A model generated the notes under the pieces. The model was not told the DNA's origin, did no database searches, and saw only the letters and a program-made list of their open reading frames with translations. A program made the position numbers and the translations under genes. Shown here piece by piece: positions 1-64,000 of a DNA stretch of 64,000 nt (positions are counted from its first letter, which is position 1; the number at the start of each line of letters is the position of its first letter). The DNA is from Aquimixticola soesokkakensis (GTDB lineage: Bacteria; Pseudomonadota; Alphaproteobacteria; Rhodobacterales; Rhodobacteraceae): contig NZ_FWFS01000008.1 of assembly GCF_900172375.1 (NCBI RefSeq), forward strand, positions 62,001 to 126,000, written 5' to 3'.

Positions 1-1246
1 CTGCAAAGCGGCGGATATTGGCGATCGAGGCATGACCGGTGCCGAAATCGTCCAGGTCGATCCCGCAGCCGAGTTCGGACAATTGGCAAATATTGCGCGT
101 GATCGTGTCCTCGCCGGAATTTGCGACGACATTTTCCAGAACCTCGATGGTGAGGCGTTTGGGGTCGATTTCAAAGCGATCCAGTTCCCAGCGGATTTTG
201 GTGACCAATTTGGGGTTGGCCAATTCCTCGTTCGAGAAGTTCACCGAGACGGTGGGCACATCAAGGCCCGCCTTATCCCAGGTCTGAATGGCGCAGAGCG
301 AATGATAGAGCATCACCTCGCCCAGACGTTCCATCAACCCCGCCTCCGAGATCGCCCCCAAAAAGTCACCCGGCATCAAAAGGCCCTTTTCGGGATGTTC
401 CCAGCGCGCGAGCGCTTCAAAGCCGGAAATCTTGCCGGTATCTGTGGATAGTTGCGGCTGGAACCACGGGCGAATTTCGCCGTTTTCCAGCGCATCTCCG
501 ACGATCATCGCCAGTTCCGAAGTCTCGGTATCGCGGGCTTTGGAACCATTGGTAAAGCTGCGGATGGCGCCGGCGCCATTGGCCTGCGCGTCCAGAAGGG
601 CCCGTTCTGCGGCGTCCAGAAATGCAGCGCCCGAGCGGGCAGGGGCACGCGAGGGCAGGCAGAACCCGACACTGGCACTGACATAGATTTTGGTCGCATC
701 AATCGAATAGGGTTCGGCGATGGCGGCCTGAATACGCGAGGAAATCTGGATCAGCGTTTCGAGGTCGGCCGTGCGCAGCGGTGCCAGCGCGATGGCAAAA
801 CACGGCCCGTCCAGACGCGCCACAAGGTCGTGATCGCGCATGGCATCCTCAAGGCGGCGCGCAGCGGCGGCGATGATTTTCTCACCCGCCTGAGGACCGT
901 GCATGTCGCAGATGTGTTTGAAGCCGTCCAATTCGATCACAAGGCAGGCGGTCACGCGGCCGGTTTTCGCCTCGGCCTCGATGATTTGTTCAAGCATCTG
1001 AACGGCCGCGCCGCGCAGCGGCAAATTCGTCAGCCCGTCGCGGGCGCGTTCCGCTGTGACGGGGGTCTTCTCGAAGGTGCGCAGCCCCGTGACCACCGCC
1101 GGAATGGTGGCAACGGCCACGATCAATCCGGTCTCCCCGCCCAGCCAATAGGCCAAAAGCGTTAGAATCGGGAGCAGCGACACAAGGTTTGACCCTTTCG
1201 TGAGAGATCTCATCACGGTTGTGAGGGTCGTCGCGTCCTGAGTCAT
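1..1246 (-). CDS. GGDEF-EAL domain protein, probable c-di-GMP phosphodiesterase (partial)
   Basis: The gene runs off the left edge; 415 codons are visible. The ATG at 1246 is preceded by AAGGA nine bases upstream. Residues about 21-55 are hydrophobic (one or two membrane segments). A GGDEF-type domain follows (about 65-230), then an EAL domain from about 245. The GGDEF loop is degenerate: residues 146-150 read DGPCF where an active cyclase has GGDEF, so cyclase activity is unlikely. The EAL domain looks catalytic in the visible part: EAL at 277-279, the VNFSN asparagine near 336, ExLE near 368 and DDFGTGH at 399-405. I infer hydrolysis of cyclic di-GMP at the inner membrane, with the dead GGDEF domain perhaps sensing GTP. 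The C-terminus is outside the window. Its 5' end is about 70 bp from the 3' end of ttcA, and both read leftward. Confidence 0.9.
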   Translation of the reverse strand, partial: MTQDATTLTTVMRSLTKGSNLVSLLPILTLLAYWLGGETGLIVAVATIPAVVTGLRTFEKTPVTAERARDGLTNLPLRGAAVQMLEQIIEAEAKTGRVTACLVIELDGFKHICDMHGPQAGEKIIAAAARRLEDAMRDHDLVARLDGPCFAIALAPLRTADLETLIQISSRIQAAIAEPYSIDATKIYVSASVGFCLPSRAPARSGAAFLDAAERALLDAQANGAGAIRSFTNGSKARDTETSELAMIVGDALENGEIRPWFQPQLSTDTGKISGFEALARWEHPEKGLLMPGDFLGAISEAGLMERLGEVMLYHSLCAIQTWDKAGLDVPTVSVNFSNEELANPKLVTKIRWELDRFEIDPKRLTIEVLENVVANSGEDTITRNICQLSELGCGIDLDDFGTGHASIANIRRFA

Positions 1247-1313
1247 CCCGAAAAATCCTTCGCAGTTCCAAACCGGTCTGCGTTGACTTTAGGGGGAGAA
1301 ATCTACCGAGTTA

Positions 1314-2219
1314 TTAACGCAAGAGCGGAATCTCGGTCAAATTTTCACCTTCAGGAAGAGTGCCTTGGCCCCCCGTGCCCTCTGCGCCCTCGCTCACTGT
1401 GCGCATCAGTCCCGCAAAGTCGAAGAGGCCGGTATCAAGCATATGCGAGGGGCGGATATTGGTCAGCGCCTTGAACATTACCTGCCGCCGACCAGGGCTG
1501 TTTTTTTCCCAACCGTCCAGAATTTGCTTTACCTGCTGGCGTTGCAACCCATCCTGCGAGCCGCAAAGGTCGCAGGGAATGATCGGGTAATTCATCGCGG
1601 CGGCAAATTTTTCGCAATCCACCTCTGCCACATGGGCCATGGGGCGATAGACGAATAAATCGCCCTCCTCGTTCACCAGCTTGGGGGGCATGGTCGCAAG
1701 GCGTCCGCCATGGAACAGGTTCATGAAAAAGGTTTCGAGAATATCGTCGCGGTGGTGGCCCAGAACGACGGCAGAGCAGCCTTCCTCGCGTGCGATGCGA
1801 TACAGGTTCCCGCGCCGCAGCCGTGAACACAGCGCGCAAAAGGTGCGACCTGCGGGAACCTTGTCCATCACGATGGAATAGGTGTCCTGATATTCGATGC
1901 GGTGCGGCACCTTCATTTTTTCCAGAAATTCCGGCAGAACGGTGGCGGGAAACCCGGGCTGGCCCTGATCCAGATTGCAGGCCACCAGTTCGACGGGCAA
2001 CATGCCGCGCCATTGCAGTTCATGCAGGATGGCAAGCATCGTGTAGCTATCCTTGCCGCCCGACAGGCACACCAGCCATTTCGCGCCGCGTTCGATCATC
2101 CCGTAGTGTTCCACCGCTTCGCGCACGTTGCGCACAATCCGTTTGCGCAGCTTCTTGAACTCGGTGGTGGAGGGCGCGCCGTGAAACAGCGGATGGATGT
2201 CGTCGAGATCGTCGAGCAT
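1314..2219 (-). CDS. ttcA: tRNA 2-thiocytidine(32) synthetase TtcA
   Basis: A protein of 301 residues in the PP-loop ATPase family that thiolates cytidine 32 of certain tRNAs in an ATP- and Fe-S-dependent reaction. The PP-loop reads [12 protein letters not shown]. Two cysteine pairs, CALC in mid-protein and CDLC further on, fit the cluster-binding cysteines of TtcA. Longer in-frame versions exist upstream, but the ATG at 2219 starts at [10 protein letters not shown], follows GAGGA at good spacing and lies 4 nt after the yidD stop, so I chose it. It appears to be the last gene of an rpmH-rnpA-yidD-ttcA transcription unit. A known substrate, tRNA-Arg(ICG), is encoded at 5031-5107 in this window and has C at position 32. 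Confidence 0.93.
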
Positions 2220-2223
2220 GGCT

Positions 2224-2502
2224 TTAGTCCTCGGAGGGCGGAGACGGGGAGGAAGAGGAGGGCGTAGAGGGAGCGCGTTTTGCCGCAGGAACAGGGTCAT
2301 AGCCTGTGCCACCCAGCGGGTGACAGCGGCCGATGCGGCGCAGCGTCAACCAACCGCCGCGCAGGGCACCATGGGCTTCGAGCGCTTCAAGAGCATAGGC
2401 CGAGCAAGTCGGCTGATACCGGCAATTAAAGCCGATCCAGGGTGAAAACACCAGCCGGTAGGCGCGCACAGGAAGCGCAAAAAGACGGGCGAGCGGGCTC
2501 AC
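2224..2502 (-). CDS. yidD: Membrane protein insertion efficiency factor YidD
   Basis: A 92-residue protein with the YidD signature: an amphipathic N-terminus ([16 protein letters not shown]), then the conserved cysteines in [14 protein letters not shown] and the [15 protein letters not shown] segment. The family assists YidC-dependent insertion of inner-membrane proteins from the cytoplasmic face. The GTG start at 2502 overlaps the rnpA stop (GTGA overlap), which implies translational coupling. The C-terminal tail after VPAAKRAP is serine/proline-rich and longer than in the short family members. Rhodobacterales usually have yidC nearby, but here ttcA follows instead. Confidence 0.92.
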
Positions 2503-2990
2503 GGGCGGGACGGGTCTGGGGTGCGGGCGGGGCGCGGGGTCTCGTCGTGCACCCTGCGAAGGGCGTAGCGCAAATCCTTGAGCATCAGCTCGAAAGGGCG
2601 CTCTGCCGTGTCGCGGGCCTTGCCGATCAGCACATAGTCCCAGCCGGTTTCGCCCAGATCCGCGAGCGTCAGACGCGCGATTTCGCGCAAGCGCCGTTTG
2701 GCGCGGTTGCGGGCGACGGCATTGCCGACCTTCTTGGAACAGGTAAATCCCACGCGGACGCCAACAGCGGACTCGTCCTCGGTTCGCTTGCGCGCCTGCA
2801 GCAAGAATCCCGAAGTGCCCTGTCGTTTTGCCCGCGCCGCTTTCAGGAAGTCGGCGCGTTTGGACAGGATCGTTAAAGCCTGCGGGGGCATCACCGGCGC
2901 GTGGGACGAAGGCGTTGCACACGACAAAACCGCCGGCGCTGTGTCCTCGGCGGCGGTAACGCGTGCCTCGGTTGCTTCCGGCGGTGTCAT
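2499..2990 (-). CDS. rnpA: Ribonuclease P protein component
   Basis: The protein subunit of RNase P, which helps the catalytic RNA mature tRNA 5' ends. The core begins at [20 protein letters not shown] and contains the hallmark basic helix [17 protein letters not shown] (the RNR motif). The reading frame gives 163 residues, longer than the usual 110-130, because of a 33-residue N-terminal extension rich in Ala/Glu/Thr. The ATG at 2990 has GAGG about 8 nt upstream and lies 36 nt after the rpmH stop, so the extension is probably translated; the internal ATG at residue 34 is the alternative. The gene overlaps yidD by 4 nt. Confidence 0.93.
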
Positions 2991-3026
2991 CGTGGTGCCT
3001 CGCAGAAATTGCCTTGCGGCAATGCC

Positions 3027-3161
3027 TTATGCGCTGAGCGACTTGCGGCCCTGCGCACGACGTGCGTTGATGATTTTGCGGCCAGCTTTGGTCGCCATGC
3101 GCGCACGGAAGCCGTGGCGACGTTTACGAACGAGGTTGCTCGGTTGGTAGGTGCGTTTCAT
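3027..3161 (-). CDS. rpmH: 50S ribosomal protein L34
   Basis: A 44-residue, very basic protein ([21 protein letters not shown] at the start, GRKSLSA at the end), a full-length match to bacterial L34 of the large ribosomal subunit. It heads the rpmH-rnpA-yidD-ttcA unit; the stop is 36 nt before rnpA. Head-to-tail rpmH-rnpA is conserved across bacteria. Confidence 0.96.
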
Positions 3162-3553
3162 CGCGCCATCTCCATCGGTTTGAACGGTCTAGCCCAAATC
3201 CTCGAAAGGATTCGAAGGCGGGGGTAACTCTATGAAGCCCGCTCTCTAAGGGGCAAGGGCGCTCTTGTCAATTCAACGATCCCGGTCAGGGAAAATAAAT
3301 CCTGCGCGGCCGCTCGTTTGCGCGCATCAACGGGCGCTGTGATCCCGCGCCGCAGGGGCGCATCGGGGCGCTGTCATCGTATGGCGGGCATTGTTTTCTA
3401 TGTAAATGCCGGAAAATGAGCAAGATTCCGTAGAATGCAGGCGCGGCAGTTAACAAAATCGTGCCACAGCACTACATTGACCGCAAGGTAGCACAGGTTG
3501 CCACATGAATTCGCCAAAGTCCCACAGGCTTGGCCCTATCGGAGATAAGCACC
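3162..3553. other. Divergent intergenic region rpmH / histidine kinase
   Basis: About 390 bp between two divergent genes. It holds the predicted rpmH promoter near 3243-3271 and an A/T-richer stretch at about 3385-3480 (TGTTTTCTATGTAAATG), probably the kinase promoter region. I see no RNA gene or supported small ORF. An ATG at 3505 is in the wrong frame for the kinase. Confidence 0.5.
3243..3271 (-). promoter_or_regulatory. Predicted sigma70-type promoter for rpmH operon
   Basis: On the minus strand TTGACA (3271-3266) is followed after exactly 17 bases by TAGAGA (3248-3243). The -35 box is perfect and the -10 weak. Transcription would start about 75-80 nt before the rpmH ATG. This rests on sequence match and spacing only. 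Confidence 0.5.
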
Positions 3554-4972
3554 GTGCCGCGGGTGGCGTCCTTTTTAAATACCCTGTCGGGGCGATTCCT
3601 GATCCTGACAACCGTCTTCGTGCTGATCGCCGAGGTCCTGATTTTCGTGCCTTCGGTGGCGCGATATCGTGAGGACTTTCTGCTGTCGCGCCTTGAGCGG
3701 GCGCAGATCGCTTCGCTCGCCTTGCTGGCCAACGATATGATCGACATCGGGCTGGAGGATGAATTGCTGGCCAATGCCGAGGTCTTCAACGTGGTATTGC
3801 GGCGCGACGAGCTGCGCCAGCTTGTGCTGTCCTCCCCCGTGCCGGGACCGATCTATGCGACCTATGATCTGCGCGATGCGGGGGCCTTTACCTTGATGGG
3901 CGATGCGATGCGCGTGCTTTTCGACCCCACAAACCGCGTCATTCGGGTGATCGGCGATCCGGTGAAAAAGGCGGGCCTCTTGATCGAGGTCACGATGGAA
4001 ACCCAGGGCTTGCGGGTCGCGATGATCGACTACGGCTTGCGTATTCTGGCGCTTTCGGCGGTTTTGTCGGGGTTGACGGCGGTGCTTTTGTTCCTCGCCG
4101 TGCGCAGCTTTGTGGTCAAACCGGTGCGCCGCGTGGTGGATGCGATGACATCGTACACACAAGCGCCCGAGGATGCGCGCAGGATTATCGAGCCGACCGC
4201 AGGGGTGCGTGAACTCTATGAGGCGGAATTGGCGCTGCGCACGATGCAGACCGAGCTGACATCGGCCCTGCGTCAGAAGGACAGGCTTGCGCAGCTGGGC
4301 GGGGCTGTCGCGAAAATCAGCCACGATTTGCGCAATATCCTGACCACCGCGCAGCTGTTTGCCGACCGGTTGGATGCGTCGGAAGATCCCGCCGTGGCGC
4401 GCGCCGCGCCCAAACTGGTGAACTCGATCCACCGCGCGGTGTCCTTGTGCGAAACCACGCTGGCCTTTGGCAAGGCCCAAGAGCCGCCTCCCGCGTTGAC
4501 GGGGGTGCGTCTGAGCGACCTGGTGGCAGATGTGATCGAAAGCGAACGTCTTGCCATAGACGACTACGATCTGAGCTTTGCCGAAGATGTGCCCGCGACC
4601 CTTGTGGCGCGCGCCGATCCCGAACAGCTGTACCGCGTCGTGTCCAATCTGGTGCGCAATGCGCGTCAGGCGATCATGGCCACCGGTAAGTCGGGCGAGA
4701 TTGCCGTCGTTGCCTTGGAGACCAGCGACGAGTGGACCATTTCCGTCAGTGACACCGGCCCCGGCCTGCCGCCCAAGGCGCGCGAACATCTGTTCCAGCC
4801 CTTTCAAGGGGGAACGCGCAAAGGCGGCTTTGGTCTCGGGCTTGCGATTGCCTTCGAGTTGATCAAAGGCCACGGCGGCCAACTGGATTTGCAGGACACG
4901 GGGGCGGGCGGCACAACCTTTTGCATCCATCTCCCCAAGGCGGTGGCGGCTCTGGAGGCGGTTGTTGAATAA
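3554..4972 (+). CDS. Membrane sensor histidine kinase (orphan)
   Basis: A protein of 472 residues from the chosen GTG. The architecture is: membrane helix (about 12-34), a periplasmic region of about 125 residues, a second helix (about 163-185), a HAMP-like linker, a HisKA box ISHDLRNILTT with the phospho-acceptor His near 257, then an HATPase_c domain with N-box NLVRNARQAI, G1 SDTGPGLP and G2 GGFGLGLAIA. It should autophosphorylate and pass phosphate to a response regulator, but none is encoded beside it. A TTG at 3530 would add eight residues; I prefer the GTG at 3554 because GGAG lies nine bases upstream. The input signal is unknown. The tRNA gene follows 58 nt downstream. Confidence 0.9.
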   Translation: MPRVASFLNTLSGRFLILTTVFVLIAEVLIFVPSVARYREDFLLSRLERAQIASLALLANDMIDIGLEDELLANAEVFNVVLRRDELRQLVLSSPVPGPIYATYDLRDAGAFTLMGDAMRVLFDPTNRVIRVIGDPVKKAGLLIEVTMETQGLRVAMIDYGLRILALSAVLSGLTAVLLFLAVRSFVVKPVRRVVDAMTSYTQAPEDARRIIEPTAGVRELYEAELALRTMQTELTSALRQKDRLAQLGGAVAKISHDLRNILTTAQLFADRLDASEDPAVARAAPKLVNSIHRAVSLCETTLAFGKAQEPPPALTGVRLSDLVADVIESERLAIDDYDLSFAEDVPATLVARADPEQLYRVVSNLVRNARQAIMATGKSGEIAVVALETSDEWTISVSDTGPGLPPKAREHLFQPFQGGTRKGGFGLGLAIAFELIKGHGGQLDLQDTGAGGTTFCIHLPKAVAALEAVVE

Positions 4973-5030
4973 ATTTTAAATTTGTCTCTTGCCAACCCCA
5001 GTCACTCCCGTTACATCGCCCCACATGAGC

Positions 5031-5107
5031 GCACCCGTAGCTCAGCTGGATAGAGTACCTGACTACGAATCAGGGGGTCAGAGGTTCGAATCCTCTCGGG
5101 TGCACCA
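5031..5107 (+). tRNA. tRNA-Arg (anticodon ACG)
   Basis: A 77-nt cloverleaf. The acceptor stem GCACCCG pairs with CGGGTGC, the discriminator is A and the 3' CCA is encoded. The D-loop contains AGCTCAGCTGG, the anticodon stem CCTGA/TCAGG encloses loop CTACGAA (anticodon ACG, read as ICG after deamination of A34), and the T-arm has GGTTCGAATCC. C at position 32 makes it a potential TtcA substrate. Its 3' half is the apparent insertion target of the island to its right. Confidence 0.97.
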
Positions 5108-6602
5108 AAATTCCATCACCGGTGTTTGCGCCCGATAAGGCTTTGAAAGCAAAGGTGGTTTTTGCTGTTCGAAGTCCATTTTTCCGGCAGTATGGCAGAC
5201 GCTCCGAAAAGACGACTTTCAGCACCATCCGCTTCCACCCGAAGTCCCGATTTCTCCATATTTTACAAGGGTCCGACAATACCTCCATGGATTGTTCGAA
5301 CAACTCCTCGAACTGGGGCTGTTTCTTGCCGAGATTCTGAGCCTCCTCCTTCAAAACCAGCGCATCGCGTTGCAGGTCGGAGATCTTTTTCTCGTAAGCC
5401 GCAATGACGTCCGGGTTCGTGGTGCTCACGATCCGATCCAGAAATTTTCCGACCTCGGCCTCAGCCTTCCGGGCGAGCATCTGGGCACTTTTCCGACGCT
5501 CAGAACGGTGCGCCTCGCGCTGTGACCACATGTCCGCGAGGATAGCATGCGCTGCATCCCTGACCTCGGTGCTGGGCTGAAGCTCATCGAGTAGCCTCAG
5601 AAACTCCATCTCGAGCTTGTCTCTGGGAATTGCCTTGTGTCGGCTTTCGCAGCCATTGCCTCGACAGGTGTAGTAGGGATACTTGTTTCCTCTACCGTTG
5701 GTCGCCCAATATGCCGTGAGTGGGACACCGCAGTCGGCACACACGATGAAGCCGCGCAGCGGAAAATCCAGCGCGATGTCCTTTCGGAAGGGGGCATTTG
5801 CTGATTGGGCGAGCCGTTTCAGGATTTTCTGGTGGGTGTCCATGGAGATCAGCGGCTGATGTTTGCCGTGCGTTCGTGGAATTCCCCAAGGCTCGTAGTC
5901 GAAGTAGCCTGCGTAAATACTTCTCTTCAGCATTTCGGAAACGAAGCTGTTGCCGATGGGGGCCTTGCGGACTGCGAGGAAATCAGGGTTGGTTTCGATG
6001 AAATGCTGAATTTCCGCATGGGTCTGGAAATGACCCGACGCGTATCCCTCAAGAGCCGCTTTGGCGACCGGCGCCAGCACCTCGTCGGGAACCATCATCT
6101 TCCCCTTGCCGTCGGGCCTGTAGCCGAAAGGCGCCTTGAAGCACCAGTAGCCTTCCGAAAGTCGTGCATGCGTTCTGCGCCTGGTCTGGGCCGCATTCTG
6201 CTTCCGGTGATACTGATCGACCGAGACTTGGATGTTCTCGTTCAACTCGCCCTCTGGCGTATAGTCGAACCGGAAGGTCGGGCACGAGAAGCGGGCGCCC
6301 GCTACCAATGCGGCGTCTTTGATTTCATGGTATATTTTTACGTCACGACTGACGCGGGACAACGCGTCGAAAACCACGACGACGCTTTTGCCCTTATTCC
6401 TCGACAGCCACTTCCTCAGGTCTTTCAGACCCTGTCGGTCGGCGCTGCCCCCGGAAGTATCGTCAGTGAAGACTTCCACGACCTCAAAGTCGTTCATTTC
6501 GCAATGATCGTTGCAAATCCTGATTTGCGAATGAAGGCCATTGCCCTCACTAACCTGTTTCAGGCTCGAGACTCGCGCGTATATTGCGGCGATATTTGGC
6601 AT
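5070..6602 (-). CDS. Large serine site-specific recombinase (island integrase)
   Basis: A protein of 510 residues. The N-terminal resolvase domain begins IAAIYARVSS, placing the nucleophilic Ser at about position 12; LSRVSRD and other resolvase segments follow. A recombinase domain (about 165-260) and a zinc-ribbon come next (CADC near 294, later a TCRGNGC pair), then a coiled-coil, Lys/Glu-rich stretch around 350-430. These are the parts of a large serine integrase catalysing attP x attB recombination through a Ser-DNA intermediate. The stop codon lies inside the tRNA-Arg gene on the opposite strand, so the last dozen residues (VHPRGFEPLTP) are encoded by tRNA sequence. That is what integration at the tRNA end would produce. 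The start at 6602 is an ATG with GGAAAG upstream. Serine integrases target tRNA genes less often than tyrosine ones. Confidence 0.92.
   Translation of the reverse strand: MPNIAAIYARVSSLKQVSEGNGLHSQIRICNDHCEMNDFEVVEVFTDDTSGGSADRQGLKDLRKWLSRNKGKSVVVVFDALSRVSRDVKIYHEIKDAALVAGARFSCPTFRFDYTPEGELNENIQVSVDQYHRKQNAAQTRRRTHARLSEGYWCFKAPFGYRPDGKGKMMVPDEVLAPVAKAALEGYASGHFQTHAEIQHFIETNPDFLAVRKAPIGNSFVSEMLKRSIYAGYFDYEPWGIPRTHGKHQPLISMDTHQKILKRLAQSANAPFRKDIALDFPLRGFIVCADCGVPLTAYWATNGRGNKYPYYTCRGNGCESRHKAIPRDKLEMEFLRLLDELQPSTEVRDAAHAILADMWSQREAHRSERRKSAQMLARKAEAEVGKFLDRIVSTTNPDVIAAYEKKISDLQRDALVLKEEAQNLGKKQPQFEELFEQSMEVLSDPCKIWRNRDFGWKRMVLKVVFSERLPYCRKNGLRTAKTTFAFKALSGANTGDGILVHPRGFEPLTP
5099..5107. other. 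Candidate left attachment core (GGTGCACCA)
   Basis: The last nine bases of the tRNA gene, GGTGCACCA, recur at 18884-18892. The first eight form a perfect palindrome. With the recombinase gene ending inside the tRNA, this is a plausible attL core. The shared stretch is short, so coincidence is possible. Confidence 0.35.
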
Positions 6603-6643
6603 GTTTCACTTTCCATTGAAGACATTGGATTATCTTTGCGGCG

Positions 6644-6678
6644 GCGCCCCCACCCCAAAAAAGGTGATGAGGGGGCGC
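6644..6678. promoter_or_regulatory. GC-rich hairpin upstream of recombinase
   Basis: GCGCCCCC (6644-6651) pairs perfectly with GGGGGCGC (6671-6678) around a 19-nt loop that can itself pair CACC with GGTG. It lies 42 nt upstream of the recombinase start codon and just after the small ORF that precedes it. It could attenuate read-through or be a protein site. No U-tract follows the stem directly. Confidence 0.4.
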
Positions 6679-6691
6679 TGCCTTTATTAAA

Positions 6692-6910
6692 TCAGGGCAA
6701 CCAAGATGTGCCAGTTTCCTCGGGTCCCCACATGCATTTCAGAATATCTCGAAGTGCTTTTGCAGTTTCGAGTCTCTGCTCATGATTTAGACCCGGGGTC
6801 CTGATAAGTTCGGCGTATTTCTGCAACTGCTCATCCGAACATTCGCTTTCATCGCCTTCATGTCGATCGCAAACTGTTTGCGGTCGGAATGGATCTTTGT
6901 CTTTGATCAT
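6692..6910 (-). CDS. Small hypothetical protein upstream of recombinase
   Basis: A 72-residue ORF from the ATG at 6910, preceded by AAGGTGG. It is acidic and predicted helical in its second half (QLQKYAELIRTP, then RLETAKALRDILKCMWG), with three cysteines. A TTG at 6955 would extend it by 15 residues. It lies 89 nt upstream of the recombinase on the same strand, so a recombination directionality factor is conceivable, but nothing in the sequence shows that. I do not recognise the family. Confidence 0.45.
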   Translation of the reverse strand: MIKDKDPFRPQTVCDRHEGDESECSDEQLQKYAELIRTPGLNHEQRLETAKALRDILKCMWGPEETGTSWLP

Positions 6911-7412
6911 CCACCTTCGATTGCATCGGCTATGAGCCGTTTTCAGATCGAGCAATCGCGCCCGGACGTAGCCGGAATGACTACTTCAAGGTATTTCGCG
7001 AGCGAGGGATGATATTATTTATTTGTTGGGCAACGTTGTTTGCCGCTTTGGATCCTTCGATTGTTGCCCTGACAGCCTCGACGGATTCAGAGCATATTTT
7101 GGCTTGATGTAGGCGGCGTTCTATGGCCGTCAAGGTGGGCGGTCAGGAAGCCCCTTATCTTTCAGTCGCATGTAATATTAGCCAGTCGCCGGCGACACGA
7201 AACGATTTGTGAAATTTTTTAATTCACTCCCGCTGAGACCGTGATCGGCATAGGTGGCTGCAAGGGAAATGGAGGGAGTGCGGTCTCGAGTCGCCTATCG
7301 GTTCGGCTCTTTTGGGTGAGAGCCGACGCGACAGGGACTTCGAGAGATGAGCTGAAGGGATGGTCGTGATCTTGACCCGGCGCGGTGCCGGACTTTCGAA
7401 CAGGAGAAGCAC
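6911..7412. other. Gene-less stretch inside the island
   Basis: About 500 bp, more A/T-rich than the host core, between the leftward recombinase unit and the rightward small ORFs. It probably carries divergent promoters. An AT-rich run with an imperfect GTGAA/TTCAC inverted repeat lies at about 7209-7228. I found no tRNA, no convincing ORF and no transposon ends. Confidence 0.4.
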
Positions 7413-7775
7413 ATGTTCGACCATTACCAGACTAACCCCGTCTTTGTTGCCCTTCCGGCGCGAGATCCGCTCCGCATTTTTGTCGAGAGGCACCGAGATG
7501 GCTTGCTTAGTGCAGCTGCCCTACTCGGCGGCAAAAGAGGTGTCCGCCTGGTGCAGGCTATCATTCAAGATCTTCGCGCCAGCCGAGATCTTTCCGTTAA
7601 GTGCGCAAGGAACCTACAGACATTGCTCGATCTTCTGTCGCTCAACTTCTGCGACGATGATGCGTGGGATGGGGAGCTCTCGTTCTACGATATCGATCCG
7701 ATGAGCCCGACTGTCGAAGAGATCTGCCTCCTGACTGACGGACTTCGTCAGGTTGTCTTGGACGCGGCGAAGTAG
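7413..7775 (+). CDS. Small acidic hypothetical protein (island), paralogue 1
   Basis: A 120-residue protein with a clear start: AGGAG six nt before the ATG. It has no signal peptide or membrane segment and looks mostly helical. The segment RIFVERHRDGLLSAAALLGG (residues about 21-40) and what follows can be aligned without gaps to the next gene (7887-8195) with about 25% identity over 55 positions. The pair may therefore be diverged tandem copies. No known family recognised. Its position next to the vsr/dcm defence module suggests a regulatory or accessory role, but this is a guess. Confidence 0.55.
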   Translation: MFDHYQTNPVFVALPARDPLRIFVERHRDGLLSAAALLGGKRGVRLVQAIIQDLRASRDLSVKCARNLQTLLDLLSLNFCDDDAWDGELSFYDIDPMSPTVEEICLLTDGLRQVVLDAAK

Positions 7776-7886
7776 ATTGTGGCGCAATCTATGACGTCAG
7801 GCTGCCGACCCTCCTTGGTCGGTAGTCCTTGAAGGTGCGGGGTTCCAGATCGGCCTGTCGGCCGACACTCGCACCGGGAGACTGGC

Positions 7887-8195
7887 ATGAACCATATGCC
7901 ACTTTTCTCGCTGTCGGAAAACGACGCGACGACCGTTCGAGGCTTCCTCGAGCGCAATGACGTGGGGCTCGCCGATATCCTCGATCGCGCTTCTGGTCTC
8001 GTGGGTCTCGACCTTCTGAACGATCTCCTCGTCGTCTTGGCGAAAAGCGAGCCGAACCGTTTGGAGGTCGTCCAGCTCCTGCGAGCCATCGAAGCCCTGC
8101 TCGTTGCAGCCCGGTGCCAAGATGGCGAGTTAGAAGCGTCCTTGCGCTGGCACGGAACCCGTATCCACGACCTCGGCGCTTTGTTGAGCCGCTGA
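7887..8195 (+). CDS. Small hypothetical protein (island), paralogue 2
   Basis: A 102-residue, leucine-rich, predicted all-helical cytoplasmic protein. The ATG at 7887 has GGGAG six nt upstream. RGFLERNDVGLADILDRASG aligns with the same region of the preceding ORF. The 111-nt spacer between the two genes contains nested inverted repeats (TGCCGACC with GGTCGGTA near 7803-7824, and TCGGCC with GGCCGA near 7851-7866), which may be regulatory. A strong hairpin closes the gene at 8201-8229. Function unknown. Confidence 0.55.
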   Translation: MNHMPLFSLSENDATTVRGFLERNDVGLADILDRASGLVGLDLLNDLLVVLAKSEPNRLEVVQLLRAIEALLVAARCQDGELEASLRWHGTRIHDLGALLSR

Positions 8196-8200
8196 TCGTC

Positions 8201-8229
8201 ACTGCCCCGACCAAGGTGGTCGGGGCAGT
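8201..8229. terminator. Perfect 12-bp hairpin after the small ORFs
   Basis: ACTGCCCCGACC (8201-8212) and GGTCGGGGCAGT (8218-8229) form a perfect 12-bp stem with a 5-nt loop, starting 5 nt after the stop of the upstream ORF. There is no T-run, so it may be an imperfect terminator or an mRNA-stabilising hairpin. It separates the rightward small genes from the leftward vsr gene. Confidence 0.5.
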
Positions 8230-8340
8230 TGGCCCCTCGGTCATCGGTCTCAGGCAGGCACTTCAATCATCGCGTCGACTGCCGCTCAGCGGAACTCGAA
8301 AATCAATTCCCCTTGGGGATCGCCATCGAAGCTGTGCCAG

Positions 8341-8796
8341 TCAAGTCGGTCCGTGGGAGGGAAGGACCGCGAAATCCTTCTTTCCTTGGATCCAGAGCAG
8401 CAGTTCAGCCAGCGCCTGTTCTCGACTATCTCCTCGGAGTGCGCACTCCCATACAATGCCGACACGCCAGTTCGCGTTGTTCAGTGCGGTTGTCGCATTC
8501 CGATCACGCTCAATGTTCGCCGCGAACTTTGCAGCCCAGAAGTCTTGGTTCGACTTCGGTTCAGCTGCAAAGCGGCATCCTTCGTGACGGTGCCAGAAGC
8601 ACCCATGAACAAAAATGACGGCCCTGTAGCGGGCAAGGACGATGTCCGGACTTCCTGGGAGCTTTCGGACATCGAGGCGATATCGTAGTCCTTGTGCGTG
8701 GAGATACCGTCTGACCATCAGTTCCGGTCGGGTGTCCCTACGCCGGTTTGCTGCCATCATCCTGGACCTTACCTCAGGTGATACTGTATCGACCAT
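8341..8796 (-). CDS. vsr: Very short patch repair (Vsr-type) endonuclease
   Basis: A 151-residue protein covering the whole Vsr family length. Conserved elements: RSRMMAANRRRDTRPEL at the N-terminus, SPDIV with the catalytic Asp at position 51, and FVHGCFWHRH followed by Cys 74, giving the His/Cys zinc and active-site cluster. Later segments are FWAAKFAANIERD and WRVGIVWECAL. Vsr nicks 5' of T in T:G mismatches that arise when 5-methylcytosine deaminates, so it normally accompanies an m5C methyltransferase. Here it is divergent from one, with only 33 nt between start codons. GAGG lies 7 nt upstream of the ATG. In this gene context it could alternatively serve as a restriction nuclease. Confidence 0.93.
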   Translation of the reverse strand: MVDTVSPEVRSRMMAANRRRDTRPELMVRRYLHAQGLRYRLDVRKLPGSPDIVLARYRAVIFVHGCFWHRHEGCRFAAEPKSNQDFWAAKFAANIERDRNATTALNNANWRVGIVWECALRGDSREQALAELLLWIQGKKDFAVLPSHGPT

Positions 8797-8829
8797 GAAA
8801 TTGCCTCACGGGCCCCCTTTGCTCCTCTG

Positions 8830-10446
8830 ATGAAATGGTTCAATGTGCGACGAATGAAAGAAGCTTTCGGAATTGTTGACCTGTTCTCCGGGCCGGGCGG
8901 CCTTGGGGAGGGTTTTTGTGCATACGATGGACCGGGCGGTGGTTTCGAGATAGAAGTATCGGTTGAGAAGGATCCGGTGGCGCATGGAACGCTCAGGTTG
9001 CGTGCATTTCTCCGCCGCTTTGGGACTCAATTTCCGCCAGAATACATAGACTTCTTGAACAGTGGTGGTCCGGAACCGAATTGGTCGGAGCTCTATCCGA
9101 GACAATGGACCCTCGCCGAGCGAGAGGCGCTCAATCTCACGCTGGGCGAGCCTGAAACCACAAGGATATTGGACGAACGCATTGCCGATATTCGGCGACG
9201 GCGTGGTGATCGAATAATCCTGATAGGAGGTCCGCCTTGCCAAGCCTACTCGCTTGCTGGTCGCGGCCGAAAACCGAGTGATCTCGGATATGTGGCACAC
9301 GAAGAGAACCGCCATCTACTGTATCAGGAATACATCAGCGTCCTCAGGAAGTTGCGTCCTGCCGCTTTCGTCATGGAAAACGTCAAGGGGATGCTGTCCT
9401 CCAGCATCGAGAACCGCAAGGTCTTTGAATTGGTTACCGAAGACCTGAAGTCAGGCGGTGGTTCGGCGGAATATGTTCTATTTCCACTCGCCGGCGGTAA
9501 TGATGTCGTCCAAGACATCAAGCCGAGTGATTTTGTAGTTGCTGCGGATGACTACGGAGTTCCCCAAGCGCGTCACCGCGTGATTATAGTCGGTATTCGT
9601 CGCGACTTGATGCAAGAGTCTGAGGCGTTCTCGCCACCTCGGCTCGCCACCGTGGAGCGTAGAGCCACCGTTCAAGATGTGCTGCGCTCAATGCCGAAGC
9701 TTCGTAGTGGCATCAGTGCTCGGGGGGGTCATGTGGACGACTTGGCTGACTGGAGAAATATAGTAGCCGCCGGTGCCACAAAGATCGCGGCGATGCCGCA
9801 CGGTCTGGCAGGGAAGGTCGAAGAAAAATTCGTCGATGCCCTCGGTGCCGTCAATCGAGCCCACAAGATCGATGCTGTGAAACGCAAGGACACGGTCGGT
9901 GGCACGAAGTTGCCGGATACCTGCCCGGATGAACTCCGTCGATGGCTGGAAGACGGCCGCTTGACGCGGCTAACGCTCCATGAAACCCGCGGCCACATGG
10001 GAGGTGATCTCGAGAGGTATCTTTTCGCGTCATGTTGGGCCTCCGCTACGGGACGATCCCCAAAGGCAAGTGATTTTCCGGATGGTCTTGCGCCCAAGCA
10101 CGGCAACTGGAAATCAGGTAAGTTCAATGATCGCTTCCGGGTCCAGCCGTGGGACACCCCGTCTTCGACCGTGACCTGTCACCTGTCGAAAGACGGCCAC
10201 TACTTCATTCACCCTGATCCTGCACAGTGCCGCAGCATGACGGTGCGTGAAGCTGCGCGGTTGCAGACGTTTCCCGACAACTATTATTTCAGGGGGAACC
10301 GCGGCGAACAGTATATCCAAGTCGGAAATGCGGTTCCGCCATTCCTCTCCGCAAAGATAGCGAAAGCCCTGCATCCGGTTCTGGCGCAATTGGTTGATGG
10401 GCGCGCGCCCTTGCGCATCGGTGATCAGGTTGAGGTTATTGCGTGA
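8830..10446 (+). CDS. DNA (cytosine-5) methyltransferase of the island system
   Basis: A protein of 538 residues transferring methyl from SAM to C5 of cytosine in DNA. Motif I DLFSGPGGLGEGF is at 17-29, the catalytic loop GGPPCQAYS has Cys at 137, ENVKG is at 184-188, QARHR at 246-250, a target-recognition region lies at about 260-440, then motif IX (TVREAARLQTFPD) and motif X (IQVGNAVPP). The region between motif I and the PCQ loop is longer than usual. The ATG at 8830 lacks a clear ribosome site; an in-frame ATG at 8854 would start right before motif I and is a real alternative. The stop overlaps the next gene by 4 nt. It presumably marks self DNA for the downstream nuclease/ATPase genes. 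The target sequence is unknown. Confidence 0.95.
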   Translation: MKWFNVRRMKEAFGIVDLFSGPGGLGEGFCAYDGPGGGFEIEVSVEKDPVAHGTLRLRAFLRRFGTQFPPEYIDFLNSGGPEPNWSELYPRQWTLAEREALNLTLGEPETTRILDERIADIRRRRGDRIILIGGPPCQAYSLAGRGRKPSDLGYVAHEENRHLLYQEYISVLRKLRPAAFVMENVKGMLSSSIENRKVFELVTEDLKSGGGSAEYVLFPLAGGNDVVQDIKPSDFVVAADDYGVPQARHRVIIVGIRRDLMQESEAFSPPRLATVERRATVQDVLRSMPKLRSGISARGGHVDDLADWRNIVAAGATKIAAMPHGLAGKVEEKFVDALGAVNRAHKIDAVKRKDTVGGTKLPDTCPDELRRWLEDGRLTRLTLHETRGHMGGDLERYLFASCWASATGRSPKASDFPDGLAPKHGNWKSGKFNDRFRVQPWDTPSSTVTCHLSKDGHYFIHPDPAQCRSMTVREAARLQTFPDNYYFRGNRGEQYIQVGNAVPPFLSAKIAKALHPVLAQLVDGRAPLRIGDQVEVIA

Positions 10447-11930
10447 CAGATCACTTCGTTGAATCGGAAGTCACATATCAAGAGGTGCGCCCGAACGCTG
10501 GCGCGCTCATCGAAAGCCTCCGCGACATCGGCTACACGATGTCGAGCGCCTTGGCCGACATCGTCGACAATTCTTTGTCAGCCGACGCAACGAAGATCGC
10601 GATCAAAGTTGCGTCAGACCCCGACGACGCAGCAATTGGTATCATCGACAACGGCGTCGGGATGTCGGCGCCCGAATTGCTCGAAGCCATGCGCCCTGGT
10701 TCGCGCTCTCCGACTGAAGCGCGGGAAGCAGAGGATCTTGGTAGGTTCGGCCTCGGGCTGAAGACGGCGTCTTTCTCACAGTGCAGACGTCTGACTGTAG
10801 TCACCCGTCGCGAAAATGTCGTCTCCGTGGCGATTTGGGATTTGGACGTGGTGGTCGCCAAGAACGCCTGGGTTGTCGAAATACGCCCGTCGGCGGATGG
10901 CATCCGGTTCGCCGATCTCGTGGGGCATGAAGGCACACTCATTCTATGGGAAAAGCTCGATAGAGTTGGCTTGGAACTCGGAAGCCAGAACTTCCTGAGG
11001 GTCATGGACGAGGCCTCAAGGCATCTCGAGTTGGTGTTCCATCGTTTCATGAAATCGGAGAAAGGTCGGAAAGCAGTCTCGTTCGAGCTCAACGGACGGA
11101 ATCTCGTGCCGGTCGATCCCTTCGCGGAATGGCATGACGCAACTATCAGGCAGGCGGAAGACCGCCGCGTCGTGAATGGTAGCACGGTTACGATCCAGCC
11201 CTTCGTCCTGCCGCACCGAAACAAAGTGGATTCTGAAGTTGAATGGAAAAAGATGGGCCTTTGGGACGGCCACATGAAGTCGCAGGGCTTCTATCTATAT
11301 CGGAATAGACGTCTTATTCGTCACGCGACGTGGTTCCGGATGGCGCCTCAGCATCGTTTGACCCAGCTCGCCCGCGTGCGGATCGATATCGGCAACGAAA
11401 GCGACGCAGATTGGAAGATTGACGTGCTCAAGGCTTCGGCGTCGCCACCGCCTGCCATTCGAGATTATCTAAGAAAACTGATCGAGGGGCTCGGGGGGAA
11501 ATCGAAGCAGGTATATCGCAAGCGCGGCGCGAAGCTAACTGATGAGAACCCACTTCCGCTTTGGCAACGAACTAAAACAGACAACCGTATCAGCTACACA
11601 TTAAATGAAGATCACCCCATGGTCGCGGCATTTGCGGCGACCCTGACGGAAGATCAGGAAAACGCATTGGGTGGGATTTTGCGTCTGATTGCGGCGGGCC
11701 TGCCGATCGAAGCGCTGTATCATGACATGGCCGAAAATTACACGGACATCAGGCAAGAATGTCTCGATGAGGCAGAGATTCGGGTGAGTGGTCTCAAATT
11801 GATCGACCAACTTCGGAAAATGGGACACGATGACAGAGATATCATGGCGATGTTGAAGGTTGTTCCCCCATACGCCGGCAATGAACGAATAATTAGCGAA
11901 CTGTTGGATCAGCAAAAGGCGGGTAAATGA
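10443..11930 (+). CDS. GHKL ATPase (MORC/MutL-like) of the restriction module
   Basis: A protein of 495 residues starting with GTG in a GTGA overlap with the methyltransferase stop. The Bergerat-fold motifs are clear: N-box ALADIVDNSLSADA (about 36-49), G1 DNGVGM (69-74), and G2 GRFGLGLKTAS (100-110). A transducer-like region follows (SQGFYLYRNRRLIRHATWFRM, near 280-300), as in MutL/MORC proteins; the C-terminal third is helical and unassigned. Known relatives are ATP-driven dimerising clamps that remodel DNA-protein complexes. Iyer, Abhiman and Aravind (2008) described such paraMORC ATPases next to methylases, helicases and nucleases in prokaryotic restriction-modification loci. It overlaps the next gene by 4 nt. 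Confidence 0.9.
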   Translation: MTDHFVESEVTYQEVRPNAGALIESLRDIGYTMSSALADIVDNSLSADATKIAIKVASDPDDAAIGIIDNGVGMSAPELLEAMRPGSRSPTEAREAEDLGRFGLGLKTASFSQCRRLTVVTRRENVVSVAIWDLDVVVAKNAWVVEIRPSADGIRFADLVGHEGTLILWEKLDRVGLELGSQNFLRVMDEASRHLELVFHRFMKSEKGRKAVSFELNGRNLVPVDPFAEWHDATIRQAEDRRVVNGSTVTIQPFVLPHRNKVDSEVEWKKMGLWDGHMKSQGFYLYRNRRLIRHATWFRMAPQHRLTQLARVRIDIGNESDADWKIDVLKASASPPPAIRDYLRKLIEGLGGKSKQVYRKRGAKLTDENPLPLWQRTKTDNRISYTLNEDHPMVAAFAATLTEDQENALGGILRLIAAGLPIEALYHDMAENYTDIRQECLDEAEIRVSGLKLIDQLRKMGHDDRDIMAMLKVVPPYAGNERIISELLDQQKAGK

Positions 11931-14635
11931 ATATCCTCACTCTGGAGAACATTCGTGGCTTGATCCGGGATTTCATGATCGAGACCCACAGAACCGAAAA
12001 GGAACTGAGGGCTGAGATCGACAAATACAGACCATTGGCCCGTGCGGAGGTAACCAGCGACCAACTCTCCGAGCTTTATGACGACATGCGCATCCGTCAC
12101 GGCGTTCTAATCGAAACCGGAGCCGCACTTGTTGCACCTGGCTTCGAGCCTTGGTTCGATGCGAGACGTCGGCAGGAAACCGATTGGTTCTATTGGGACC
12201 GCTATCGGACGCAGCTTGCCAACTCAGGCTTCCCCGGACCTGTGTTGGAGGCGATGAATAAGAAAACCAACCAAGTCATTGAACTCTGCGGCGATCCGCG
12301 AGCCGACAGCCCCTTCGATCGCCGCGGCATGGTGATGGGAGATGTCCAAGCGGGCAAGACGGGCAACTATACTGCCCTTGTGAGCAAGGCCGCGGACGTC
12401 GGCTATAGGGTCATCATAATAATTGCAGGCATTCATGAAAACCTGCGAAGTCAGACGCAGACCCGGATAGACGAAGGGCTAATCGGGCGGAACAGTGACA
12501 TCTCACGGTTGGAGAATGCGCGGAACGACGGCTGGGTTGGTGTCGGCCTGATTGATCAATCGCGTGAACCAAGTGCCTTGACTACACGACAGGCGGATTT
12601 CCGGAAGGGGCAGGCTGATCAGCGCATTCCGCTCGTGAACATGGAAAAGGAACCTATCGTATTCGTCATCAAGAAGAACGCGAGCGTCCTGAAGAATTTC
12701 CTTACATGGCTGAAGGCCTCCAATCTGTCTCGTGGTGGCGGGACGATCGATCAACCCATGATCCTGATCGACGACGAAGCCGATAATGCCTCGATCAACG
12801 TGGCCAAGGGGCCTGAGGCGGTTTCTCGTATCAATGGTCAGATACGTTCACTTCTGAACCTCTTCAGCAAGAGCTCCTACGTCGCATTCACGGCTACACC
12901 TTTCGCCAATATTTTCATTGACCCAGATCTTCAGCATGAGGAGGCGGGGCGCGACCTCTTCCCTGAACATTTCCTTATAGCTTTGGATCGGCCTGGAAAT
13001 TATTACGGTGCCGAGAAGGTCTTCTTGGGCGAGCCTGATGAGCAAGCGGAGCGCCCCACGCGGGATATCGTGGACAATGAGCCCCATTTGCCGTTGAAGA
13101 TGCCGAAGGGGCATCAGGTCCGCGATCTTCCTGAGTCCCTGATGACCGCAATACGTGCCTTCATTATTTCGGGTGCTATCCGCGATCTTCGCGGTCAAGA
13201 TGACAAGCATCACTCAATGCTGGTGAACGTCTCGCATCTCACGTCGGTTCAGACCGATGTGGCGAACCTTATACGGCATCGTATGAACGATTTCATACTT
13301 CCGGCTTTGAACCTTCATTGTTTCCTCCCTCCGGATGAGGCCGAGAGCAACGCAGAAGTGGCTGCGATGAGGAAGGTATTCGACGACGAATATTCCGATT
13401 CGGAGGTGCTTTGGCAGGAAGTTTTGCCGGTGCTCAGCCGCGTGGCGGGACGCGCTGCCATATATGAGGTAAACAGCAAGTCAGGCGAGAAGCTTGAGTA
13501 TCCGAAAGTTAAGGATCCCGATAACGATCAAGTCACGGCGATAGCGGTCGGAGGGTATTCATTGTCTCGGGGGCTGACGCTCGAGGGACTGACCATCAGC
13601 TATTTCCTGAGAAATTCGAAGGCCTACGACACGCTTTTGCAAATGGCCCGTTGGTTTGGTTATCGCCCGGACTACGAAGACCTCTGCCGGGTATGGATCA
13701 AGGACGAGGCTCGCCGCTGGTATGCCCATATCGCCGAGGCGTCCGAGGAATTGCGGCAAGATTTGCGCTACATGGCCGGGACCGGAGCGAGTCCGCGAGA
13801 CTTCGGCTTGCGTGTCCAGCGTCATCCGTCAGCATTGGAGGTGACCGCGCGGAACAAGGCCGGAACCGGTCAGGAAGTGATAGTCGAGGTAAGTCTCTCT
13901 CGCAGCCGCATCGAGACGACCGTGATCCATGACAACCATCCTGGCACTGAAGCCGAGGAAAATCGGCAGGCGGCGATCCGTCTGTATGGCCGCCTGGCAG
14001 GCCGCCCCTTCGACATGGATGGCGAAAGCATGGTCTTCACGGGTGTGTCTACGGAGATCGTGAAGGACTATCTTCAGGATTTCCGAAACCATAGGGATGC
14101 CGAACGAACGCAAACCGACCCCGTCATCCGATACATCGAAGAACGCGAGGACGAAAACCTCGATTCATGGGACGTTGTGTTTGTCGGTAGTGAAAAGGCG
14201 GACGCTGCCAACTGGGAAGGCTTCGGATTCCCCTTCCGCATCCAGACCCGGACGCCAGCTTCTCGCGAGGATGGTAAGGTGATCGCGACCAGCCGGAGGT
14301 TTTCATCGCGCGGGGTGGTCCGGTTCGGCATGGAGGACGCGGCCTTGGAGCAAGTCAGAGAGGAAGCCGCAGCGGAAGGCACGAAGAACATCGCGGACAG
14401 TGCATACTTGGCCAAACGGCGTCGGCCTATTCTGGCCATTCACGTAATGGCGCTGATTGACCGAGTAACACAAGAATTGGCTGAGGGGCCGCCAGTTACG
14501 GCATGGACAATCGGCTTCCCGACGTCTGAGAAGAAGGGAAAGACCGTCAGCTACCAAGTAAATACGATCTGGTGGCAACAGAACCGTGGCGAGATCGATG
14601 AAGAAGTGGGTGAGGCCCTTGACCGGGAAGAGTAA
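11927..14635 (+). CDS. Z1-domain superfamily II ATPase/putative endonuclease
   Basis: A protein of 902 residues. The P-loop is VMGDVQAGKTGNY (about 136-148); Walker B is ILIDDEADNAS (about 280-290); motif III is FTATPFANIF (about 321-330). GGYSLSRGLTLEGLT and LLQMARWFGYRPDYEDLCRV complete a superfamily II helicase-like core with the Z1 domain. The family is predicted to translocate on or remodel DNA in restriction systems, and Z1 proteins are often annotated as endonucleases. I see no separate nuclease motif that I would call with confidence. The ATGA overlap with the GHKL gene implies coupled translation and a likely complex. Confidence 0.9.
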   Translation: MNILTLENIRGLIRDFMIETHRTEKELRAEIDKYRPLARAEVTSDQLSELYDDMRIRHGVLIETGAALVAPGFEPWFDARRRQETDWFYWDRYRTQLANSGFPGPVLEAMNKKTNQVIELCGDPRADSPFDRRGMVMGDVQAGKTGNYTALVSKAADVGYRVIIIIAGIHENLRSQTQTRIDEGLIGRNSDISRLENARNDGWVGVGLIDQSREPSALTTRQADFRKGQADQRIPLVNMEKEPIVFVIKKNASVLKNFLTWLKASNLSRGGGTIDQPMILIDDEADNASINVAKGPEAVSRINGQIRSLLNLFSKSSYVAFTATPFANIFIDPDLQHEEAGRDLFPEHFLIALDRPGNYYGAEKVFLGEPDEQAERPTRDIVDNEPHLPLKMPKGHQVRDLPESLMTAIRAFIISGAIRDLRGQDDKHHSMLVNVSHLTSVQTDVANLIRHRMNDFILPALNLHCFLPPDEAESNAEVAAMRKVFDDEYSDSEVLWQEVLPVLSRVAGRAAIYEVNSKSGEKLEYPKVKDPDNDQVTAIAVGGYSLSRGLTLEGLTISYFLRNSKAYDTLLQMARWFGYRPDYEDLCRVWIKDEARRWYAHIAEASEELRQDLRYMAGTGASPRDFGLRVQRHPSALEVTARNKAGTGQEVIVEVSLSRSRIETTVIHDNHPGTEAEENRQAAIRLYGRLAGRPFDMDGESMVFTGVSTEIVKDYLQDFRNHRDAERTQTDPVIRYIEEREDENLDSWDVVFVGSEKADAANWEGFGFPFRIQTRTPASREDGKVIATSRRFSSRGVVRFGMEDAALEQVREEAAAEGTKNIADSAYLAKRRRPILAIHVMALIDRVTQELAEGPPVTAWTIGFPTSEKKGKTVSYQVNTIWWQQNRGEIDEEVGEALDREE

Positions 14636-15617
14636 CGATCCGTGGTCGGGTATCCCGGCATCGCCTCCCGGTCCGCGCTTGAACGGGCGTCTGGTCGCAG
14701 AAAGCAGACCTTGGGAAGTTTTTCGCGCGCTTGACCATCTCGGCCGACGCATCTTGTTTCTCATCCATACACGTGCCTCATTCTCCAGGATCGCACTACC
14801 CAAAATTGCAGGCCTTGAGGTTGAGGCGCGGGTGAGAGGCGAGGACGACAAGGGCATCTTATCTGTAACATTGGAGAATGCCGACGACGCGGACATCTTC
14901 ACCCGTTTCACGGATGACATCATCGAAACGGTTGCCGCAGCTCACGATGAGCAGGCCGCGGTCCAGTCCTTTCTTGGTCGGACTTGGAAATGGCACGCTT
15001 TGCTCAAGGGCGCCAGAAAACCGACATTGAGCCGAGAAGTGCAGTTGGGCTTGATTGGCGAGTTGTGGACACTCTTAAATGTCATTGCGCCCTCAAAGGG
15101 ACTCGTCACGGCGGTCTCGGGATGGCGTGGCTCCCAACGTGCGCCGAAGGATTTCGAGCTGTCAGACCTGTGCATAGAATGCAAAGCGCGTGGCGCGGCC
15201 TCGCGCAACAAGGTCCGGATCACGTCAGAACACCAGCTTGACGATGTGTCCGGTCATAAATTGGCGCTACTCGTCCACACGTTTGCATCCGTCAGTAAGG
15301 AAGATGTCGGCGCTCTCGATTTATTCGAGATAGTTGGGCAGTTACGCTCTGCAATTGAAACAGACGCACCGCAAGCGTCGGAGGTGTTTGAAGCGTCGCT
15401 CGAAGAGACGGGCTATGACGATACTCACGAATATGACGTGGTCGTTCAGCACAGGGCTTTCGACGCCTACCGAGTTGAAAAAGGCTTTCCCAGGATCGTT
15501 CCCGGTGCTTTCCCGGATGGCCCGATCGAAGTGGCCTATGATCTTCCTCTCGCTGACCTTAGTCCATTTCGCCTGAGCGAACGCGACTTCGATGACTTGC
15601 TTTCGGGTAAGGCCTGA
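14598..15617 (+). CDS. PD-(D/E)XK motif protein (DUF4420 type), putative restriction nuclease
   Basis: About 339 residues. The predicted catalytic signature is a Glu in LGLIGELWTL, Asp in PKDFEL, then an E-x-K in LCIECKAR, the order expected for a PD-(D/E)XK nuclease. DUF4420 proteins with this motif recur in Z1/GHKL/AIPR loci. The start is uncertain: GTG 14586, ATG 14598 and GTG 14607 are in frame and all overlap the end of the Z1 gene; I chose the ATG (38-nt overlap). It is the best candidate for the DNA-cutting subunit. The stop is 4 nt before the AIPR start. Confidence 0.85.
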   Translation: MKKWVRPLTGKSNDPWSGIPASPPGPRLNGRLVAESRPWEVFRALDHLGRRILFLIHTRASFSRIALPKIAGLEVEARVRGEDDKGILSVTLENADDADIFTRFTDDIIETVAAAHDEQAAVQSFLGRTWKWHALLKGARKPTLSREVQLGLIGELWTLLNVIAPSKGLVTAVSGWRGSQRAPKDFELSDLCIECKARGAASRNKVRITSEHQLDDVSGHKLALLVHTFASVSKEDVGALDLFEIVGQLRSAIETDAPQASEVFEASLEETGYDDTHEYDVVVQHRAFDAYRVEKGFPRIVPGAFPDGPIEVAYDLPLADLSPFRLSERDFDDLLSGKA

Positions 15618-15621
15618 CGAA

Positions 15622-17697
15622 ATGACAGAAGACAATCAGTTTGCGGACATCCTCCGGGAAGATATCAAACTGCTGTCCGAAGCTAATGGCACTTCCATGG
15701 AAGAAGCCTTCTTTGCCCGTGCCTCGGACACGATCACTGGTTCTGGTGAGATTGAAGCCTTGGAGTATTTTCACCATCGGGGCACGCCTCAGTCCGGAAT
15801 AAGGGTGGATGGCTGGGGCGGCGATCCGCGGAAGTCCAAGCAGCTCACATTGCTCGTCATAGACCACGCGGACGATCCGCAGGCTCCGACACTGACTGGC
15901 ACAGAGTTGAATAGCCAGTTCAAACGTCCGCTCAGATTCTTGAAGGCTGCGCTCGATGAGGATTGGCGAAACAGGCTCGAGGAAACATCTCCTGGATTTG
16001 AGCTCGCCGACATGATCGCCGCGCGTTGGTCTTCAGTGAAGAAAATACGACTTCTACTGCTCACGGATCGCCGGCTTAGCAGTCGTGTTGATGGGCGGGA
16101 CATGACCGAGTTTATGGAGCGCGCGGTCAGCTACAGCGTTTGGGATGTCACGCGTCTCGAACGTATCGAAAGCTCTGCGCTTGGACGAGAGGATATCATC
16201 GTCAACTTTGAACAGCATGGAGGAGCCATTCCCGTTCTTCCCGCACACATGCCGGACTCACCCTACGAAGCATATCTTGCAGCTCTTCCCGGACCAGTCC
16301 TGGCGTCGATCTACGACCGTTGGGAGGCGCGCCTCTTGGAACAGAACGTCCGCGTTTTCCTCCAAGCGAGGGGCAATGTGAATAAGGGCATCAAGAAGAC
16401 TATTGAAGAAGATCCATCGATGTTCTTCGCCTACAACAACGGAATCACGGCCACCGCCGAGGCCGTCGAAATCGAGAACCGGGATGGCGTGCCGATGATG
16501 ACACGTCTTACGAACCTTCAGATCGTGAACGGTGGACAGACGAGTGCCTCGATCCATTCAGCACTGCGTGACGGCAAGGACTTGTCGAAGACATTCATCC
16601 AGATGAAATTATCCATTGTCGATGCTGAAAAGGCTGAGAAGATAGTGCCGGATATTTCCCGGTATGCGAACAGCCAGAACCGAATTGCTGCCGCGGACTT
16701 CTTCTCTAACCATCCATTCCACGTCAGGATGGAGGAGATTTCGCGGAGGCTATACGCTCCAGCCAAAGATGGGAACTTTACGCAGAGCCGCTGGTTCTAT
16801 GAGCGAGCACGCGGTCAGTTCGCGGACCGTCGGTCCAACTTGACGGCTGCACAGCGCCGGAAGTTCGACCTTGAACACCCGCGAACGCAACTTTTCACAA
16901 AGACAGACCTGGCCAAAGCTGAGATGACGTGGCGGGGCCGACCCGAAATCGTGAGCCTCGGAGCCCAGAAGAACTTCGCGAATTTCGCGCACGTCATCGG
17001 CAAGGAATGGGATAAGCGAGAAGAAGGCTTCTCCGAGGAATGGTTCAGAAACGCAATTTCAAAGCTAATTATTTTCAGAAGGACGGAGAAGATAGTCTCC
17101 GACGCAGCCTCATCTTGGTATACAGGAGGCTTGCGCGCAAATACCGTATGCTACGCTATCTCGAAGCTGGTGCATGACATTTCGGAGAAAGGTCAATCGA
17201 TTGATCTGCGGCTAATCTGGAACAATCAAGCTTTGCCCGAGCAACTCGTGGATGTCCTCGATCAATATGGCGAGGCTATGCATTTGCACTTACTATCTCC
17301 GCAAGCTGGAGGGAGCAACCCAACGGAATGGGCAAAGAAGAAAGCCTGTGTAGAAGCTGCTAGGGTAATGGAGCTGGAGTTACGCAGTGACCTGTCCCAA
17401 ATACTGATTGGCTCTGCCGAGCGGCGCGAGCGGGTAACCGAAGGGCGTCGCGATCAAAGGGTCGTAAGTGGGATCCAAGCGCAGGCTGCCGTTGCCGAGA
17501 TGGGGTCCGGCGAGTGGGCCCGCCTGCGTGACTGGGTGCGAGATTCCGGCATGCGATTGTCGCATTCCGAAGATGGAGTTCTGGAGGCAGCAACGCATAT
17601 CCGCCTTCGTCCACTTTCTGAAGCCCAATCGATAAAGGCGATGGCTGTGCTGGAGCGGGCGCGGGGCGAGGGCTTTCGACCGCCAAATGTGCGCTGA
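15622..17697 (+). CDS. AIPR (abortive infection phage resistance) family protein
   Basis: A protein of 691 residues from the ATG at 15622, which has AAGG nine nt upstream; an ATG at 15592 would add ten residues and overlap the previous gene. The AIPR core is recognisable: EQNVRVFLQARGNVNKGIKKT (around 240-260), FFAYNNGITATAE (268-280), and LQIVNGGQTSASI (298-310). The N-terminal 100 residues have a pattern (EIEALEYFHHRG, then GIRVDGWGGD, then LTLLVIDH) that could be a divergent PD-(D/E)XK fold with an incomplete active site. AIPR proteins were named from plasmid-borne phage resistance; their biochemical role is not settled. It is the last gene of the five-gene operon. Confidence 0.88.
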   Translation: MTEDNQFADILREDIKLLSEANGTSMEEAFFARASDTITGSGEIEALEYFHHRGTPQSGIRVDGWGGDPRKSKQLTLLVIDHADDPQAPTLTGTELNSQFKRPLRFLKAALDEDWRNRLEETSPGFELADMIAARWSSVKKIRLLLLTDRRLSSRVDGRDMTEFMERAVSYSVWDVTRLERIESSALGREDIIVNFEQHGGAIPVLPAHMPDSPYEAYLAALPGPVLASIYDRWEARLLEQNVRVFLQARGNVNKGIKKTIEEDPSMFFAYNNGITATAEAVEIENRDGVPMMTRLTNLQIVNGGQTSASIHSALRDGKDLSKTFIQMKLSIVDAEKAEKIVPDISRYANSQNRIAAADFFSNHPFHVRMEEISRRLYAPAKDGNFTQSRWFYERARGQFADRRSNLTAAQRRKFDLEHPRTQLFTKTDLAKAEMTWRGRPEIVSLGAQKNFANFAHVIGKEWDKREEGFSEEWFRNAISKLIIFRRTEKIVSDAASSWYTGGLRANTVCYAISKLVHDISEKGQSIDLRLIWNNQALPEQLVDVLDQYGEAMHLHLLSPQAGGSNPTEWAKKKACVEAARVMELELRSDLSQILIGSAERRERVTEGRRDQRVVSGIQAQAAVAEMGSGEWARLRDWVRDSGMRLSHSEDGVLEAATHIRLRPLSEAQSIKAMAVLERARGEGFRPPNVR

Positions 17698-17771
17698 GAT
17701 CGAAGTCCACCGTGCGCCGTGCCAAAAGAGGCAGACCTGTTCGATGCGATGATGTGGCTTTCGGCATTCTT

Positions 17772-17795
17772 CCGCTTTCTCCCATCAGAAAGCGG
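17772..17795. terminator. Perfect 9-bp hairpin downstream of the AIPR gene
   Basis: CCGCTTTCT (17772-17780) pairs with AGAAAGCGG (17787-17795) around CCCATC. It lies 75 nt after the AIPR stop. There is no T-run; the right arm runs into GGAGGCG, a ribosome-site-like sequence before ATG 17804, so the stem could also control translation of what follows. Confidence 0.4.
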
Positions 17796-17803
17796 AGGCG
17801 AAG

Positions 17804-17953
17804 ATGACAATGAAACTTGGCTTTGAAGTCCAGGAAATGATGGAGAGTGGATCACGTGAGCCGAGACAAGACTTTGACGGTCTTTGCGACCGTTCTGTTC
17901 CTGGCCGGTGCGCCGGCCTTGGCTACGGATTGTTCCGCTTGGCCGCGGTTTAG
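17804..17953 (+). CDS. Possible 49-residue leader ORF with strong ribosome site
   Basis: The ATG at 17804 follows GGAGG five nt upstream, the best such site in the neighbourhood. It opens a 49-residue frame (MTMKLGFEVQEMMESGSREP at the start) that overlaps the secreted-protein gene at 17856 in another frame. The site is partly sequestered by the 17772-17795 hairpin. It could be a translated leader or a decayed gene start. No family recognised. Confidence 0.25.
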   Translation: MTMKLGFEVQEMMESGSREPRQDFDGLCDRSVPGRCAGLGYGLFRLAAV

Positions 17954-18440
17954 CGCCAGCGAGCCGGCGCTGGCGCCACTCTCGGTGAAGGCTGGCAATA
18001 TCGGCCCGCACTTGAGCGATTCGCCGCATTCGGATGGGGTCAAGCTCAGCTCGAAGCTGAAAGGCCGCGACCTCTGGATCGATATCACCGCCTTTCCGGG
18101 AACCACGAGTGCCGTGGTCGCGCCCCGCATGGTCATGCAGCTTGGGCGACTGGCGGATGAAAGTTTCGATCGGGTAGTGCTGGCAGACGATTCGGAAGGT
18201 CTTTTTACCCTGACCGAGCCGGAGGTCCGCATGATCGGGTGTCAGTTCATCTGGGGTCGTGAGGGCGGGCAGAACCCAATAGCGCTGATGCGCGAGATGT
18301 ATCGCGCGATGCGACACTACGGGTCAGGCGCACCGATCACGACGGCATTCACCGGGCGTTTGCTCGGCGATACGAGCCTTGCGATGCAGATCAACAACGA
18401 GATCGTCCTGCCGAAATGGGTGATCTCGGCGGTCCAGTAG
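17856..18440 (+). CDS. Secreted hypothetical protein at island end
   Basis: About 194 residues from the GTG at 17856 (GGAG ten nt upstream); a GTG at 17847 is the alternative. The N-terminus TLTVFATVLFLAGAPALA is a typical Sec signal peptide with a signal peptidase I site after ALA. The mature part has a Cys soon after cleavage and another in MIGCQFIWG. It includes WIDITAFPGTTSAVVAPRM and a helical LMREMYRAMRHYG region, and probably sits in the periplasm. I recognise no family. It is separated from the defence operon by about 150 bp and may be passenger DNA of the island. Confidence 0.6.
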   Translation: MSRDKTLTVFATVLFLAGAPALATDCSAWPRFSASEPALAPLSVKAGNIGPHLSDSPHSDGVKLSSKLKGRDLWIDITAFPGTTSAVVAPRMVMQLGRLADESFDRVVLADDSEGLFTLTEPEVRMIGCQFIWGREGGQNPIALMREMYRAMRHYGSGAPITTAFTGRLLGDTSLAMQINNEIVLPKWVISAVQ

Positions 18441-18704
18441 AACGCCGGGCCTGTAGCGCCACTTTCGCCTTGCACTCGTGGCCGCTGACCGTGCGTTTAC
18501 CAATCACGCGGTTTTTTTGGGGGGGGATAGTCGGTGGTAAAATTTGTTGTGGTCTTAGTTTCGCGGGCCACCCCAGAAAACGCAGCAGACGCCCTTAACT
18601 TTTCCGAGTTGTTTGAACCGGCTAAGTTGGAAATTTCTATCTCAACAGGCAAGATCGACATGAGTTGACAACGAAGTCTAAACGAGCGCGAGACCCGAAA
18701 TTTT

Positions 18705-18745
18705 CTGGGTTGGCGCTGGACGCAATGCGTGCAACGCCAACCCAG
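18705..18745. repeat. Perfect 11-bp inverted repeat
   Basis: CTGGGTTGGCG (18705-18715) and CGCCAACCCAG (18735-18745) are exact reverse complements with a 19-nt spacer that itself contains ACGCAATGCGT. It is about 140 bp inside the candidate right end of the island. It may be a terminator-like stem or recombinase/excisionase binding arms. Confidence 0.5.
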
Positions 18746-18761
18746 ATCTTGTCACCAACCC

Positions 18762-18893
18762 TCAGTCACCGGTTTTTTCGTCCCAAGTTTGCGACGTCGT
18801 GTTCGCCGTTGTAGCCATCGACTGAAGAAGCCCGCGAACCGCCATCAACTCATCGAAAAACTTGTTCGAACTTTCTCCTTTTAGGTGCACCAT
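18762..18893 (-). CDS. Possible 43-residue ORF or truncated gene end
   Basis: A short frame from ATG 18893 (MVHLKGESSNKFFDELMAVR at the start) to TGA. Its composition looks protein-like (amphipathic KFFDELMAVRGLLQSMA). The open frame continues only six codons upstream before a stop. It begins exactly on the candidate attachment core, so it may be the 3' remnant of a gene cut by integration. No family recognised. Confidence 0.25.
   Translation of the reverse strand: MVHLKGESSNKFFDELMAVRGLLQSMATTANTTSQTWDEKTGD
18884..18892. other. Candidate right attachment core (GGTGCACCA)
   Basis: An exact copy of the last nine bases of tRNA-Arg (5099-5107). GTTCGAA, also in the tRNA T-arm, occurs 14 nt to the left (18864-18870), but the spacing differs from the tRNA. 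If this is attR, the island is about 13.8 kb. The match is too short to be certain. Confidence 0.3.
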
Positions 18894-19240
18894 AAACTCA
18901 ATCTCAAAAATTTATTCTGCCATTGCTTTTAAGGCGTTAACTCGGCGTTTTCGCTTTTTCTTTCCTCTGGTTTTTGCAGTGTTTTCTGCCAACGATTAGA
19001 CCTCGCTGGCCTCACGCCAGTCGAATATGCAAGCCGATCAGAAGAGGACCAAGACCTGAACAGAGCCAACTAAATTGGCGGACTCAATCGGGAGCAGGTC
19101 AGCGGCAGTTGATTGCCGCGCGCCGCAACATTTGGACTGAAGATCGGCGATGCGAACGGAGCTGTCCGTCGTTTCGCTCGATCAAGTGGTTGCTTTTCCT
19201 GGATTTCCCGACTTCCATCATTCAGTGAGGTCCGTTCCGG

Positions 19241-19783
19241 TTAGCTGAAAGTGACTTCGGACGAAATGATCTGACTGATCGTTCCACCACTGTTCACAGC
19301 AGTATAGATGGATCTGGGCGGGCGGGCGGCCTCCTCCACGCGACGGCATACCCAGTCCCTTGCTTCCATCGATTTCAGTGACTGAGACAGCGCCCGATCT
19401 GTAATCGCCGGCAGGCGTCGCTTGATGTCGATGAAATGGCTTGGCTTGTGGAGCGTCGTCAGAACCGGCAAAGTCCATGACCGGCGCAGCAAGGGCCAAT
19501 CTTCCTCTGTTGAAACACCGTTAATTTTGTCAGCGATGGCCGCGACCTGTCTTCCCAGGTCCGTGAGCCTGAATTCCGGGCGCAGCGGATGGCCGAAACC
19601 GGGGTTTCGTTCAAGCAAGCCCTGTTCGATTAAATGATCCATGCTTTGCGCGAAGGCTGTTCTGCTTGCGCCCGTCGCGGCCAGGAGTGGAGCTTGGCGT
19701 CCGGGGGTGCCTGACTGGAGGGCAGATAGGATGGGCATCGCCCAGGCTCTTGAAGTGATGTTGACAAGCAAAATTATGTCCAT
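19241..19783 (-). CDS. HxlR-like winged-helix transcriptional regulator
   Basis: A protein of 180 residues with what looks like two consecutive winged-helix units: residues 1-85 (TGASRTAFAQSMDHLIEQGLLERN, then LRPEFRLTDLGRQV) and 95-170. The second unit has the HxlR pattern FIDIKRRLPAITDRALSQSLKSMEARDWVCRRV. HxlR regulators are small DNA-binding proteins, often controlling an adjacent divergent detoxification gene. It is divergent from the VOC-family gene at 19823 with only 39 bp between start codons, so autoregulation and control of that gene are likely. The ligand is unknown. Confidence 0.75.
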   Translation of the reverse strand: MDIILLVNITSRAWAMPILSALQSGTPGRQAPLLAATGASRTAFAQSMDHLIEQGLLERNPGFGHPLRPEFRLTDLGRQVAAIADKINGVSTEEDWPLLRRSWTLPVLTTLHKPSHFIDIKRRLPAITDRALSQSLKSMEARDWVCRRVEEAARPPRSIYTAVNSGGTISQIISSEVTFS

Positions 19784-19788
19784 AAAGT
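19761..19788 (+). promoter_or_regulatory. Predicted promoter of the VOC-family gene
   Basis: TTGACA (19761-19766), a 16-bp spacer and TAAAGT (19783-19788) precede the VOC gene. The adjacent AT-rich near-palindrome TATAGTTAGTATA (about 19789-19801) would be a natural operator for the divergent HxlR-like regulator. Sequence match only. Confidence 0.4.
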
Positions 19789-19822
19789 ATAGTTAGTATA
19801 TTTTATTTCGTAAGGAAAGCCC

Positions 19823-20203
19823 ATGTCACTTATTTCCGTCGATCAGACCATCACCATCGCGATGTCCGTCAGCGATCGCCACGCAAGCGCCAAATGGTAC
19901 AAAAACATGCTGGGCTTTGAGCTGCTTTATCATGCCGATGACGCAGGTTGGTCCGAGCTCGAGACGAACACGCCCGGGGTCGTCATCGGCCTTGGCGAGC
20001 ATACCAAGCCAGCACCTGGAAACTGTGTGCCAGTCTTCGGGATCGCCGATCTGGATATGGCGCGGCAGAAACTGGAGCAGGCCAAAGTGGCATTTGATGG
20101 TGAGACGGATGTCGTCGAGGGCATGGTCAAGACCGCAACTTTCTACGACCCCGACGGCAATGCGCTGATGCTTGCGCAGGATTTGACCAGTGGCATTGAC
20201 TAG
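19823..20203 (+). CDS. VOC (glyoxalase/bleomycin-resistance) family protein
   Basis: A 126-residue, single-module VOC protein. It shows the paired beta-alpha-beta-beta-beta pattern: ITIAMSVSDRHASAKWYKNMLGFELLYHADDAGWSEL, and in the second half FGIADLDMARQKLEQ ending with ATFYDPDGNALMLAQ, the signature Asp-Pro-(D/E)-Gly-Asn strand. Members bind a metal and act as lyases, dioxygenases or drug-binding proteins; the substrate cannot be told here. AAGGA is well placed before the ATG. Probably regulated by the divergent HxlR-like protein. Confidence 0.85.
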   Translation: MSLISVDQTITIAMSVSDRHASAKWYKNMLGFELLYHADDAGWSELETNTPGVVIGLGEHTKPAPGNCVPVFGIADLDMARQKLEQAKVAFDGETDVVEGMVKTATFYDPDGNALMLAQDLTSGID

Positions 20204-20516
20204 CACGCCGATTTCGAGCGGCCTTTGCGATACCGTTGCCAATGCCCGACAGGCCTTTTCGGGGTCCGCGCCCCGGTATTGACGTGTCTGGCTTTGGCCA
20301 GCTCCCGCTACACGGCATCGTTCCAAAGCCGGTCCGTGCGATCGCCGAGCGGCTTATTCCCGCAAACGCGACCGTGTTTGTGAAGAAAGTCGCGCATGAT
20401 GCGCAACGCTCGGTGACGGTCTGCGCGACACGTAGCAGCGCGGACATTGCTACCGTTGATCTGGGCACATCGAATGGCGCCTTACGCGGCTGGCGATATG
20501 GCTGTATAATTCTTGG
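20204..20516. other. 313-bp stretch without a supported gene
   Basis: A 94-codon plus-strand frame (TTG start near 20236) and an overlapping minus-strand frame are open here. Neither has a ribosome site or a family I recognise. The plus frame ends in an ATGA overlap with the next gene, which may be chance. The sequence could be a decayed gene or transposase remnant. Confidence 0.35.
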
Positions 20517-21026
20517 ATGACCACGCACATTGCACTACTTCGAGCGGTAAATGTCGGCGGAACCGGCAAGTTGGCGATGGCCGACCTTCGGTTGATGGCC
20601 GAAGAGGCCGGAATGTCAGATGTGCGGACCTATATCCAATCCGGTAATCTTGTCTTCTCGTCTGAAGATCCATCCGGTGCAAAGATGGCTCTCGAAAAGA
20701 GCCTCGAAGACTATGCAGGGAAGGCCGTGGGCGTCATGCTTCGATCTGCCCAAGAGATGCAGGATGTCCTGAATGCCAATCCTTTCCAAGAGGCCAACCC
20801 GAGCAAGATCGGGGTCCTCTTTTTGAACGACGCTCCGCCGCGCGACACTGTGCTGATTGCAAAAGGTCGGGCTGACGAAGAAATCGTGTTGGGAGCGCGC
20901 GAAGTCTACATTCATTTCCCCTCCGGCATGGGCCGAACAAAACTGCGTTTGCCCGTCATGTCTGAAGGCACCGTGCGAAACGTCAACACCATCGGGACGC
21001 TCGTGAAAATGGCGACCGATACATAA
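20517..21026 (+). CDS. DUF1697 family protein
   Basis: A 169-residue cytoplasmic protein matching the DUF1697 family from end to end. It starts HIALLRAVNVGGTGKLAMADLRLMAEEAG, continues VRTYIQSGNLVFSS, and ends GMGRTKLRLPV with TVRNVNTIGTLVKMA. The biochemical function of the family is unknown. It sits alone in a region that may be accessory. Confidence 0.88.
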   Translation: MTTHIALLRAVNVGGTGKLAMADLRLMAEEAGMSDVRTYIQSGNLVFSSEDPSGAKMALEKSLEDYAGKAVGVMLRSAQEMQDVLNANPFQEANPSKIGVLFLNDAPPRDTVLIAKGRADEEIVLGAREVYIHFPSGMGRTKLRLPVMSEGTVRNVNTIGTLVKMATDT

Positions 21027-21322
21027 ACCGCCAAAGAACCGCCCGTTGCGACAATGCATCACGTCGGCAACGTGGGGCTTGCGGGTGACATACGGCAGCG
21101 AGCCGTCTATCTCGACGCCCTGATCCTCAGGCGCTCCTTGGGCGGGGTCTTCTCAGCGCGATGCACGATTTTTGCAGCTATGCCTATGTCGTTTTACGTC
21201 GCATTGCGGCAGTAGATGCGCCCTTGCGCCCAGATTTTCCACGCTTTCCCCCCGCCTGCGCCGCTTTTTGGCCGTGTTGCGCGGCAAGAGTTGATCCTGT
21301 GTTCATCTTGGAGGATCGACCG

Positions 21323-21640
21323 ATGGAAACGCTGACGCAGGCCCTGTTGGCCTTTGACACGAAGATGATGTCGCTCTCGCCGGAGCAAAATATGCAAATC
21401 TTTGCGCTGGGACTCGGGCTGATTGCTCTCTCGGTCGCCTTGCTGTTGTTCCAGAAAATGCGCGCAGGCAAAGCACCGCACAGCGCGGTAAAAGCTGTCA
21501 AGGAAAAGCCCTGCAATATTCCCGGTGTGGCCCTGCCCAAACGCGCGCAGCCCAGTTCGCGCGGCTTCCTTGCGCGGCGCAGCGACGAGGACGACCCCTT
21601 CGTGCGTCGCGTATCGGAAATGCGCAAACTCGCGGCGTAA
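21323..21640 (+). CDS. Small single-pass membrane hypothetical protein
   Basis: A 105-residue protein from the ATG at 21323, chosen because GGAGG lies 7 nt upstream; the open frame extends to 21161 without support. One transmembrane helix (MQIFALGLGLIALSVALLLF, about residues 27-46) is followed by a basic cytoplasmic tail ending in DEDDPFVRRVSEMRKLAA. Family not recognised. It converges on mipZ. Confidence 0.6.
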   Translation: METLTQALLAFDTKMMSLSPEQNMQIFALGLGLIALSVALLLFQKMRAGKAPHSAVKAVKEKPCNIPGVALPKRAQPSSRGFLARRSDEDDPFVRRVSEMRKLAA

Positions 21641-21807
21641 TGGCCCCGCGACGCCTGCGCCTGCACTTGAGCGCGGCCCGCGACAGCCGGTTGACATTGT
21701 GGAGCGCCTTTCAAAACAAGAGCGCCTTTCAAACGACGAAAACGGCCCCCTTCGGGACCGCTGTCTCTGCCCGTTCGAGGGGCGCCGGGGTGGCCTGAAA
21801 ACGGGGT

Positions 21808-22620
21808 CTAGAAATCGACGTCCACAGCGGGCAGGCGCAATTCCTTGAGCAAATCACGCAATTCTTGACGGGCGGCGACGTTGGAGATGTTCATCTGCCC
21901 TTTGACGCCCACATCGCGCAGATCAAGCAATGTCAGCCCGCGCGGGAACAATTCGCGAAAGATAACCCGTTCGGAAAAACCGGGCGCAACGCGAAAACCG
22001 ATGCGTTTTGACAGGTCGTCGAGCGCTTGCCCGACCTTTTTCTTGTTGTGCATCTGTTGCGCGCCCAAACGGTTACGCAACACAATCCAGTCGATGGGCT
22101 TGAGGCCCGCCTGAGCGCGCAATTGCCGCGCGTTCCACACCATTTCGGAGTAGACCGAGGGGCCGAGGATTTTGTTGGTTTCAGGATCGGTGCGCGCCAG
22201 CAGATCAAAGTCGATGTAGCTGTCGTTGAGCGGCGTTACCAAAGTGTCCGCCAAGGAATGCGCCACCTGACTGAGACGGGTGTGCGATCCGGGGCAGTCG
22301 ATCACCAGAAAATCGCATTCGTTTTCAAGGCTGGCAACGGCAAGGGACAGGCGGCGGTCGAAAATATTCTCGCCCTCGCTCAGGTCGGCCTGCTCGACCG
22401 CTGGCAGGTCGCGATAAATCGGTGTGGGAAGTTCCAGATCGTTGCGCGCACAAAACGCGGCGCGGTTTTCGAGATAGCGCCCGAAACTTTTCTGCCGCAG
22501 GTCAAGGTCGAGGGCGCCGACTTTATGGCCCATGCGCGCCAGCGCCGTTGCGGTGTGCATCGAAACGGTGGATTTGCCCGCGCCGCCTTTTTCGTTCCCT
22601 ACGATGATGATGTGCGCCAC
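21808..22620 (-). CDS. mipZ: Division-plane positioning ATPase MipZ
   Basis: About 270 residues from a GTG start giving MAHIIIVGNEKGGAGKST; a TTG at 22641 would add seven residues. It is a ParA/MinD-type ATPase with deviant Walker A GNEKGGAGKST and LDLDLRQKSFGRYLENR. It also carries the DCPGSHTRL switch segment and the MipZ-specific RNRLGAQQMHNKK and GFSERVIFRELFPRGLTLLDL stretches. In Caulobacter, MipZ forms gradients from the ParB-marked poles and blocks FtsZ assembly away from midcell. The match over the full length to that family is strong. Confidence 0.9.
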   Translation of the reverse strand: MAHIIIVGNEKGGAGKSTVSMHTATALARMGHKVGALDLDLRQKSFGRYLENRAAFCARNDLELPTPIYRDLPAVEQADLSEGENIFDRRLSLAVASLENECDFLVIDCPGSHTRLSQVAHSLADTLVTPLNDSYIDFDLLARTDPETNKILGPSVYSEMVWNARQLRAQAGLKPIDWIVLRNRLGAQQMHNKKKVGQALDDLSKRIGFRVAPGFSERVIFRELFPRGLTLLDLRDVGVKGQMNISNVAARQELRDLLKELRLPAVDVDF

Positions 22621-22855
22621 GCTTCTTGTCCCGTCTGTCAAAGTGCAACCTCGTTTCCGGTCGAGGTTTTTTTAACGGTATGGCCTTTTTTGACCGCCCT
22701 GCGCAAGGTTCTTGCTGCGTGCAGCTTGGGGAGATTCGCGTCAAGGCAGGCAACTTTTTTGCCTCGGCTTGCGTTGTACTTCCAACTTGCTGGCGAGGGA
22801 GGCGCTGCAAATGACTGCGTGCCTCCTGCCAGCTTATGGAATTTGAGGAAGACAC

Positions 22856-24913
22856 ATGACACGCACCCGTTTGCGCTCGACGACGAGCACGCTTTTGATT
22901 TTGTCTATGGCCGTCCCCGCACCGCTTCTTGCCCAGAACATCGACGCGGCCTCTGCCGCTGCGATCGAGCAGGAACTTCAAACTTGCGCCGAGGTCGAGC
23001 CGCCCTGCCTGACCGAAGATGGCATGGTCATGCTGCTGGACGGCACCACCGCAACCCCCGCCGAGGCGCTGGATGCGCTTGGCGTGGCGCTTGATCCCGC
23101 TGCGGCGTTGACGCAAGCAGAGGGGACGGACGGCGCGGCAGAAGCCGAAGGACAGGCTGAAGGACAGGCCGCAGGTCAGGCCGCGCCCGCACCAGAGGCC
23201 GCGCCGGCCGCTGAGGCCGCCGCTGACCCGGTACCCGAGGCGCAGCCCGAGGTAGCACCAGAGGCGCAGCCGGACGCGACACCCGAGGCGCAGGCTGCCC
23301 AGACGCTTGACGACGCTATGGCTTCCGATGCGGTGGATGCACAAGGCACAGCCGAGACCGCAGCCGAGCCTGCCCCCGCAGAACAATCCCCCGCCGAGGC
23401 GGCCGAGCCCATGGTTGACGTGGGCGGCGCGGCCAAAAGCGACGTTGTCACGCCCGAAGAGATGACCGAGCCGCAAGAGCAGCCTGCACAGTCCGAGGCG
23501 GATACACAGGCTTTGGAAGACGCTTTGGCCGCTGAGGCCGAGGCCGACACCGCAGCGCAATCCGAGATGACGACGCCCGAACAGCCCGCCGAGGCCGAGG
23601 CGGCGCCCCAAGCCGATGCTGCACCGCAAGACGCTGCACCGCAAGCAGCCGCTGAAACGCCTGCTGACCAAGCTCCAGCAAACGACGCTGCGGCCAACGA
23701 CACTGCAGCCGGCGAAAAGACCCAAGCCGAGATGGCGGCTGAAACCCCCGCCGATGCGCAGGCCCTTACCGAAGAGGAACTCGCAGCCCAAGCGCAAGCG
23801 GAAGCCGACGCGCAGGCCGCAAGCCAAGAGCAGCCCGCCGCCGCAGCAGCAGCGAACGGTGAGGCCGAAGGCGAAACAAATGTGACCGACACTGTGGTCA
23901 ACGCCGAGGATGTGCGCACATCGGACGAGGATTTCACAACATCGGCTTCGGGCGATGTATCGGCGCAAGCGCAGGGTGAGGCGGCGAGCGAGTCCAAGAA
24001 CAAGGGCTTCTTTGGCAACCTGTCCAGCACCGAAAAACTTCTGCTCGGGGCTGCTGGTGTGATCGCCGTGGGGACGATCCTGAACAATGGCGATAAGGTT
24101 GTGTCGAACTCGGGTGACCGCATGGTTGTCGACCGCGATGGCCGTCTTGTTGTCCTGAAAAACGATGACACGCTCATCGCACAGCCGGGTAACGAAGTGC
24201 GCACCGAAACCTTTTCGGATGGCTCCTCGCGCACCATCGTGGCGCGTGACGATGGCAGCCAGGTGATCACGATCCGCACGGCGGACGGGCAGGTGCTGCG
24301 CCGCACCCGCGTGCTTGCGGACGGGCGCGAGGTTGTGTTGTTCGATGACACGCAAACCTACGAACCCGTTGATGTGTCTACGCTTCCCGTGGTGACCCGC
24401 GCGCCTGCGGTGACCTATGACACCTCGGAAGAGGCTCTGCGCGCCGCTTTGGCGCAGGCCGAGGAAACCCAGTTTGATCGCGCCTACTCGCTAAGCCAGA
24501 TCCGCAACATCCGTGCCGTGCGTGACCTTGCACCGGAAGTGGCGCTGGAGAATGTGACCTTTGCCTCCGGTTCGGCTGCGATTTCGCCCAGCGAGGCGGA
24601 AGAGCTGTCCTCCCTTGGTCGCGCGATGGCCGCGCGCATCGCTGAAAACCCGCAGGAGGTCTTCCTGATCGAGGGGCACACCGATGCCGTGGGCAATGCG
24701 ACCTACAACCTGGCGCTGTCTGACCGTCGCGCGGAAAGCCTTGCGCTGGCGTTGACGGAATATTTCGATGTTCCGCCCGAAAACATGGTGGTTCAAGGCT
24801 ACGGCGAGCAATACCTCAAGGTCCGCACCGCCGCTGCCGAGCGCGAGAATCGCCGCACGGGCGTGCGGGTGATCACGCCGCTGCTGGGCGAAGCGGTCGC
24901 ATCGAGCCAGTAA
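22856..24913 (+). CDS. Large OmpA-family protein with Ala/Glu/Gln/Pro-rich region
   Basis: A protein of 685 residues. The signal peptide covers residues 1-26 (cleavage after PLLA). A conserved N-terminal part contains two cysteines (about 48 and 55). Then comes about 250 residues (roughly 87-345) of low-complexity Ala/Glu/Gln/Pro/Asp with irregular short repeats such as PEAQPE. Next are a hydrophobic segment (LLLGAAGVIAVGTIL, about 397-411), a beta-rich domain, and a C-terminal OmpA domain (FASGSAAISPSEAEELSSL, then EGHTDAVGNATYNLALSDRRAESL). The OmpA domain should bind peptidoglycan. The acidic region may span the periplasm or be a flexible spacer. GAGGA precedes the ATG and a strong terminator follows. 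Confidence 0.88.
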   Translation: MTRTRLRSTTSTLLILSMAVPAPLLAQNIDAASAAAIEQELQTCAEVEPPCLTEDGMVMLLDGTTATPAEALDALGVALDPAAALTQAEGTDGAAEAEGQAEGQAAGQAAPAPEAAPAAEAAADPVPEAQPEVAPEAQPDATPEAQAAQTLDDAMASDAVDAQGTAETAAEPAPAEQSPAEAAEPMVDVGGAAKSDVVTPEEMTEPQEQPAQSEADTQALEDALAAEAEADTAAQSEMTTPEQPAEAEAAPQADAAPQDAAPQAAAETPADQAPANDAAANDTAAGEKTQAEMAAETPADAQALTEEELAAQAQAEADAQAASQEQPAAAAAANGEAEGETNVTDTVVNAEDVRTSDEDFTTSASGDVSAQAQGEAASESKNKGFFGNLSSTEKLLLGAAGVIAVGTILNNGDKVVSNSGDRMVVDRDGRLVVLKNDDTLIAQPGNEVRTETFSDGSSRTIVARDDGSQVITIRTADGQVLRRTRVLADGREVVLFDDTQTYEPVDVSTLPVVTRAPAVTYDTSEEALRAALAQAEETQFDRAYSLSQIRNIRAVRDLAPEVALENVTFASGSAAISPSEAEELSSLGRAMAARIAENPQEVFLIEGHTDAVGNATYNLALSDRRAESLALALTEYFDVPPENMVVQGYGEQYLKVRTAAAERENRRTGVRVITPLLGEAVASSQ

Positions 24914-24935
24914 GACCGTGTGACGAATGAGACGG

Positions 24936-24965
24936 GGGGCGTGCCATGCTGGTGCGCCCCTTTTT
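24936..24965 (+). terminator. Rho-independent terminator of the OmpA-family gene
   Basis: An 11-bp stem (GGGGCG pairing with CGCCCC, extended by G-T and C-G pairs) with loop TGC is followed by TTTTT, 23 nt after the stop codon. Confidence 0.85.
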
Positions 24966-24973
24966 CGTGGCCA

Positions 24974-25056
24974 GTCTTTGTAATGGCCGGTCTTTGTAAT
25001 GGCAGTCTTTGCATGCCGTCGCGGGTCGAAATCGGGCCAAACAAATCGGGCCAAAC
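24974..25056. repeat. Two short tandem repeat arrays between terminators
   Basis: GTCTTTGTAATGG occurs at 24974-24986 and 24990-25002, with a partial third copy at 25005-25011. AAATCGGGCCAAAC occurs twice head to tail at 25029-25042 and 25043-25056. They fill the convergent gap between the OmpA-family gene and rpmE and look like replication-slippage products. Confidence 0.7.
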
Positions 25057-25058
25057 GA

Positions 25059-25088
25059 AAAACGCCGCCCCGAAAAGGGCGGCGTTTT
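25059..25088. terminator. Bidirectional terminator between OmpA-family gene and rpmE
   Basis: AAAACGCCGCCC (25059-25070) and GGGCGGCGTTTT (25077-25088) form a perfect 12-bp stem with loop CGAAAA. With A4 on one side and T4 on the other it can terminate transcription both ways. It mainly serves the rplS-rpmE unit, whose last stop codon is 24 nt away. Confidence 0.85.
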
Positions 25089-25111
25089 CCAAACTCGACA
25101 GGTCGAAAAGC

Positions 25112-25333
25112 TTAGAAGCCCAGACCGGAGTATTTGTTTTTGAACTTCGACACGCGGCCACCAGCATCCATAAGACGCGAGGAGCCACCGGTCCATGCGG
25201 GGTGCACGGTGGGGTCAATGTCGAGAACGAGGGTTTCGCCCTCTTTGCCCCAGGTCGATTTCATTTGAACGATGGTGCCATCGGTCATTTTGACGTCGAT
25301 CAGGTGGTATTCGGGATGGATATCTTTTTTCAT
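25112..25333 (-). CDS. rpmE: 50S ribosomal protein L31 (cysteine-free form)
   Basis: A 73-residue L31, recognisable by [26 protein letters not shown] and the C-terminal [14 protein letters not shown]. It contains no cysteine, so it is a zinc-independent form. It is cotranscribed with rplS, 11 nt upstream. Confidence 0.93.
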
Positions 25334-25344
25334 CAGACCGATCC

Positions 25345-25728
25345 TTACGCTTTGCCGCCGTCGACGGGCTTGTAGTTGGTGACTTCTGCGATACGTGCGG
25401 ATTTACCGCGACGGGCGCGCAGGTAGTACAGTTTCGCGCGACGCACACGGCCACGACGCACAACGGTGATGCTGTCGATGTTGGTCGAATGCAGCGGGAA
25501 CACACGTTCCACGCCTTCGCCGAAGGAAATCTTGCGAACGGTGAAGGAGCCGGCAATGCCTTTGCCGTTCTTGCGCGAGATGCACACGCCTTCGTAGTTC
25601 TGGACGCGCGAGCGGGTGCCCTCGGTCACTTTGTAGCCAACGCGGATGGTGTCACCCGCTTTGAAATCCGGAATTTCTTTGCCAAGCGTAGCGATTTGCT
25701 CGGCTTCCAGTTGTGCGATCAGGTTCAT
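25345..25728 (-). CDS. rplS: 50S ribosomal protein L19
   Basis: A 127-residue L19 protein: the N-terminal helix [27 protein letters not shown], then [27 protein letters not shown], and [29 protein letters not shown]. It lies at the 30S-50S interface. Start ATG at 25728 with GGAGAAC upstream. It is separated from trmD by a small gene on the other strand, so here rplS has its own promoter region rather than trailing trmD directly. Confidence 0.95.
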
Positions 25729-25944
25729 CGCTGTTCTCCATTTTGCTCGCAGTTATGTCTGCGAAGGTTTCATCCGGCCCCAGAGCTCTGCGTCTTCTGT
25801 CGGGTCCGCACCGAAACGGAGCGCCCGCGAGAGGGTTCAGGTCGTCTTTGCTTTTTATCCTGTCACCACGCGCTGGATGTCTGCGAAGCATCAGACGCAC
25901 ATAGATGACGGATTCGTGGACCGATTCCGGTCCCGAATGGGCGG

Positions 25945-25973
25945 TGCATAAGGCCATCCGCCTTGTCAATCAA
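25945..25973 (-). promoter_or_regulatory. Predicted promoter for rplS-rpmE
   Basis: On the minus strand TTGATT (25973-25968) is followed after 17 bases by TATGCA (25950-25945). The leader to the rplS ATG would be about 210 nt, long enough for regulation by a ribosomal protein, but I could not identify such a structure. Confidence 0.35.
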
Positions 25974-26084
25974 GGGGTTTTGCACAGAGGGCGCAAGGCG
26001 GCTTTTGTCGGGATAAAATTTGCGCTAAAAGCACGCCACCAGAACGCCGGGTCCACGGCGCTGGTCACCCCGAAAGACCGAACT

Positions 26085-26330
26085 ATGACATTGATGATGT
26101 TTGCCCGTTTCGAGCAGCCGCTCAAATGGTGCGCCTTTGTCCTTGGGATCGTCAGCACCCTTTGTGTGGTGCAGGGCCTGCAACTGGCCGCGATGCTGAC
26201 GAGCCTGCCGTTTTGCCTGATCTGGATTTACTGCGGCTGGCTGCGATCAGAGCCGCAATTGAAATACATCAACATCCTGTTTGCCCTGCTTTACGTGTAC
26301 GGGATCGGGCGGTACCTGCTCTTGGGGTGA
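26085..26330 (+). CDS. Small two-helix membrane protein
   Basis: An 81-residue protein with two or three hydrophobic helices (CAFVLGIVSTLCVVQGLQLAA, then LPFCLIWIYCGWL and ILFALLYVYGIGRYLLLG). It resembles short Rhodobacterales membrane proteins that I recall as DUF6552, but I am not certain of the family. The start at 26085 is chosen because the upstream part of the frame is unlike protein. It is convergent with trmD with 6 nt between stops. Confidence 0.6.
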   Translation: MTLMMFARFEQPLKWCAFVLGIVSTLCVVQGLQLAAMLTSLPFCLIWIYCGWLRSEPQLKYINILFALLYVYGIGRYLLLG

Positions 26331-26336
26331 GGGAGG

Positions 26337-27206
26337 CTAGCGTTTCTTGGAGGTCGGCGGATTGGCCGCCTCGAAGGCCTCCCACATGTCGGGGCGGCGC
26401 GCCTTGGTGATCGCGCGCGACTGCGCATCGCGCCAGTCCGCGATCTTGCCGTGGTGGCCCGATTGCAGCACCTCGGGGATGGCGTGGCCGCGCCACTCCG
26501 CCGGTTTCGTGTATTGCGGATGCTCCAAAAGCCCGGCGGAATGGCTTTCGTCCTCGATGCTGTCGGCATTGCCCAACACACCCGGGATCAGGCGGACGGT
26601 GGCATCGAGCATGGCTTGTGCGGCCAATTCGCCCCCCGTGAGGACGAAATCCCCAAGGCTGACTTCCTCGATGCCGAAATGGGTGATCACCCGCTCGTCC
26701 AGCCCCTCAAAGCGTCCGCAAATCAGGGTCACGCCGCGTGCACCGGCCCATTTTTGGGCCATTTTTTGATCAAAGCGTTTGCCGCGTGGCGACAGATAAA
26801 CCAGCGGCCATTCCTCGCGGTTCACCGGCGCGCCGTTTTGGGCAAAATCGATCGCCTTGCCCATGATGTCGGGGCGCAGCACCATGCCCGCGCCGCCGCC
26901 TGCCGGCGTGTCATCGACGTTGCGGTGTTTGCCTTCGCCAAAGATGCGCAGGTCAATCGGCTCGACCTGCCAAAGCCCGTCTTTCAACGCTTTGCCCGTC
27001 AGGCTTTCGCCCAAAATGCCGGGAAAGGCGGCGGGCAGCAAGGTGATCACCTTGGCCTTCCACACGCCCGCCAGGTCGGGGGTTTCCGACATCAATTCGC
27101 GCGGGCGCAATGTGGCTGAAACCGCCAGACGCCCGTGCGATTTCAGCGGCTCTGTGACAGGGGTATTCGCGGGAGCATTCGGAGCAGGGTCACGGTCGTC
27201 GGTCAT
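26337..27206 (-). CDS. trmD: tRNA (guanine(37)-N1)-methyltransferase
   Basis: TrmD methylates G37 of tRNAs using SAM bound in a trefoil knot. Knot segments are clear: RNVDDTPAGGGAGMVLRPD, YLSPRGKRFDQ, LICGRFEGLDERV and EEVSLGDFVLTGGELAA. The frame gives 289 residues with a 38-residue extension before MSETPDLAGVWKAKVITLLP. The ATG at 27206 overlaps the upstream gene's stop by 4 nt, favouring the long form; the ATG at residue 39 is the usual family start. Confidence 0.95.
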   Translation of the reverse strand: MTDDRDPAPNAPANTPVTEPLKSHGRLAVSATLRPRELMSETPDLAGVWKAKVITLLPAAFPGILGESLTGKALKDGLWQVEPIDLRIFGEGKHRNVDDTPAGGGAGMVLRPDIMGKAIDFAQNGAPVNREEWPLVYLSPRGKRFDQKMAQKWAGARGVTLICGRFEGLDERVITHFGIEEVSLGDFVLTGGELAAQAMLDATVRLIPGVLGNADSIEDESHSAGLLEHPQYTKPAEWRGHAIPEVLQSGHHGKIADWRDAQSRAITKARRPDMWEAFEAANPPTSKKR

Positions 27207-28015
27207 GGCGCTGTCGCACTGGCAAGCAGCGCGTCCTTTAGGGATTTCTTTTGCGACTTCGTCAGGTTCTGACGGTTGATCGCGATGAACTGTTCTTCGA
27301 TTTCGGGCGTTTGGCGGCGATTTGCGCGACGGGCAGGTGCCAGTGTCGCCCGCAGATCCGTCGGAAGATCCAGCAGGTCCAACACGGCCTTGGCGGGACC
27401 GGCGGGATCATCGGCGCAATCGGCCAGATCGGCGATATGCACCTCGACACCGAGCGGTGCGAGGCTGCGCGCAAACACCGCCGCCTCATCCGCCAAGGGC
27501 TGGCAGCGCGGCAGCTGCGCGCGAAAGGCCGAAAGGTCCTCTTGCAGATGAATAGAGCGCAGCAAATGCCCGTACACCGACGCCAGCCAAGGCTCGAAGG
27601 GGCGCGTGGTCAGCAACACGTCGATGCGGGCCTGCGGCCCAAACCGGCGGCGTAAACCGCGCACAACTTCGCCCAAAAGGCGCGGCCCCGTGTCGCTGTA
27701 GCGCTGCACCACCCGTCCACGCCAGTCGCGATGCCCCGGCATACAGCCGGCAAAGGTTTCGCGTGACAGTAAAACGGTGCCCCCGTCAGACGGAAGCGCA
27801 GCCAGAAACCGCGCAAAGCTGCGGCGAAAGGCAAGGCGGCGCAGTGCAAAAGGCGCTTGTCCGTAGCGGCGGGCATGTGCCCCTGCGCCGCGAAAATCGG
27901 ATTTCCCATAGGCCGTGAGATAGGGGGCCAATGCACGCGAATTGGCCTTGATGAAATCCTGCAAACTCGTGGTGCCTGTCTTGTGAAAACCGGCGTGCAC
28001 GATGATCCGTGTCAT
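27203..28015 (-). CDS. Sulfotransferase-like protein embedded in the rimM-trmD operon
   Basis: A protein of 270 residues. The N-terminus [13 protein letters not shown] matches the PAPS 5'-phosphosulfate loop of sulfotransferases (residues 7-19). LLSRETFAG and [17 protein letters not shown] may correspond to the 3'-phosphate-binding part. The substrate is unknown; polysaccharide or lipid sulfation is a possibility. It overlaps both rimM and trmD by 4 nt, so it is translated within the core ribosome-maturation operon, an unusual place for such a gene. Confidence 0.75.
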
Positions 28016-28521
28016 TCAAACAGGCCCTCTGGCGGGTCGACGATCACACGCCCTGTCGCCAGATCGACCGTGGGCACGCAGGCTTTGGTAAAGGGGATCA
28101 GCACCGAGGCCCGCATGTTGGGCCCTAGCACTTCGAGCAGGTCGCCCGCGCCGTGATCATGCACCGCTTTCACCGCACCCAAGGACGCCCCGCCGGTATC
28201 GAGCACGGCCAATCCGATCAGATCGGCGTGGTAGAATTCGTCATCGGGCAAGGAAGGAAGCTGGTCACGCTCGGCAAACAGCGACACGCCTTTGAGCGCA
28301 TCGGCCTGTTCCTTCGTGGTGACACCGCTCAGGCGCGCGGCAAAGCCCTGGGCAATCGCGCGGGTGATGCGCAGATCAAACCGCGTCGCGCCGTCTTCGG
28401 TGGTCAGCGGGGCGTAGTCGGCAATGGCCTGCGGGTCGGCGCAAAAGCTTTTGAGGCGCACTTCGCCCATGACGCCAAAGGCGCCGCCGATGGCTCCGAC
28501 GCAGACACGGGGTTCAGTCAT
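28012..28521 (-). CDS. rimM: Ribosome maturation factor RimM
   Basis: A 169-residue RimM: the N-terminal beta-barrel [25 protein letters not shown] and the PRC-barrel half [18 protein letters not shown], ending [30 protein letters not shown]. It binds S19 during maturation of the 30S head. It follows rpsP after an intergenic hairpin and overlaps the next gene by 4 nt. Confidence 0.95.
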
Positions 28522-28600
28522 GGGGTCGCTCCGAATTGCAATATCGCCCTGTTTTGCGGCAAACGCGGCCGAGAATCCAGAGGGCGGCGGCGTGGCGCAA

Positions 28601-28634
28601 AAGAAAAGGTCCGGACGCCAGCGGCATCCGGACC
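28601..28634 (-). terminator. Terminator/attenuator between rpsP and rimM
   Basis: Read on the minus strand, GGTCCGGA pairs with TCCGGACC (8 bp, 11-nt loop) and is followed by TTTTCTTTT. It lies 25 nt after the rpsP stop, so part of the rpsP transcripts probably end here, giving more S16 mRNA than rimM/trmD mRNA. Confidence 0.75.
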
Positions 28635-28659
28635 CGTCGGATCAAACGCGCGGGGCGTC

Positions 28660-29046
28660 TTATTCCTCGGCAGCAGCCTCTGCGGGTGCAGCAGCAGCTT
28701 CGGCAGCTTCAGCGGCTTTCGCGGCCTTTTCTTCTGCGCGCTCGGTGGCTTTCTTGCCGGGCTTTGCTTTGTTGGGGTTGTTGCGGGTCGCTTTTTCTTT
28801 CACGCCAGCCGCTTCAAGGAAACGTGCAACGCGGTCGGTGGCCTGTGCGCCTTCACCGAGCCAGTACTGGACGCGCTCGACATTCATGATCACGCGACGC
28901 TCGTCGTCTTTGGCGAGAAGGGGGTTGTAGGTGCCCAGTTTCTCGATGAAACGGCCATCACGCGGCATGCGCGAGTCGGATGCAACGATTGCGTAGTGGG
29001 GGCGTTTTTTGGAACCGCCGCGGGCGAGACGAATTTTCATAGCCAT
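28660..29046 (-). CDS. rpsP: 30S ribosomal protein S16
   Basis: A protein of 128 residues: the S16 core [38 protein letters not shown] is followed by an Ala/Glu/Lys-rich C-terminal tail of about 45 residues, typical of alphaproteobacterial S16. The start MAMKIRL has AGGAG upstream. It is preceded by a chorismate mutase gene 44 nt upstream, all leftward. Confidence 0.95.
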
Positions 29047-29090
29047 GATGGAATCTCCTAAGGTTAGCTATTTGCAGGGCCTGGGCTCTG

Positions 29091-29396
29091 CTATTCTTTG
29101 TGTTTTTCGTGGTGTTTGATGACTTCCTGAATGATGAATTTCAGGAATTCCTTGGCAAAGTCCGCATCGAGGTCTGCCTCTTTGGCAAGACGTTCGAGGC
29201 GGGCAATCTGAAGAGCCTCCCGTGCGGGGTCGGACGGCGGCAGGTCGTGTTCGGCTTTGAGTTTGCCCACGGCCTGCGTGTGTTTGAAGCGCTCGCCCAG
29301 CGTGTAGACGAGGATCGCATCGAGGCGGTCGATGCTTTCGCGGTGACCTTTAAGCACCTCTTGGGCGCGGGTCACCTGATCGGGGGTCGGGGTCAT
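29091..29396 (-). CDS. Chorismate mutase (AroQ class)
   Basis: A 101-residue, all-helical protein. It converts chorismate to prephenate, the first committed step to Phe and Tyr. AroQ residues are visible: ESIDRLDAILVYTLGERF, VGKLKAEHDLPPSDPAREALQIARL and a final helix EFLKFIIQEVIKHHEKHKE. The ATG at 29396 follows GAGGAGCC and starts 10 nt after the acetyltransferase stop. Confidence 0.9.
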   Translation of the reverse strand: MTPTPDQVTRAQEVLKGHRESIDRLDAILVYTLGERFKHTQAVGKLKAEHDLPPSDPAREALQIARLERLAKEADLDADFAKEFLKFIIQEVIKHHEKHKE

Positions 29397-29406
29397 TTCT
29401 GGCTCC

Positions 29407-29967
29407 TCAAACATAGGCTTCGATGCTGCCGTCTGCATCTGCAAGCAGCGCAAGATCGGCGGCGGTCGGGTGACGCCAGACCGCATGGGTGGCCCCGTGC
29501 GGATTGGCGGCGGTTTCGTCCAAAGTGCAGCCCATGCGACGGGCCAGAGCGACAGAACGCGCGTTGCCCTCCTGGATGTAGGACACCGCCCCATCCCAGC
29601 CGAACTGGCTGTAGGCGTGGCTGCGCGCGGCCAGTGCAGCCTCAAGCGCATAGCCCTTGCCCTCGGCACCGGGGAACAGAATCCAGCCCAATTCGCGCTC
29701 GGTCCAGCCCTCGGGATACCAGCAACCGACAATTCCGAGCATCGTGTCGACGTCAGCCTTTTGCGTGACGGCCCACATGCCATAGCCGCGCAAATCCCAA
29801 TGCGCCATTTCCAACCCGTAATAGGCCCAGGCGCTGGCGCGTGTCATCGGGCCGCCCGTATACTGCGCACGCTGGGAGGTAAAATAGGCCACATAGGGCT
29901 CTACATCGCTCGCACGTGGTTCGCGCAGGATCAGGCGATCCGTGGTTATGACGGGGGCGCGGGTCAT
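29407..29967 (-). CDS. GNAT family N-acetyltransferase
   Basis: A 186-residue RimJ/RimL-like GNAT protein: ITTDRLILREPRASDVEPYVAYF, then ELGWILFPGAEGKGYALEAALAARSHAY (acetyl-CoA loop) and YIQEGNARSVALARRMGCTL. It transfers acetyl from acetyl-CoA to an unknown amine, possibly a protein N-terminus. The ATG directly follows the ffh stop (TAAATG), so its ribosome site is inside ffh. Confidence 0.88.
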   Translation of the reverse strand: MTRAPVITTDRLILREPRASDVEPYVAYFTSQRAQYTGGPMTRASAWAYYGLEMAHWDLRGYGMWAVTQKADVDTMLGIVGCWYPEGWTERELGWILFPGAEGKGYALEAALAARSHAYSQFGWDGAVSYIQEGNARSVALARRMGCTLDETAANPHGATHAVWRHPTAADLALLADADGSIEAYV

Positions 29968-31488
29968 TTATTTCTTCTTCCCGAAGCCCGAGAGGTTGGA
30001 GGGCAGGCCCATGCCGCCGCCCATGCCACCCATGCCGCCAAGCCCGGCCATGCCGGGGGGAAGCGAGCCTTTGAGCGCCTTGGTGGCTTGGGCCATTTTC
30101 GCGGGGTCCATATCCTCAAGGCCCTGCGGTCCGCCCTTGCCGAACATGCCTTTGACGGCCTGTTTCAACATGCCGCCTTTGCCCATTTTGCCCATCTTTT
30201 TCATCATGTCCGCCATCTGGCGGTGCATCTTGAGCAGCTTGTTCAGCTCGGACACCTCAAGGCCGGAACCAGCGGCGATGCGTTTCTTGCGGCTGGCTTG
30301 CAGCAACGCAGGATTGGCGCGCTCTTTCTTGGTCATCGACTGGATCAGCGCGATCTGACGGGTCAGAACCTTGTCATCAAATCCCGCTTCTTTGGCCTGA
30401 CCGGCCATCTTGCCCATGCCCGGCATCATGCCCATGATGCCCTCCATGCCACCCATCTTGAGCATCTGCTCAAGCTGTAGGCGCATGTCGTTCATGTTGA
30501 ACTGGCCCTTGGTAAAGCGGCGCATCATGCGCTCGGCTTGCTCGGCCTCGATGGTTTCCTGGGCTTTCTCGACAAGGGCAACGATGTCGCCCATGCCCAA
30601 AATCCGGCCCGCGATCCGCTCGGGGTGGAATTCCTCAAGCGCGTCCATCTTTTCGCCAAGGCCGACGAATTTGATCGGCTTGCCGGTGACTGCGCGCATC
30701 GACAGCGCCGCGCCGCCACGTCCGTCGCCATCCATCCGTGTGAGAACCACGCCGGAAATGCCGACCTTGTCCTCGAACTCGGTAGCGACGTTGACCGCAT
30801 CCTGCCCCGTCAGACCATCGACAACCAGGAGCGTTTCGCGCGGGTTGGCAATGTCGCGGACCTGCTGGACCTCATCCATGAGCACATCGTCGATGTGCAG
30901 GCGGCCTGCGGTGTCGAGCATGTAAACGTCATAGCCGCCCATCGTCGCGGCCTGTTTGGCGCGCTTGGCGATTTCTGCGGGCTTTTGTCCGGCCACGATC
31001 GGCAGGGTGTCGACGCCGATCTGGGTGCCCAGCACCGCAAGCTGCTGCATGGCGGCGGGGCGATACACGTCGAGCGAGGCCATCAACACGCGCTTTTTCT
31101 CGCGCTCCTTGAGGCGGCGCGCGAGTTTGGCAGTGGTGGTGGTTTTGCCGGAGCCTTGCAGACCGACCATCAGGATCGGCGCGGGGGCGTTGTCGATTTT
31201 CAACGCTCCGGCATCCGCGCCGTCGCCCGCCAGAACCGCGATCAGCTCGTCATGGACGATCTTGACCACCTGTTGGCCGGGGGTGACGGATTTGGTGACC
31301 GCTTGTCCCGTGGCCTTGTCGGTGACCGCTTTGACGAAATCCCGCGCGACACCCAGCGAGACATCGGCCTCAAGCAGGGCCACGCGCACTTCGCGCAAAG
31401 CGGTTTTAACGTCATCCTCGGACAGCGCGCCTTGCGAGGTAAGCTTGTCAAAGACGCCGGAAAGGCGTTCGGATAGATTTTCAAACAT
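29968..31488 (-). CDS. ffh: Signal recognition particle GTPase Ffh
   Basis: A protein of 506 residues: the N domain (MFENLSERLSGVFDKL), the G domain with GLQGSGKTTTTAKLARRL, DTAGRLHID and TRMDGDGRGGAALS, and a methionine-rich M domain (RLQLEQMLKMGGMEGIMGMMPGMGKM) that binds 4.5S RNA and signal sequences. It has a Gly/Met-rich tail (GGMGGMGGGMGLPSN). It targets nascent membrane proteins to FtsY at the inner membrane. First gene of a leftward run ffh-GNAT-chorismate mutase-rpsP-rimM-sulfotransferase-trmD. No 4.5S RNA gene was recognised nearby. Confidence 0.97.
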   Translation of the reverse strand: MFENLSERLSGVFDKLTSQGALSEDDVKTALREVRVALLEADVSLGVARDFVKAVTDKATGQAVTKSVTPGQQVVKIVHDELIAVLAGDGADAGALKIDNAPAPILMVGLQGSGKTTTTAKLARRLKEREKKRVLMASLDVYRPAAMQQLAVLGTQIGVDTLPIVAGQKPAEIAKRAKQAATMGGYDVYMLDTAGRLHIDDVLMDEVQQVRDIANPRETLLVVDGLTGQDAVNVATEFEDKVGISGVVLTRMDGDGRGGAALSMRAVTGKPIKFVGLGEKMDALEEFHPERIAGRILGMGDIVALVEKAQETIEAEQAERMMRRFTKGQFNMNDMRLQLEQMLKMGGMEGIMGMMPGMGKMAGQAKEAGFDDKVLTRQIALIQSMTKKERANPALLQASRKKRIAAGSGLEVSELNKLLKMHRQMADMMKKMGKMGKGGMLKQAVKGMFGKGGPQGLEDMDPAKMAQATKALKGSLPPGMAGLGGMGGMGGGMGLPSNLSGFGKKK

Positions 31489-31646
31489 GCCTGCGGGTCT
31501 CCTTGGACCGAATGGGGATGTGCCTCATCTGGGGACGGGGCGGTGACATTTCAAAGCGATACGGCCTGAATTCCGTGACGCAAAGGGGTTTGGCACCAGT
31601 GGGCGCAACGCGCTGACTGGTGGCGATCCCCCCAAAAGGGTAGGGA

Positions 31647-31668
31647 CCGGAAGACTCGCTTCTTCCGG
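31647..31668. promoter_or_regulatory. 8-bp hairpin in the ffh upstream region
   Basis: CCGGAAGA (31647-31654) pairs with TCTTCCGG (31661-31668), loop CTCGCT. It lies about 160 bp upstream of ffh in the 262-bp divergent gap shared with the glycosyltransferase gene. Role unknown. Confidence 0.35.
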
Positions 31669-31750
31669 GATTTGGGCCGCTGATACGCGCCCGCACTGGT
31701 TGCTGTCAAGCAAATGCGCCATATCACAGCCGCACAAACAGGGAAAAGCG

Positions 31751-32515
31751 ATGACAAACGGGGTAATTTACGTGGCCACAGGCGCCGACTATCTGGCCTT
31801 GGCGGTGGATTCGGCGCGCACGCTGCGCCGGGTGGAGCCTGATCTGCAGGTGGACCTGTTTACCGATCTTGCGGGTTTGGTGCCTGCCGGATTGTTCGAC
31901 CAGATCCATCCGGTAGCCGATGTGCATTTTCGCGCCAAACTGGATTGTATGCCGCAAACGCGTTTCGAGCGGACGCTCTTTCTCGACAGTGACACGCGGG
32001 TGCTCGCGCCGCTGGGCGACCTCTTTGACCTGCTTGACCGCTTTGAAATGGCGCTGGCGCATGATGTGCGCCGCCTGAGCGATCTGGTGCGCGAAGGGCT
32101 GGACCACAAAACCCCCTATGCCTTTCCGCAACTCAACTCCGGCGTGCTGCTCTACCGACGGGACGCGCGGGTGCTGGCCTTCCTTGAGGACTGGCGCGCA
32201 AGGTTCAAGGCGCGGGGCGTGGCGCGCGACCAGATCATTCTCAAGGATATGCTGTGGGAAAGCGATCTGCGCTTTTATGTTTTGCCCCCGGAATTCAATC
32301 TGCGCCGCGTCACGATGCTGGATGCATGGGAACCCCTCGATGCCGTGCCCACAATCGTGCATTCGCACCGCTTCATGGACCATATGCGCGGGCAGGGCGC
32401 ACAGGTCGACACGGTTGAACAGCTGCTGCCGCTCGAACGTGAGGCCCTGCGCCGCGAATGGTCAGGGGATGTGCCCCCCCAAGCCCGAGGATGGCACCGA
32501 TTGCGGCGCGAGTAA
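31751..32515 (+). CDS. Glycosyltransferase (GT8/DxD-type)
   Basis: A protein of 254 residues from the ATG at 31751 (AGGGA upstream). The N-terminal nucleotide-sugar fold starts GVIYVATGADYLALAVDSARTL; the metal-binding DxD is in RTLFLDSDTRVL (near residue 80); FPQLNSGVLLYRRD and RDQIILKDML are typical of GT8-like enzymes. It would transfer a sugar to a cell-surface or small acceptor that cannot be specified. It is divergent from ffh and stands alone. Confidence 0.8.
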   Translation: MTNGVIYVATGADYLALAVDSARTLRRVEPDLQVDLFTDLAGLVPAGLFDQIHPVADVHFRAKLDCMPQTRFERTLFLDSDTRVLAPLGDLFDLLDRFEMALAHDVRRLSDLVREGLDHKTPYAFPQLNSGVLLYRRDARVLAFLEDWRARFKARGVARDQIILKDMLWESDLRFYVLPPEFNLRRVTMLDAWEPLDAVPTIVHSHRFMDHMRGQGAQVDTVEQLLPLEREALRREWSGDVPPQARGWHRLRRE

Positions 32516-32585
32516 TCCTTGTCATCCGTGCAGATTTCTGGAACCAATGCGCCCAACTGTTCAATTTCGCACATGAGAGCCGCAG

Positions 32586-33479
32586 ATGGTCATTGATAAC
32601 TGGGACGAAATCCGCACCGCGTTTCAAGTCGCCAAGCTTGGCACGGTGTCGGGGGCGGCAGGCGAACTTGGGGTGCACCACGCCACGGTGATCCGCCACA
32701 TCGACTCGCTGGAGGCGCGCCTCGGCGTAAAGCTGTTCCAACGCCACGCGCGCGGCTACACGCCGACCGAAGCCGGACATGACCTGCTGAAAGTCGCGCA
32801 AACCACCGATGACCAGTTCAATCACCTCGTGAGTCGGATCAAAGGTCGCGGCGAAGGCGTCACCGGCGAGCTTGTTGTGACCTCATTGCCGGGGATGGCC
32901 GCTTTGCTGGCCCCTGTGCTGGCTGAATTCCAGGCCGAACACGATGGGCTGATAGTGCGGTATCTGACCGGCGAGCGGGTCTTTCGCCTCGAATACGGCG
33001 AGGCCCATGTCGCCATCCGCGCGGGCAAGCCGCCGGTCGAACCCGACAACGTGGTGCAGCCGTTCTACGAACAGGACATCGCGCTCTACGTCCACCAGAG
33101 CTACGCCGACCGCTACGGGCTGCCCGCCGAGGACAGGCTGCTGGACGAGTTGCGCTTCGTGGGACACGACGATCCGGCCAACCGCGCGCCGTTCCAGGTC
33201 TGGATGAATGCCAATATCGCCGCGCACAACATCGTCTTTCGTACATCCGACAACGATGCGACAATGATGGCCGTGCTGACGGGGGCAGGGGCAGGCTTTT
33301 TGCCGGTCTGGTTTGCCAAAGAGCGCAGCGACCTGATCGAAGTGATGCCGGCGCGCGCGGAATGGACCAGCCCGAGCTGGCTTGTGACCCATGTCGACCT
33401 GCACCGCACGCCCAAGGTACAAAGCTTTCTGACCTACCTCAAAGACCGCTCCAAAGGCTGGGCCTGCGTCGCGCGTTAG
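32586..33479 (+). CDS. LysR-family transcriptional regulator
   Basis: A protein of 297 residues: an N-terminal winged helix-turn-helix (FQVAKLGTVSGAAGELGVHHATVIRHIDSLEARLGVKLFQRHARG) and a C-terminal periplasmic-binding-like effector domain from about residue 95. It is not flanked by a divergent gene it could obviously regulate, unlike most LysR genes. Effector unknown. It is convergent with the ArsR gene, 14 nt between stops. Confidence 0.9.
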   Translation: MVIDNWDEIRTAFQVAKLGTVSGAAGELGVHHATVIRHIDSLEARLGVKLFQRHARGYTPTEAGHDLLKVAQTTDDQFNHLVSRIKGRGEGVTGELVVTSLPGMAALLAPVLAEFQAEHDGLIVRYLTGERVFRLEYGEAHVAIRAGKPPVEPDNVVQPFYEQDIALYVHQSYADRYGLPAEDRLLDELRFVGHDDPANRAPFQVWMNANIAAHNIVFRTSDNDATMMAVLTGAGAGFLPVWFAKERSDLIEVMPARAEWTSPSWLVTHVDLHRTPKVQSFLTYLKDRSKGWACVAR

Positions 33480-33482
33480 GGC

Positions 33483-33503
33483 TTCTTTCGGATCTAAATA
33501 CCC
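33483..33503 (-). repeat. 21-nt convergent-junction motif, copy 1
   Basis: On the minus strand it reads GGGTATTT, AGA, TCCGAAAGAA. It spans the gap between the LysR and ArsR stops and overlaps the last codons of the ArsR gene. Three other copies lie at 36855, 41197 and 45984, all between convergent genes. Confidence 0.75.
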
Positions 33504-33877
33504 CTGTCGTCCGGCTCCCCCTGGGGCGCCACGCCTGGCTTTGGCAGTTCCGCTGCCAAAAAGCGCTCGAACGCATCGAAATCCAGCGCTTCGAATTGAC
33601 CAAATCCCTGCATCCAGATGGACGCCGCGCGCAGCGCGTCCGGTTCCAGTTTGCACCACTTCACCCGCCCGCGCTTTTCCTGCGCAATCAGCCCGGCACC
33701 CGTGAGTACCGTCAGGTGCTTGGAAATCGCGGCAAGGGACATTTCAAAAGGCTCGGCCACATCGGTGACCGCCATATCGTCTTCCAGCAGCATGACAAGG
33801 ATCGCGCGCCGCGTCGGATCGGCCAGCGCCGAGAAGGTCGCATCGAGGCGGGAAGCGGGGTCAGGGGCTTGGCTCAT
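33494..33877 (-). CDS. ArsR/SmtB-family transcriptional regulator
   Basis: A 127-residue winged-helix protein: TFSALADPTRRAILVMLLEDD, the recognition helix region MSLAAISKHLTVLTGAGLIAQEKRGRVKWCKLEPDAL, and a C-terminal helical part resembling regulators next to SRPBCC/AHSA1 proteins. The usual ArsR metal-binding Cys pair is absent, so metal sensing is unlikely. No such partner gene is adjacent; the 3' neighbour is the convergent LysR gene. Confidence 0.88.
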   Translation of the reverse strand: MSQAPDPASRLDATFSALADPTRRAILVMLLEDDMAVTDVAEPFEMSLAAISKHLTVLTGAGLIAQEKRGRVKWCKLEPDALRAASIWMQGFGQFEALDFDAFERFLAAELPKPGVAPQGEPDDRGI

Positions 33878-34048
33878 CCGTCTGGCGTACCGCCGGTTTC
33901 GGGCTTGGTCAACCAGATGGTTGAATATTGCAATGCAGCGAAATCAGCGGGTTGAGGCCGCTCGCGGCACTGGCAGTGAGAAGGGGGTGAGCATTAAGGT
34001 TGTGCAATATCAACGCGTTAGGTTGGATTTTCTTCGGTTAACATCCGC

Positions 34049-34077
34049 TTGACTCACAAGGGGGTGATCCATAGGTT
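34049..34077 (+). promoter_or_regulatory. Predicted promoter of the F0 ATP synthase operon
   Basis: TTGACT (34049-34054), a 17-bp spacer and TAGGTT (34072-34077) lie about 30 bp upstream of the atpI ATG. A second A/T-rich region is at about 33990-34040. Sequence match only. Confidence 0.5.
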
Positions 34078-34106
34078 GCCCGCAATGTCTGAGAGGGGCT
34101 TGTACC

Positions 34107-34478
34107 ATGACCAACCCGCTTGATCCGGAGCGCATCCGCGCCTTGGAAGAGCGGATTGAGAGGGCCAAGGCCGCGCAAGCGCCCAAGCCTCGCGCAGACG
34201 AACATTTCAGTCAGGCCAATATGGCATGGCGGATGGTAATCGAATTGGTGGCCGGTCTGGGGATCGGTCTGTTCATCGGGTTGGGGCTGGATAAGCTTTT
34301 TGGCACAATGCCACTCTTCCTGGTGATTTTTACAGGTCTGGGTTTCGTAGCGGGCATCAAGACGATGATGCGATCCGCCGAGGAGATCCAGAAAGAAAAT
34401 ACGGCCACGGCACACGCGCCAGAGGCTGACAATGATGCGACCAAGGCGGACAAGACCGCCGCAGACGAGAGGGATTGA
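34107..34478 (+). CDS. atpI: ATP synthase protein I (AtpI)
   Basis: A 123-residue protein with two transmembrane helices ([22 protein letters not shown] and [19 protein letters not shown]) flanked by charged ends, the AtpI pattern. AtpI assists assembly of the c-ring and is non-essential. It heads the F0 operon; its stop is 2 nt before the atpB GTG. The N-terminus is predicted coiled coil ([16 protein letters not shown]). Confidence 0.9.
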
Positions 34479-34480
34479 CC

Positions 34481-35236
34481 GTGGCGACTGAAGCAACCGG
34501 TTCGGAAAGCAGCCTGACGTTCCACCCGATGGATCAGTTCATGGTAACGCCGCTCTTTGGCGACGGCGCTGTGCATTGGTACACGATCACCAACGCAACC
34601 CTGTGGATGGCGCTTGCTGTTCTGGCGATCATCGCGTTGCTGGTGTTTGGTACCCGCGGCCGCGCGATTGTGCCCTCCAAGGCGCAGTCTGTCGGCGAGC
34701 TGATGTATGGTTTCGTCTACAAAATGGTCGAAGATATTTCCGGCAAGGAAGGCCTGAAATATTTCCCCTACATCATGACGCTCTTCAGCTTCATCGTTTT
34801 TGCCAACATGCTGGGCCTCGTCCCGATGTCCTTCACCCCCACCACCCACATCGCCGTGACCGGCGTGCTGGCGATGCTGGTCTTTGTGGGCGTCACCGTG
34901 CTTGGGTTCGTCAAGAACGGCGCAGGCTTCCTGCACCTTTTCTGGATCACCTCCGCGCCGCTGCCGCTGCGCCCCGTGCTGGCGGTGATCGAACTGATTT
35001 CCTACTTCGTGCGCCCTGTGTCCCACTCGATCCGGCTTGCCGGTAACGTGATGGCCGGCCACGCCGTGATCAAAGTTTTCGCAGGCTTTGCCGCGATTGC
35101 CCTCGTGTCTCCTGTCTCCGTCCTCGCGATCACCGCGATGTATGGTCTGGAGCTGCTGGTGGCCTTCGTGCAGGCCTACGTTTTCACCATTCTGACCTGC
35201 GTGTACCTCAAGGACGCGCTTCACCCGCACCACTAA
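34481..35236 (+). CDS. atpB: F0F1 ATP synthase subunit a
   Basis: A 251-residue polytopic membrane protein forming the proton half-channels. Hallmarks: [19 protein letters not shown], and the essential Arg in [14 protein letters not shown], then [24 protein letters not shown] chose GTG 34481 because GAGAGGGA is well placed before it; a TTG at 34475 overlaps atpI. Confidence 0.97.
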
Positions 35237-35279
35237 GTCAGAACACTTTCTAGCCAATTCCAACGTAAGGAGAATACTC

Positions 35280-35516
35280 ATGGAAGGCGATATCGCAGAA
35301 CTCGGTAAATACATCGGCGTCGGTCTCACAGCATTCGGCATGGCAGGTTCGGCCATCGCAGTGGGCAACGTTGCTGGTAACTACCTCGCAGGCGCCCTGC
35401 GCAACCCCTCCGCGGCTGCTTCGCAAACCGCGACCCTGTTCATCGGCATGGCTTTCGCAGAAGCTCTGGGGATCTTCTCGTTCCTCGTCGCTCTTCTGCT
35501 GATGTTCGCCGTCTAA
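35280..35516 (+). CDS. atpE: F0F1 ATP synthase subunit c
   Basis: A 78-residue hairpin proteolipid. Two helices with the glycine-rich first helix ([21 protein letters not shown]), polar loop RNPSAAAS, and the proton-carrying Glu at position 61 in helix two ([17 protein letters not shown]). The strong AAGGAG ribosome site matches the need for many copies per complex. An intercistronic hairpin follows. Confidence 0.97.
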
Positions 35517-35537
35517 TCCGACGAACCGTCCTTACGG

Positions 35538-35565
35538 CAGGGTGGGTCGTTTTCGATCCACCCTG
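35538..35565 (+). promoter_or_regulatory. Intercistronic hairpin after atpE
   Basis: CAGGGTGGGTCG (35538-35549) pairs with CGATCCACCCTG (35554-35565), 12 bp with one G-T pair, loop TTTT. It begins 21 nt after the atpE stop. There is no U-tract. It may protect the atpE part of the mRNA from 3' decay and raise subunit c yield. Confidence 0.55.
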
Positions 35566-35633
35566 TGCCGCATGAAGGCCGCGACCCGTTCGGGGCCTTG
35601 ATAGGTTCAAACGATTAGAGCCAGGAGACAAAG

Positions 35634-36203
35634 ATGGCGACGCAAACACATGGGGCAGAGGCTGCACTCGACGCAGCTCACGGCGCCGCAGCCGCACATG
35701 GCACCGAAGGTGCCACGGGCATGCCGCAGCTCGATCTGTCTACTTTCCCGAACCAGATTTTCTGGCTCCTTGTCACGCTTGTCGTGATCTATTTCGTGCT
35801 CTCGAAGCTCGCGCTGCCCCGCATTTCTGCGGTTCTGGCCGATCGTTCGGGCACCATTATGAATGACCTTGCCGCCGCCGAAGAGCTCAAGCTCAAAGCG
35901 CGTGACGCGCAAGCCGCATACAACCAGGCGCTCAATGATGCCCGTGCCGAAGCAGGCCGCATCGTTGCTCAAACCCGCGCCGGTATTCAGGCTGACCTCG
36001 ACGCCGCTATCGCCAAGGCGGACGCGGAAATTGCCGCCAAAACGGCAGAGTCCGAAGCGGCCATCGCCGAGATCCGCGCCGGTGCGTTGGAAAACGTCAC
36101 CGCCGTTGCCAAAGACACAGCCGCCGAGCTGGTCGCAGCTTTCGGTGGAACCGCCGATGCCGCCACCATCGATGCTGCCGTCAGCCAGCGCGTGAAAGGG
36201 TAA
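35634..36203 (+). CDS. F0F1 ATP synthase subunit b'
   Basis: A 189-residue protein: a His/Ala-rich N-terminal extension (about 35 residues), one membrane helix ([25 protein letters not shown]), then a long Ala/Glu/Lys coiled coil forming the peripheral stalk. It is the b' form, paired with b encoded 3 nt downstream; separate b and b' are typical of Rhodobacterales and phototrophs. Confidence 0.93.
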
Positions 36204-36206
36204 GAC

Positions 36207-36761
36207 ATGAAAAAGCTCGCAACCCTCGCCGCGCTCGCGCCGGTTCCGGCCTTTGCCGCATCGGGTCCGTTCTTTAGCCTGACCAACACGAATTTCATCG
36301 TGCTGCTCGGCTTTCTCGTATTCATCGGCATTCTCGTTTACTACAAAGTGCCTGCGATGCTGGGCAACTTGCTTGATGAACGTGCGTCCTCGATCCGTTC
36401 GGAACTCGACGAAGCCCGTGCGCTGCGCGAGGAAGCCCAGACCATTCTGGCCTCCTACGAGCGCAAGCAGCGCGAAGTTCAAGAACAGGCAGACGGGATC
36501 GTCAAACAGGCGAAAGCCGATGCCGAAGCTGCGGCTGTTCAAGCGAAAGCGGATCTGAAGACCTCGATTGCGCGCCGTCTGGCTGCTGCGGAAGAACAGA
36601 TCACCGCTGCCCAGACCGCTGCGGTGCGCGACGTGCGCAATGCTGCGGTGAATGTCGCTGTGGAGGCCGCTAAAGAGGTGCTGTCCAAGCAGCTGAGTGC
36701 GGCAGATGCGAATAAAATGATCGACGCGTCCATCACAGAAGTGAGCGCAAAGCTCCACTGA
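36207..36761 (+). CDS. atpF: F0F1 ATP synthase subunit b
   Basis: A 184-residue protein with an N-terminal hydrophobic stretch ([20 protein letters not shown], signal-like), a membrane helix ([18 protein letters not shown]) and a cytoplasmic coiled coil ending in KLH. Forms the stator with b'. Last gene of the F0 operon; a strong terminator follows at 36791. Confidence 0.95.
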
Positions 36762-36790
36762 TCGACGCTGATTTGCGACAGTGATATGAC

Positions 36791-36820
36791 ACCCCCGTGC
36801 TGGAAGGCACGGGGGTTTTT
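36791..36820 (+). terminator. Terminator of the atp operon
   Basis: ACCCCCGTGC pairs with GCACGGGGGT (10 bp, loop TGGAAG) and is followed by TTTT, 29 nt after the atpF stop. Confidence 0.88.
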
Positions 36821-36854
36821 CTGTTCAACGGTGCGCGTGTTGTCGGCGTTGGTT

Positions 36855-36875
36855 GGGTATTTTTGTCCGAAAGAA
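36855..36875 (+). repeat. 21-nt convergent-junction motif, copy 2
   Basis: Reads GGGTATTT, TTG, TCCGAAAGAA. It lies between the atp operon terminator and the terminator of the convergent OmpA-type lipoprotein gene. Confidence 0.75.
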
Positions 36876-36893
36876 ACCGATGGCGGCGTATGA

Positions 36894-36923
36894 AAAAGGC
36901 CGGACGCTCGGGTCCGGCCTTTT
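36894..36923 (-). terminator. Terminator of the OmpA-type lipoprotein gene
   Basis: AAAAGGCCGGAC and GTCCGGCCTTTT form a perfect 12-bp stem (loop GCTCGG). A4/T4 flanks allow termination in both directions; it is 20 nt past the stop of the leftward gene. Confidence 0.88.
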
Positions 36924-36943
36924 GTGGTTTTCGCACGCGGTGG

Positions 36944-37624
36944 TTACTGGATCGGGGTGATGACGATCTCGACGCGGCGGTTTTGGGCTTTGCCTTCTTC
37001 GGTCAGGTTTGTCGCGACAGGCTGGTCCTCGCCGCGGCCATAGGAGCGGATACGGTTGGGCGTCACGCCGTTGGCGGTCAGGATCGTCGACACGGCAGCC
37101 GCGCGGCGCGCCGAGAGGTCCTGATTGTAGGACGCCGAGCCGGTGTTGTCGGTGTGGCCGATGATGTCGACGGTTGTGTTGCTGTAATCTTGCAGGTTGT
37201 AGGCGAGCGAGCGCAGATCGCCTTGCAGATCGGAGCGCACAACGGCGCTATCGGTTGCAAAGGTGATATCCTGGGGCAGGGTCACGACGAGTTCGGAACC
37301 GGTGTTCACGATCGAGACGTTGTTGTTGCCCATCGACGCGCGCAGGTCGGCGGCCTGTTTGTCGAGTTGCTGGCCGATGGCCCCGCCCACAGCGCCACCG
37401 ATTGCGGCGCCCACGGCTGTTTTCAAAACTTTGTCCTTGGTGTCGCCACCGGAGGTGATGCCGGCCAAACCGCCCAGCAATGCGCCGGCAACGGCGCCTT
37501 TTTGGGTGTTGGTCGCGCCTGAAACACCAGCATTTGCGCCGGTTTCATAGGCGTAGGGCGTGGTACAGGCGGCAAGCGCGAGCGCGGCCCCTGCGGCGAG
37601 CAGTGTTGTTTTACGAGCGATCAT
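36944..37624 (-). CDS. OmpA-family outer-membrane lipoprotein (YiaD-like)
   Basis: A protein of 226 residues. The lipobox LALAAC gives a lipidated Cys near position 20. A glycine-zipper segment follows (GAVAGALLGGLAGI, then GAAIGGAVGGAIGQQL). The C-terminal OmpA domain carries IIGHTDNTGSASYNQDLSARRAAAV and QNRRVEIVITP, the peptidoglycan-binding signature. It links outer membrane and cell wall. Monocistronic by context, with its own terminator. Confidence 0.92.
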   Translation of the reverse strand: MIARKTTLLAAGAALALAACTTPYAYETGANAGVSGATNTQKGAVAGALLGGLAGITSGGDTKDKVLKTAVGAAIGGAVGGAIGQQLDKQAADLRASMGNNNVSIVNTGSELVVTLPQDITFATDSAVVRSDLQGDLRSLAYNLQDYSNTTVDIIGHTDNTGSASYNQDLSARRAAAVSTILTANGVTPNRIRSYGRGEDQPVATNLTEEGKAQNRRVEIVITPIQ

Positions 37625-37728
37625 ACTGTCCTCTTGTGGTCTTCTTGCTCAATAAACTTGCGTAACGCGGATGTGTTCCCTGCGCGAGAAAAGTTTCTGT
37701 GAGACGGCGGAAATGCGCCGGAGTTGGC

Positions 37729-38595
37729 CTAGGTCTTTGGCGCTGATTTTGCGGCTTCCAGCGCCAGAAGCGTGCGTTTGGTTGGCAAGCCCCAGTGGTA
37801 GCCGCCCAGCGCGCCGCCCGCGCGCAGAACGCGGTGGCAGGGGATGAGGTAGGCGATCGGGTTGCGACCGACCGCAGTTCCGACCGCGCGATGGGCGTTG
37901 GGGTGGTCGATGGCGCGTGCGATGTCAGCGTAGGTTGCGACCGCGCCTTCGGGGATGTGGAGCAGGGCTTCCCAGACTTTGATCTGGAACGGGGCGCCAC
38001 GGATGTGCAGCCTGCCTTGCCCCGCAAAGGCGCGCGCCACGAGCGGTGCAACGGCTTCGATGTTCGGGGTGAAATCTGCTTTTGGCCAGCGTTGCATCAG
38101 ATCGGTGAGCGCGGCTTGCGGGGTATCGGCGGCGAAGGCCAGACCGCACAGGCCTTTGTCGCTGGCGATGGCCTGCATCGGGCCGAGGGGGGTTTGGACC
38201 AGCGCATGGCGCAGGGTCGTTCCGCGTGCTGCGCGGGCATATTCGCCCGGGCTTAGCCCTTCCCAAGTGATGAAGAGGTCGTGGAGCCGTCCGCTGCCCG
38301 AGAGGCCGCTTTGCAGGCTTGTGTCCAGCGTGGAGTGGGCGGTGGCGAGCAGATGCTTTGCGTGATCAAGCGCCAGAAATTGCTGGAGGCGTTTGGGAGA
38401 AATGCCTGCCCAATCGGAAAAGACACGTTGAAAATGCGCGGGACTGAGGCCGACCTGCTGGGCCAGTTGCGCCAGGGAAAGCGGCCTATCCGCGTCGCAA
38501 ATCAGTGTGATGGCGCGGCGCACGATGTCGAAATGATAGCCCTGCGGTTGTTCGATTTGGGGGGCGGGCTGGGACCAAGGAGAAGGGATGGGCAT
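37729..38595 (-). CDS. Ada-like AraC regulator / O6-alkylguanine-DNA alkyltransferase
   Basis: A protein of 288 residues from the ATG at 38595. The N-terminal part is an AraC-type double helix-turn-helix (LSLAQLAQQVGLSPAHFQRVFSDWAGISPKRLQQFLALDHAK). The C-terminal half is the alkyltransferase, with the acceptor Cys near 254 in IPCHRVLRAGGALGGYHWG. It repairs O6-methylguanine by a suicide transfer. The N-terminal Cys-zinc domain of E. coli Ada, which senses methyl phosphotriesters, is missing, so induction by that route is not expected. The frame is open further upstream through tandem repeats at 38679-38738; that part (KPRPT repeats) is probably not translated. Confidence 0.9.
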   Translation of the reverse strand: MPIPSPWSQPAPQIEQPQGYHFDIVRRAITLICDADRPLSLAQLAQQVGLSPAHFQRVFSDWAGISPKRLQQFLALDHAKHLLATAHSTLDTSLQSGLSGSGRLHDLFITWEGLSPGEYARAARGTTLRHALVQTPLGPMQAIASDKGLCGLAFAADTPQAALTDLMQRWPKADFTPNIEAVAPLVARAFAGQGRLHIRGAPFQIKVWEALLHIPEGAVATYADIARAIDHPNAHRAVGTAVGRNPIAYLIPCHRVLRAGGALGGYHWGLPTKRTLLALEAAKSAPKT

Positions 38596-38678
38596 TGCGC
38601 TGGCCTGCTGGTTGGGAACGTCCCTTAGGCTAGCGGGGCCTCTGCGCGGTGGCGACCCGAAACATGCGGGTTTCGCGC

Positions 38679-38738
38679 GGGGCTTGGTCGGGCGGGGCTT
38701 GGTCGGGCGGGGCTTGGTCGGGCGGGGCTTGGTCAGGC
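38679..38738. repeat. Four tandem copies of a 15-bp unit
   Basis: GGGGCTTGGTCGGGC is repeated at 38679, 38694, 38709 and 38724; the last copy has one change (GGTCAGGC). The array lies between two leftward genes and runs into the stop codon of the Hint-domain gene (38733). A length-variable array is likely. Confidence 0.9.
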
Positions 38739-39371
38739 GGCCATGCGGCGTGCGGCGACTGCGGAGCGCGGGCGCAGGAGCGGGGTTTCCTCGGAGCGCA
38801 GACACAGGCGTGCAGATTGCATCTGCTCAAGGCCTGGCCCGAGGGCGCGCCCGAGCGCGGCAACCTGAGCGCTGTCGAGCCGGGCCAGTGCACTGTCGAG
38901 GGGCAGGTAGCTTTCGAGCCAGACCCCCTCGGCCAGCAGGACCTCATGGTCGCTCAAGGCAAGCTGGGTATAGGCGAACCCGTCAGGAAGCGGGTCCGTC
39001 GGGGCGCTATGTTCGGCCTCGGAAGCGATGTCGGTCACGCGCGCAAGGGCCTCCGGCGTGGCGAAATACAGTTCGACAAGCGGGGAGCGCAGCAGCAGAT
39101 GGTGTCCCGGGGAAAGAATGAGATCATGTTCGGGAAGGCCTTTGCCCAGCGTGCCTGCGGGAATGCACACAGGCAGATCGTCCGGTCCGACGGGCGTGCG
39201 CCCGACCCAGGCCAGCGGGCGGTATCCGTGGTCGCGCGTCAGCACGCGGTCGCCCGCCCGCAGCCATTCCGCCGGGAGCGGCCCTTCGGTGGTTTCAACC
39301 ATCACGCCCGGTCCGAAGCCCGGCGTTATAGAGGTGCTGCCACAGGGGGGCGCCCAATCCATATCCATCAT
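38733..39371 (-). CDS. Hint-domain (Hedgehog/intein-type) protein
   Basis: About 212 residues from the ATG at 39371; GTG codons upstream (39419) are in frame. The family pattern is PGVMVETTEGPLPAEWLRAGDRVLTRDHGYRPLAWVGR (block A-like), then HDLILSPGHHLLLRS (block B-like, Gly-His-His) and YTQLALSDHEVLLAEGVWLESYLP. Such proteins are common in Rhodobacterales, often as tails of secreted proteins. Here the domain is nearly alone, with no signal peptide and no obvious N-terminal nucleophile Cys. Autoprocessing is therefore uncertain. Confidence 0.8.
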   Translation of the reverse strand: MMDMDWAPPCGSTSITPGFGPGVMVETTEGPLPAEWLRAGDRVLTRDHGYRPLAWVGRTPVGPDDLPVCIPAGTLGKGLPEHDLILSPGHHLLLRSPLVELYFATPEALARVTDIASEAEHSAPTDPLPDGFAYTQLALSDHEVLLAEGVWLESYLPLDSALARLDSAQVAALGRALGPGLEQMQSARLCLRSEETPLLRPRSAVAARRMAA

Positions 39372-39556
39372 CACACCATCTCTAGTCACGCCCTGACTGT
39401 GGCGTGACAGTCTGACCACAGGATTAATCGCACCTGCTTATTTGTGCCGGATTTGTCGAAGGTTTTAGGAAAATATGTCGTGATTGGCGGGGCGCGCCCT
39501 GCAAAGGCTGCCTGCGTTCTGGACGAAAGCGTGAGGAGAGGGCATAGGATAGCGCC

Positions 39557-40201
39557 ATGATACGCCAGCTCGATTACCACAAGATACACGAGATTTTCAC
39601 GCGCTTTGAGGCGGCCGAGGCCGAACCCAAGGGAGAGCTTGATCATGTCAATGCCTACACTTTGGTCGTGGCGGTTGCGCTGTCGGCGCAGGCCACGGAC
39701 GCAGGCGTCAACAAAGCGACCGCTGCGTTGTTTCCCATCGCGGACACGCCGCAAAAGATGCTGGATCTGGGCGAAGAGGCGTTGATCGAGCATATCAAAA
39801 CCATCGGCTTGTTTCGCAACAAGGCCAAGAATGTGATCAAGATGAGCCGCATTCTGGTCGAGGAGTACGGCGGCGTTGTGCCGTCATCGCGCGCGGCGCT
39901 GGAAAGCCTGCCCGGGGTGGGGCGCAAGACCGCCAATGTGGTGTTGAACATGTGGTGGGGGATGCCCGCGCAAGCTGTGGATACCCATATTTTCCGGTTC
40001 GGGAATCGTTCCGGTGTCGCTGTGGGCAAGGATGTGGTCGCGGTAGAGCGTGCCATAGAGGACAATATTCCGGCGGAATTCCAGCGCCATGCACACCACT
40101 GGATGATTTTGCACGGGCGCTATACCTGCGTTGCCCGAAAACCCAAATGCGCGGCCTGTTTGATCCGCGATCTCTGTGACTTCGAGGAGAAAAACCTGTG
40201 A
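39557..40201 (+). CDS. nth: Endonuclease III (Nth)
   Basis: A 214-residue base-excision-repair glycosylase/AP lyase for oxidised pyrimidines. The helix-hairpin-helix LESLPGVGRKTANVVLN contains the catalytic Lys, VDTHIFR the catalytic Asp. The C-terminal [4Fe-4S] ligands are C-x6-C-x2-C-x5-C in CVARKPKCAACLIRDLC. The stop overlaps the next gene's GTG by 4 nt. Confidence 0.96.
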   Translation: MIRQLDYHKIHEIFTRFEAAEAEPKGELDHVNAYTLVVAVALSAQATDAGVNKATAALFPIADTPQKMLDLGEEALIEHIKTIGLFRNKAKNVIKMSRILVEEYGGVVPSSRAALESLPGVGRKTANVVLNMWWGMPAQAVDTHIFRFGNRSGVAVGKDVVAVERAIEDNIPAEFQRHAHHWMILHGRYTCVARKPKCAACLIRDLCDFEEKNL

Positions 40202-41184
40202 GCAAGACCTATCAGATTGTCGGTATCGGCAACGCCATCGTGGATGTGATCACCCAATCCGACGACAGTTTTCTCGACCTCATGGGGATCGAAAAAGGCA
40301 TTATGCAGCTTGTTGAGCGCGAGCGCGGCGAGGTGCTGTACAGCGCGATGGAAGACCGCGTGCAGGCGGCGGGCGGTTCGGTGGCCAATACGGTTGCAGG
40401 GCTTGGATCGCTGGGGCTAAGGGCCGGATTTATCGGGCGCGTGCGCGACGATGCTTTGGGTAAATTCTATGCTCAAAGTTTCGAGGCCGAGGGCTCGCGG
40501 TTTGTGAATGCGCCGGTGTCGGGGGGGGAGTTGCCCACGTCGCGCTCGATGATTTTCGTTTCGCCTGACGGGGAGCGTTCGATGAATACCTACCTCGGGA
40601 TTTCTTCGGAAATCGGTCCTGACGATGTCAGTGATGACGTTGCGGGGCAGGCCGAGATTTTGTTCCTTGAGGGGTATCTGTACGACAAGCCCAAGGGCAA
40701 GGAGGCGTTTGACCGCGCCGCTCAGGTCTGTCGTGCTGCGGGTGGGAAAGCGGGCATCGCCCTGTCCGATCCGTTCTGCGTGAACCGTCACCGCGACGAT
40801 TTTCGAAAACTTGTCAAAGAGTTGGATTTCGTGATCGGGAACCAGCACGAATGGGAAAGCCTGTATGAGACCGACCTGTCAAGCGCGCTGGAACAGGCCG
40901 CGCGCGAGGTTGGTTTGGTGGTCTGCACCCGTTCGGGCGAGGAAGTGATCCTGTTGCGCGGCGACGAGGTGGTGCATGTGCCGGTGACCAAAGTTGTGCC
41001 GGTTGATGCAACGGGCGCGGGCGATCAATTCGCCGCCGGTTTCCTCTATGGCTATGCGACGGGGCAATCCCTGGAGGTAAGCGGGCGCATGGGCTGCGTT
41101 GCGGCGGCGGAAGTTATTGGCCACGTCGGTCCGCGTCCCGAGGCCGATATCAAGGCGCTGTTCCAGGCGGCAGGGCTGATCTGA
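40198..41184 (+). CDS. PfkB-family kinase, adenosine kinase-like
   Basis: A protein of 328 residues starting at GTG in a GTGA overlap with nth. The N-terminal IVGIGNAIVDVI and GGSVANTVAGLGSLG, and the C-terminal DATGAGDQFAAGFLYGYATG (anion hole and catalytic Asp), define a PfkB sugar kinase. The sequence most resembles the adenosine-kinase-like group of alphaproteobacteria. Substrate is inferred, not shown. Confidence 0.9.
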   Translation: MSKTYQIVGIGNAIVDVITQSDDSFLDLMGIEKGIMQLVERERGEVLYSAMEDRVQAAGGSVANTVAGLGSLGLRAGFIGRVRDDALGKFYAQSFEAEGSRFVNAPVSGGELPTSRSMIFVSPDGERSMNTYLGISSEIGPDDVSDDVAGQAEILFLEGYLYDKPKGKEAFDRAAQVCRAAGGKAGIALSDPFCVNRHRDDFRKLVKELDFVIGNQHEWESLYETDLSSALEQAAREVGLVVCTRSGEEVILLRGDEVVHVPVTKVVPVDATGAGDQFAAGFLYGYATGQSLEVSGRMGCVAAAEVIGHVGPRPEADIKALFQAAGLI

Positions 41185-41196
41185 CCCGTCGGATTT

Positions 41197-41217
41197 GGGT
41201 ATTTAAATCCGAAAGAA
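41197..41217 (+). repeat. 21-nt convergent-junction motif, copy 3
   Basis: Reads GGGTATTT, AAA, TCCGAAAGAA, 12 nt after the kinase stop and immediately before the terminator stem, between convergent kinase and polA genes. Confidence 0.75.
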
Positions 41218-41248
41218 GCGGCGCAGGTTAGGTCCTTGCGCCGCTTTT
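41217..41248. terminator. Terminator between the PfkB kinase and polA
   Basis: AGCGGCGCA pairs with TGCGCCGCT (9 bp, 11-nt loop) followed by TTTT. It terminates the nth-kinase unit and, read the other way, lies just after the polA stop at 41263. Confidence 0.8.
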
Positions 41249-41262
41249 CGTTGCAAAGGTGA

Positions 41263-44082
41263 TCAGTGGGCCTGCGCCCAGCTGTCGCCAATGCCACCGT
41301 CTACTTCGATGGGGACATCGAGATGGACGGCGGGGCTGGCGGCGGTTTCCATGACCTCGCGTGCGATCTTGATCAGCGCGTCGCATTGGTCCTCGGCCAC
41401 TTCGAAAATCAGTTCATCGTGGACTTGCAGCAGCATTTTGGCGTCCAGCTGGGCGATCGCGCTGTCCATGCGCACCATGGCGCGGCGGATGATGTCGGCG
41501 GCGGTGCCTTGGATCGGGGCGTTGATGGCGGCCCGTTTGGCAAAGCCGGCCGTGGGCCCTTTGGCATTGATTTCGGGCGTATGGATTTTGCGTCCGAACA
41601 GGGTTTCCACCCGCTCGTGTTCTTTTGCAAAGGCAATCGTGGTGTCCATATAGGCTTTGATGCCGGGAAAACGTTCGAAATAGCGGTCGATGAAGCCTTG
41701 GGCTTCGGCGCGAGGGATGCGCAGGTTGCGCGCAAGGCCAAAGCCGGAGATGCCGTAAATGACGCCAAAGTTGATCGCTTTGGCCTGACGGCGCACCATC
41801 GGGTCCATGTTTTCGAGCGGCACGTTGAACATTTCCGACGCGGTGAGCGCGTGAATGTCCAGACCATCGCGAAAGGCCTGTTTCAGCGAGTCGATGCCCG
41901 CGACATGGGCCAGAATCCGCAATTCGATCTGAGAATAATCGAGCGAGACCAGTTTGCGTCCTTGCGGCGCGATGAAGGCTTCGCGGATGCGGCGGCCTTC
42001 TTCCGAGCGGATCGGGATGTTTTGCAGGTTCGGGTCCGATGAGGAGAGGCGCCCGGTCACAGCCCCCGTTTGCAGATAGGAGGTGTGGACGCGGCCCGTT
42101 TCGGGATTGATGAAGGTTTGCAGCGCATCGGTATAGGTCGATTTCAGCTTGGACAATTGCCGCCAATCCATCACCCGCGCCGGCAGGTCGTGCCCTTCGG
42201 CGGCGAGGTCCTCAAGGATATCCGCGCCGGTCGCATAGGCACCGGTTTTGCCCTTTTTGCCGCCCTGTAGTCCCATTTTGTCAAACAGGATTTCGCCCAG
42301 TTGCTTGGGTGAGCCGACGTTGAAGCTTTCGCCCGCCAGCGTGTGGATTTCCGCCTCAAGCCCTGCCATTTTCTGCGCAAACGCGTTGGACATGCGCGAT
42401 AGCGTGTCTTTGTTCACCAGAACGCCGTGCATTTCCATGCGCGCCAGAACCGGCGAGAGGGGACGTTCGAGCGTTTCGTAGACCGTGGTCACGCGGGTGG
42501 CATGCAGTTTGGGTTTGAAGACCTGCCAGAGGCGCAGCGTGATGTCGGCGTCTTCGGCAGCATATTTGACGGCGGTGGCGATATCGACCTTGTCAAAGGT
42601 GATCTGGCTTTTGCCTGATCCGATCAACTCTTTGATCGCAATGGGATTATGTGACAGGTAGCGTTCGCTGAGCGCGTCCATGCCGTGGCCGTGCAGACCC
42701 GCGTGCAGCGCATAGGACATGAGCATCGTGTCATCATAGGGGGCGACTTGCACCCCGTAGCGCGCCAGAATTTTGGCATCGTATTTCATGTTCTGGCCGA
42801 TTTTCATCACGGCTGCGTCCTGCAAAACGGGACGCAAGGTGTCGAGCACCATCTCGAGCGGCAACTGCCCCTCGACCTTTGCACCCGCGCCGAAGAGATC
42901 GTCGTCCCCCGCAGTATGGGCCAGCGGGATATAGCAGGCCACGCCCGCCTCGACACAGAGCGAAATGCCGACCAGATCGACCTGCATTTCGTCCAGACCT
43001 GTGGTCTCGGTATCCAGCGCCACATGGCCGCGCGCGCGGATCAGATCGACCCAGCGTTCCAGCGCGCCCAGATCGCGGACCCATTCATAGGTGTCGTGAT
43101 CAAAGGGCAGGGCCTGTGGCGCGGCGGGGGCATCGGGCTGCGCGGCGTTGCCCGCCTCGGGCAGGGCAGGTGCCTCGACGCCAAACCGCTCGGCTGCCCG
43201 TTTGACGATGGTGCGAAATTCCATTTCCGACAGGAATTTCAAGAGCGCGTCCAGATCGGGGTCTTTCACCTCAAGGCTGTCGAGTGTGTAGTCGAGGACC
43301 ATGTCGCAATCGAGTTTGACCAGATCGCGCGAGAGGCGGATCTGGTCGACGTTGTTTTGCAAGGTCTCGCGGCGTTTGGGTTGTTTAATCTCGCCCGCGC
43401 GCGCCAGCAAAGCGTCGAGGTCGCCGTATTCGTTGATCAGCAAAGCAGCGGTTTTGATCCCGATCCCCGGTGCGCCGGGCACGTTATCGACAGAATCGCC
43501 CGCAAGGGCCTGCACATCCACCACACGTTCGGGAAAGACGCCGAATTTCTCGAAAACACCATCGCGGTCGATGCGCTTGTTCTTCATGGCATCAAGCATC
43601 TCGACGCCATCGCCCACGAGCTGCATCAAATCCTTGTCCGACGAAATGATCGTTACCCGCCCCCCCGCCTCGCGCGCACGGCAGGCCAGTGTCGCGATGA
43701 TGTCGTCGGCTTCAAAGCCCTCTTGTTCAAGGCAGGCGATGTTGAAGGCGCGGGTCGCCGCGCGCGTGAGCGGCATCTGGGGACGCAAGTCCTCGGGCAT
43801 GGCATCGCGGTTGGCCTTGTAGAGGTCGTACATGTCGTTGCGAAACGTGTGGCTGCCCTTGTCGAACACGACGGCAGCGTGCGTGGGGGCGTCAGGCCCT
43901 GCGCTGTCCTCGATGTATTTGAACAGCATGTTGCAAAACCCCGAAACGGCGCCCACGGGCAGACCGTCGGATTTGCGCGTGAGGGGGGGCAGGGCGTGAA
44001 AGGCCCGAAAAATAAACGCGGAGCCGTCGATCAGATGCAGATGGCAGCCTTTGCCAAAGCTGTCGGTTTTGCCCTCGGACAT
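41263..44082 (-). CDS. polA: DNA polymerase I
   Basis: A protein of 939 residues. The 5'-3' exonuclease domain (about 1-300: HLIDGSAFIFRAFHAL, IISSDKDLMQLV, GDSVDNVPGAPGIG) is followed by a 3'-5' proofreading domain with an intact DTETTGLDEM motif. The polymerase domain has LDYSQIELRILAH (motif A), RRQAKAINFGVIYG (motif B) and QVHDELIFE (motif C, from about 886). It fills gaps in repair and removes RNA primers. The ATG at 44082 is preferred to an upstream GTG (44124) because GGGAG is well placed before it. Confidence 0.97.
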   Translation of the reverse strand: MSEGKTDSFGKGCHLHLIDGSAFIFRAFHALPPLTRKSDGLPVGAVSGFCNMLFKYIEDSAGPDAPTHAAVVFDKGSHTFRNDMYDLYKANRDAMPEDLRPQMPLTRAATRAFNIACLEQEGFEADDIIATLACRAREAGGRVTIISSDKDLMQLVGDGVEMLDAMKNKRIDRDGVFEKFGVFPERVVDVQALAGDSVDNVPGAPGIGIKTAALLINEYGDLDALLARAGEIKQPKRRETLQNNVDQIRLSRDLVKLDCDMVLDYTLDSLEVKDPDLDALLKFLSEMEFRTIVKRAAERFGVEAPALPEAGNAAQPDAPAAPQALPFDHDTYEWVRDLGALERWVDLIRARGHVALDTETTGLDEMQVDLVGISLCVEAGVACYIPLAHTAGDDDLFGAGAKVEGQLPLEMVLDTLRPVLQDAAVMKIGQNMKYDAKILARYGVQVAPYDDTMLMSYALHAGLHGHGMDALSERYLSHNPIAIKELIGSGKSQITFDKVDIATAVKYAAEDADITLRLWQVFKPKLHATRVTTVYETLERPLSPVLARMEMHGVLVNKDTLSRMSNAFAQKMAGLEAEIHTLAGESFNVGSPKQLGEILFDKMGLQGGKKGKTGAYATGADILEDLAAEGHDLPARVMDWRQLSKLKSTYTDALQTFINPETGRVHTSYLQTGAVTGRLSSSDPNLQNIPIRSEEGRRIREAFIAPQGRKLVSLDYSQIELRILAHVAGIDSLKQAFRDGLDIHALTASEMFNVPLENMDPMVRRQAKAINFGVIYGISGFGLARNLRIPRAEAQGFIDRYFERFPGIKAYMDTTIAFAKEHERVETLFGRKIHTPEINAKGPTAGFAKRAAINAPIQGTAADIIRRAMVRMDSAIAQLDAKMLLQVHDELIFEVAEDQCDALIKIAREVMETAASPAVHLDVPIEVDGGIGDSWAQAH

Positions 44083-44148
44083 GGCCTCGTCTCCCTCGGA
44101 AATGCGTTTGGCATCTTGTGCCACGTTCCGACGGTGTCTTCCAGTAGG

Positions 44149-44574
44149 TCAGGCGCTTGGCGGGGCAATCCGCGCGCCCTCGATCATCGTGTTCGAAATA
44201 AAGGAGAGCACTTCGCCCCAAGCGGCAGAGGTGTCACGGGTCCAGGTATCGCCCGCATGTGCCGCCAGCGTGTCCATCAGCACCTCGCAAACGATGTGAT
44301 ACTGTCCGTCCGAGACGCCATAGGCGCGATGGTCCGCCCCCATTTGCCGCAGCGGCTCGATAAGGCTTTCGGGCGCTTCCAGCGCTGAAAGTGCAAGCTG
44401 CATCGTCGCCTCAAGCTTGAGGGCTTGGGTGGAAATGTCTTTGGGAAACAACTGGCGCACACTGGGTTCGACCACGAACAGGCGCGTGTAGAATTCCTCA
44501 AGAAGCTCGGGGCAGGTCGAAAACACGGCCTGAAAACTGGTCCGCACAAGCGCGGTTTTGTCAGCGGTCAACAT
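44149..44574 (-). CDS. Bacterial haemoglobin-like globin
   Basis: About 141 residues from the ATG at 44574 (GGGAG upstream; ATG 44604 would add ten). It is a three-over-three globin: VRTSFQAVFSTCPELLEEFYTRLFVVEPSVRQLFP (helices A-C), LEATMQLALSAL (E), and MGADHRAYGVSDGQYHIVCEVLMDTL with a candidate proximal His in the F helix, then AWGEVLSFISNTMI (H). Length fits single-domain bacterial haemoglobins; no reductase domain is attached. It may bind O2 or NO. Confidence 0.75.
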   Translation of the reverse strand: MLTADKTALVRTSFQAVFSTCPELLEEFYTRLFVVEPSVRQLFPKDISTQALKLEATMQLALSALEAPESLIEPLRQMGADHRAYGVSDGQYHIVCEVLMDTLAAHAGDTWTRDTSAAWGEVLSFISNTMIEGARIAPPSA

Positions 44575-44642
44575 GGGCAGCTCCCGATTGGCGTCCTGAG
44601 ACATGCCTATCGCCAAACCCTTAAGAACCTCTGAAACCGTGC

Positions 44643-44837
44643 TTAGCTTGCGGGTTTTGCCGAATCCAGCGTCGAGGAGGCGTGGATGTATTTCTTGTCG
44701 CAATAGCCACATTCGACAAAGCCGCTGGCATGGGGAATCACCAGCCACACCCGCGGGTGCCCCAACGCGCCCTCACCGCCATCGCAGGCGACTTTCCAGC
44801 TGTTAACCACTTCGGTTTCGGGCGCATCCATCGTCAT
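44643..44837 (-). CDS. CHCC-type zinc-finger protein (NDUFS6-like)
   Basis: A 64-residue protein with [20 protein letters not shown] and [13 protein letters not shown], giving a Cys-His-Cys-Cys set as in the zf-CHCC family related to the mitochondrial complex I subunit NDUFS6. In alphaproteobacteria it is thought to accompany complex I. Standalone gene upstream of the globin. Confidence 0.88.
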
Positions 44838-45009
44838 GGAATGTTCTCTCTCGTCATTGGGCGGTGCAGGCGCAATTGCAGCAAGCGACCGGATCGTTTG
44901 GCGTCGCGCATTTGCTTTTGGTCAAATCGCGGCGTAAGTCAGGGCCATATGATAACGATCTGCAAGGGCGCGACAAGGGGGCGCGTTTTGCAGGTCGCAG
45001 GGGAAGCGG

Positions 45010-45945
45010 ATGACACAACACGCAATCGAGATCAAAGGCCTGCGCAAAACCTATGCAGGACGTGCAGGGCAACCGCCCAAAGAGGCGTTGAAGGGGATTG
45101 ATTTGACGATTCCGGCGGGGTCGATCTTTGGCCTTCTCGGCCCCAACGGCGCCGGAAAATCCACCCTGATCAACATTCTGGCCGGGCTGGTGATCAAATC
45201 GGCAGGCAATGTGTCGATCTGGGGCTTTGATCAGGACGTAAACCCGCGTCAAAGCCGCGCGGCCATCGGCGTCATGCCCCAGGAATTGAACCTGGATCCG
45301 TTTTTCACCCCCCGCGCTGCGCTGGAAGTGCAGGCTGGCCTCTACGGCGTGCCCAAACGCGACCGGAAAACCTCCGAAATTCTCGACTTGATCGGCCTCA
45401 CCGACAAAGGCGAAGCCTATGCGCGGACGCTGTCGGGGGGCATGCGACGCCGCCTTCTGCTGGGCAAGGCGCTGGTTCACCAACCCCAAATCCTCGTGCT
45501 CGATGAACCCACCGCTGGCGTGGATATCGAATTGCGCCAAATGCTGTGGCATAACGTGCGCCGCCTCAACAAAGAGCGCGGCATGACGATCATCCTAACC
45601 ACGCACTACCTCGAAGAAGCGCAGGAAATGTGCGATGAAATCGCCATTATCAACCATGGCGAAGTGGTGGTGCGTGATCGCACGCAGGCGCTGATCGGGC
45701 GCATGGACGCCAAAACGCTTGTGGTAACCCCCGAAGGCGCCACGCCCGACACATTCGACCTGCCTGCAGGGGTGACGCTGGACCGCCGCACCGATGGCGC
45801 ACTGGCATTTTCCTATGCGCGCGGTCAGACGAACGCAGGTGTCGTGCTTGATGCAGTGCGTGCTGCCGGTGTGACGATTGGCGATGTCGCCAGCGTGGAG
45901 CCCGATCTCGAAGACGTCTTTGTCGCCCTGACATCGGGTAAATAA
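45010..45945 (+). CDS. ABC transporter ATP-binding protein (YadG-like)
   Basis: A protein of 311 residues with one nucleotide-binding domain: Walker A GPNGAGKST (44-52), signature LSGGMRRRL, Walker B ILVLDEPTAGVDIELR, and H-loop TTHYLEEAQEM. The GVDIELR stretch is typical of the YadG group, partners of ABC-2 exporters. No permease gene is adjacent, so the partner must be elsewhere. GGGGAA precedes the ATG. Confidence 0.9.
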   Translation: MTQHAIEIKGLRKTYAGRAGQPPKEALKGIDLTIPAGSIFGLLGPNGAGKSTLINILAGLVIKSAGNVSIWGFDQDVNPRQSRAAIGVMPQELNLDPFFTPRAALEVQAGLYGVPKRDRKTSEILDLIGLTDKGEAYARTLSGGMRRRLLLGKALVHQPQILVLDEPTAGVDIELRQMLWHNVRRLNKERGMTIILTTHYLEEAQEMCDEIAIINHGEVVVRDRTQALIGRMDAKTLVVTPEGATPDTFDLPAGVTLDRRTDGALAFSYARGQTNAGVVLDAVRAAGVTIGDVASVEPDLEDVFVALTSGK

Positions 45946-45983
45946 AAGACATCGGCGCGCAGGCCCCCGCACACCGATGCTGT

Positions 45984-46004
45984 TTCTTTCGGATAAAAAT
46001 ACCC
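45984..46004 (-). repeat. 21-nt convergent-junction motif, copy 4
   Basis: On the minus strand it reads GGGTATTT, TTA, TCCGAAAGAA. It sits between the convergent ABC ATPase and HIT genes (87-bp gap). Confidence 0.75.
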
Positions 46005-46032
46005 GACCACGCCAGACACAGGCTGTGCGGGA

Positions 46033-46410
46033 TCAGGCGCTCACCAACGGCCCCACAGGCGCCCCCCCCAGGAGATGCACGTGAAAATGTGGCACTTCCT
46101 GGTGACTGTGCGCCCCCGAATTGGTGATCAGGCGATAGCCTTTGCCATCATGGGCCTCCGACAAGCCCTGCTGCTTGGCCACCTCGGCCACCGCTTTGAA
46201 AAAGCCGACGATCTCCGCGTCGGATGCGGCTGTCATAAAATGGTCGTAGCAGCGGTAAGGGCCTTTGGGGATCACGAGAATATGCGTGGGGCGTTGGGGC
46301 GTGATATCGGGAAACGCATAGGCGAACCGATCGTCGAAAACCGGCTTGGACGGAATCTCGCCGCGTAGGATTTTGGCAAAAATATTCTGCTCGTCGTAGG
46401 TGTAGCTCAC
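46033..46410 (-). CDS. HIT-family nucleotide hydrolase (HinT-like)
   Basis: A 125-residue protein: NIFAKILRGEIPSKPVFDD at the start and the histidine triad HFHVHLLGG near the end. HinT proteins hydrolyse purine nucleoside phosphoramidates. The GTG start has AAGGA upstream and lies 11 nt after the GT14 gene stop, so the two are probably cotranscribed. Confidence 0.93.
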   Translation of the reverse strand: MSYTYDEQNIFAKILRGEIPSKPVFDDRFAYAFPDITPQRPTHILVIPKGPYRCYDHFMTAASDAEIVGFFKAVAEVAKQQGLSEAHDGKGYRLITNSGAHSHQEVPHFHVHLLGGAPVGPLVSA

Positions 46411-46421
46411 GGTAGGTATCC

Positions 46422-47999
46422 TTAATCGGAAAACAGGTAATCGGTTTGGGCGATGCGCCGCGCGGTGTCGTCGTCGATGTCCAGAAAACGCGCCAGCGGC
46501 CCCGTGTTCTCGTCAACGCTGGCGCTTTGGCGAATGCGGTGCAGGTTTTCCAGCCCCTCGTCACGCAGGCGGTCGCTTTCAAAGGTGACATCGCCGCGAA
46601 TGGTCGGCAAGAGGCGCGCCATCGTGTCGGGCGTGGTATGATCCCCCGCAAGGCCGACGCGTTTGGCGTGTCCGATCAGATATTCGTCAGTAAAATCACA
46701 TTCGATTTCAAGGATTTGTGTGCGCGAGCGATCCGAGTGGAAATCGCGCACCAAGTCGATATTGGCACTGTCGAGGCAGATGAGCATCCGGTCGGTGTTG
46801 TTGTAGTCAAACAACATCCGTACCAGCGCACGGCGGTGGCGGGTGCGCTTGCCCAAGCCCTTTTCGATCCCCCCCAAAGGAGGCAGCGGCGTGCTTTCCT
46901 CGTCGAACAGATATTCGACACAGGGGATATCCGTGTGATGCTTGATCTGCGCGAGCAAGCGTTTGGCAACGTGCCATTTCTTGCAGACAACGATCAGCAG
47001 TTCGCGCTCGCGCCCCAGCGAACTTTCGGTTTCCCAGAACCGGGGCGCGAATCGCCGTCCCACACGGCCACGGTTGGTGATGAACTTGAACAGCGACGCC
47101 CCTTCGCCCGAGATCGAGAATTGCGCCGCATCATCGGCGTAAAGCTCGCCCAGGCGCGATTTAAGCGCCTTGGCTTCGGGGCTGATTTTGCGGGCGAACA
47201 GGAAATCCTGACTCAGCAGCAAATCGTAGCTGTCGTTGTAAAAACTGACGGGCATCCCGTAGTCGGAAAACATCAGGAAGGTCAGCGTGCGGGTCTGGAT
47301 TTCCTTTTCGGGAATCAGGTGTCGCACCAAGGTCTGGAAAAAGGTTTCATCCGGAATCCACGTGGTCGCAAAAAATTTCATCACATCGCGCCGCGTGCGG
47401 CAAAACTCCAGAATCGCCTCGATGGTGCGGCGGCGCAGACACCACCATTGCGACCCGATCTGGATCTGTAGATCGGCAGGGATCGCGCGGGTCAGCCCAA
47501 AGCGGCGTTGCAGGTTGAGCGAGGCATAGAACAGCCATTTTTGCGTGCGTTCGTTGAAAAAATGCCGGTAAATCAACCGGTCTTCCTTGATGCCGGTTTT
47601 GATCCAGTCGCTTTCAAAGAAATCGAAGCTTTCGACATAGTCGATGTCGGTTTCGTCGAGGAAATCATGCATGTATTTGGCCGATTTGATCGACATGCAG
47701 TCGCCCGATAGCATGTAGAAATGCGTCGCGCGCGGAAAGGCGGCTTCTGCGGCCTCAACGGCGTAGAGCGTTGCCTGGACCAGCGACCACGCGCCCCAGC
47801 CGCATTTGATTCGCTTTTTGGCAAAAGTGACATTGGGGTTGTCGTCCAGGGCCTTTGTCATCCGGGAATAGGCCGCTTTGGGGGCGCGCGCGTCAAAATG
47901 GATGGCGATGTAGTCGCCCACCGCGGTGAGGCGCTGGGCTTGTTCAATAATTGCGTCCGGGTCCTTGTGACAGAGAAGGATGAACGCAATTCGTGCCAT
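46422..47999 (-). CDS. GT14 (Core-2/I-branching) glycosyltransferase with C-terminal extension
   Basis: A protein of 525 residues. The N-terminal half (about 1-270) is a beta-1,6-N-acetylglucosaminyltransferase-like GT14 domain: IAFILLCHKDPDAI, AIHFDARAPKAAY, HFYMLSGDCMSIKSA and WIPDETFFQTL. The C-terminal half (about 275-525) is a separate domain seen in roseobacters (I believe DUF5928), with LLIVVCKKWHVAKRLLAQIK. It probably builds or modifies a surface polysaccharide. A sulfotransferase gene lies divergently upstream. Confidence 0.85.
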   Translation of the reverse strand: MARIAFILLCHKDPDAIIEQAQRLTAVGDYIAIHFDARAPKAAYSRMTKALDDNPNVTFAKKRIKCGWGAWSLVQATLYAVEAAEAAFPRATHFYMLSGDCMSIKSAKYMHDFLDETDIDYVESFDFFESDWIKTGIKEDRLIYRHFFNERTQKWLFYASLNLQRRFGLTRAIPADLQIQIGSQWWCLRRRTIEAILEFCRTRRDVMKFFATTWIPDETFFQTLVRHLIPEKEIQTRTLTFLMFSDYGMPVSFYNDSYDLLLSQDFLFARKISPEAKALKSRLGELYADDAAQFSISGEGASLFKFITNRGRVGRRFAPRFWETESSLGRERELLIVVCKKWHVAKRLLAQIKHHTDIPCVEYLFDEESTPLPPLGGIEKGLGKRTRHRRALVRMLFDYNNTDRMLICLDSANIDLVRDFHSDRSRTQILEIECDFTDEYLIGHAKRVGLAGDHTTPDTMARLLPTIRGDVTFESDRLRDEGLENLHRIRQSASVDENTGPLARFLDIDDDTARRIAQTDYLFSD

Positions 48000-48081
48000 T
48001 TTGGAAACCTTAACCCAATTTTTGCCGCATTGTTCGCATAGATAGCCTAACCAACCATTGAATACACGGGGGCAATTTGGT

Positions 48082-48096
48082 CTTTAGGGTCTAAAG
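48082..48096. promoter_or_regulatory. Small palindrome between GT14 and sulfotransferase genes
   Basis: CTTTAG (48082-48087) and CTAAAG (48091-48096) with a 3-nt centre, in the 146-bp divergent gap. A possible shared operator. Confidence 0.3.
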
Positions 48097-48145
48097 CGCA
48101 CCGTGGATAAACGTGATGCGTCGAGGCCAAGGAGTAAAGTCGAAC

Positions 48146-48964
48146 ATGGGTTTTCCTGGAACCTGGATGACGGAGAGCGAAAGTGTCGTTTACCGTGTCG
48201 TCCCTAAATGTGCCTGCTCGACCATCGGGCAGATCATGTATTATTCGGATCACGGCGCGTTTTTCGACGGCGACATCCATGATAGCACCGCAGGGCTGCA
48301 CAAATGGGCGCAAGAGGACAGCCAGCCTTTGATCGAGGCAAATGTCAAAGCGCATGCCTCTTACGCCTTCACTTGCGTGCGCAATCCCTACACGCGCATT
48401 TTGTCGTCCTTCTTTGACAAGATTTGCGGCATCCAGCGCAATGGTCGTCGCTATCGCGGCAATCTTGTGCCGCTGTTGATCCAGAAATACGGCATCGAAG
48501 TCGGTGGCGAAGATGGCAAACAGGAGTTCGACCAGATCGCCTCCTTCCGCCGCTTTTTGCTGTTCGCGCGTGACACCATGCGCTGGCGTCGCCCGATGGA
48601 GCCCGATATCCACTGGTCGGCAATGGCCGGTCATGTCAGTACGTTCATCGTCAACGGCGGGCGCTACGACAACATCTTTTTCACCGAGAAGTTCAACGAG
48701 GGCATGCAATCCGTGCTCGACAACATCGAGACCAAACATGCGGTCGATCTTGCCGCCATCCCGCGCTTTAACGAAAGCGAAGGGCATGGGCCCAAGCGGT
48801 TGCATCCGGTCGAGGACTATTTTGATGATTTGTCCAAACATCTGGTTTGGGAAATCTACAAAAAGGACTTCCAGCTGTTCAAATACGACTTCGACAATCC
48901 CGGCAACAAAATGCCGCTCAGCGAAGTCGATCTGGATGAGGTGCACGCCAAGCTAGGCGAATAG
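48146..48964 (+). CDS. Sulfotransferase family 2-like protein
   Basis: A protein of 272 residues from the ATG at 48146 (AAGGAG upstream); GTG 48113 or ATG 48116 would add about ten. VYRVVPKCACSTIGQIMYY corresponds to the PAPS 5'-phosphosulfate loop and FTCVRNPYTRILSSFFDKICG to the 3'-phosphate-binding segment of carbohydrate (family 2) sulfotransferases. NIFFTEKFNEGM and a C-terminal FKYDFDN follow. It should transfer sulfate to a glycan. Next to the divergent GT14 enzyme this suggests a sulfated surface polysaccharide. Confidence 0.82.
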   Translation: MGFPGTWMTESESVVYRVVPKCACSTIGQIMYYSDHGAFFDGDIHDSTAGLHKWAQEDSQPLIEANVKAHASYAFTCVRNPYTRILSSFFDKICGIQRNGRRYRGNLVPLLIQKYGIEVGGEDGKQEFDQIASFRRFLLFARDTMRWRRPMEPDIHWSAMAGHVSTFIVNGGRYDNIFFTEKFNEGMQSVLDNIETKHAVDLAAIPRFNESEGHGPKRLHPVEDYFDDLSKHLVWEIYKKDFQLFKYDFDNPGNKMPLSEVDLDEVHAKLGE

Positions 48965-48968
48965 GGGT

Positions 48969-49025
48969 CGGTCGGAAAACGACCGGTTTTGGAACGGGGC
49001 GCAGGGCAAGACTGCGCCCTTTTTT
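48969..49025 (+). terminator. Double hairpin terminator after the sulfotransferase gene
   Basis: First stem CGGTCG/CGACCG (48969-48985) followed by GTTTT; second stem GGGCGCAG/CTGCGCCC (48997-49019, loop GGCAAGA) followed by six T. It ends 6 nt before the stop of the convergent TetR gene. Confidence 0.85.
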
Positions 49026-49030
49026 CCATT

Positions 49031-49660
49031 TCAGGGCTGTTGCGTGGGCTGGTGGTCGTCCTGGGTGCACAGATGCAGATAGCCCAGGGCCGCACGGGTG
49101 ACGCGCGCGGCGAGATTATCCCAATCGCGTTCACCGGCCTGCACCGCCCGCGTCACCATCCCATGGGTCAGGGCCGCCAGATCAAAGGCGGCTTGGGACG
49201 GATCGGGAAGCGCATGGGTGCTTAAGGTCGCGGTCCAGATGGCGCTGATTTGGGTTTTCAAGGCCTCGCTTTCGGCATCTAGCGGCAGGTGGCTTTCGGC
49301 GGCTTCGAGCGCACGCGCAAGCTCGGGCGCTTCGGTGTGATGGGCAATCGAGGCGCGGATCATGCGCGTTGTCGTACTGCGCAAATCGTCACCGCCCTGT
49401 TGCGCGGCCCGTTCCAGATCGTGCAGATGCTCGCGGCGCAACTTGCGCAGCAGTTCTGCCAGAATGGCCTCTTTGGTCGGAAAATATTGATAAAGCGAAC
49501 CGATGGAGACGCCTGCGCGCGCAGCGACGAGGTTGGTGGTCAGCGCATCGACACCCCCATGGGTCAAAATGTGAGCCGCGGCCTCTTCGATGGCGGCAAC
49601 GGTGGCGCGGGCGCGGGCTTGGCGCGGGGTTTTGCGGGGGCTGATAGGGGCGCTGGGCAT
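49031..49660 (-). CDS. TetR-family transcriptional regulator
   Basis: About 209 residues from the ATG at 49660. The TetR DNA-binding domain is clear: RATVAAIEEAAAHILTHGGVDALTTNLVAARAGVSIGSLYQYFPTKEAILAELL. The C-terminal ligand domain is helical. It is divergent from a cation-efflux gene, with a perfect inverted repeat (49681-49702) between them that is its likely operator. Confidence 0.9.
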   Translation of the reverse strand: MPSAPISPRKTPRQARARATVAAIEEAAAHILTHGGVDALTTNLVAARAGVSIGSLYQYFPTKEAILAELLRKLRREHLHDLERAAQQGGDDLRSTTTRMIRASIAHHTEAPELARALEAAESHLPLDAESEALKTQISAIWTATLSTHALPDPSQAAFDLAALTHGMVTRAVQAGERDWDNLAARVTRAALGYLHLCTQDDHQPTQQP

Positions 49661-49680
49661 GGAGGGATATGCGAGTTTCA

Positions 49681-49702
49681 AATGTGAGGAATTGCTCACA
49701 TT
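49681..49702. promoter_or_regulatory. Predicted TetR operator
   Basis: AATGTGAG (49681-49688), 6-bp spacer GAATTG, CTCACATT (49695-49702): perfect 8-bp arms in the 86-bp gap between the TetR gene and the cation efflux gene. Confidence 0.7.
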
Positions 49703-49746
49703 ATAGCGGGACTTGCTGTTGTGACCAGAGTTGAAAAGGAGGTCCC

Positions 49747-50646
49747 ATGCCACACGACCATTCCCACGCGGGGCATAGCCACGCCCATATCGACCCGAAT
49801 GCGGGAGATTTGCGTGTGGCTGCGGCCATTGGTGTGAACCTGTTGCTGACGGTTGCCCAGATCATCGGCGGCATTGTGTCCGGATCGATGGCGCTGATTG
49901 CCGATGCGATCCACAATCTAAGCGATGCCGTGTCCCTCGTGATCGCCTTTTGGGCGCGCAAGATCGCGCGCAAGCCGCGTGACGGGCAGATGACCTTTGG
50001 CTATGCGCGCGCCGAGGTGATCGCGGCGCTGATCAACTACACCACCCTTGTGACGGTCTCGATTTACCTGCTCTATGAGGGCGTTGCGCGGTTGATCGAT
50101 CCGCCCGGTGTCGACGGCTGGCCCGTGGTCTGGCTGGCGGCAGTGGCCTTGGTAATTGATGCGGCGACGGCGCTTTTGACGTGGAAAATGGCGAAAGACA
50201 GCGTGAATATTCGGGCCGCTTTCCTGCACAACCTTGCCGACGCGCTCTCCTCTGTGGCGGTGATCGTCGCGGGGATTTTGATCCTGCTCTACGATTGGCG
50301 GCTGGTAGATCCGATCGTCACCATCGGCATCGCGCTGTATATTTTGTGGCATGCCTTTGGCGAGGTAAAACCGGTGATTTCCATCCTCATGCTCGGCGCG
50401 CCCGCAGGGCAGGACGCAACGGCTGTCACCGCGCGTCTTGCGCAAATTGACGGGGTGTCGGACCTTCATCATGTCCATCTGTGGCAAATTGACGAGCGGC
50501 GCAGTTCTGTCGAGGCGCATGTGGTCGTCGCGGGCGATGCTGCGCCGGTATTGCGCGCCTTGAAAACCGTTCTGCGCGCGGAGTTTAACATCACCCATTC
50601 GACCTTCGAAGTCGAAGCGCCGGGGCAGGGCTGCGCACAGGCATAA
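49747..50646 (+). CDS. Cation diffusion facilitator (CzcD/ZitB-like) metal exporter
   Basis: A protein of 299 residues: a His-rich N-terminus (HDHSHAGHSHAH), six membrane helices, and the paired metal sites in ALIADAIHNLSDAVSL and FLHNLADALSSVAV (HxxxD motifs). A short cytoplasmic C-terminal domain (GVSDLHHVHLWQI) follows. It exports Zn2+ or a related divalent cation by proton antiport. Control by the divergent TetR regulator through the 49681 palindrome is likely. Confidence 0.93.
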   Translation: MPHDHSHAGHSHAHIDPNAGDLRVAAAIGVNLLLTVAQIIGGIVSGSMALIADAIHNLSDAVSLVIAFWARKIARKPRDGQMTFGYARAEVIAALINYTTLVTVSIYLLYEGVARLIDPPGVDGWPVVWLAAVALVIDAATALLTWKMAKDSVNIRAAFLHNLADALSSVAVIVAGILILLYDWRLVDPIVTIGIALYILWHAFGEVKPVISILMLGAPAGQDATAVTARLAQIDGVSDLHHVHLWQIDERRSSVEAHVVVAGDAAPVLRALKTVLRAEFNITHSTFEVEAPGQGCAQA

Positions 50647-50650
50647 GGTG

Positions 50651-51403
50651 TTAGCCTCGCGCTTTCAGCCAGCTCAATCCGTCGATGGTGCGCGTTCGGG
50701 GGGTGTATTCGGCGCTGATCCAGCCGGTGTAGCCGCTGCTTGCCACCATGGCGCAAAAGCCGGCGGCGTCGAAGGCACCTGTGTCGGGCTCACTGCGCGC
50801 GGCGCTCGCGATCTGGACGTGGCGGATGATCGCGCTGTGTTTGGTCCAGGCTGCGGGCACATCGCCGGTGAGGTGGTGAATGTGATAGGTGTCAAACAGC
50901 AGGCCAAGGTTGGGGGCCGCGACCTCGGCGATGATGTCGGCCGCCAGATCGAGACTGTCGAGGAAATAGTCCGGTTGTTCGATCGGGGTCACCGGCTCGA
51001 TGACAAAGCTTTGCTGCGGCGCGCTGGCGCAGGCCAGTACGAGGTTGCGCACAAAACAGTCCCGTGCCTGCGCGCCGCGCGCGTTTCCGGCCATGATATG
51101 AATGTGGTGAGCGCCAAGTACGCGGGCGTAGCGCAGCACGCGGCGGATATCCTGGGCGAATCGTGCTTCGGCTTCGGGAAGGGCGGCAAAGCCGCGCATG
51201 CCGCCGGCGTAATTGGGCGGCGGGCTGTTGAGCATCACCATTTCCAAACTCAGGTCGTGCAGCTGGCGGGCAATATCGGCCGCGTTTTGAGCATAGGGGA
51301 ACAGCACCTCGACAGCGTCGAAACCTGCGGCTTTGGCGTCAGCAAAGCGTTCGATAAAGGGAAGCTCCCGGAACAGGAACGACAGGTTGGCGGCAATTTT
51401 CAT
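50651..51403 (-). CDS. Hydroxypyruvate isomerase-like TIM-barrel protein
   Basis: A 250-residue xylose-isomerase-like barrel: KIAANLSFLFRELPFIERFADAKAAGFDAVEVLFPY, HIMAGNARG, FVIEPVTPIEQPDYFL, LLFDTYHIHHLTGD and WISAEYTPR supply the metal-binding Glu, Asp, His and Glu expected of Hyi. It interconverts hydroxypyruvate and tartronate semialdehyde in glyoxylate metabolism; related sugar isomerases cannot be excluded. It overlaps the upstream DUF1285 gene by 4 nt. Confidence 0.85.
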   Translation of the reverse strand: MKIAANLSFLFRELPFIERFADAKAAGFDAVEVLFPYAQNAADIARQLHDLSLEMVMLNSPPPNYAGGMRGFAALPEAEARFAQDIRRVLRYARVLGAHHIHIMAGNARGAQARDCFVRNLVLACASAPQQSFVIEPVTPIEQPDYFLDSLDLAADIIAEVAAPNLGLLFDTYHIHHLTGDVPAAWTKHSAIIRHVQIASAARSEPDTGAFDAAGFCAMVASSGYTGWISAEYTPRTRTIDGLSWLKARG

Positions 51404-52005
51404 TCGCTGTTGCCTTGCGCCTGTTCGGGCGATGTCGGATCGGGGGCGATGGGAAAGAATGCGCCACCCGACCAGACACCGAACCAGTCGGCGCCCCGAT
51501 GCGGTTGCACGACACCCAGATCGACCATGCGATAAAAGCTTTTGCGATCAATGCGGGCCTCAAGCCCTGCGCGGATTTCGACATAGGGCGCGGGGGTCCC
51601 GTCTTCGGCCAGTGTGACGCGGATCGGGTGCTTTGGCCCCGCAAGCGCGTGATCCCCCACGGAGGTGAGGAAGCGCAGTGTCTGGTCGCGGCCCTGACCG
51701 CTTGCCTCGATGTCGATGGCCAGAAACGGGACATCGACCACGCGAATCCCGACCTTTTCGGCGGGCGTGACCAGAAAGTAGGCGTCCCCTTCGCGTTTCA
51801 AGATCGTGGAAAACAGCCGCACCAGTTCGGGGCGGGTAAAGGGGCTGCCAAGATAGCGCCAAGTGCCGTCGCGCGCGATTTCCATGTCCAGATCCCCGCA
51901 AAACGGCGGGTTCCACAGGTGAACGGGGGGCAGGCCGCGACCGGCGTCGCTTTGGGTTTTTGCGGCGCGCAGGCTGTCGGCGATGTCGCTTGGCGAAACT
52001 GTCAC
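51400..52005 (-). CDS. DUF1285 family protein
   Basis: A 201-residue protein matching DUF1285: LPPVHLWNPPFCGDLDMEIARDGTWRYLGSPFTRPELVRLFSTILKREGD, then YFLVTPAEKVGIRVVDVPFLAID and RIDRKSFYRMVDLG. Function unknown. It is divergent from moxR; this placement next to moxR is something I recall as common in alphaproteobacteria, but cannot check here. Confidence 0.88.
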   Translation of the reverse strand: MTVSPSDIADSLRAAKTQSDAGRGLPPVHLWNPPFCGDLDMEIARDGTWRYLGSPFTRPELVRLFSTILKREGDAYFLVTPAEKVGIRVVDVPFLAIDIEASGQGRDQTLRFLTSVGDHALAGPKHPIRVTLAEDGTPAPYVEIRAGLEARIDRKSFYRMVDLGVVQPHRGADWFGVWSGGAFFPIAPDPTSPEQAQGNSE

Positions 52006-52098
52006 GATGTTTTCATCCCCAAGATGCGTTTGCTGTTTGGCATCTGCAGCATAACCTCATTTAATGGGGCGCGAATAGTGTGAGCAGGAGAGCGCGTG

Positions 52099-53106
52099 AT
52101 GAGCGGACCCGAAGACCTCGTCGTCGAGATCGAAGCCCTGGGCGAAAAGCTGGCGGCGGCGAAGGCCTCGATCACCAAACGCTTCATCGGGCAGGAAAGG
52201 GTCGTCGACCTTGTGCTGTCCTCGATGCTGTGCGGCGGTCATGCGCTTTTGATCGGCTTGCCGGGCCTGGGCAAAACGCGGCTGGTCGACACGCTGTCCA
52301 CGGTGATGGGGTTGAAGGGCGCGCGGGTGCAATTCACCCCCGACCTCATGCCCGCCGACATTCTGGGATCGGAGGTTCTGGAAACAGCGCCGGACGGCAG
52401 TCGGGCGTTTCGCTTTATCGAGGGGCCGATCTTTTGCCAGATGTTGATGGCTGATGAAATCAACCGTGCCAGCCCGCGCACCCAATCCGCGCTCTTGCAG
52501 GCGATGCAGGAAAAATCCGTGACAATCGCAGGCAAGGCCCATGACCTGGAGGCGCCGTTCCACGTGCTCGCCACCCAGAACCCGCTGGAGCAGGAGGGCA
52601 CCTATCCCTTGCCCGAGGCGCAGCTCGACCGCTTTATCGTGCAGGTCGATGTCGACTATCCCGACCGCGCGACCGAACGCGACATCTTGCTTGCCACCAC
52701 CGGTGCCGAGGACGGCGAGGTGCATGAAGTGTTCACCGCCGCCGAATTGATTGCTGCGCAAAAATTGCTGCGTCGGATGCCTGTGGGCGAGGGGGTCGTC
52801 GATCTGATCCTTGATCTTGTGCGCGCCTGCCGCCCCGAGGAAGCCGAAGCCACCGATCCGGTGAACGCCTCCGTGGCTTGGGGGCCGGGACCGCGCGCCG
52901 CGCAGGCATTGATGTTGACCGTGCGGGCGCGCGCTTTGCTTGACGGGCGCCTCGCCCCCTCGCGCGAAGACGTGGTTGCCATGGCGCGCCCGGTGCTGAG
53001 CCACCGCATGGCGCTGACCTTTGCCGCGCGGGCGCGGGGCGAAAAACTGACCGATGTGATCGACAGTGTCGTGGCGGATGTCACCCGCACGGTGCGCGCT
53101 GCGTGA
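52099..53106 (+). CDS. MoxR-type AAA+ ATPase
   Basis: A 335-residue AAA+ protein: Walker A GLPGLGKTRLV, QFTPDLMPADILGSEVL, Walker B MLMADEINRASPRTQSALLQAM, sensor ATQNPLEQEGTYPLPEAQLDRF. MoxR ATPases act as chaperones for VWA-domain partners. AGGAG lies 8 nt before the ATG at 52099. It is the first gene of a four-gene operon and overlaps the next by 4 nt (GTGA). Confidence 0.93.
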   Translation: MSGPEDLVVEIEALGEKLAAAKASITKRFIGQERVVDLVLSSMLCGGHALLIGLPGLGKTRLVDTLSTVMGLKGARVQFTPDLMPADILGSEVLETAPDGSRAFRFIEGPIFCQMLMADEINRASPRTQSALLQAMQEKSVTIAGKAHDLEAPFHVLATQNPLEQEGTYPLPEAQLDRFIVQVDVDYPDRATERDILLATTGAEDGEVHEVFTAAELIAAQKLLRRMPVGEGVVDLILDLVRACRPEEAEATDPVNASVAWGPGPRAAQALMLTVRARALLDGRLAPSREDVVAMARPVLSHRMALTFAARARGEKLTDVIDSVVADVTRTVRAA

Positions 53107-53975
53107 CCACGCCTGCCGCCCTCCGCTCGCGCGCCGAGGCGCTTGCCGCGCCGCTTCCGCCTCTGATGGCAGAGGCCGAACAGCTTGCGCGCACCATGCT
53201 TTTGGGCGCGCACGGGCGGCGGCAGTCGGGCATGGGCGACGAGTTCTGGCAATATCGCACCGCCCAAGCGGGCGATGAGGCCAAGACGATCGATTGGCGT
53301 CGCTCGGGACGGTCGGACGCCCATTACGTGCGGGAAAAGGAATGGCAGGGCGCGCAGTCGGTGATGATGTGGGTCGATCGTTCGGCCTCGATGCGGTTTG
53401 CCTCTGACAAAACCCTGCCTCAAAAGGCCCGCCGTGCGGCCAACCTGTCGCTGGCGCTGGCGATTTTGTTGATGAAGGGGGGCGAGCGTGTGGCGCTGGC
53501 CTCGCTCGGGACGCCGCCGCGCATCGGCTCGTTGCAGCTCACCCGTATCGCTGAGGGACTGCTCGACCCGGATGAGGCCGATTACGCACGTCCCGAAATC
53601 AAGGGCCTGTTGCCCCATTCGCGCGCTGTGTTCATTTCGGATTTTATGGGTGACCTCGCCGCCATCGAACACGAAATGGCCAAAGCGGCGGATCGCGGCG
53701 TGAAAGGCGCGCTGATGCAGGTGCTTGATCCGCTCGAAGAGGCCTTTCCTTTCACGGGGCGCACGGTGTTCGAAAGCCTCGGCGGTAGCCTGCGACACGA
53801 AACCCTGCGCGCGGGCGATTTGCGCCAGCGCTATCTCGAGCGGCTCGCCGAGCGGCGCGATCACCTGTCGCGCCTCGCCCGTGCGGGGGGATGGCAATTC
53901 ACCACGCATCACACCGACACCCCCGCGCAATCGGCGCTTTTGTGGTTGTTCGAAGCCCTGCAGGGAGGCCGCTGA
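53103..53975 (+). CDS. DUF58 domain protein
   Basis: A 290-residue protein with the DUF58 core (EFWQYRTAQAGDEAKTIDWRRSGRSDAHYVREKE) and a VWA-like fold (MMWVDRSASMRF, a MIDAS-like DxSxS). It is the typical partner of MoxR. GTG start overlaps moxR; stop abuts the ATG of the next gene (TGAATG). Confidence 0.9.
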   Translation: MTTPAALRSRAEALAAPLPPLMAEAEQLARTMLLGAHGRRQSGMGDEFWQYRTAQAGDEAKTIDWRRSGRSDAHYVREKEWQGAQSVMMWVDRSASMRFASDKTLPQKARRAANLSLALAILLMKGGERVALASLGTPPRIGSLQLTRIAEGLLDPDEADYARPEIKGLLPHSRAVFISDFMGDLAAIEHEMAKAADRGVKGALMQVLDPLEEAFPFTGRTVFESLGGSLRHETLRAGDLRQRYLERLAERRDHLSRLARAGGWQFTTHHTDTPAQSALLWLFEALQGGR

Positions 53976-56741
53976 ATGGTGGTATTCGGCCTTCTCGGGT
54001 TCACAGCCCCCTGGCTTTTGCTTGGGCTTTTGGGCCTGCCGCTGCTCTGGGTCGTGCTGCGCGCGGTGCCACCGGCGCCGCTGCGCCGCCGCTTTCCGGG
54101 GGTGGTGCTTTTGCTGGGCCTTACGGACCGCGATTCCGAAAGTGATCGCACGCCGTGGTGGCTTTTGCTGCTGCGGATGCTGGCGATTGGTGCGCTGATC
54201 ATCGGATTTGCGGGGCCGATTTTGAACCCCCAGCCGCGCACCGGCGGCAGCGGGCCTTTGCTGGTTTTGCTCGATGGGACTTGGGCCGATGCGCCCGATT
54301 GGGAAGCACGGATGTCACGGGTGGACGCCGCTTTGGATGAGGCGGATCTGGACGGGCGCGTGGTGGCGGTTGCGCTTACGACGGATTTGCCCGCGGGTGG
54401 TCCGCAGTTCCTTGCGCCCTCGGATTGGCGTTTGCGCTTGGCCGGGCTTGCCCCTGCCGCTTTCGAACCCTCGCGGGAGGAGGTCGACGATTGGGTCGCT
54501 GCGCTGTCGGGCGCGTTTGACACCTTCTGGCTCTCTGACGGTGTGGCGCGGGAGGCGCGCGCCCCCTTGCTTGCGGCGCTTGGCGCGCGCGGCACGGTGC
54601 GGGTGTTTGAAACCGGTCGCAGGCTGTCGGCGCTGCGGCCCGCACGTGTCAGTGAAGGGCGCCTTGAGGTGCCCGTGGTGCGACTGCGCGCGGGTGAGGC
54701 CCAGAGCGTCACGGTGTTGGCCAAAGGCCCTGATCCGGCGGGGATCGAGCGTGATCTGGCCGCAGGGGAGGTGACCTTCGAGGTAGGGAGTGCAGAGGCA
54801 TTGTTGCAATTGGAACTTCCGGCCGAATTGCGCAACCGGATCACGCGGTTCGAGGTGCAGGGCGCGCGCTCTGCGGCGGCGGTGACCCTTGCGGACGACA
54901 GTCTCAAGCGGCGCGAAGTGGGGCTTGTCACCGCGCGCGAGGGGCGCGAAGGGCTGGAACTTTTGTCGCAATATCACTACCTGCGCGCGGCGTTCGAGGG
55001 GACCGCCGATCTGGTGGAAGGCCCGCTGGAAGACGTGGTCGCTGCCCATCCCGATGTGCTGGTTCTGGCCGATATTGCGCAGCTTTCGGGGGCCGAGCGC
55101 GACGAGATCACCGATTGGGTGAGCGCGGGGGGCACGCTGTTGCGCTTTGCCGGTGCCCAGCTTGCCGCTTCGGATGTCAGCCGCGACAGCGAAGATAGCC
55201 TGATGCCCGTGCGCCTGCGTGCGGGCGGGCGATCTGTGGGCGGCGCGATGAGCTGGGGCGAGCCCAAGCAGCTTGCGCCTTTCGCCTCTGCCTCGCCCTT
55301 CTTTGGGCTGCCGGTGCCGGTGGATGTCAGCATCAACGCACAAGTTCTGGCGCAACCCGACCCCGATCTGCCCCAGCGCACGATTGCGGCGCTGAGCGAC
55401 GGGACGCCTTTGGTGACCCGCAAGGCGCTGGGCGAGGGGCAGGTTGTGTTGTTCCACGTCACGGCCAGCGCCGAATGGTCCAGCTTGCCGCTCTCGGGTC
55501 TGTTCGTGCAGATGCTGGAGCGCCTGACCGTGACCTCGGCCAGTGGCACGCCGGATGCAGCCGTCTTCGAGGGGCGGATGTTTACGCCCGATCAGGTGCT
55601 CGACGCCCAAGGCCGGTTGCGCGATGCGGGCGCGATGGCGGCTGTGGCGGGAGAAGACCTGCTGGCAGGGGCGTCGCGCGCTGTACCGCCGGGGCTTTAT
55701 GCAGGGCTGGAACGGCGGGTGGCGATGAATGTGTTCGACGCAGAGAGATCCTTGGGGGCGGCCGACTGGCCCGCCTCTGTGCCCGTCGAGGGGCTGCAGG
55801 CGCGGGTCGAGCGGTCTTTGATGCCGCCGCTGTTGCTGCTGGCTTTGGCGCTGATGGCCTGCGATGCCCTTGCCTCGCTCGCGTTGACGGGGCGCTTGCG
55901 CGGCCTGCGCGCGCTGGTGGCGATTTTGGGGATCATGATCCTTGTGCCAAGCGCCCCGCTGCACGCGCAAGACAGCGCCGCCGCGGATGCCTTTGCCCTG
56001 GAGGCCACGCAGGATGTGGTTTTTGCCCATGTGATCACGGGCGATGCGCGGGTGGACGAGGTCGCCTTGGCAGGGATGCGCGGGCTTGGGGTGACGCTGT
56101 ATCAACGTACCTCGGTCGAGCCCGCAGAGGCGATGTCGGTCGATCTGGAAACCGACGAGCTGTCCTTTTTTCCAATGCTCTACTGGCCGATTTCAACGGC
56201 GCAGCCACTGCCGTCGCCAGCGGCCTATGCCAAATTGAACCGCTATCTGCGCGGCGGCGGGATGATCGTTTTCGACACACGCGATGGCGGCATTGCGGGG
56301 TTGGCCGGCACCAGCCCCGAGGCGCTGAAGCTGCGCGAAATTGCAGCGCCGCTTGATATTCCTGCTCTCGAAACCATTCCGCAAGATCATGTTTTGACGC
56401 GGGCTTTTTACCTGCTGCAACGGTTTCCGGGCCGTTTTGACAGTCTCGATGTCTGGGTCGAGGCCGCGCCAGCGGGGGCCACGCAGGTCGAAGGCATGCC
56501 GTTTCGCAACCTCAATGACAATGTGACGCCCGTGGTAATCGGCGGCAACGACTGGGCCGGCGCCTGGGCGATGACCGCAGCGGGCCTGCCGCTCTTGCCG
56601 GTGGGGCGCGGCTATGCCGGGGAACAGCAGCGCGAACTGGCCGCACGCTTTGGCGTGAATCTGGTGATGTATGTGCTGACGGGAAATTACAAATCGGATC
56701 AGGTCCATGTACCTGCGCTTTTGCAAAGGATCGGGCAATGA
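53976..56741 (+). CDS. Large membrane protein with BatA-like N-terminus and C-terminal DUF4159
   Basis: A protein of 921 residues. The N-terminus has two membrane helices in BatA arrangement (FTAPWLLLGLLGLPLLWVVLRAVPPAPLRRRFPGV, then LLLLRMLAIGALIIGFAGPIL). The middle 550 residues form an extracytoplasmic region of mixed folds. Two further helices follow (LLLLALALMACDALASLAL and ALVAILGIMILVP) with a periplasmic C-terminal DUF4159 domain (about 670-921: LETDELSFFPMLYWPI, NRYLRGGGMIVFDTRDG). I take it as the scaffold of a MoxR-driven envelope complex. It overlaps the next gene by 4 nt. Confidence 0.87.
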   Translation: MVVFGLLGFTAPWLLLGLLGLPLLWVVLRAVPPAPLRRRFPGVVLLLGLTDRDSESDRTPWWLLLLRMLAIGALIIGFAGPILNPQPRTGGSGPLLVLLDGTWADAPDWEARMSRVDAALDEADLDGRVVAVALTTDLPAGGPQFLAPSDWRLRLAGLAPAAFEPSREEVDDWVAALSGAFDTFWLSDGVAREARAPLLAALGARGTVRVFETGRRLSALRPARVSEGRLEVPVVRLRAGEAQSVTVLAKGPDPAGIERDLAAGEVTFEVGSAEALLQLELPAELRNRITRFEVQGARSAAAVTLADDSLKRREVGLVTAREGREGLELLSQYHYLRAAFEGTADLVEGPLEDVVAAHPDVLVLADIAQLSGAERDEITDWVSAGGTLLRFAGAQLAASDVSRDSEDSLMPVRLRAGGRSVGGAMSWGEPKQLAPFASASPFFGLPVPVDVSINAQVLAQPDPDLPQRTIAALSDGTPLVTRKALGEGQVVLFHVTASAEWSSLPLSGLFVQMLERLTVTSASGTPDAAVFEGRMFTPDQVLDAQGRLRDAGAMAAVAGEDLLAGASRAVPPGLYAGLERRVAMNVFDAERSLGAADWPASVPVEGLQARVERSLMPPLLLLALALMACDALASLALTGRLRGLRALVAILGIMILVPSAPLHAQDSAAADAFALEATQDVVFAHVITGDARVDEVALAGMRGLGVTLYQRTSVEPAEAMSVDLETDELSFFPMLYWPISTAQPLPSPAAYAKLNRYLRGGGMIVFDTRDGGIAGLAGTSPEALKLREIAAPLDIPALETIPQDHVLTRAFYLLQRFPGRFDSLDVWVEAAPAGATQVEGMPFRNLNDNVTPVVIGGNDWAGAWAMTAAGLPLLPVGRGYAGEQQRELAARFGVNLVMYVLTGNYKSDQVHVPALLQRIGQ

Positions 56742-58807
56742 CAGCGGATCTGGTCTTTGCGCCGCTGGTTCCGTGGAGCCTTTTGGCCGTTGCCGCTTTG
56801 GTCATGGCGGGCGTCGTGGCGCTGGGGCTGTGGCGGGGCTTGCGGGGCTGGTGGCTGCGGGGTCTGGGCGCTTTGGCGGTGCTGGCCGCTTTGGCAGGGC
56901 CGGGCGTGCAGCGGGAGGATCGCACACCGCTAAGCGACATTGTCGTGCTGGTGGTGGATCAAAGCGCCTCTCAGGCGCTATCGGATCGTGCGGCGCAGAT
57001 TGCGCAGGCGCGCGCGGCTGTCGAGGCGGAAATCGCGGCGATGCCCAACACCCAATTGCGCGTCGTCACCCTGGGCGATGGCGAGGAGAACACCGGCACA
57101 CAGTTGATGACCCGCCTCGCGCAGGCGGTGGCCCAAGAGCCGCGCGCGCGGCTGGCGGGCGCGATCTTGTTGACGGATGGGCAATTGCACGACGTTGCGG
57201 CCGCGCCCGATTTGCCCGCACCGCTGCATGTTCTGCTGACGGGACATGACACCGATTGGGATCGGCGTCTGATCGTGAAAAACGCTCCTGCCTTCGGGAT
57301 CGTCGAGGAAGAAGTGTCGATGGTGCTGCGCATCGAGGATCAAGGGGCGACACCTTTTGCCGATGGCGCGCGCACAACGGTCGATATTTCCGTCGATGGC
57401 GGCGCGCCGCAACGCTTTACCGTGCCCGTGGGGGAGGACCTTGATCTGCCGTTTGTGCTACCGCACGGGGGGATGAATGTGCTGCAGATCACGGTGCCGA
57501 CGGGCGCGGGTGAATTGACCGACCGCAACAATAGCGCCGTGGTGCAGATCAACGCGGTGCGTGACCGCCTGCGGGTGCTTTTGGTGTCGGGCGAACCCCA
57601 TGCGGGCGAGCGCACCTGGCGCAACCTGTTGAAATCCGACAGCTCTGTGGATCTGGTTCATTTCACCATTCTGCGCCCGCCCGAAAAACAGGACGGGGTG
57701 CCGGTGACGGAACTGGCGTTGATCGCCTTTCCCACGCGCGAATTGTTCATGGAAAAAGTCGATGATTTCGATCTGATCATTTTCGACCGCTACAAACGGC
57801 GCGGCATTTTGCCGGCCGATTACTTTGCCAATATCGCCCGCTACGTCGAGGAGGGCGGTGCGGTCCTCTTTGCCACAGGGCCTGACTACGCCACTGCCGA
57901 CAGTATCTATCGCAGCCCCTTGGGCGCGGTGATCGACGCACGTCCCACGGGGCAGGTGGTGAGCGAAGCCTTCACGCCGCAGATCACCGATCTGGGGGAT
58001 CGCCATCCGGTGACGCAGGGGCTTGCGCAGGCCTTTGGCACCACCGAGGCCGGTTTGCCCGAATGGGGCCGGTGGCTGCGCCAGATCGATCTCACGACAC
58101 AGGGCGGTGAGGTGGTGATGAGCGGCGCGCAGGACAAGCCGCTGTTGGTTCTGGACCGCGTGGGGGAGGGGCGCGTTGCTGTGCTGGCCTCGGATCAGGC
58201 GTGGCTTTGGTCGCGCGGCTACGACGGGGGCGGCCCGCAACTGGAACTGCTGCGTCGGCTTGCCCATTGGATGATGAAAGAACCCGAACTTGAAGAAGAA
58301 GCGTTGAGCGCGACCGCGAGCGGCACGCGGATGACCGTCACGCGGCGCAGCTTGCAGGAGGGCGCGCGGGATGTGGTGATCGAAGCGCCGGACGGGTCAT
58401 TGGTGACCTTGCCGATGGTCGAAGTGGCCCCCGGCCGGTTCGAAGCGGAGTTTGAGGGGCCGGAAATGGGGCTGTATCGTTTGCAACAGGACGACCTTGA
58501 GGCGGTCGTTGTGCTTGGCCCCGATGTTCCGGTCGAATTTGAGGAAACGATTGCCACGGGCGACAAGCTGGCGCCGCGCGTCGAAGAGACGCGTGGGGGG
58601 GTGTTGTCGGTTGCGGCGGGGCTTCCCGACATCCGGCGTGTTTCGCAGGGGCGGGTCGCAGCAGGGCGCGGTTGGATCGGCATCACGCCGCGCAACGCGT
58701 TCGTCGCCACGGATGTGCGTTCAGGCGCATTGCTGCCTGCATGGCTGTGGTTGCTTTTGGGCGCGGGGCTGTTTGTCGCCGGATGGCTGCGCGAAGGCCG
58801 CCACTGA
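56738..58807 (+). CDS. Membrane protein of the MoxR operon with glutamine-amidotransferase-like domain
   Basis: A protein of 689 residues. Two N-terminal helices precede a VWA-like region (DIVVLVVDQSASQALSDRAAQI, then GAILLTDGQLHD). The central part (RVLLVSGEPHAGERTWRNLL, then YVEEGGAVLFATGPD) resembles class I glutamine-amidotransferase-like domains, without an obvious catalytic Cys. A C-terminal helix (AWLWLLLGAGLFVAGWL) anchors the end. ATGA overlap with the preceding gene; the operon ends here, 5 nt from the convergent DUF599 gene. Confidence 0.85.
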   Translation: MTADLVFAPLVPWSLLAVAALVMAGVVALGLWRGLRGWWLRGLGALAVLAALAGPGVQREDRTPLSDIVVLVVDQSASQALSDRAAQIAQARAAVEAEIAAMPNTQLRVVTLGDGEENTGTQLMTRLAQAVAQEPRARLAGAILLTDGQLHDVAAAPDLPAPLHVLLTGHDTDWDRRLIVKNAPAFGIVEEEVSMVLRIEDQGATPFADGARTTVDISVDGGAPQRFTVPVGEDLDLPFVLPHGGMNVLQITVPTGAGELTDRNNSAVVQINAVRDRLRVLLVSGEPHAGERTWRNLLKSDSSVDLVHFTILRPPEKQDGVPVTELALIAFPTRELFMEKVDDFDLIIFDRYKRRGILPADYFANIARYVEEGGAVLFATGPDYATADSIYRSPLGAVIDARPTGQVVSEAFTPQITDLGDRHPVTQGLAQAFGTTEAGLPEWGRWLRQIDLTTQGGEVVMSGAQDKPLLVLDRVGEGRVAVLASDQAWLWSRGYDGGGPQLELLRRLAHWMMKEPELEEEALSATASGTRMTVTRRSLQEGARDVVIEAPDGSLVTLPMVEVAPGRFEAEFEGPEMGLYRLQQDDLEAVVVLGPDVPVEFEETIATGDKLAPRVEETRGGVLSVAAGLPDIRRVSQGRVAAGRGWIGITPRNAFVATDVRSGALLPAWLWLLLGAGLFVAGWLREGRH

Positions 58808-58812
58808 CCGGC

Positions 58813-59535
58813 CTAGAGCTTGCGGCTGTCGTCGGGAATCGGGGCGGGGCGATCCAGAAGGGCTTTGCGCGAGCCGGAGGCAAATTCGCGCCGCCACAAA
58901 ACCCAAAGCGTAAACAGCGTGCCGAGAATCAGGGCCTCGGGTCCCAAAAACCACGTAAGCGCCCCAAGACCGAAATAGATCGAGCGCAAACCGCGGTTGA
59001 AGGCGCGCGCTGCCGTGATGTTCAAATCCGCCGCCTGGCGCGCCCGCCAGAGCGATTCGGGGTGATCCGGTTCGTTCGGAGTCGAGGCCATGACGACCGC
59101 GCAGTAGCCAAAGAGCCGCGTGGACCAGATAAATTTGAGCAAAGCGTTGGTAATCAGCAACACAATCAGCAGTGTTTTGATCTCCCAAATCACCACGGGC
59201 ATGTCGATGGTGAACTCTTCTGCAACGCCGGAGATTCGCTCTGCGTTGCCGATCATGGCCACCGCGCCGCCGATGGCAATGAGGCAGGCAGAGGCAAAAA
59301 ACGTGGTTGAATCACGCAACGTCGAGAGGATGTTTGCATCAAAGATTCGCGGTGTGCGTGTAATCATCTGAATCATCCAATCCCTGCGATATTGCGACAT
59401 AATTCGCGAAACAGAGGGGCGGGACCTGGGGGGATTTTCGATATGCCAACTGATCCCGACCCAAGAGATCAGAAACAATGCGACGGCAAAGAGATCGAGG
59501 CCTGAAAACAGGCCGAGGCGTTCGATGAGTTCCAT
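58813..59535 (-). CDS. DUF599 family membrane protein
   Basis: About 240 residues from the ATG at 59535. Four membrane helices are evident (FAVALFLISWVGISWHI; FFASACLIAIGGAVAMIG; IKTLLIVLLITNALLKFIW; IYFGLGALTWFLGPEALILG), with the family stretch RQAADLNITAARAFNRGLRSIYF. Function unknown. Confidence 0.87.
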   Translation of the reverse strand: MELIERLGLFSGLDLFAVALFLISWVGISWHIENPPRSRPSVSRIMSQYRRDWMIQMITRTPRIFDANILSTLRDSTTFFASACLIAIGGAVAMIGNAERISGVAEEFTIDMPVVIWEIKTLLIVLLITNALLKFIWSTRLFGYCAVVMASTPNEPDHPESLWRARQAADLNITAARAFNRGLRSIYFGLGALTWFLGPEALILGTLFTLWVLWRREFASGSRKALLDRPAPIPDDSRKL

Positions 59536-59911
59536 AGCCCCTGATACCGCGCAACGGGGCGGCAAACCAGCGGCTGTTAATCAACCCGACATTTTTACAA
59601 ACACGCATGTTTGAAACATGCGTTCAATTTTCAACTGACCGTGATCGGGTTCACGTTAATTTGCATATTGAGAATTCAACATTGCAGAACCGGAACCCAT
59701 TTTGATGCGCATTTTCACGACTCCTTCAGCCGATTCCCGTTACTCTTGGGGTATCGCGGACGATTCGTCGCAAAATCGTATCGCAGATGGATATTTGGGG
59801 GCGACATCGGCGCAAATGACCCGAAAGCGCCGCAATTGTTCTCGAGCAGGCCACATTCCTGCCCAAAGCAGAAATTAACGATTTAGATGTCGAAAAGGTT
59901 AATGGCAGGAC
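59536..59911. other. Divergent intergenic region DUF599 / protease
   Basis: About 375 bp, more A/T-rich than the surroundings. It contains the 21-bp palindrome at 59603-59623. Frames of 57 and 91 codons are open on the plus strand, but neither has a ribosome site or family resemblance. Confidence 0.45.
59603..59623. repeat. 21-bp near-perfect palindrome
   Basis: ACGCATGTTT (59603-59612), one central G, AAACATGCGT (59614-59623). It lies 67 bp upstream of the DUF599 start and 288 bp upstream of the protease start, preceded by an A/T run. The odd-length, tightly centred dyad suggests a dimeric regulator site rather than a terminator. Confidence 0.6.
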
Positions 59912-60736
59912 ATGATGCGACGCTTACTAACAGCACTCTTTCTTATCGGACTTACGGGTGCTCAGGGGATCTCTACTCCTGCTCAGGCAGACACCGCGCT
60001 GAAACAATTCCGCACCGGAGTGGACAGCGCAGGCTGGGAAGCGGTCGGGCGCCTGGACTTTGCGGGGCGCAGTTTTTGCACCGGCGCGATGATCACCCCG
60101 ACGCTGGTTCTGACCGCCGCCCATTGCCTTTACGACATCGACAGCGGGCGCGCACATAGACCTCAGGACGTTACCTTTCGCGCCGGATTGCGCGATGGCC
60201 ATTCCCAAGCGCTCCGCAGTGTCCGCCGCCTTGTCGCACATCCCGGATACCGCCACACAGGTGGCTCGAAATCGGACCGCCTGACCAACGACATTGCCCT
60301 GATCGAACTGGATACCGCCGTGACGGACCGCTCGGTTGTTCCTTTTCCTACCAGCCTGCGCCCCGAAAAAGGCGACACCGTCGGCGTTGTGTCCTACGCC
60401 CATGACCGCGCGAACGCCCCGTCGTTGCAGGAATCCTGCCACATCCTGGCACGTCAGGGCGGTGTTCTCGTCACAAGCTGCGAAGTCGATTACGGCTCGT
60501 CGGGGGCGCCGATCTTTTCGATGCGGGGGGGGCGAGCCCAAATTGTTTCGATTGTCTCGGCAATGGCGGAATTCAAAGGGCAAAAAGTGTCTGTGGGCAC
60601 GGCGGTTGACGGCTCCCTCGATGATCTCCTTGCCTATGCAGCCTCTGGGCGGAAAACCTTTAAAAAAGCGGATGCGTCAGATGTGCTGGCGGAATTCTCC
60701 AACACCCGCTTTCTTCAAGCCGTTTTGCCGAACTGA
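59912..60736 (+). CDS. Secreted trypsin-like serine protease
   Basis: A protein of 274 residues. The signal peptide RRLLTALFLIGLTGAQGISTPAQA is cleaved after about residue 26. The catalytic triad is visible: His 71 in LVLTAAHC, Asp 127 in TNDIALIEL, Ser 197 in DYGSSGAPIF. The usual GDSGGP is altered to GSSGAP, as in some V8/glutamyl-endopeptidase-like bacterial members. Cys pairs suggest periplasmic or extracellular folding. The ATG at 59912 or 59915 could be the start. Confidence 0.88.
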   Translation: MMRRLLTALFLIGLTGAQGISTPAQADTALKQFRTGVDSAGWEAVGRLDFAGRSFCTGAMITPTLVLTAAHCLYDIDSGRAHRPQDVTFRAGLRDGHSQALRSVRRLVAHPGYRHTGGSKSDRLTNDIALIELDTAVTDRSVVPFPTSLRPEKGDTVGVVSYAHDRANAPSLQESCHILARQGGVLVTSCEVDYGSSGAPIFSMRGGRAQIVSIVSAMAEFKGQKVSVGTAVDGSLDDLLAYAASGRKTFKKADASDVLAEFSNTRFLQAVLPN

Positions 60737-60776
60737 TCTGGTCGAACCGATCTGGTCGAACCGATCTGGCCAAGCC
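60735..60776. repeat. Three tandem copies of a 14-bp unit
   Basis: GATCTGGTCGAACC at 60735 and 60749, and GATCTGGCCAAGCC at 60763, followed by a further GATC. The array begins within the protease stop codon. Confidence 0.85.
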
Positions 60777-60861
60777 GATCATCATCTCCAGTCGCTGCGC
60801 AGCCTCTTGAACCCCGAAATTGCGATGCCTACCTGACTAAAGCCGGACGCCACAACGGGTT

Positions 60862-60892
60862 CGGCTTTTGGCTTGTCCCGTGTGGAAAGCCG
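60862..60892 (+). promoter_or_regulatory. Hairpin in the hsp20 leader
   Basis: CGGCTTT (60862-60868) pairs with AAAGCCG (60886-60892). It ends about 14 nt before the AGAGAGGA ribosome site of the Hsp20 gene. Small heat-shock genes of alphaproteobacteria often carry ROSE-type RNA thermometers, but I cannot show that this stem hides the ribosome site. Confidence 0.3.
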
Positions 60893-60922
60893 CAACGGAA
60901 TCGCTCAAGAGAGGATACCCCT

Positions 60923-61399
60923 ATGCGTACGTTTGACCTTGCTCCGCTGTACCGTGCCACTGTCGGTTTTGATCAGGTTGCCGATCTGATGGACCGCGTG
61001 ATGACCAATGAGGTCGCACAGCCGAGCTACCCCCCCTACAACATCGAAAAAACCGCCGAAGATAGCTGGCGCATCTCGATTGCCGTCGCGGGGTTCGCCC
61101 CCGAGGACATCACGCTGGAGCAGCGTGAGAACGCTCTTTTTGTCTCCGCGCGCAAAGCACAAGAGGAGCCAAAGCGCAGCTACCTGCACCGCGGCATCGC
61201 GAACCGCGCTTTCGAGCGCCGCTTTCACCTTGCCGATCATGTACGGGTGACCGGCGCGCGCCATGCCAACGGGTTGCTCGACATCGATCTGGTGCGTGAG
61301 GTGCCTGAGGCGCTCAAACCGCGCCGCATCGAAATCGAGCGCAATGCGCCCACTCACGAGATCGAGGCGAAAGCTACTCAAGAGACGCAGGACGCCTGA
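60923..61399 (+). CDS. Small heat shock protein (Hsp20/alpha-crystallin family)
   Basis: A 158-residue chaperone of the IbpA type: N-terminus FDLAPLYRATVGFDQVADLMDRV, alpha-crystallin domain about 38-135 (YPPYNIEKTAEDSWRISIAVAGF, then RSYLHRGIANRAFERRFHLADHV and ANGLLDIDLVREVPEALKPRRIEI). It holds unfolded proteins during heat stress. AGAGAGGA precedes the ATG; a strong terminator follows. Confidence 0.93.
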   Translation: MRTFDLAPLYRATVGFDQVADLMDRVMTNEVAQPSYPPYNIEKTAEDSWRISIAVAGFAPEDITLEQRENALFVSARKAQEEPKRSYLHRGIANRAFERRFHLADHVRVTGARHANGLLDIDLVREVPEALKPRRIEIERNAPTHEIEAKATQETQDA

Positions 61400-61424
61400 G
61401 ACAGCGGCGAAGCTGACATGATAA

Positions 61425-61459
61425 AACGCCCGGGGATCACTCCCCGGGCGTTCGTTTTT
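61425..61459. terminator. Terminator between hsp20 and the phytase-like gene
   Basis: AACGCCCGGGGA (61425-61436) pairs perfectly with TCCCCGGGCGTT (61441-61452), loop TCAC, followed by CGTTTTT. It serves hsp20 and possibly the convergent gene as well. Confidence 0.88.
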
Positions 61460-61482
61460 GTCAGGTTCTGATCTGCGCAGCG

Positions 61483-63654
61483 TTACATGGTGCCGGCTTG
61501 GCCAAGGTCGAGAAAGAAGGTCTCGCCCGAGCTGTCATCCACACCGTCGTTGTCGGTGACCGCGAACATTTCGCCGTCGACATCGATGGCAAAGCCTTCG
61601 ACCTTATCCACCACATAGCCGCCGAAGGCTTTGAGGTCGGGGATCAGGTCGCGGACCTCTTCCTTGGCAATGACCGGCAACTCGGACCCGAGGGGGGCAG
61701 GCACCATGTCGGCGGCTTTGAGGCGGTAGAGTTTCTTGATCGCTGCCGCGTCACCGATCTGGTTGTCGCGCTCGACGATGTAAACCCAGTCGCCATGTGC
61801 CGTGATTTCCGACAGTCCGGTCCAGCCGGTGTCTACCGCCGCTTTTTCATAGGCCACTGCGCCCCATTCACCCGACGAAGGCGTATAGGCGACCAGTTTG
61901 ACGTGGTTTTGTGCGTCGTCTTTCCACTCGCGCTGAACCGCCATCCACAGGGTGTCGCCAATCATCGTGACGCCTTCGAACCCGAAGCGGACTTCATTGG
62001 CCAGCAATGCCTCGGGCAGCGTCACCTCTTGGGTGATCGCGCCGGTGGCGTCGAGGTGGTAGAGGGCGTGGGGGATGTCCTTTTCGGTGTTGCCTTCGGA
62101 GGCGACCCAAAACCCGCCCTGACCGTCAAGCGTGATGCCCTCCATATCGAGGCCCGTCGCCGTTGCGCCATCACGGGTGACGCGCATCGCCTTGGTGATT
62201 TTCGCCGGCTTCGCCGTTGCATCGATGGTAAAGATCGTGGGTTGGTTTTTGTAGAAGCTGTCGTTGACCGCATAGAGCAGGCCGGGGGTCTGGGCATCTG
62301 CGACAAGACCCGAGAGCGCGCCAAAACCGGTCAGCTCGTCCATGCCCTCGGTGGTGATCGTGGGATATTGCGCTTCGCCTTCGCCATATTCAAAGATCAT
62401 GACATGGGCGCGCGCGCCGCCGTCCTCGATCAGGTCGCTTTCGTTGGCCGAGATCAGCAGGTTGCGCGACGGGATCGCGACATAGCCTTCGGGACCGACG
62501 CCCGAGGGCAGGATCTGTTTCAGCACGGGGGCGCTGGGATCGGTGACATCGTAAACGCCCACCGCCGAGCCGCGTTCGGAGCCGACAAAGACCATCGGCG
62601 TGCCGTCGAAACGGGCCACTTCAATGGACTCCGGCTCAACGCCTTTGGCATCCGAGCGTTTGTCGGGGTAATGGCCGATCTTGATCAATTCATGCTCAAA
62701 GGAGGCGCCGGATTCATAGACAACGGTGCCATCCTTGGCAAAAATCGTCCAACCGCGCGCGCCGCCGTCCATGTCGCCCTCGTTGGCGGTGGCGAAATGC
62801 GTGTCGTCGATCCAGCCCACAGCATCGGGTTCGCGCTTGCGGCCCATTTGGCTGTCGGTGAAGCTGAGCGCGCCGTTGTCGTCGGCATCGATGCCTTCCA
62901 GATCAACCGACCCGGCGGAGAAACTGGCGGTCACATTGCCGTCTTTGTCGATGATAACGATGTGGTTGTTTTCCTGCATCGTGACGACGGTTTCGCCCAG
63001 ATCGTTCACTTTCACGAATTCGGGCTCGGGATCTTCGGGGCTGACCTCGGCCAGTCCGGTGACGTCCACGTCTTTGAGCGTCGCGCAATCGACAACGCCA
63101 TCGGTGACGTTGAACATCGACACAAAGCCTGCGGGCATCTGGCCGGTGCGGCCATCGCCAAGGTCTTCGTCGCGCTCGTTTTCAACGGCGATCACAAGGA
63201 AAGAACCGTCCTTGGACAGCGCAATGGAGTCGGGCTGACCCCCGATGGCGCAGCTTTCGACGATCTCGCGGGTTTCGAGGTTCACCTCGACCAGCTGGCC
63301 GGAGGTGTTGACGTAATCCTTTGAGGTATTCACCGCAACATAGGCGCGCTGACCGATCACGGCGACCGATGTGGGTTCTCCGGGCATCTCGATATTGCCT
63401 AGCGGCTTGGGATTGGCGGCATCGGTGATGTCGATCAGGCCCACGACGCCCAAGGGGCTGTCGGTGTAGATCAGCGTCATGCCATCCTCGGAGGCGGCGA
63501 TGATTTCTGCGGAGGTCTCGCGCGACTGATCCTCGCCCTGGGCCATATTGGACGGCACGGCAAAGCTGGACAGGCGGTTGAAATTCATTTCGGCCTGCGC
63601 TGCGCCGCTAAGCAGCGCTGTCGCGCAGGTTGCAAGAAGAAGATGCTTGAGCAT
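61483..63654 (-). CDS. Secreted esterase/phytase-like beta-propeller protein
   Basis: A protein of 723 residues from the ATG at 63654 (GAGGG upstream). The signal peptide LKHLLLATCATALLSGAAQA ends near residue 21. The first half has propeller-like repeats (GVVGLIDITDAANPKPLGNIEM; VEVNLETREIVESCAIGGQPDSIALS). The second half matches the esterase-like activity of phytase family (LTGFGALSGLVADAQTPGLLYAVND, GLDMEGITLDGQGGFWVASEG, RFGFEGVTMIGDTLWMAVQ, KVEGFAIDVDGEMFAVTDNDG). It may release phosphate or cleave esters in the periplasm; substrate unknown. The protein is acidic, as expected for a marine bacterium. Confidence 0.83.
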   Translation of the reverse strand: MLKHLLLATCATALLSGAAQAEMNFNRLSSFAVPSNMAQGEDQSRETSAEIIAASEDGMTLIYTDSPLGVVGLIDITDAANPKPLGNIEMPGEPTSVAVIGQRAYVAVNTSKDYVNTSGQLVEVNLETREIVESCAIGGQPDSIALSKDGSFLVIAVENERDEDLGDGRTGQMPAGFVSMFNVTDGVVDCATLKDVDVTGLAEVSPEDPEPEFVKVNDLGETVVTMQENNHIVIIDKDGNVTASFSAGSVDLEGIDADDNGALSFTDSQMGRKREPDAVGWIDDTHFATANEGDMDGGARGWTIFAKDGTVVYESGASFEHELIKIGHYPDKRSDAKGVEPESIEVARFDGTPMVFVGSERGSAVGVYDVTDPSAPVLKQILPSGVGPEGYVAIPSRNLLISANESDLIEDGGARAHVMIFEYGEGEAQYPTITTEGMDELTGFGALSGLVADAQTPGLLYAVNDSFYKNQPTIFTIDATAKPAKITKAMRVTRDGATATGLDMEGITLDGQGGFWVASEGNTEKDIPHALYHLDATGAITQEVTLPEALLANEVRFGFEGVTMIGDTLWMAVQREWKDDAQNHVKLVAYTPSSGEWGAVAYEKAAVDTGWTGLSEITAHGDWVYIVERDNQIGDAAAIKKLYRLKAADMVPAPLGSELPVIAKEEVRDLIPDLKAFGGYVVDKVEGFAIDVDGEMFAVTDNDGVDDSSGETFFLDLGQAGTM

Positions 63655-63710
63655 GGGGGTCCCTCGGTTTTGTTTCCGACGGACATGGACCTGTTGGTTA
63701 ACCGCCATGT

Positions 63711-63746
63711 GACAGGCGTGTTTCAGAAATGTGAAACACGCCTGTC
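63711..63746. terminator. Perfect 15-bp hairpin upstream of the phytase-like gene
   Basis: GACAGGCGTGTTTCA (63711-63725) and TGAAACACGCCTGTC (63732-63746), loop GAAATG. It begins 8 nt beyond the stop of the mutase gene and so is its likely terminator, although no T-run follows. Confidence 0.65.
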
Positions 63747-63753
63747 GATTTGG

Positions 63754-64000
63754 TCAGGTCAGCGGATCAGGATCAACAAGGGCGGCGATGTCGAACATGA
63801 TGCGGTTCAACTCGAAATCCTTGGGGGTATAGACCCGCGCGACCCCCAGTGCGCGCAGGGCCAGCGCATCGGCTTCTGGAATGATGCCGCCGACGATGAC
63901 GGGGATATGGCCCAGATCAGCCGCTTTCATTTGGCCGATCAGATCCTCGATCAGCGGCAGGTGCGAGCCGGACAGGATGGACAGGCCGACGACATGGGCA
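63754..64000 (-). CDS. Coenzyme-B12-dependent mutase, C-terminal domain (partial; ethylmalonyl-CoA mutase-like)
   Basis: The last 81 codons of a gene that enters from the right edge. The sequence reads AHVVGLSILSGSHLPLIEDL, then IPVIVGGIIPEADALALRALGVARVYTPKDFELNRIM. This is the cobalamin-binding domain of acyl-CoA mutases. The GLSILSGSH and GVARVYTPKDFELN wording is closer to ethylmalonyl-CoA mutase (Ecm/MeaA) than to methylmalonyl-CoA mutase, as far as I can judge. Ecm belongs to the ethylmalonyl-CoA pathway for acetyl-CoA assimilation, which is common in Rhodobacterales. Confidence 0.75.
   Translation of the reverse strand, partial: AHVVGLSILSGSHLPLIEDLIGQMKAADLGHIPVIVGGIIPEADALALRALGVARVYTPKDFELNRIMFDIAALVDPDPLT

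Follow-up and report, generated by a model that had tools for sequence, protein, structure and literature searches.

An exactly repeated 21-bp motif with a preference for convergent gene junctions in a Rhodobacteraceae genome

Why should the same short sequence stand in four separate gaps between genes that face each other? In the window, by which we mean the whole analysed stretch of 64,000 nucleotides, a sequence-only reading had located four copies of a 21-nt motif with at least 17 of the 21 positions identical. All four copies lie where they had been placed, on the strands claimed: GGGTATTTNNNTCCGAAAGAA matches each site with 0 mismatches, far beyond shuffled versions of the window, which give 0.06 matches at up to three mismatches and reach four matches in 0 of 100 shuffles. 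The reported identity also holds, with 18 of 18 specified positions the same in the four copies and the sole variation in the three middle letters (N3, Table 1).

Table 1 Motif copies, neighbouring genes and terminator-like hairpins in the window
Feature	Position	Strand	Remark
LysR-type regulator gene	32586-33479	+	convergent with ArsR-type gene
Motif copy	33483..33503	-	N3 = AGA; overlaps stop codon of ArsR-type gene
ArsR-type regulator gene	33494-33877	-	stop codon inside N3 of 33483 copy
ATP synthase B gene	36207-36761	+	left neighbour of 36855 copy
Terminator-like hairpin and T-run of ATP synthase B gene	36791..36820	+	upstream of 36855 copy
Motif copy	36855..36875	+	N3 = TTG; ATP synthase B / OmpA-family gap
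Two-way terminator-like hairpin	36893..36924	.	downstream of 36855 copy
OmpA-family gene	36944-37624	-	right neighbour of 36855 copy
PfkB kinase gene	40198-41184	+	left neighbour of 41197 copy
Motif copy	41197..41217	+	N3 = AAA; PfkB kinase / polA gap
Terminator-like hairpin	41216..41248	+	directly 3' of 41197 copy
polA (DNA polymerase I)	41263-44124	-	right neighbour of 41197 copy
ABC ATPase gene	45010-45945	+	left neighbour of 45984 copy
Terminator-like hairpin	45943..45981	.	after 45984 copy
Motif copy	45984..46004	-	N3 = TTA; ABC ATPase / HIT-domain gap
HIT-domain gene	46033-46410	-	right neighbour of 45984 copy

At all four copies the flanking genes, as called by our home-made gene finder, face each other. 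A terminator had been noted beside two copies; hairpins in fact adjoin three of the four. Since one of them follows the 41197 copy directly, this copy sits between the PfkB stop codon and the terminator, and the 45984 copy lies between the stop codon of the HIT-domain gene and its terminator. Folds of the four copies are no better than those of shuffles (z -0.3 to -1.5). Rfam gave a gathering-level match at none of the four sites, and three matches over 33300-46300, every one far under its gathering score.

Copy number and placement in the source genome

The 3.49 Mb source genome contains the motif in 54 exact copies, with 2 further copies at one mismatch and 1 at two, a density of about one copy per 65 kb. 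At up to two mismatches this makes 57 matches for the motif against 0 for the reversed pattern, and the genome-wide count is thus far above chance; as neither shuffles of the window nor the reversed pattern gave comparable counts, a chance origin was rejected. In 729 kb of this genome scanned for more distant matches, there were no copies with three mismatches, and counts from four mismatches upward equalled background. The layout is bipartite: two fixed blocks, of 8 and then 10 bp, flank 3 bp that are nearly free, and N3 shows 11 different triplets beside the 18 fixed positions, whose invariance follows in part from the construction of the pattern and takes its weight from only three further copies at 1-3 mismatches. 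Summed per position, conservation amounts to ~38 bits over 21 bp, against the ~17 bits that by simple arithmetic are needed to mark 54 sites, an excess that speaks for copying in addition to recognition. The letter-perfect upkeep of all but the three middle letters suggests that some protein reads the motif.

Gap classes were assigned with the same gene finder, which calls a gene on each side of 53 copies. Of these, 31 are in convergent gaps and 1 is in a divergent gap; co-directional gaps contain 15 in sense and 6 in antisense. The convergent share expected is 17% if gaps are counted (43 of the 249 that are at least 21 bp long) and 13% if intergenic length is used. Convergent gaps are strongly preferred in this genome, and divergent gaps are avoided. 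The proposal that the motif occurs only at convergent junctions is therefore right for the window copies, and over the whole genome it survives as a preference and fails as a rule. One exact copy falls within the opening 35 bp of a called ORF, whose start is doubtful, and one overlaps a stop codon; the others stand between called genes, one of them beside a contig end. Both orientations occur, and six pairs of copies face outward with spacers of 29-32 bp.

The location at gene ends is compatible with an RNA-level 3'-end signal, which could be an mRNA processing site or belong to an extended terminator. A terminator-like hairpin lies within ~60 nt of 28 of the 54 copies, a likeness to intrinsic terminators that adds to the gene-end placement, and stands directly before the motif in 12 of these 28. 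In a genome of another genus (G027), a CCTCCGGCGG-type GC hairpin lies immediately beside 19 of 47 copies, and a C-run precedes the motif in 8 of 11 copies in genome G012 and 10 of 15 in genome G076. Co-directional copies, moreover, lean to the sense strand (15 vs 6 in the source genome, p = 0.08; 18 vs 9 in G027, p = 0.12). Against such a signal, 26 of the 54 copies have no nearby hairpin on any strand, and on the motif strand the hairpin comes before the motif in 13 of 54 and after it in 10, so that its place is not fixed, whereas the intrinsic-terminator pattern has a GC hairpin and T-run in a set place. The fixed 18 bp would also be superfluous for a terminator. Copies are found within tight co-directional pairs (at copy L020 a stop lies 10 bp upstream and a start 13 bp downstream), antisense members occur between co-directional genes, and the poor folds of the window copies likewise argue against a signal in RNA. 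Given the copies without hairpins, the varied hairpin place, the tight pairs and the use of either strand at the pdxA-ksgA junction (see below), the termination and RNA-signal options of the sequence-only reading are disfavoured, and we judge them improbable. A specific RNA hairpin, GGGUA-UUUU-UAUCC, was rejected, as its fifth pair is present in 35 of the 54 copies only and it is impossible in the G027 dialect; a 4-bp GGGU/RUCC helix, possible in 53 of the 54 copies, is likewise impossible in that dialect.

A wider element with genus dialects

Beyond what the sequence-only reading could show, the motif is one genus's dialect of an element found across the Rhodobacteraceae, in which GGGTATTT or a close form is followed by about three free bases and then by a purine-rich half that varies by genus, the source genus and the G027 genus each being represented by one genome. 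In G027 and G076, variation likewise falls on the three bases that follow GGGTATTT; together with the varied N3 of the source genome, this argues against a single recent burst. A burst from one copy was rejected on the diversity of N3 beside 18 fixed positions. With the strict pattern at up to two mismatches, 6 of 60 relatives have 1-3 matches each, all at 2 mismatches, and a set of one genome per species (84,980 species), which may leave out near relatives, yields 17 isolated matches, one of them in a Rhodobacteraceae MAG. The wider element is present on Rhodobacterales plasmids. The strict motif is absent from the viral contigs searched, and no phage record matched a query that resembles the consensus of the wider element; a phage origin was rejected on these grounds. 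The titles and abstract openings returned by a literature search hold no description of the element.

Only two junctions agree in both flanking genes between the 54 source-genome and 47 G027 copies, and at one of them the motif lies on opposite strands; single positions are therefore not deeply conserved. At the conserved co-directional pdxA-ksgA junction a fixed, post hoc rule finds a member in 13 of 56 genera, 9 in sense and 4 in antisense. The polA 3' end, where 5 of 39 junctions carry a member recognisable by eye, was dropped as a test junction because its downstream genes are not conserved. One mismatch is found in 14 of 61 G027 copies and the G012 copies are degenerate, so that exactness is unequal among genera.

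A rival explanation is that the motif is a MITE- or REP-like mobile repeat that is passive and without host function, moved in trans by a putative enzyme that inserts it beside gene ends. The few sites common to different genera, the use of both strands at pdxA-ksgA, the inverted pairs, the genus-specific sequences and a conservation exceeding the need of site recognition are all consistent with this. It accords less well with the scarcity of decayed copies (3 of 57 with mismatches, none at three in 729 kb) although N3 has diversified, with the absence of the strict motif from viral contigs and of the wider consensus from phages, and with the 0 matches in the source genome to a RAYT gene (Y1_Tnp, PF01797), which is found in 1 of 18 family genomes tested (G007). 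We consider a purely passive repeat somewhat unlikely.

Likeness to known systems and the preferred reading

The REP/BIME sequences of E. coli and its relatives are short intergenic gene-end repeats, with many copies, inverted pairs and a lineage-specific sequence. The motif resembles them in its intergenic placement at gene ends, its many copies, its inverted (here outward-facing) pairs and its lineage specificity, but differs in the bipartite 8-3-10 layout of its core. REP units contain an imperfect palindrome (stem-loop), and on this point the motif gives mixed signs: the window copies fold no better than shuffles and no clear stem-loop is seen, while the 4-bp helix is possible in nearly all source-genome copies and a GC hairpin adjoins 19 of 47 copies in G027. 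Membership in a RAYT system was rejected, Y1_Tnp being absent from the source genome; REP elements without a resident RAYT exist. The eukaryotic roadblock sites (Reb1-like) are strict protein-binding sites between transcription units, and by analogy such a site would explain the placement of the motif, although copies here also lie inside tight co-directional pairs and the reader protein is putative.

The uptake sequences of Neisseriaceae and Pasteurellaceae (DUS/USS) are non-palindromic and exact, have genus dialects, and are found in either orientation and, close to gene ends, as inverted pairs; they are far denser than the motif and found within genes as well. A comparable signal would mean that imported DNA with exact copies is preferred, by competence or in recipients of gene transfer agents, and that recombination repairs decayed copies. 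The motif shares with DUS/USS its non-palindromic form, its exactness without decayed copies, its dialects, both strands, the inverted pairs and the gene-end placement. With only 54 exact copies in 3.49 Mb, a density far below that of known uptake sequences, and a single copy inside a called ORF of doubtful start, we regard this explanation as very unlikely.

Our preference, which is tentative, is for a REP/BIME-like interspersed repeat of Rhodobacteraceae beside gene 3' ends, read as DNA by a putative protein and spread by copying. A putative protein family would recognise the fixed blocks in double-stranded DNA, on two successive turns, and its specificity would differ between genera where the second block is concerned. 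The copies would spread by copying, and imperfect ones may be lost by selection, or only exact ones may be recognised. Their role at gene ends could be that of enterobacterial REP/BIME, punctuation between transcription units, which might act through DNA topology, through nucleoid structure or as a barrier to transcription. As a DNA site that is also copied around fits best, both halves of the earlier proposal contribute, namely a conserved functional element (for a nucleoid protein, for termination or at mRNA 3' ends) and a miniature mobile repeat that favours certain sites.

It is also conceivable, though rather unlikely in our view, that a dedicated, fast-diverging DNA-recognition system of Rhodobacteraceae marks gene ends, with a putative protein that both keeps and spreads exact copies. 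The first half of the site would then be nearly fixed family-wide and the second half a genus dialect, and the system would serve bacteria as an insulator at gene ends, or as an uptake or gene-transfer-agent signal, of which the titles and abstract openings searched contain no alphaproteobacterial counterpart.

Should a protein read the site, a layer of gene-end punctuation would have been overlooked in the Rhodobacteraceae, a large family with marine and model members, and the genus dialects would offer a natural experiment on the joint change of a DNA-binding protein and its dozens of sites. As a mobile repeat and nothing more, the element would be REP-like but lack a resident RAYT. In both cases, many genera carry members at the same junctions, and annotation should recognise these members.

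Several observations run against the preferred REP/BIME-like reading: the sense-strand lean, not expected of a DNA site that is blind to strand, the few common junctions, the possible GGGU/RUCC helix, the unequal exactness and the 244 kb of contig C13 that lack a copy although housekeeping genes lie on this contig. For a motif confined to the chromosome, the signs are mixed. There is no motif copy on contigs C10, C13, C23, C25 and C27 of the source genome, in which no repC-type gene was found. The scanned genes of C10 look accessory, but pheT, uvrB, ppk and a tRNA gene lie on C13.

Exactness and gene context of the element

The four copies placed in the window by the sequence-only reading are exact at their coordinates (see the table); shuffles of the window, with three or fewer mismatches allowed, yield 0.06 matches. 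Across the whole source assembly (3,490,747 bases, 32 contigs, completeness 98.87) we found 54 exact copies and three imperfect ones (two differing at a single base, the third at two), against no match to the reversed pattern, so that the recurrence seen in the window exceeds chance genome-wide, with 57 matches at two or fewer mismatches versus 0. Scanning 729 kb (the window and control stretches, 464 kb, and the surroundings of copies, 265 kb) at 0, 1, 2 and 3 mismatches gave 54, 2, 1 and 0 matches, the reversed sequence having one at three; at 4, 5 and 6 mismatches, the motif gave 3, 22 and 176, and the reversed sequence 5, 23 and 150. The element is all-or-nothing. Five contigs (C10, C13, C23, C25 and C27, about 830 kb) hold no copy, C13 bearing pheT, uvrB, ppk and one tRNA gene, which reflects either an uneven distribution or an undetected replicon structure. 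The genes scanned on C10 look accessory, among them a fused CofGH gene that exceeds the NCBIfam cut-off.

With genes called by a home-made dicodon gene finder, and one copy near a contig end left unclassified, 31 of the 53 copies with two neighbours are convergent and 1 is divergent, and 21 are co-directional, 15 of them sense and 6 antisense. The 464-kb control, made up of the window and five copy-free contigs, contains 249 gaps of 21 bp or longer, 43 of them convergent; convergent and divergent gaps make up 13% and 37% of its intergenic bases. Measured by gap count, the convergent excess has p about 2e-11. The restriction to convergent junctions noticed by the sequence-only reading is true of the four window copies; genome-wide it is a strong preference but not exclusive, with 21 co-directional copies and a divergent one. 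Four of the six antisense copies belong to close or 200-bp pairs. Co-directional copies can sit in tight gaps: that of L020 lies 10 bp past a stop and 13 bp ahead of a start, and for L043 these distances are 28 and 17 bp. One copy falls inside a called ORF, in its first 35 bp; another overlaps a stop codon. Of 47 copies in the family genome G027, 18 are co-directional on the sense strand and 9 on the antisense strand, 16 are convergent and 3 divergent, and 1 is unclassified; the 15 copies in G076 comprise 6 convergent, 3 sense, 4 antisense and 2 divergent ones. The sense-strand lean of co-directional copies is not significant (p = 0.08 in the source genome, 0.12 in G027).

We scored hairpins as terminator-like if they reached -12 kcal/mol and were followed by four or more T in six bases. 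Counting both sides and both strands, such hairpins lie within about 60 nt of 28/54 copies, the other 26 having none; single random windows of equal size have one in 3/200. On the motif strand a hairpin precedes 13 copies, ending at most 9 nt away in 12, and follows 10. The sequence-only reading noticed terminators beside two window copies; terminator-like hairpins lie beside three of the four (36855, 41197 and 45984).

The N3 takes 11 triplets in the 54 copies (TTA 31, GGG 7, AAA 4), never with C first or T last. Weaker conservation extends beyond both ends: the two preceding bases are T in 42/54 and 40/54, the first base past the motif is A or G in all 54, and the second and third are C in 41/54 and 43/54. 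Six outward-facing pairs (L018, L022, L027, L032, L033 and L045) have 29-32 bp of spacer, which differs in sequence. The N3 differs between members in all six (permutation p = 0.06); with statistics picked post hoc, a middle G occurs in one member and not in the other in 6/6 (p 0.001), and the number of differing letters gives p = 0.0015.

Coordinates of features, and second halves of the element in other genomes
Feature	Position (strand)	Detail
Motif copy	33483 (-)	no terminator-like hairpin found nearby
End of ArsR-type gene	33494-33503 (-)	inside a motif copy, stop codon at first bases of N3
Motif copy	36855 (+)	terminator-like hairpin on either side
Motif copy	41197 (+)	between stop codon and terminator
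Motif copy	45984 (-)	between stop codon and terminator
Rfam RF01793 (ffh sRNA) match	31586-31637 (-)	56.4 bits, threshold 35
Fused CofGH gene (FO synthase, F420 pathway)	L214:5111-7441	contig C10
G027 second half		NNN-ACGAGAAAGAA; 47 exact copies (A or C first), 14 one mismatch away
G020 second half		NNN-CCAAGAAGAA
G076 second half		NNN-AAGCAAAGAA
G085 second half		NNN-ACCAGAAAGAA; 6/9 of G085 matches
G012 second half		degenerate C-R-W-W-GAAGAA form

Dialects and turnover of positions

The strict window dialect gave only 17 isolated matches in a search of one genome per species for 84,980 species. A looser pattern, GGGTATTT-N1-9-AAGAA, is present in 33 of 61 family genomes, 24 with 1-4 matches and nine with at least 9 (source genome 55, G002 26, G007 13, G012 57, G020 81, G027 51, G063 9, G075 16, G076 19), counts that include some places twice because the gap is variable; its reversed control gave 0-3 per genome. 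In 140 genomes outside the family (of 142 across the class), pattern and controls were alike (0-6 and 0-8). The first half is common to genera and the second genus-specific, and upstream flanks are likewise unlike: in G027, 19 of 47 copies adjoin CCTCCGGC[G/A]G or CCTTCGGCGA, and 11 adjoin an end resembling GGATTT; a C-run precedes 8/11 copies in G012 and 10/15 in G076. G027 also has a second repeated stretch past the motif, (CG)TTAAGGTTAAT or its reverse complement (L100, L101, L104, L108, L111, L124, L207), often followed by a back-facing element in a composite of about 100-200 bp.

The source genome (54 copies) and G027 (47) share just two junctions at which both flanking genes match: pdxA-ksgA, with the motif on the same strand, and the convergent gnd-hrpB, where its strands are opposite; at polA a single flank matches. 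We read the DNA preceding ksgA in all 56 of 61 family genomes, one per genus, where that gene was found, pdxA not adjoining it in at least two. By a rule composed after seeing the sequences (G-R-N0/1-TATTT, then a six-purine run within 11 bases), 13/56 have a member, 9 sense and 4 antisense, compared with none of 30 coding control stretches, each 600 nt long; over 200 shuffles the mean was 0.1 genomes and the maximum 1. Judged by eye, a variant outside the rule occurs in five more (G003, G006, G031, G076, G078), and the polA 3' end bears a recognisable member in 5/39 genomes. Positions turn over between genera, and members recur at some junctions, on either strand.

A consensus-like 35-base query matched no phage record and 13 plasmid records (Paracoccus, Leisingera, Dinoroseobacter, Ruegeria, Phaeobacter), never under an annotated gene. 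Ten contexts were read, in incomplete gene tables: four convergent (two of them from one locus shared by sister species), two antisense in co-directional genes, three almost without annotation and one with a single listed neighbour.

Candidate accounts and known systems

An account of the element has to cover three observations: copies are exact and decayed ones missing, only N3 is diverse, and positions turn over between genera while some junctions recur, on either strand. A passive mobile repeat explains the turnover, but leaves the absence of decayed copies beside diverse N3 unaccounted for. Selection acting site by site explains the exactness, but leaves a surplus of conservation: the 21 bp carry about 38 bits, where about 17 would suffice to mark 54 sites. 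A site that serves as a protein's target and is also copied around, as BIMEs or uptake sequences are, accounts for all three, and the 8- and 10-bp blocks, with centres about 12 bp apart, fit a protein touching two successive DNA turns. We infer that such a putative reader exists and serves as gene-end punctuation.

The titles and abstract openings searched in the literature contained no description of the element. Exactness, use of both strands, pairs and dialects are features it has in common with DUS/USS, from which it differs by its much lower density and its near absence from genes. The element would work like REP/BIME elements, but we set a REP assignment aside because the source genome has no RAYT gene and the stem-loop is doubtful. 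Short folds of the four window copies do not improve on shuffles (z -0.3 to -1.5). In 53/54 copies a 4-bp GGGU/RUCC helix could form and in 35/54 an extended one, its remaining pairs being uninformative because they are invariant; it cannot form in the G027 dialect. No Rfam family reaches threshold at the four motif sites of the window. Elsewhere in the window, the RF01793 match lies just past the 3' or 5' end region of adjacent genes.
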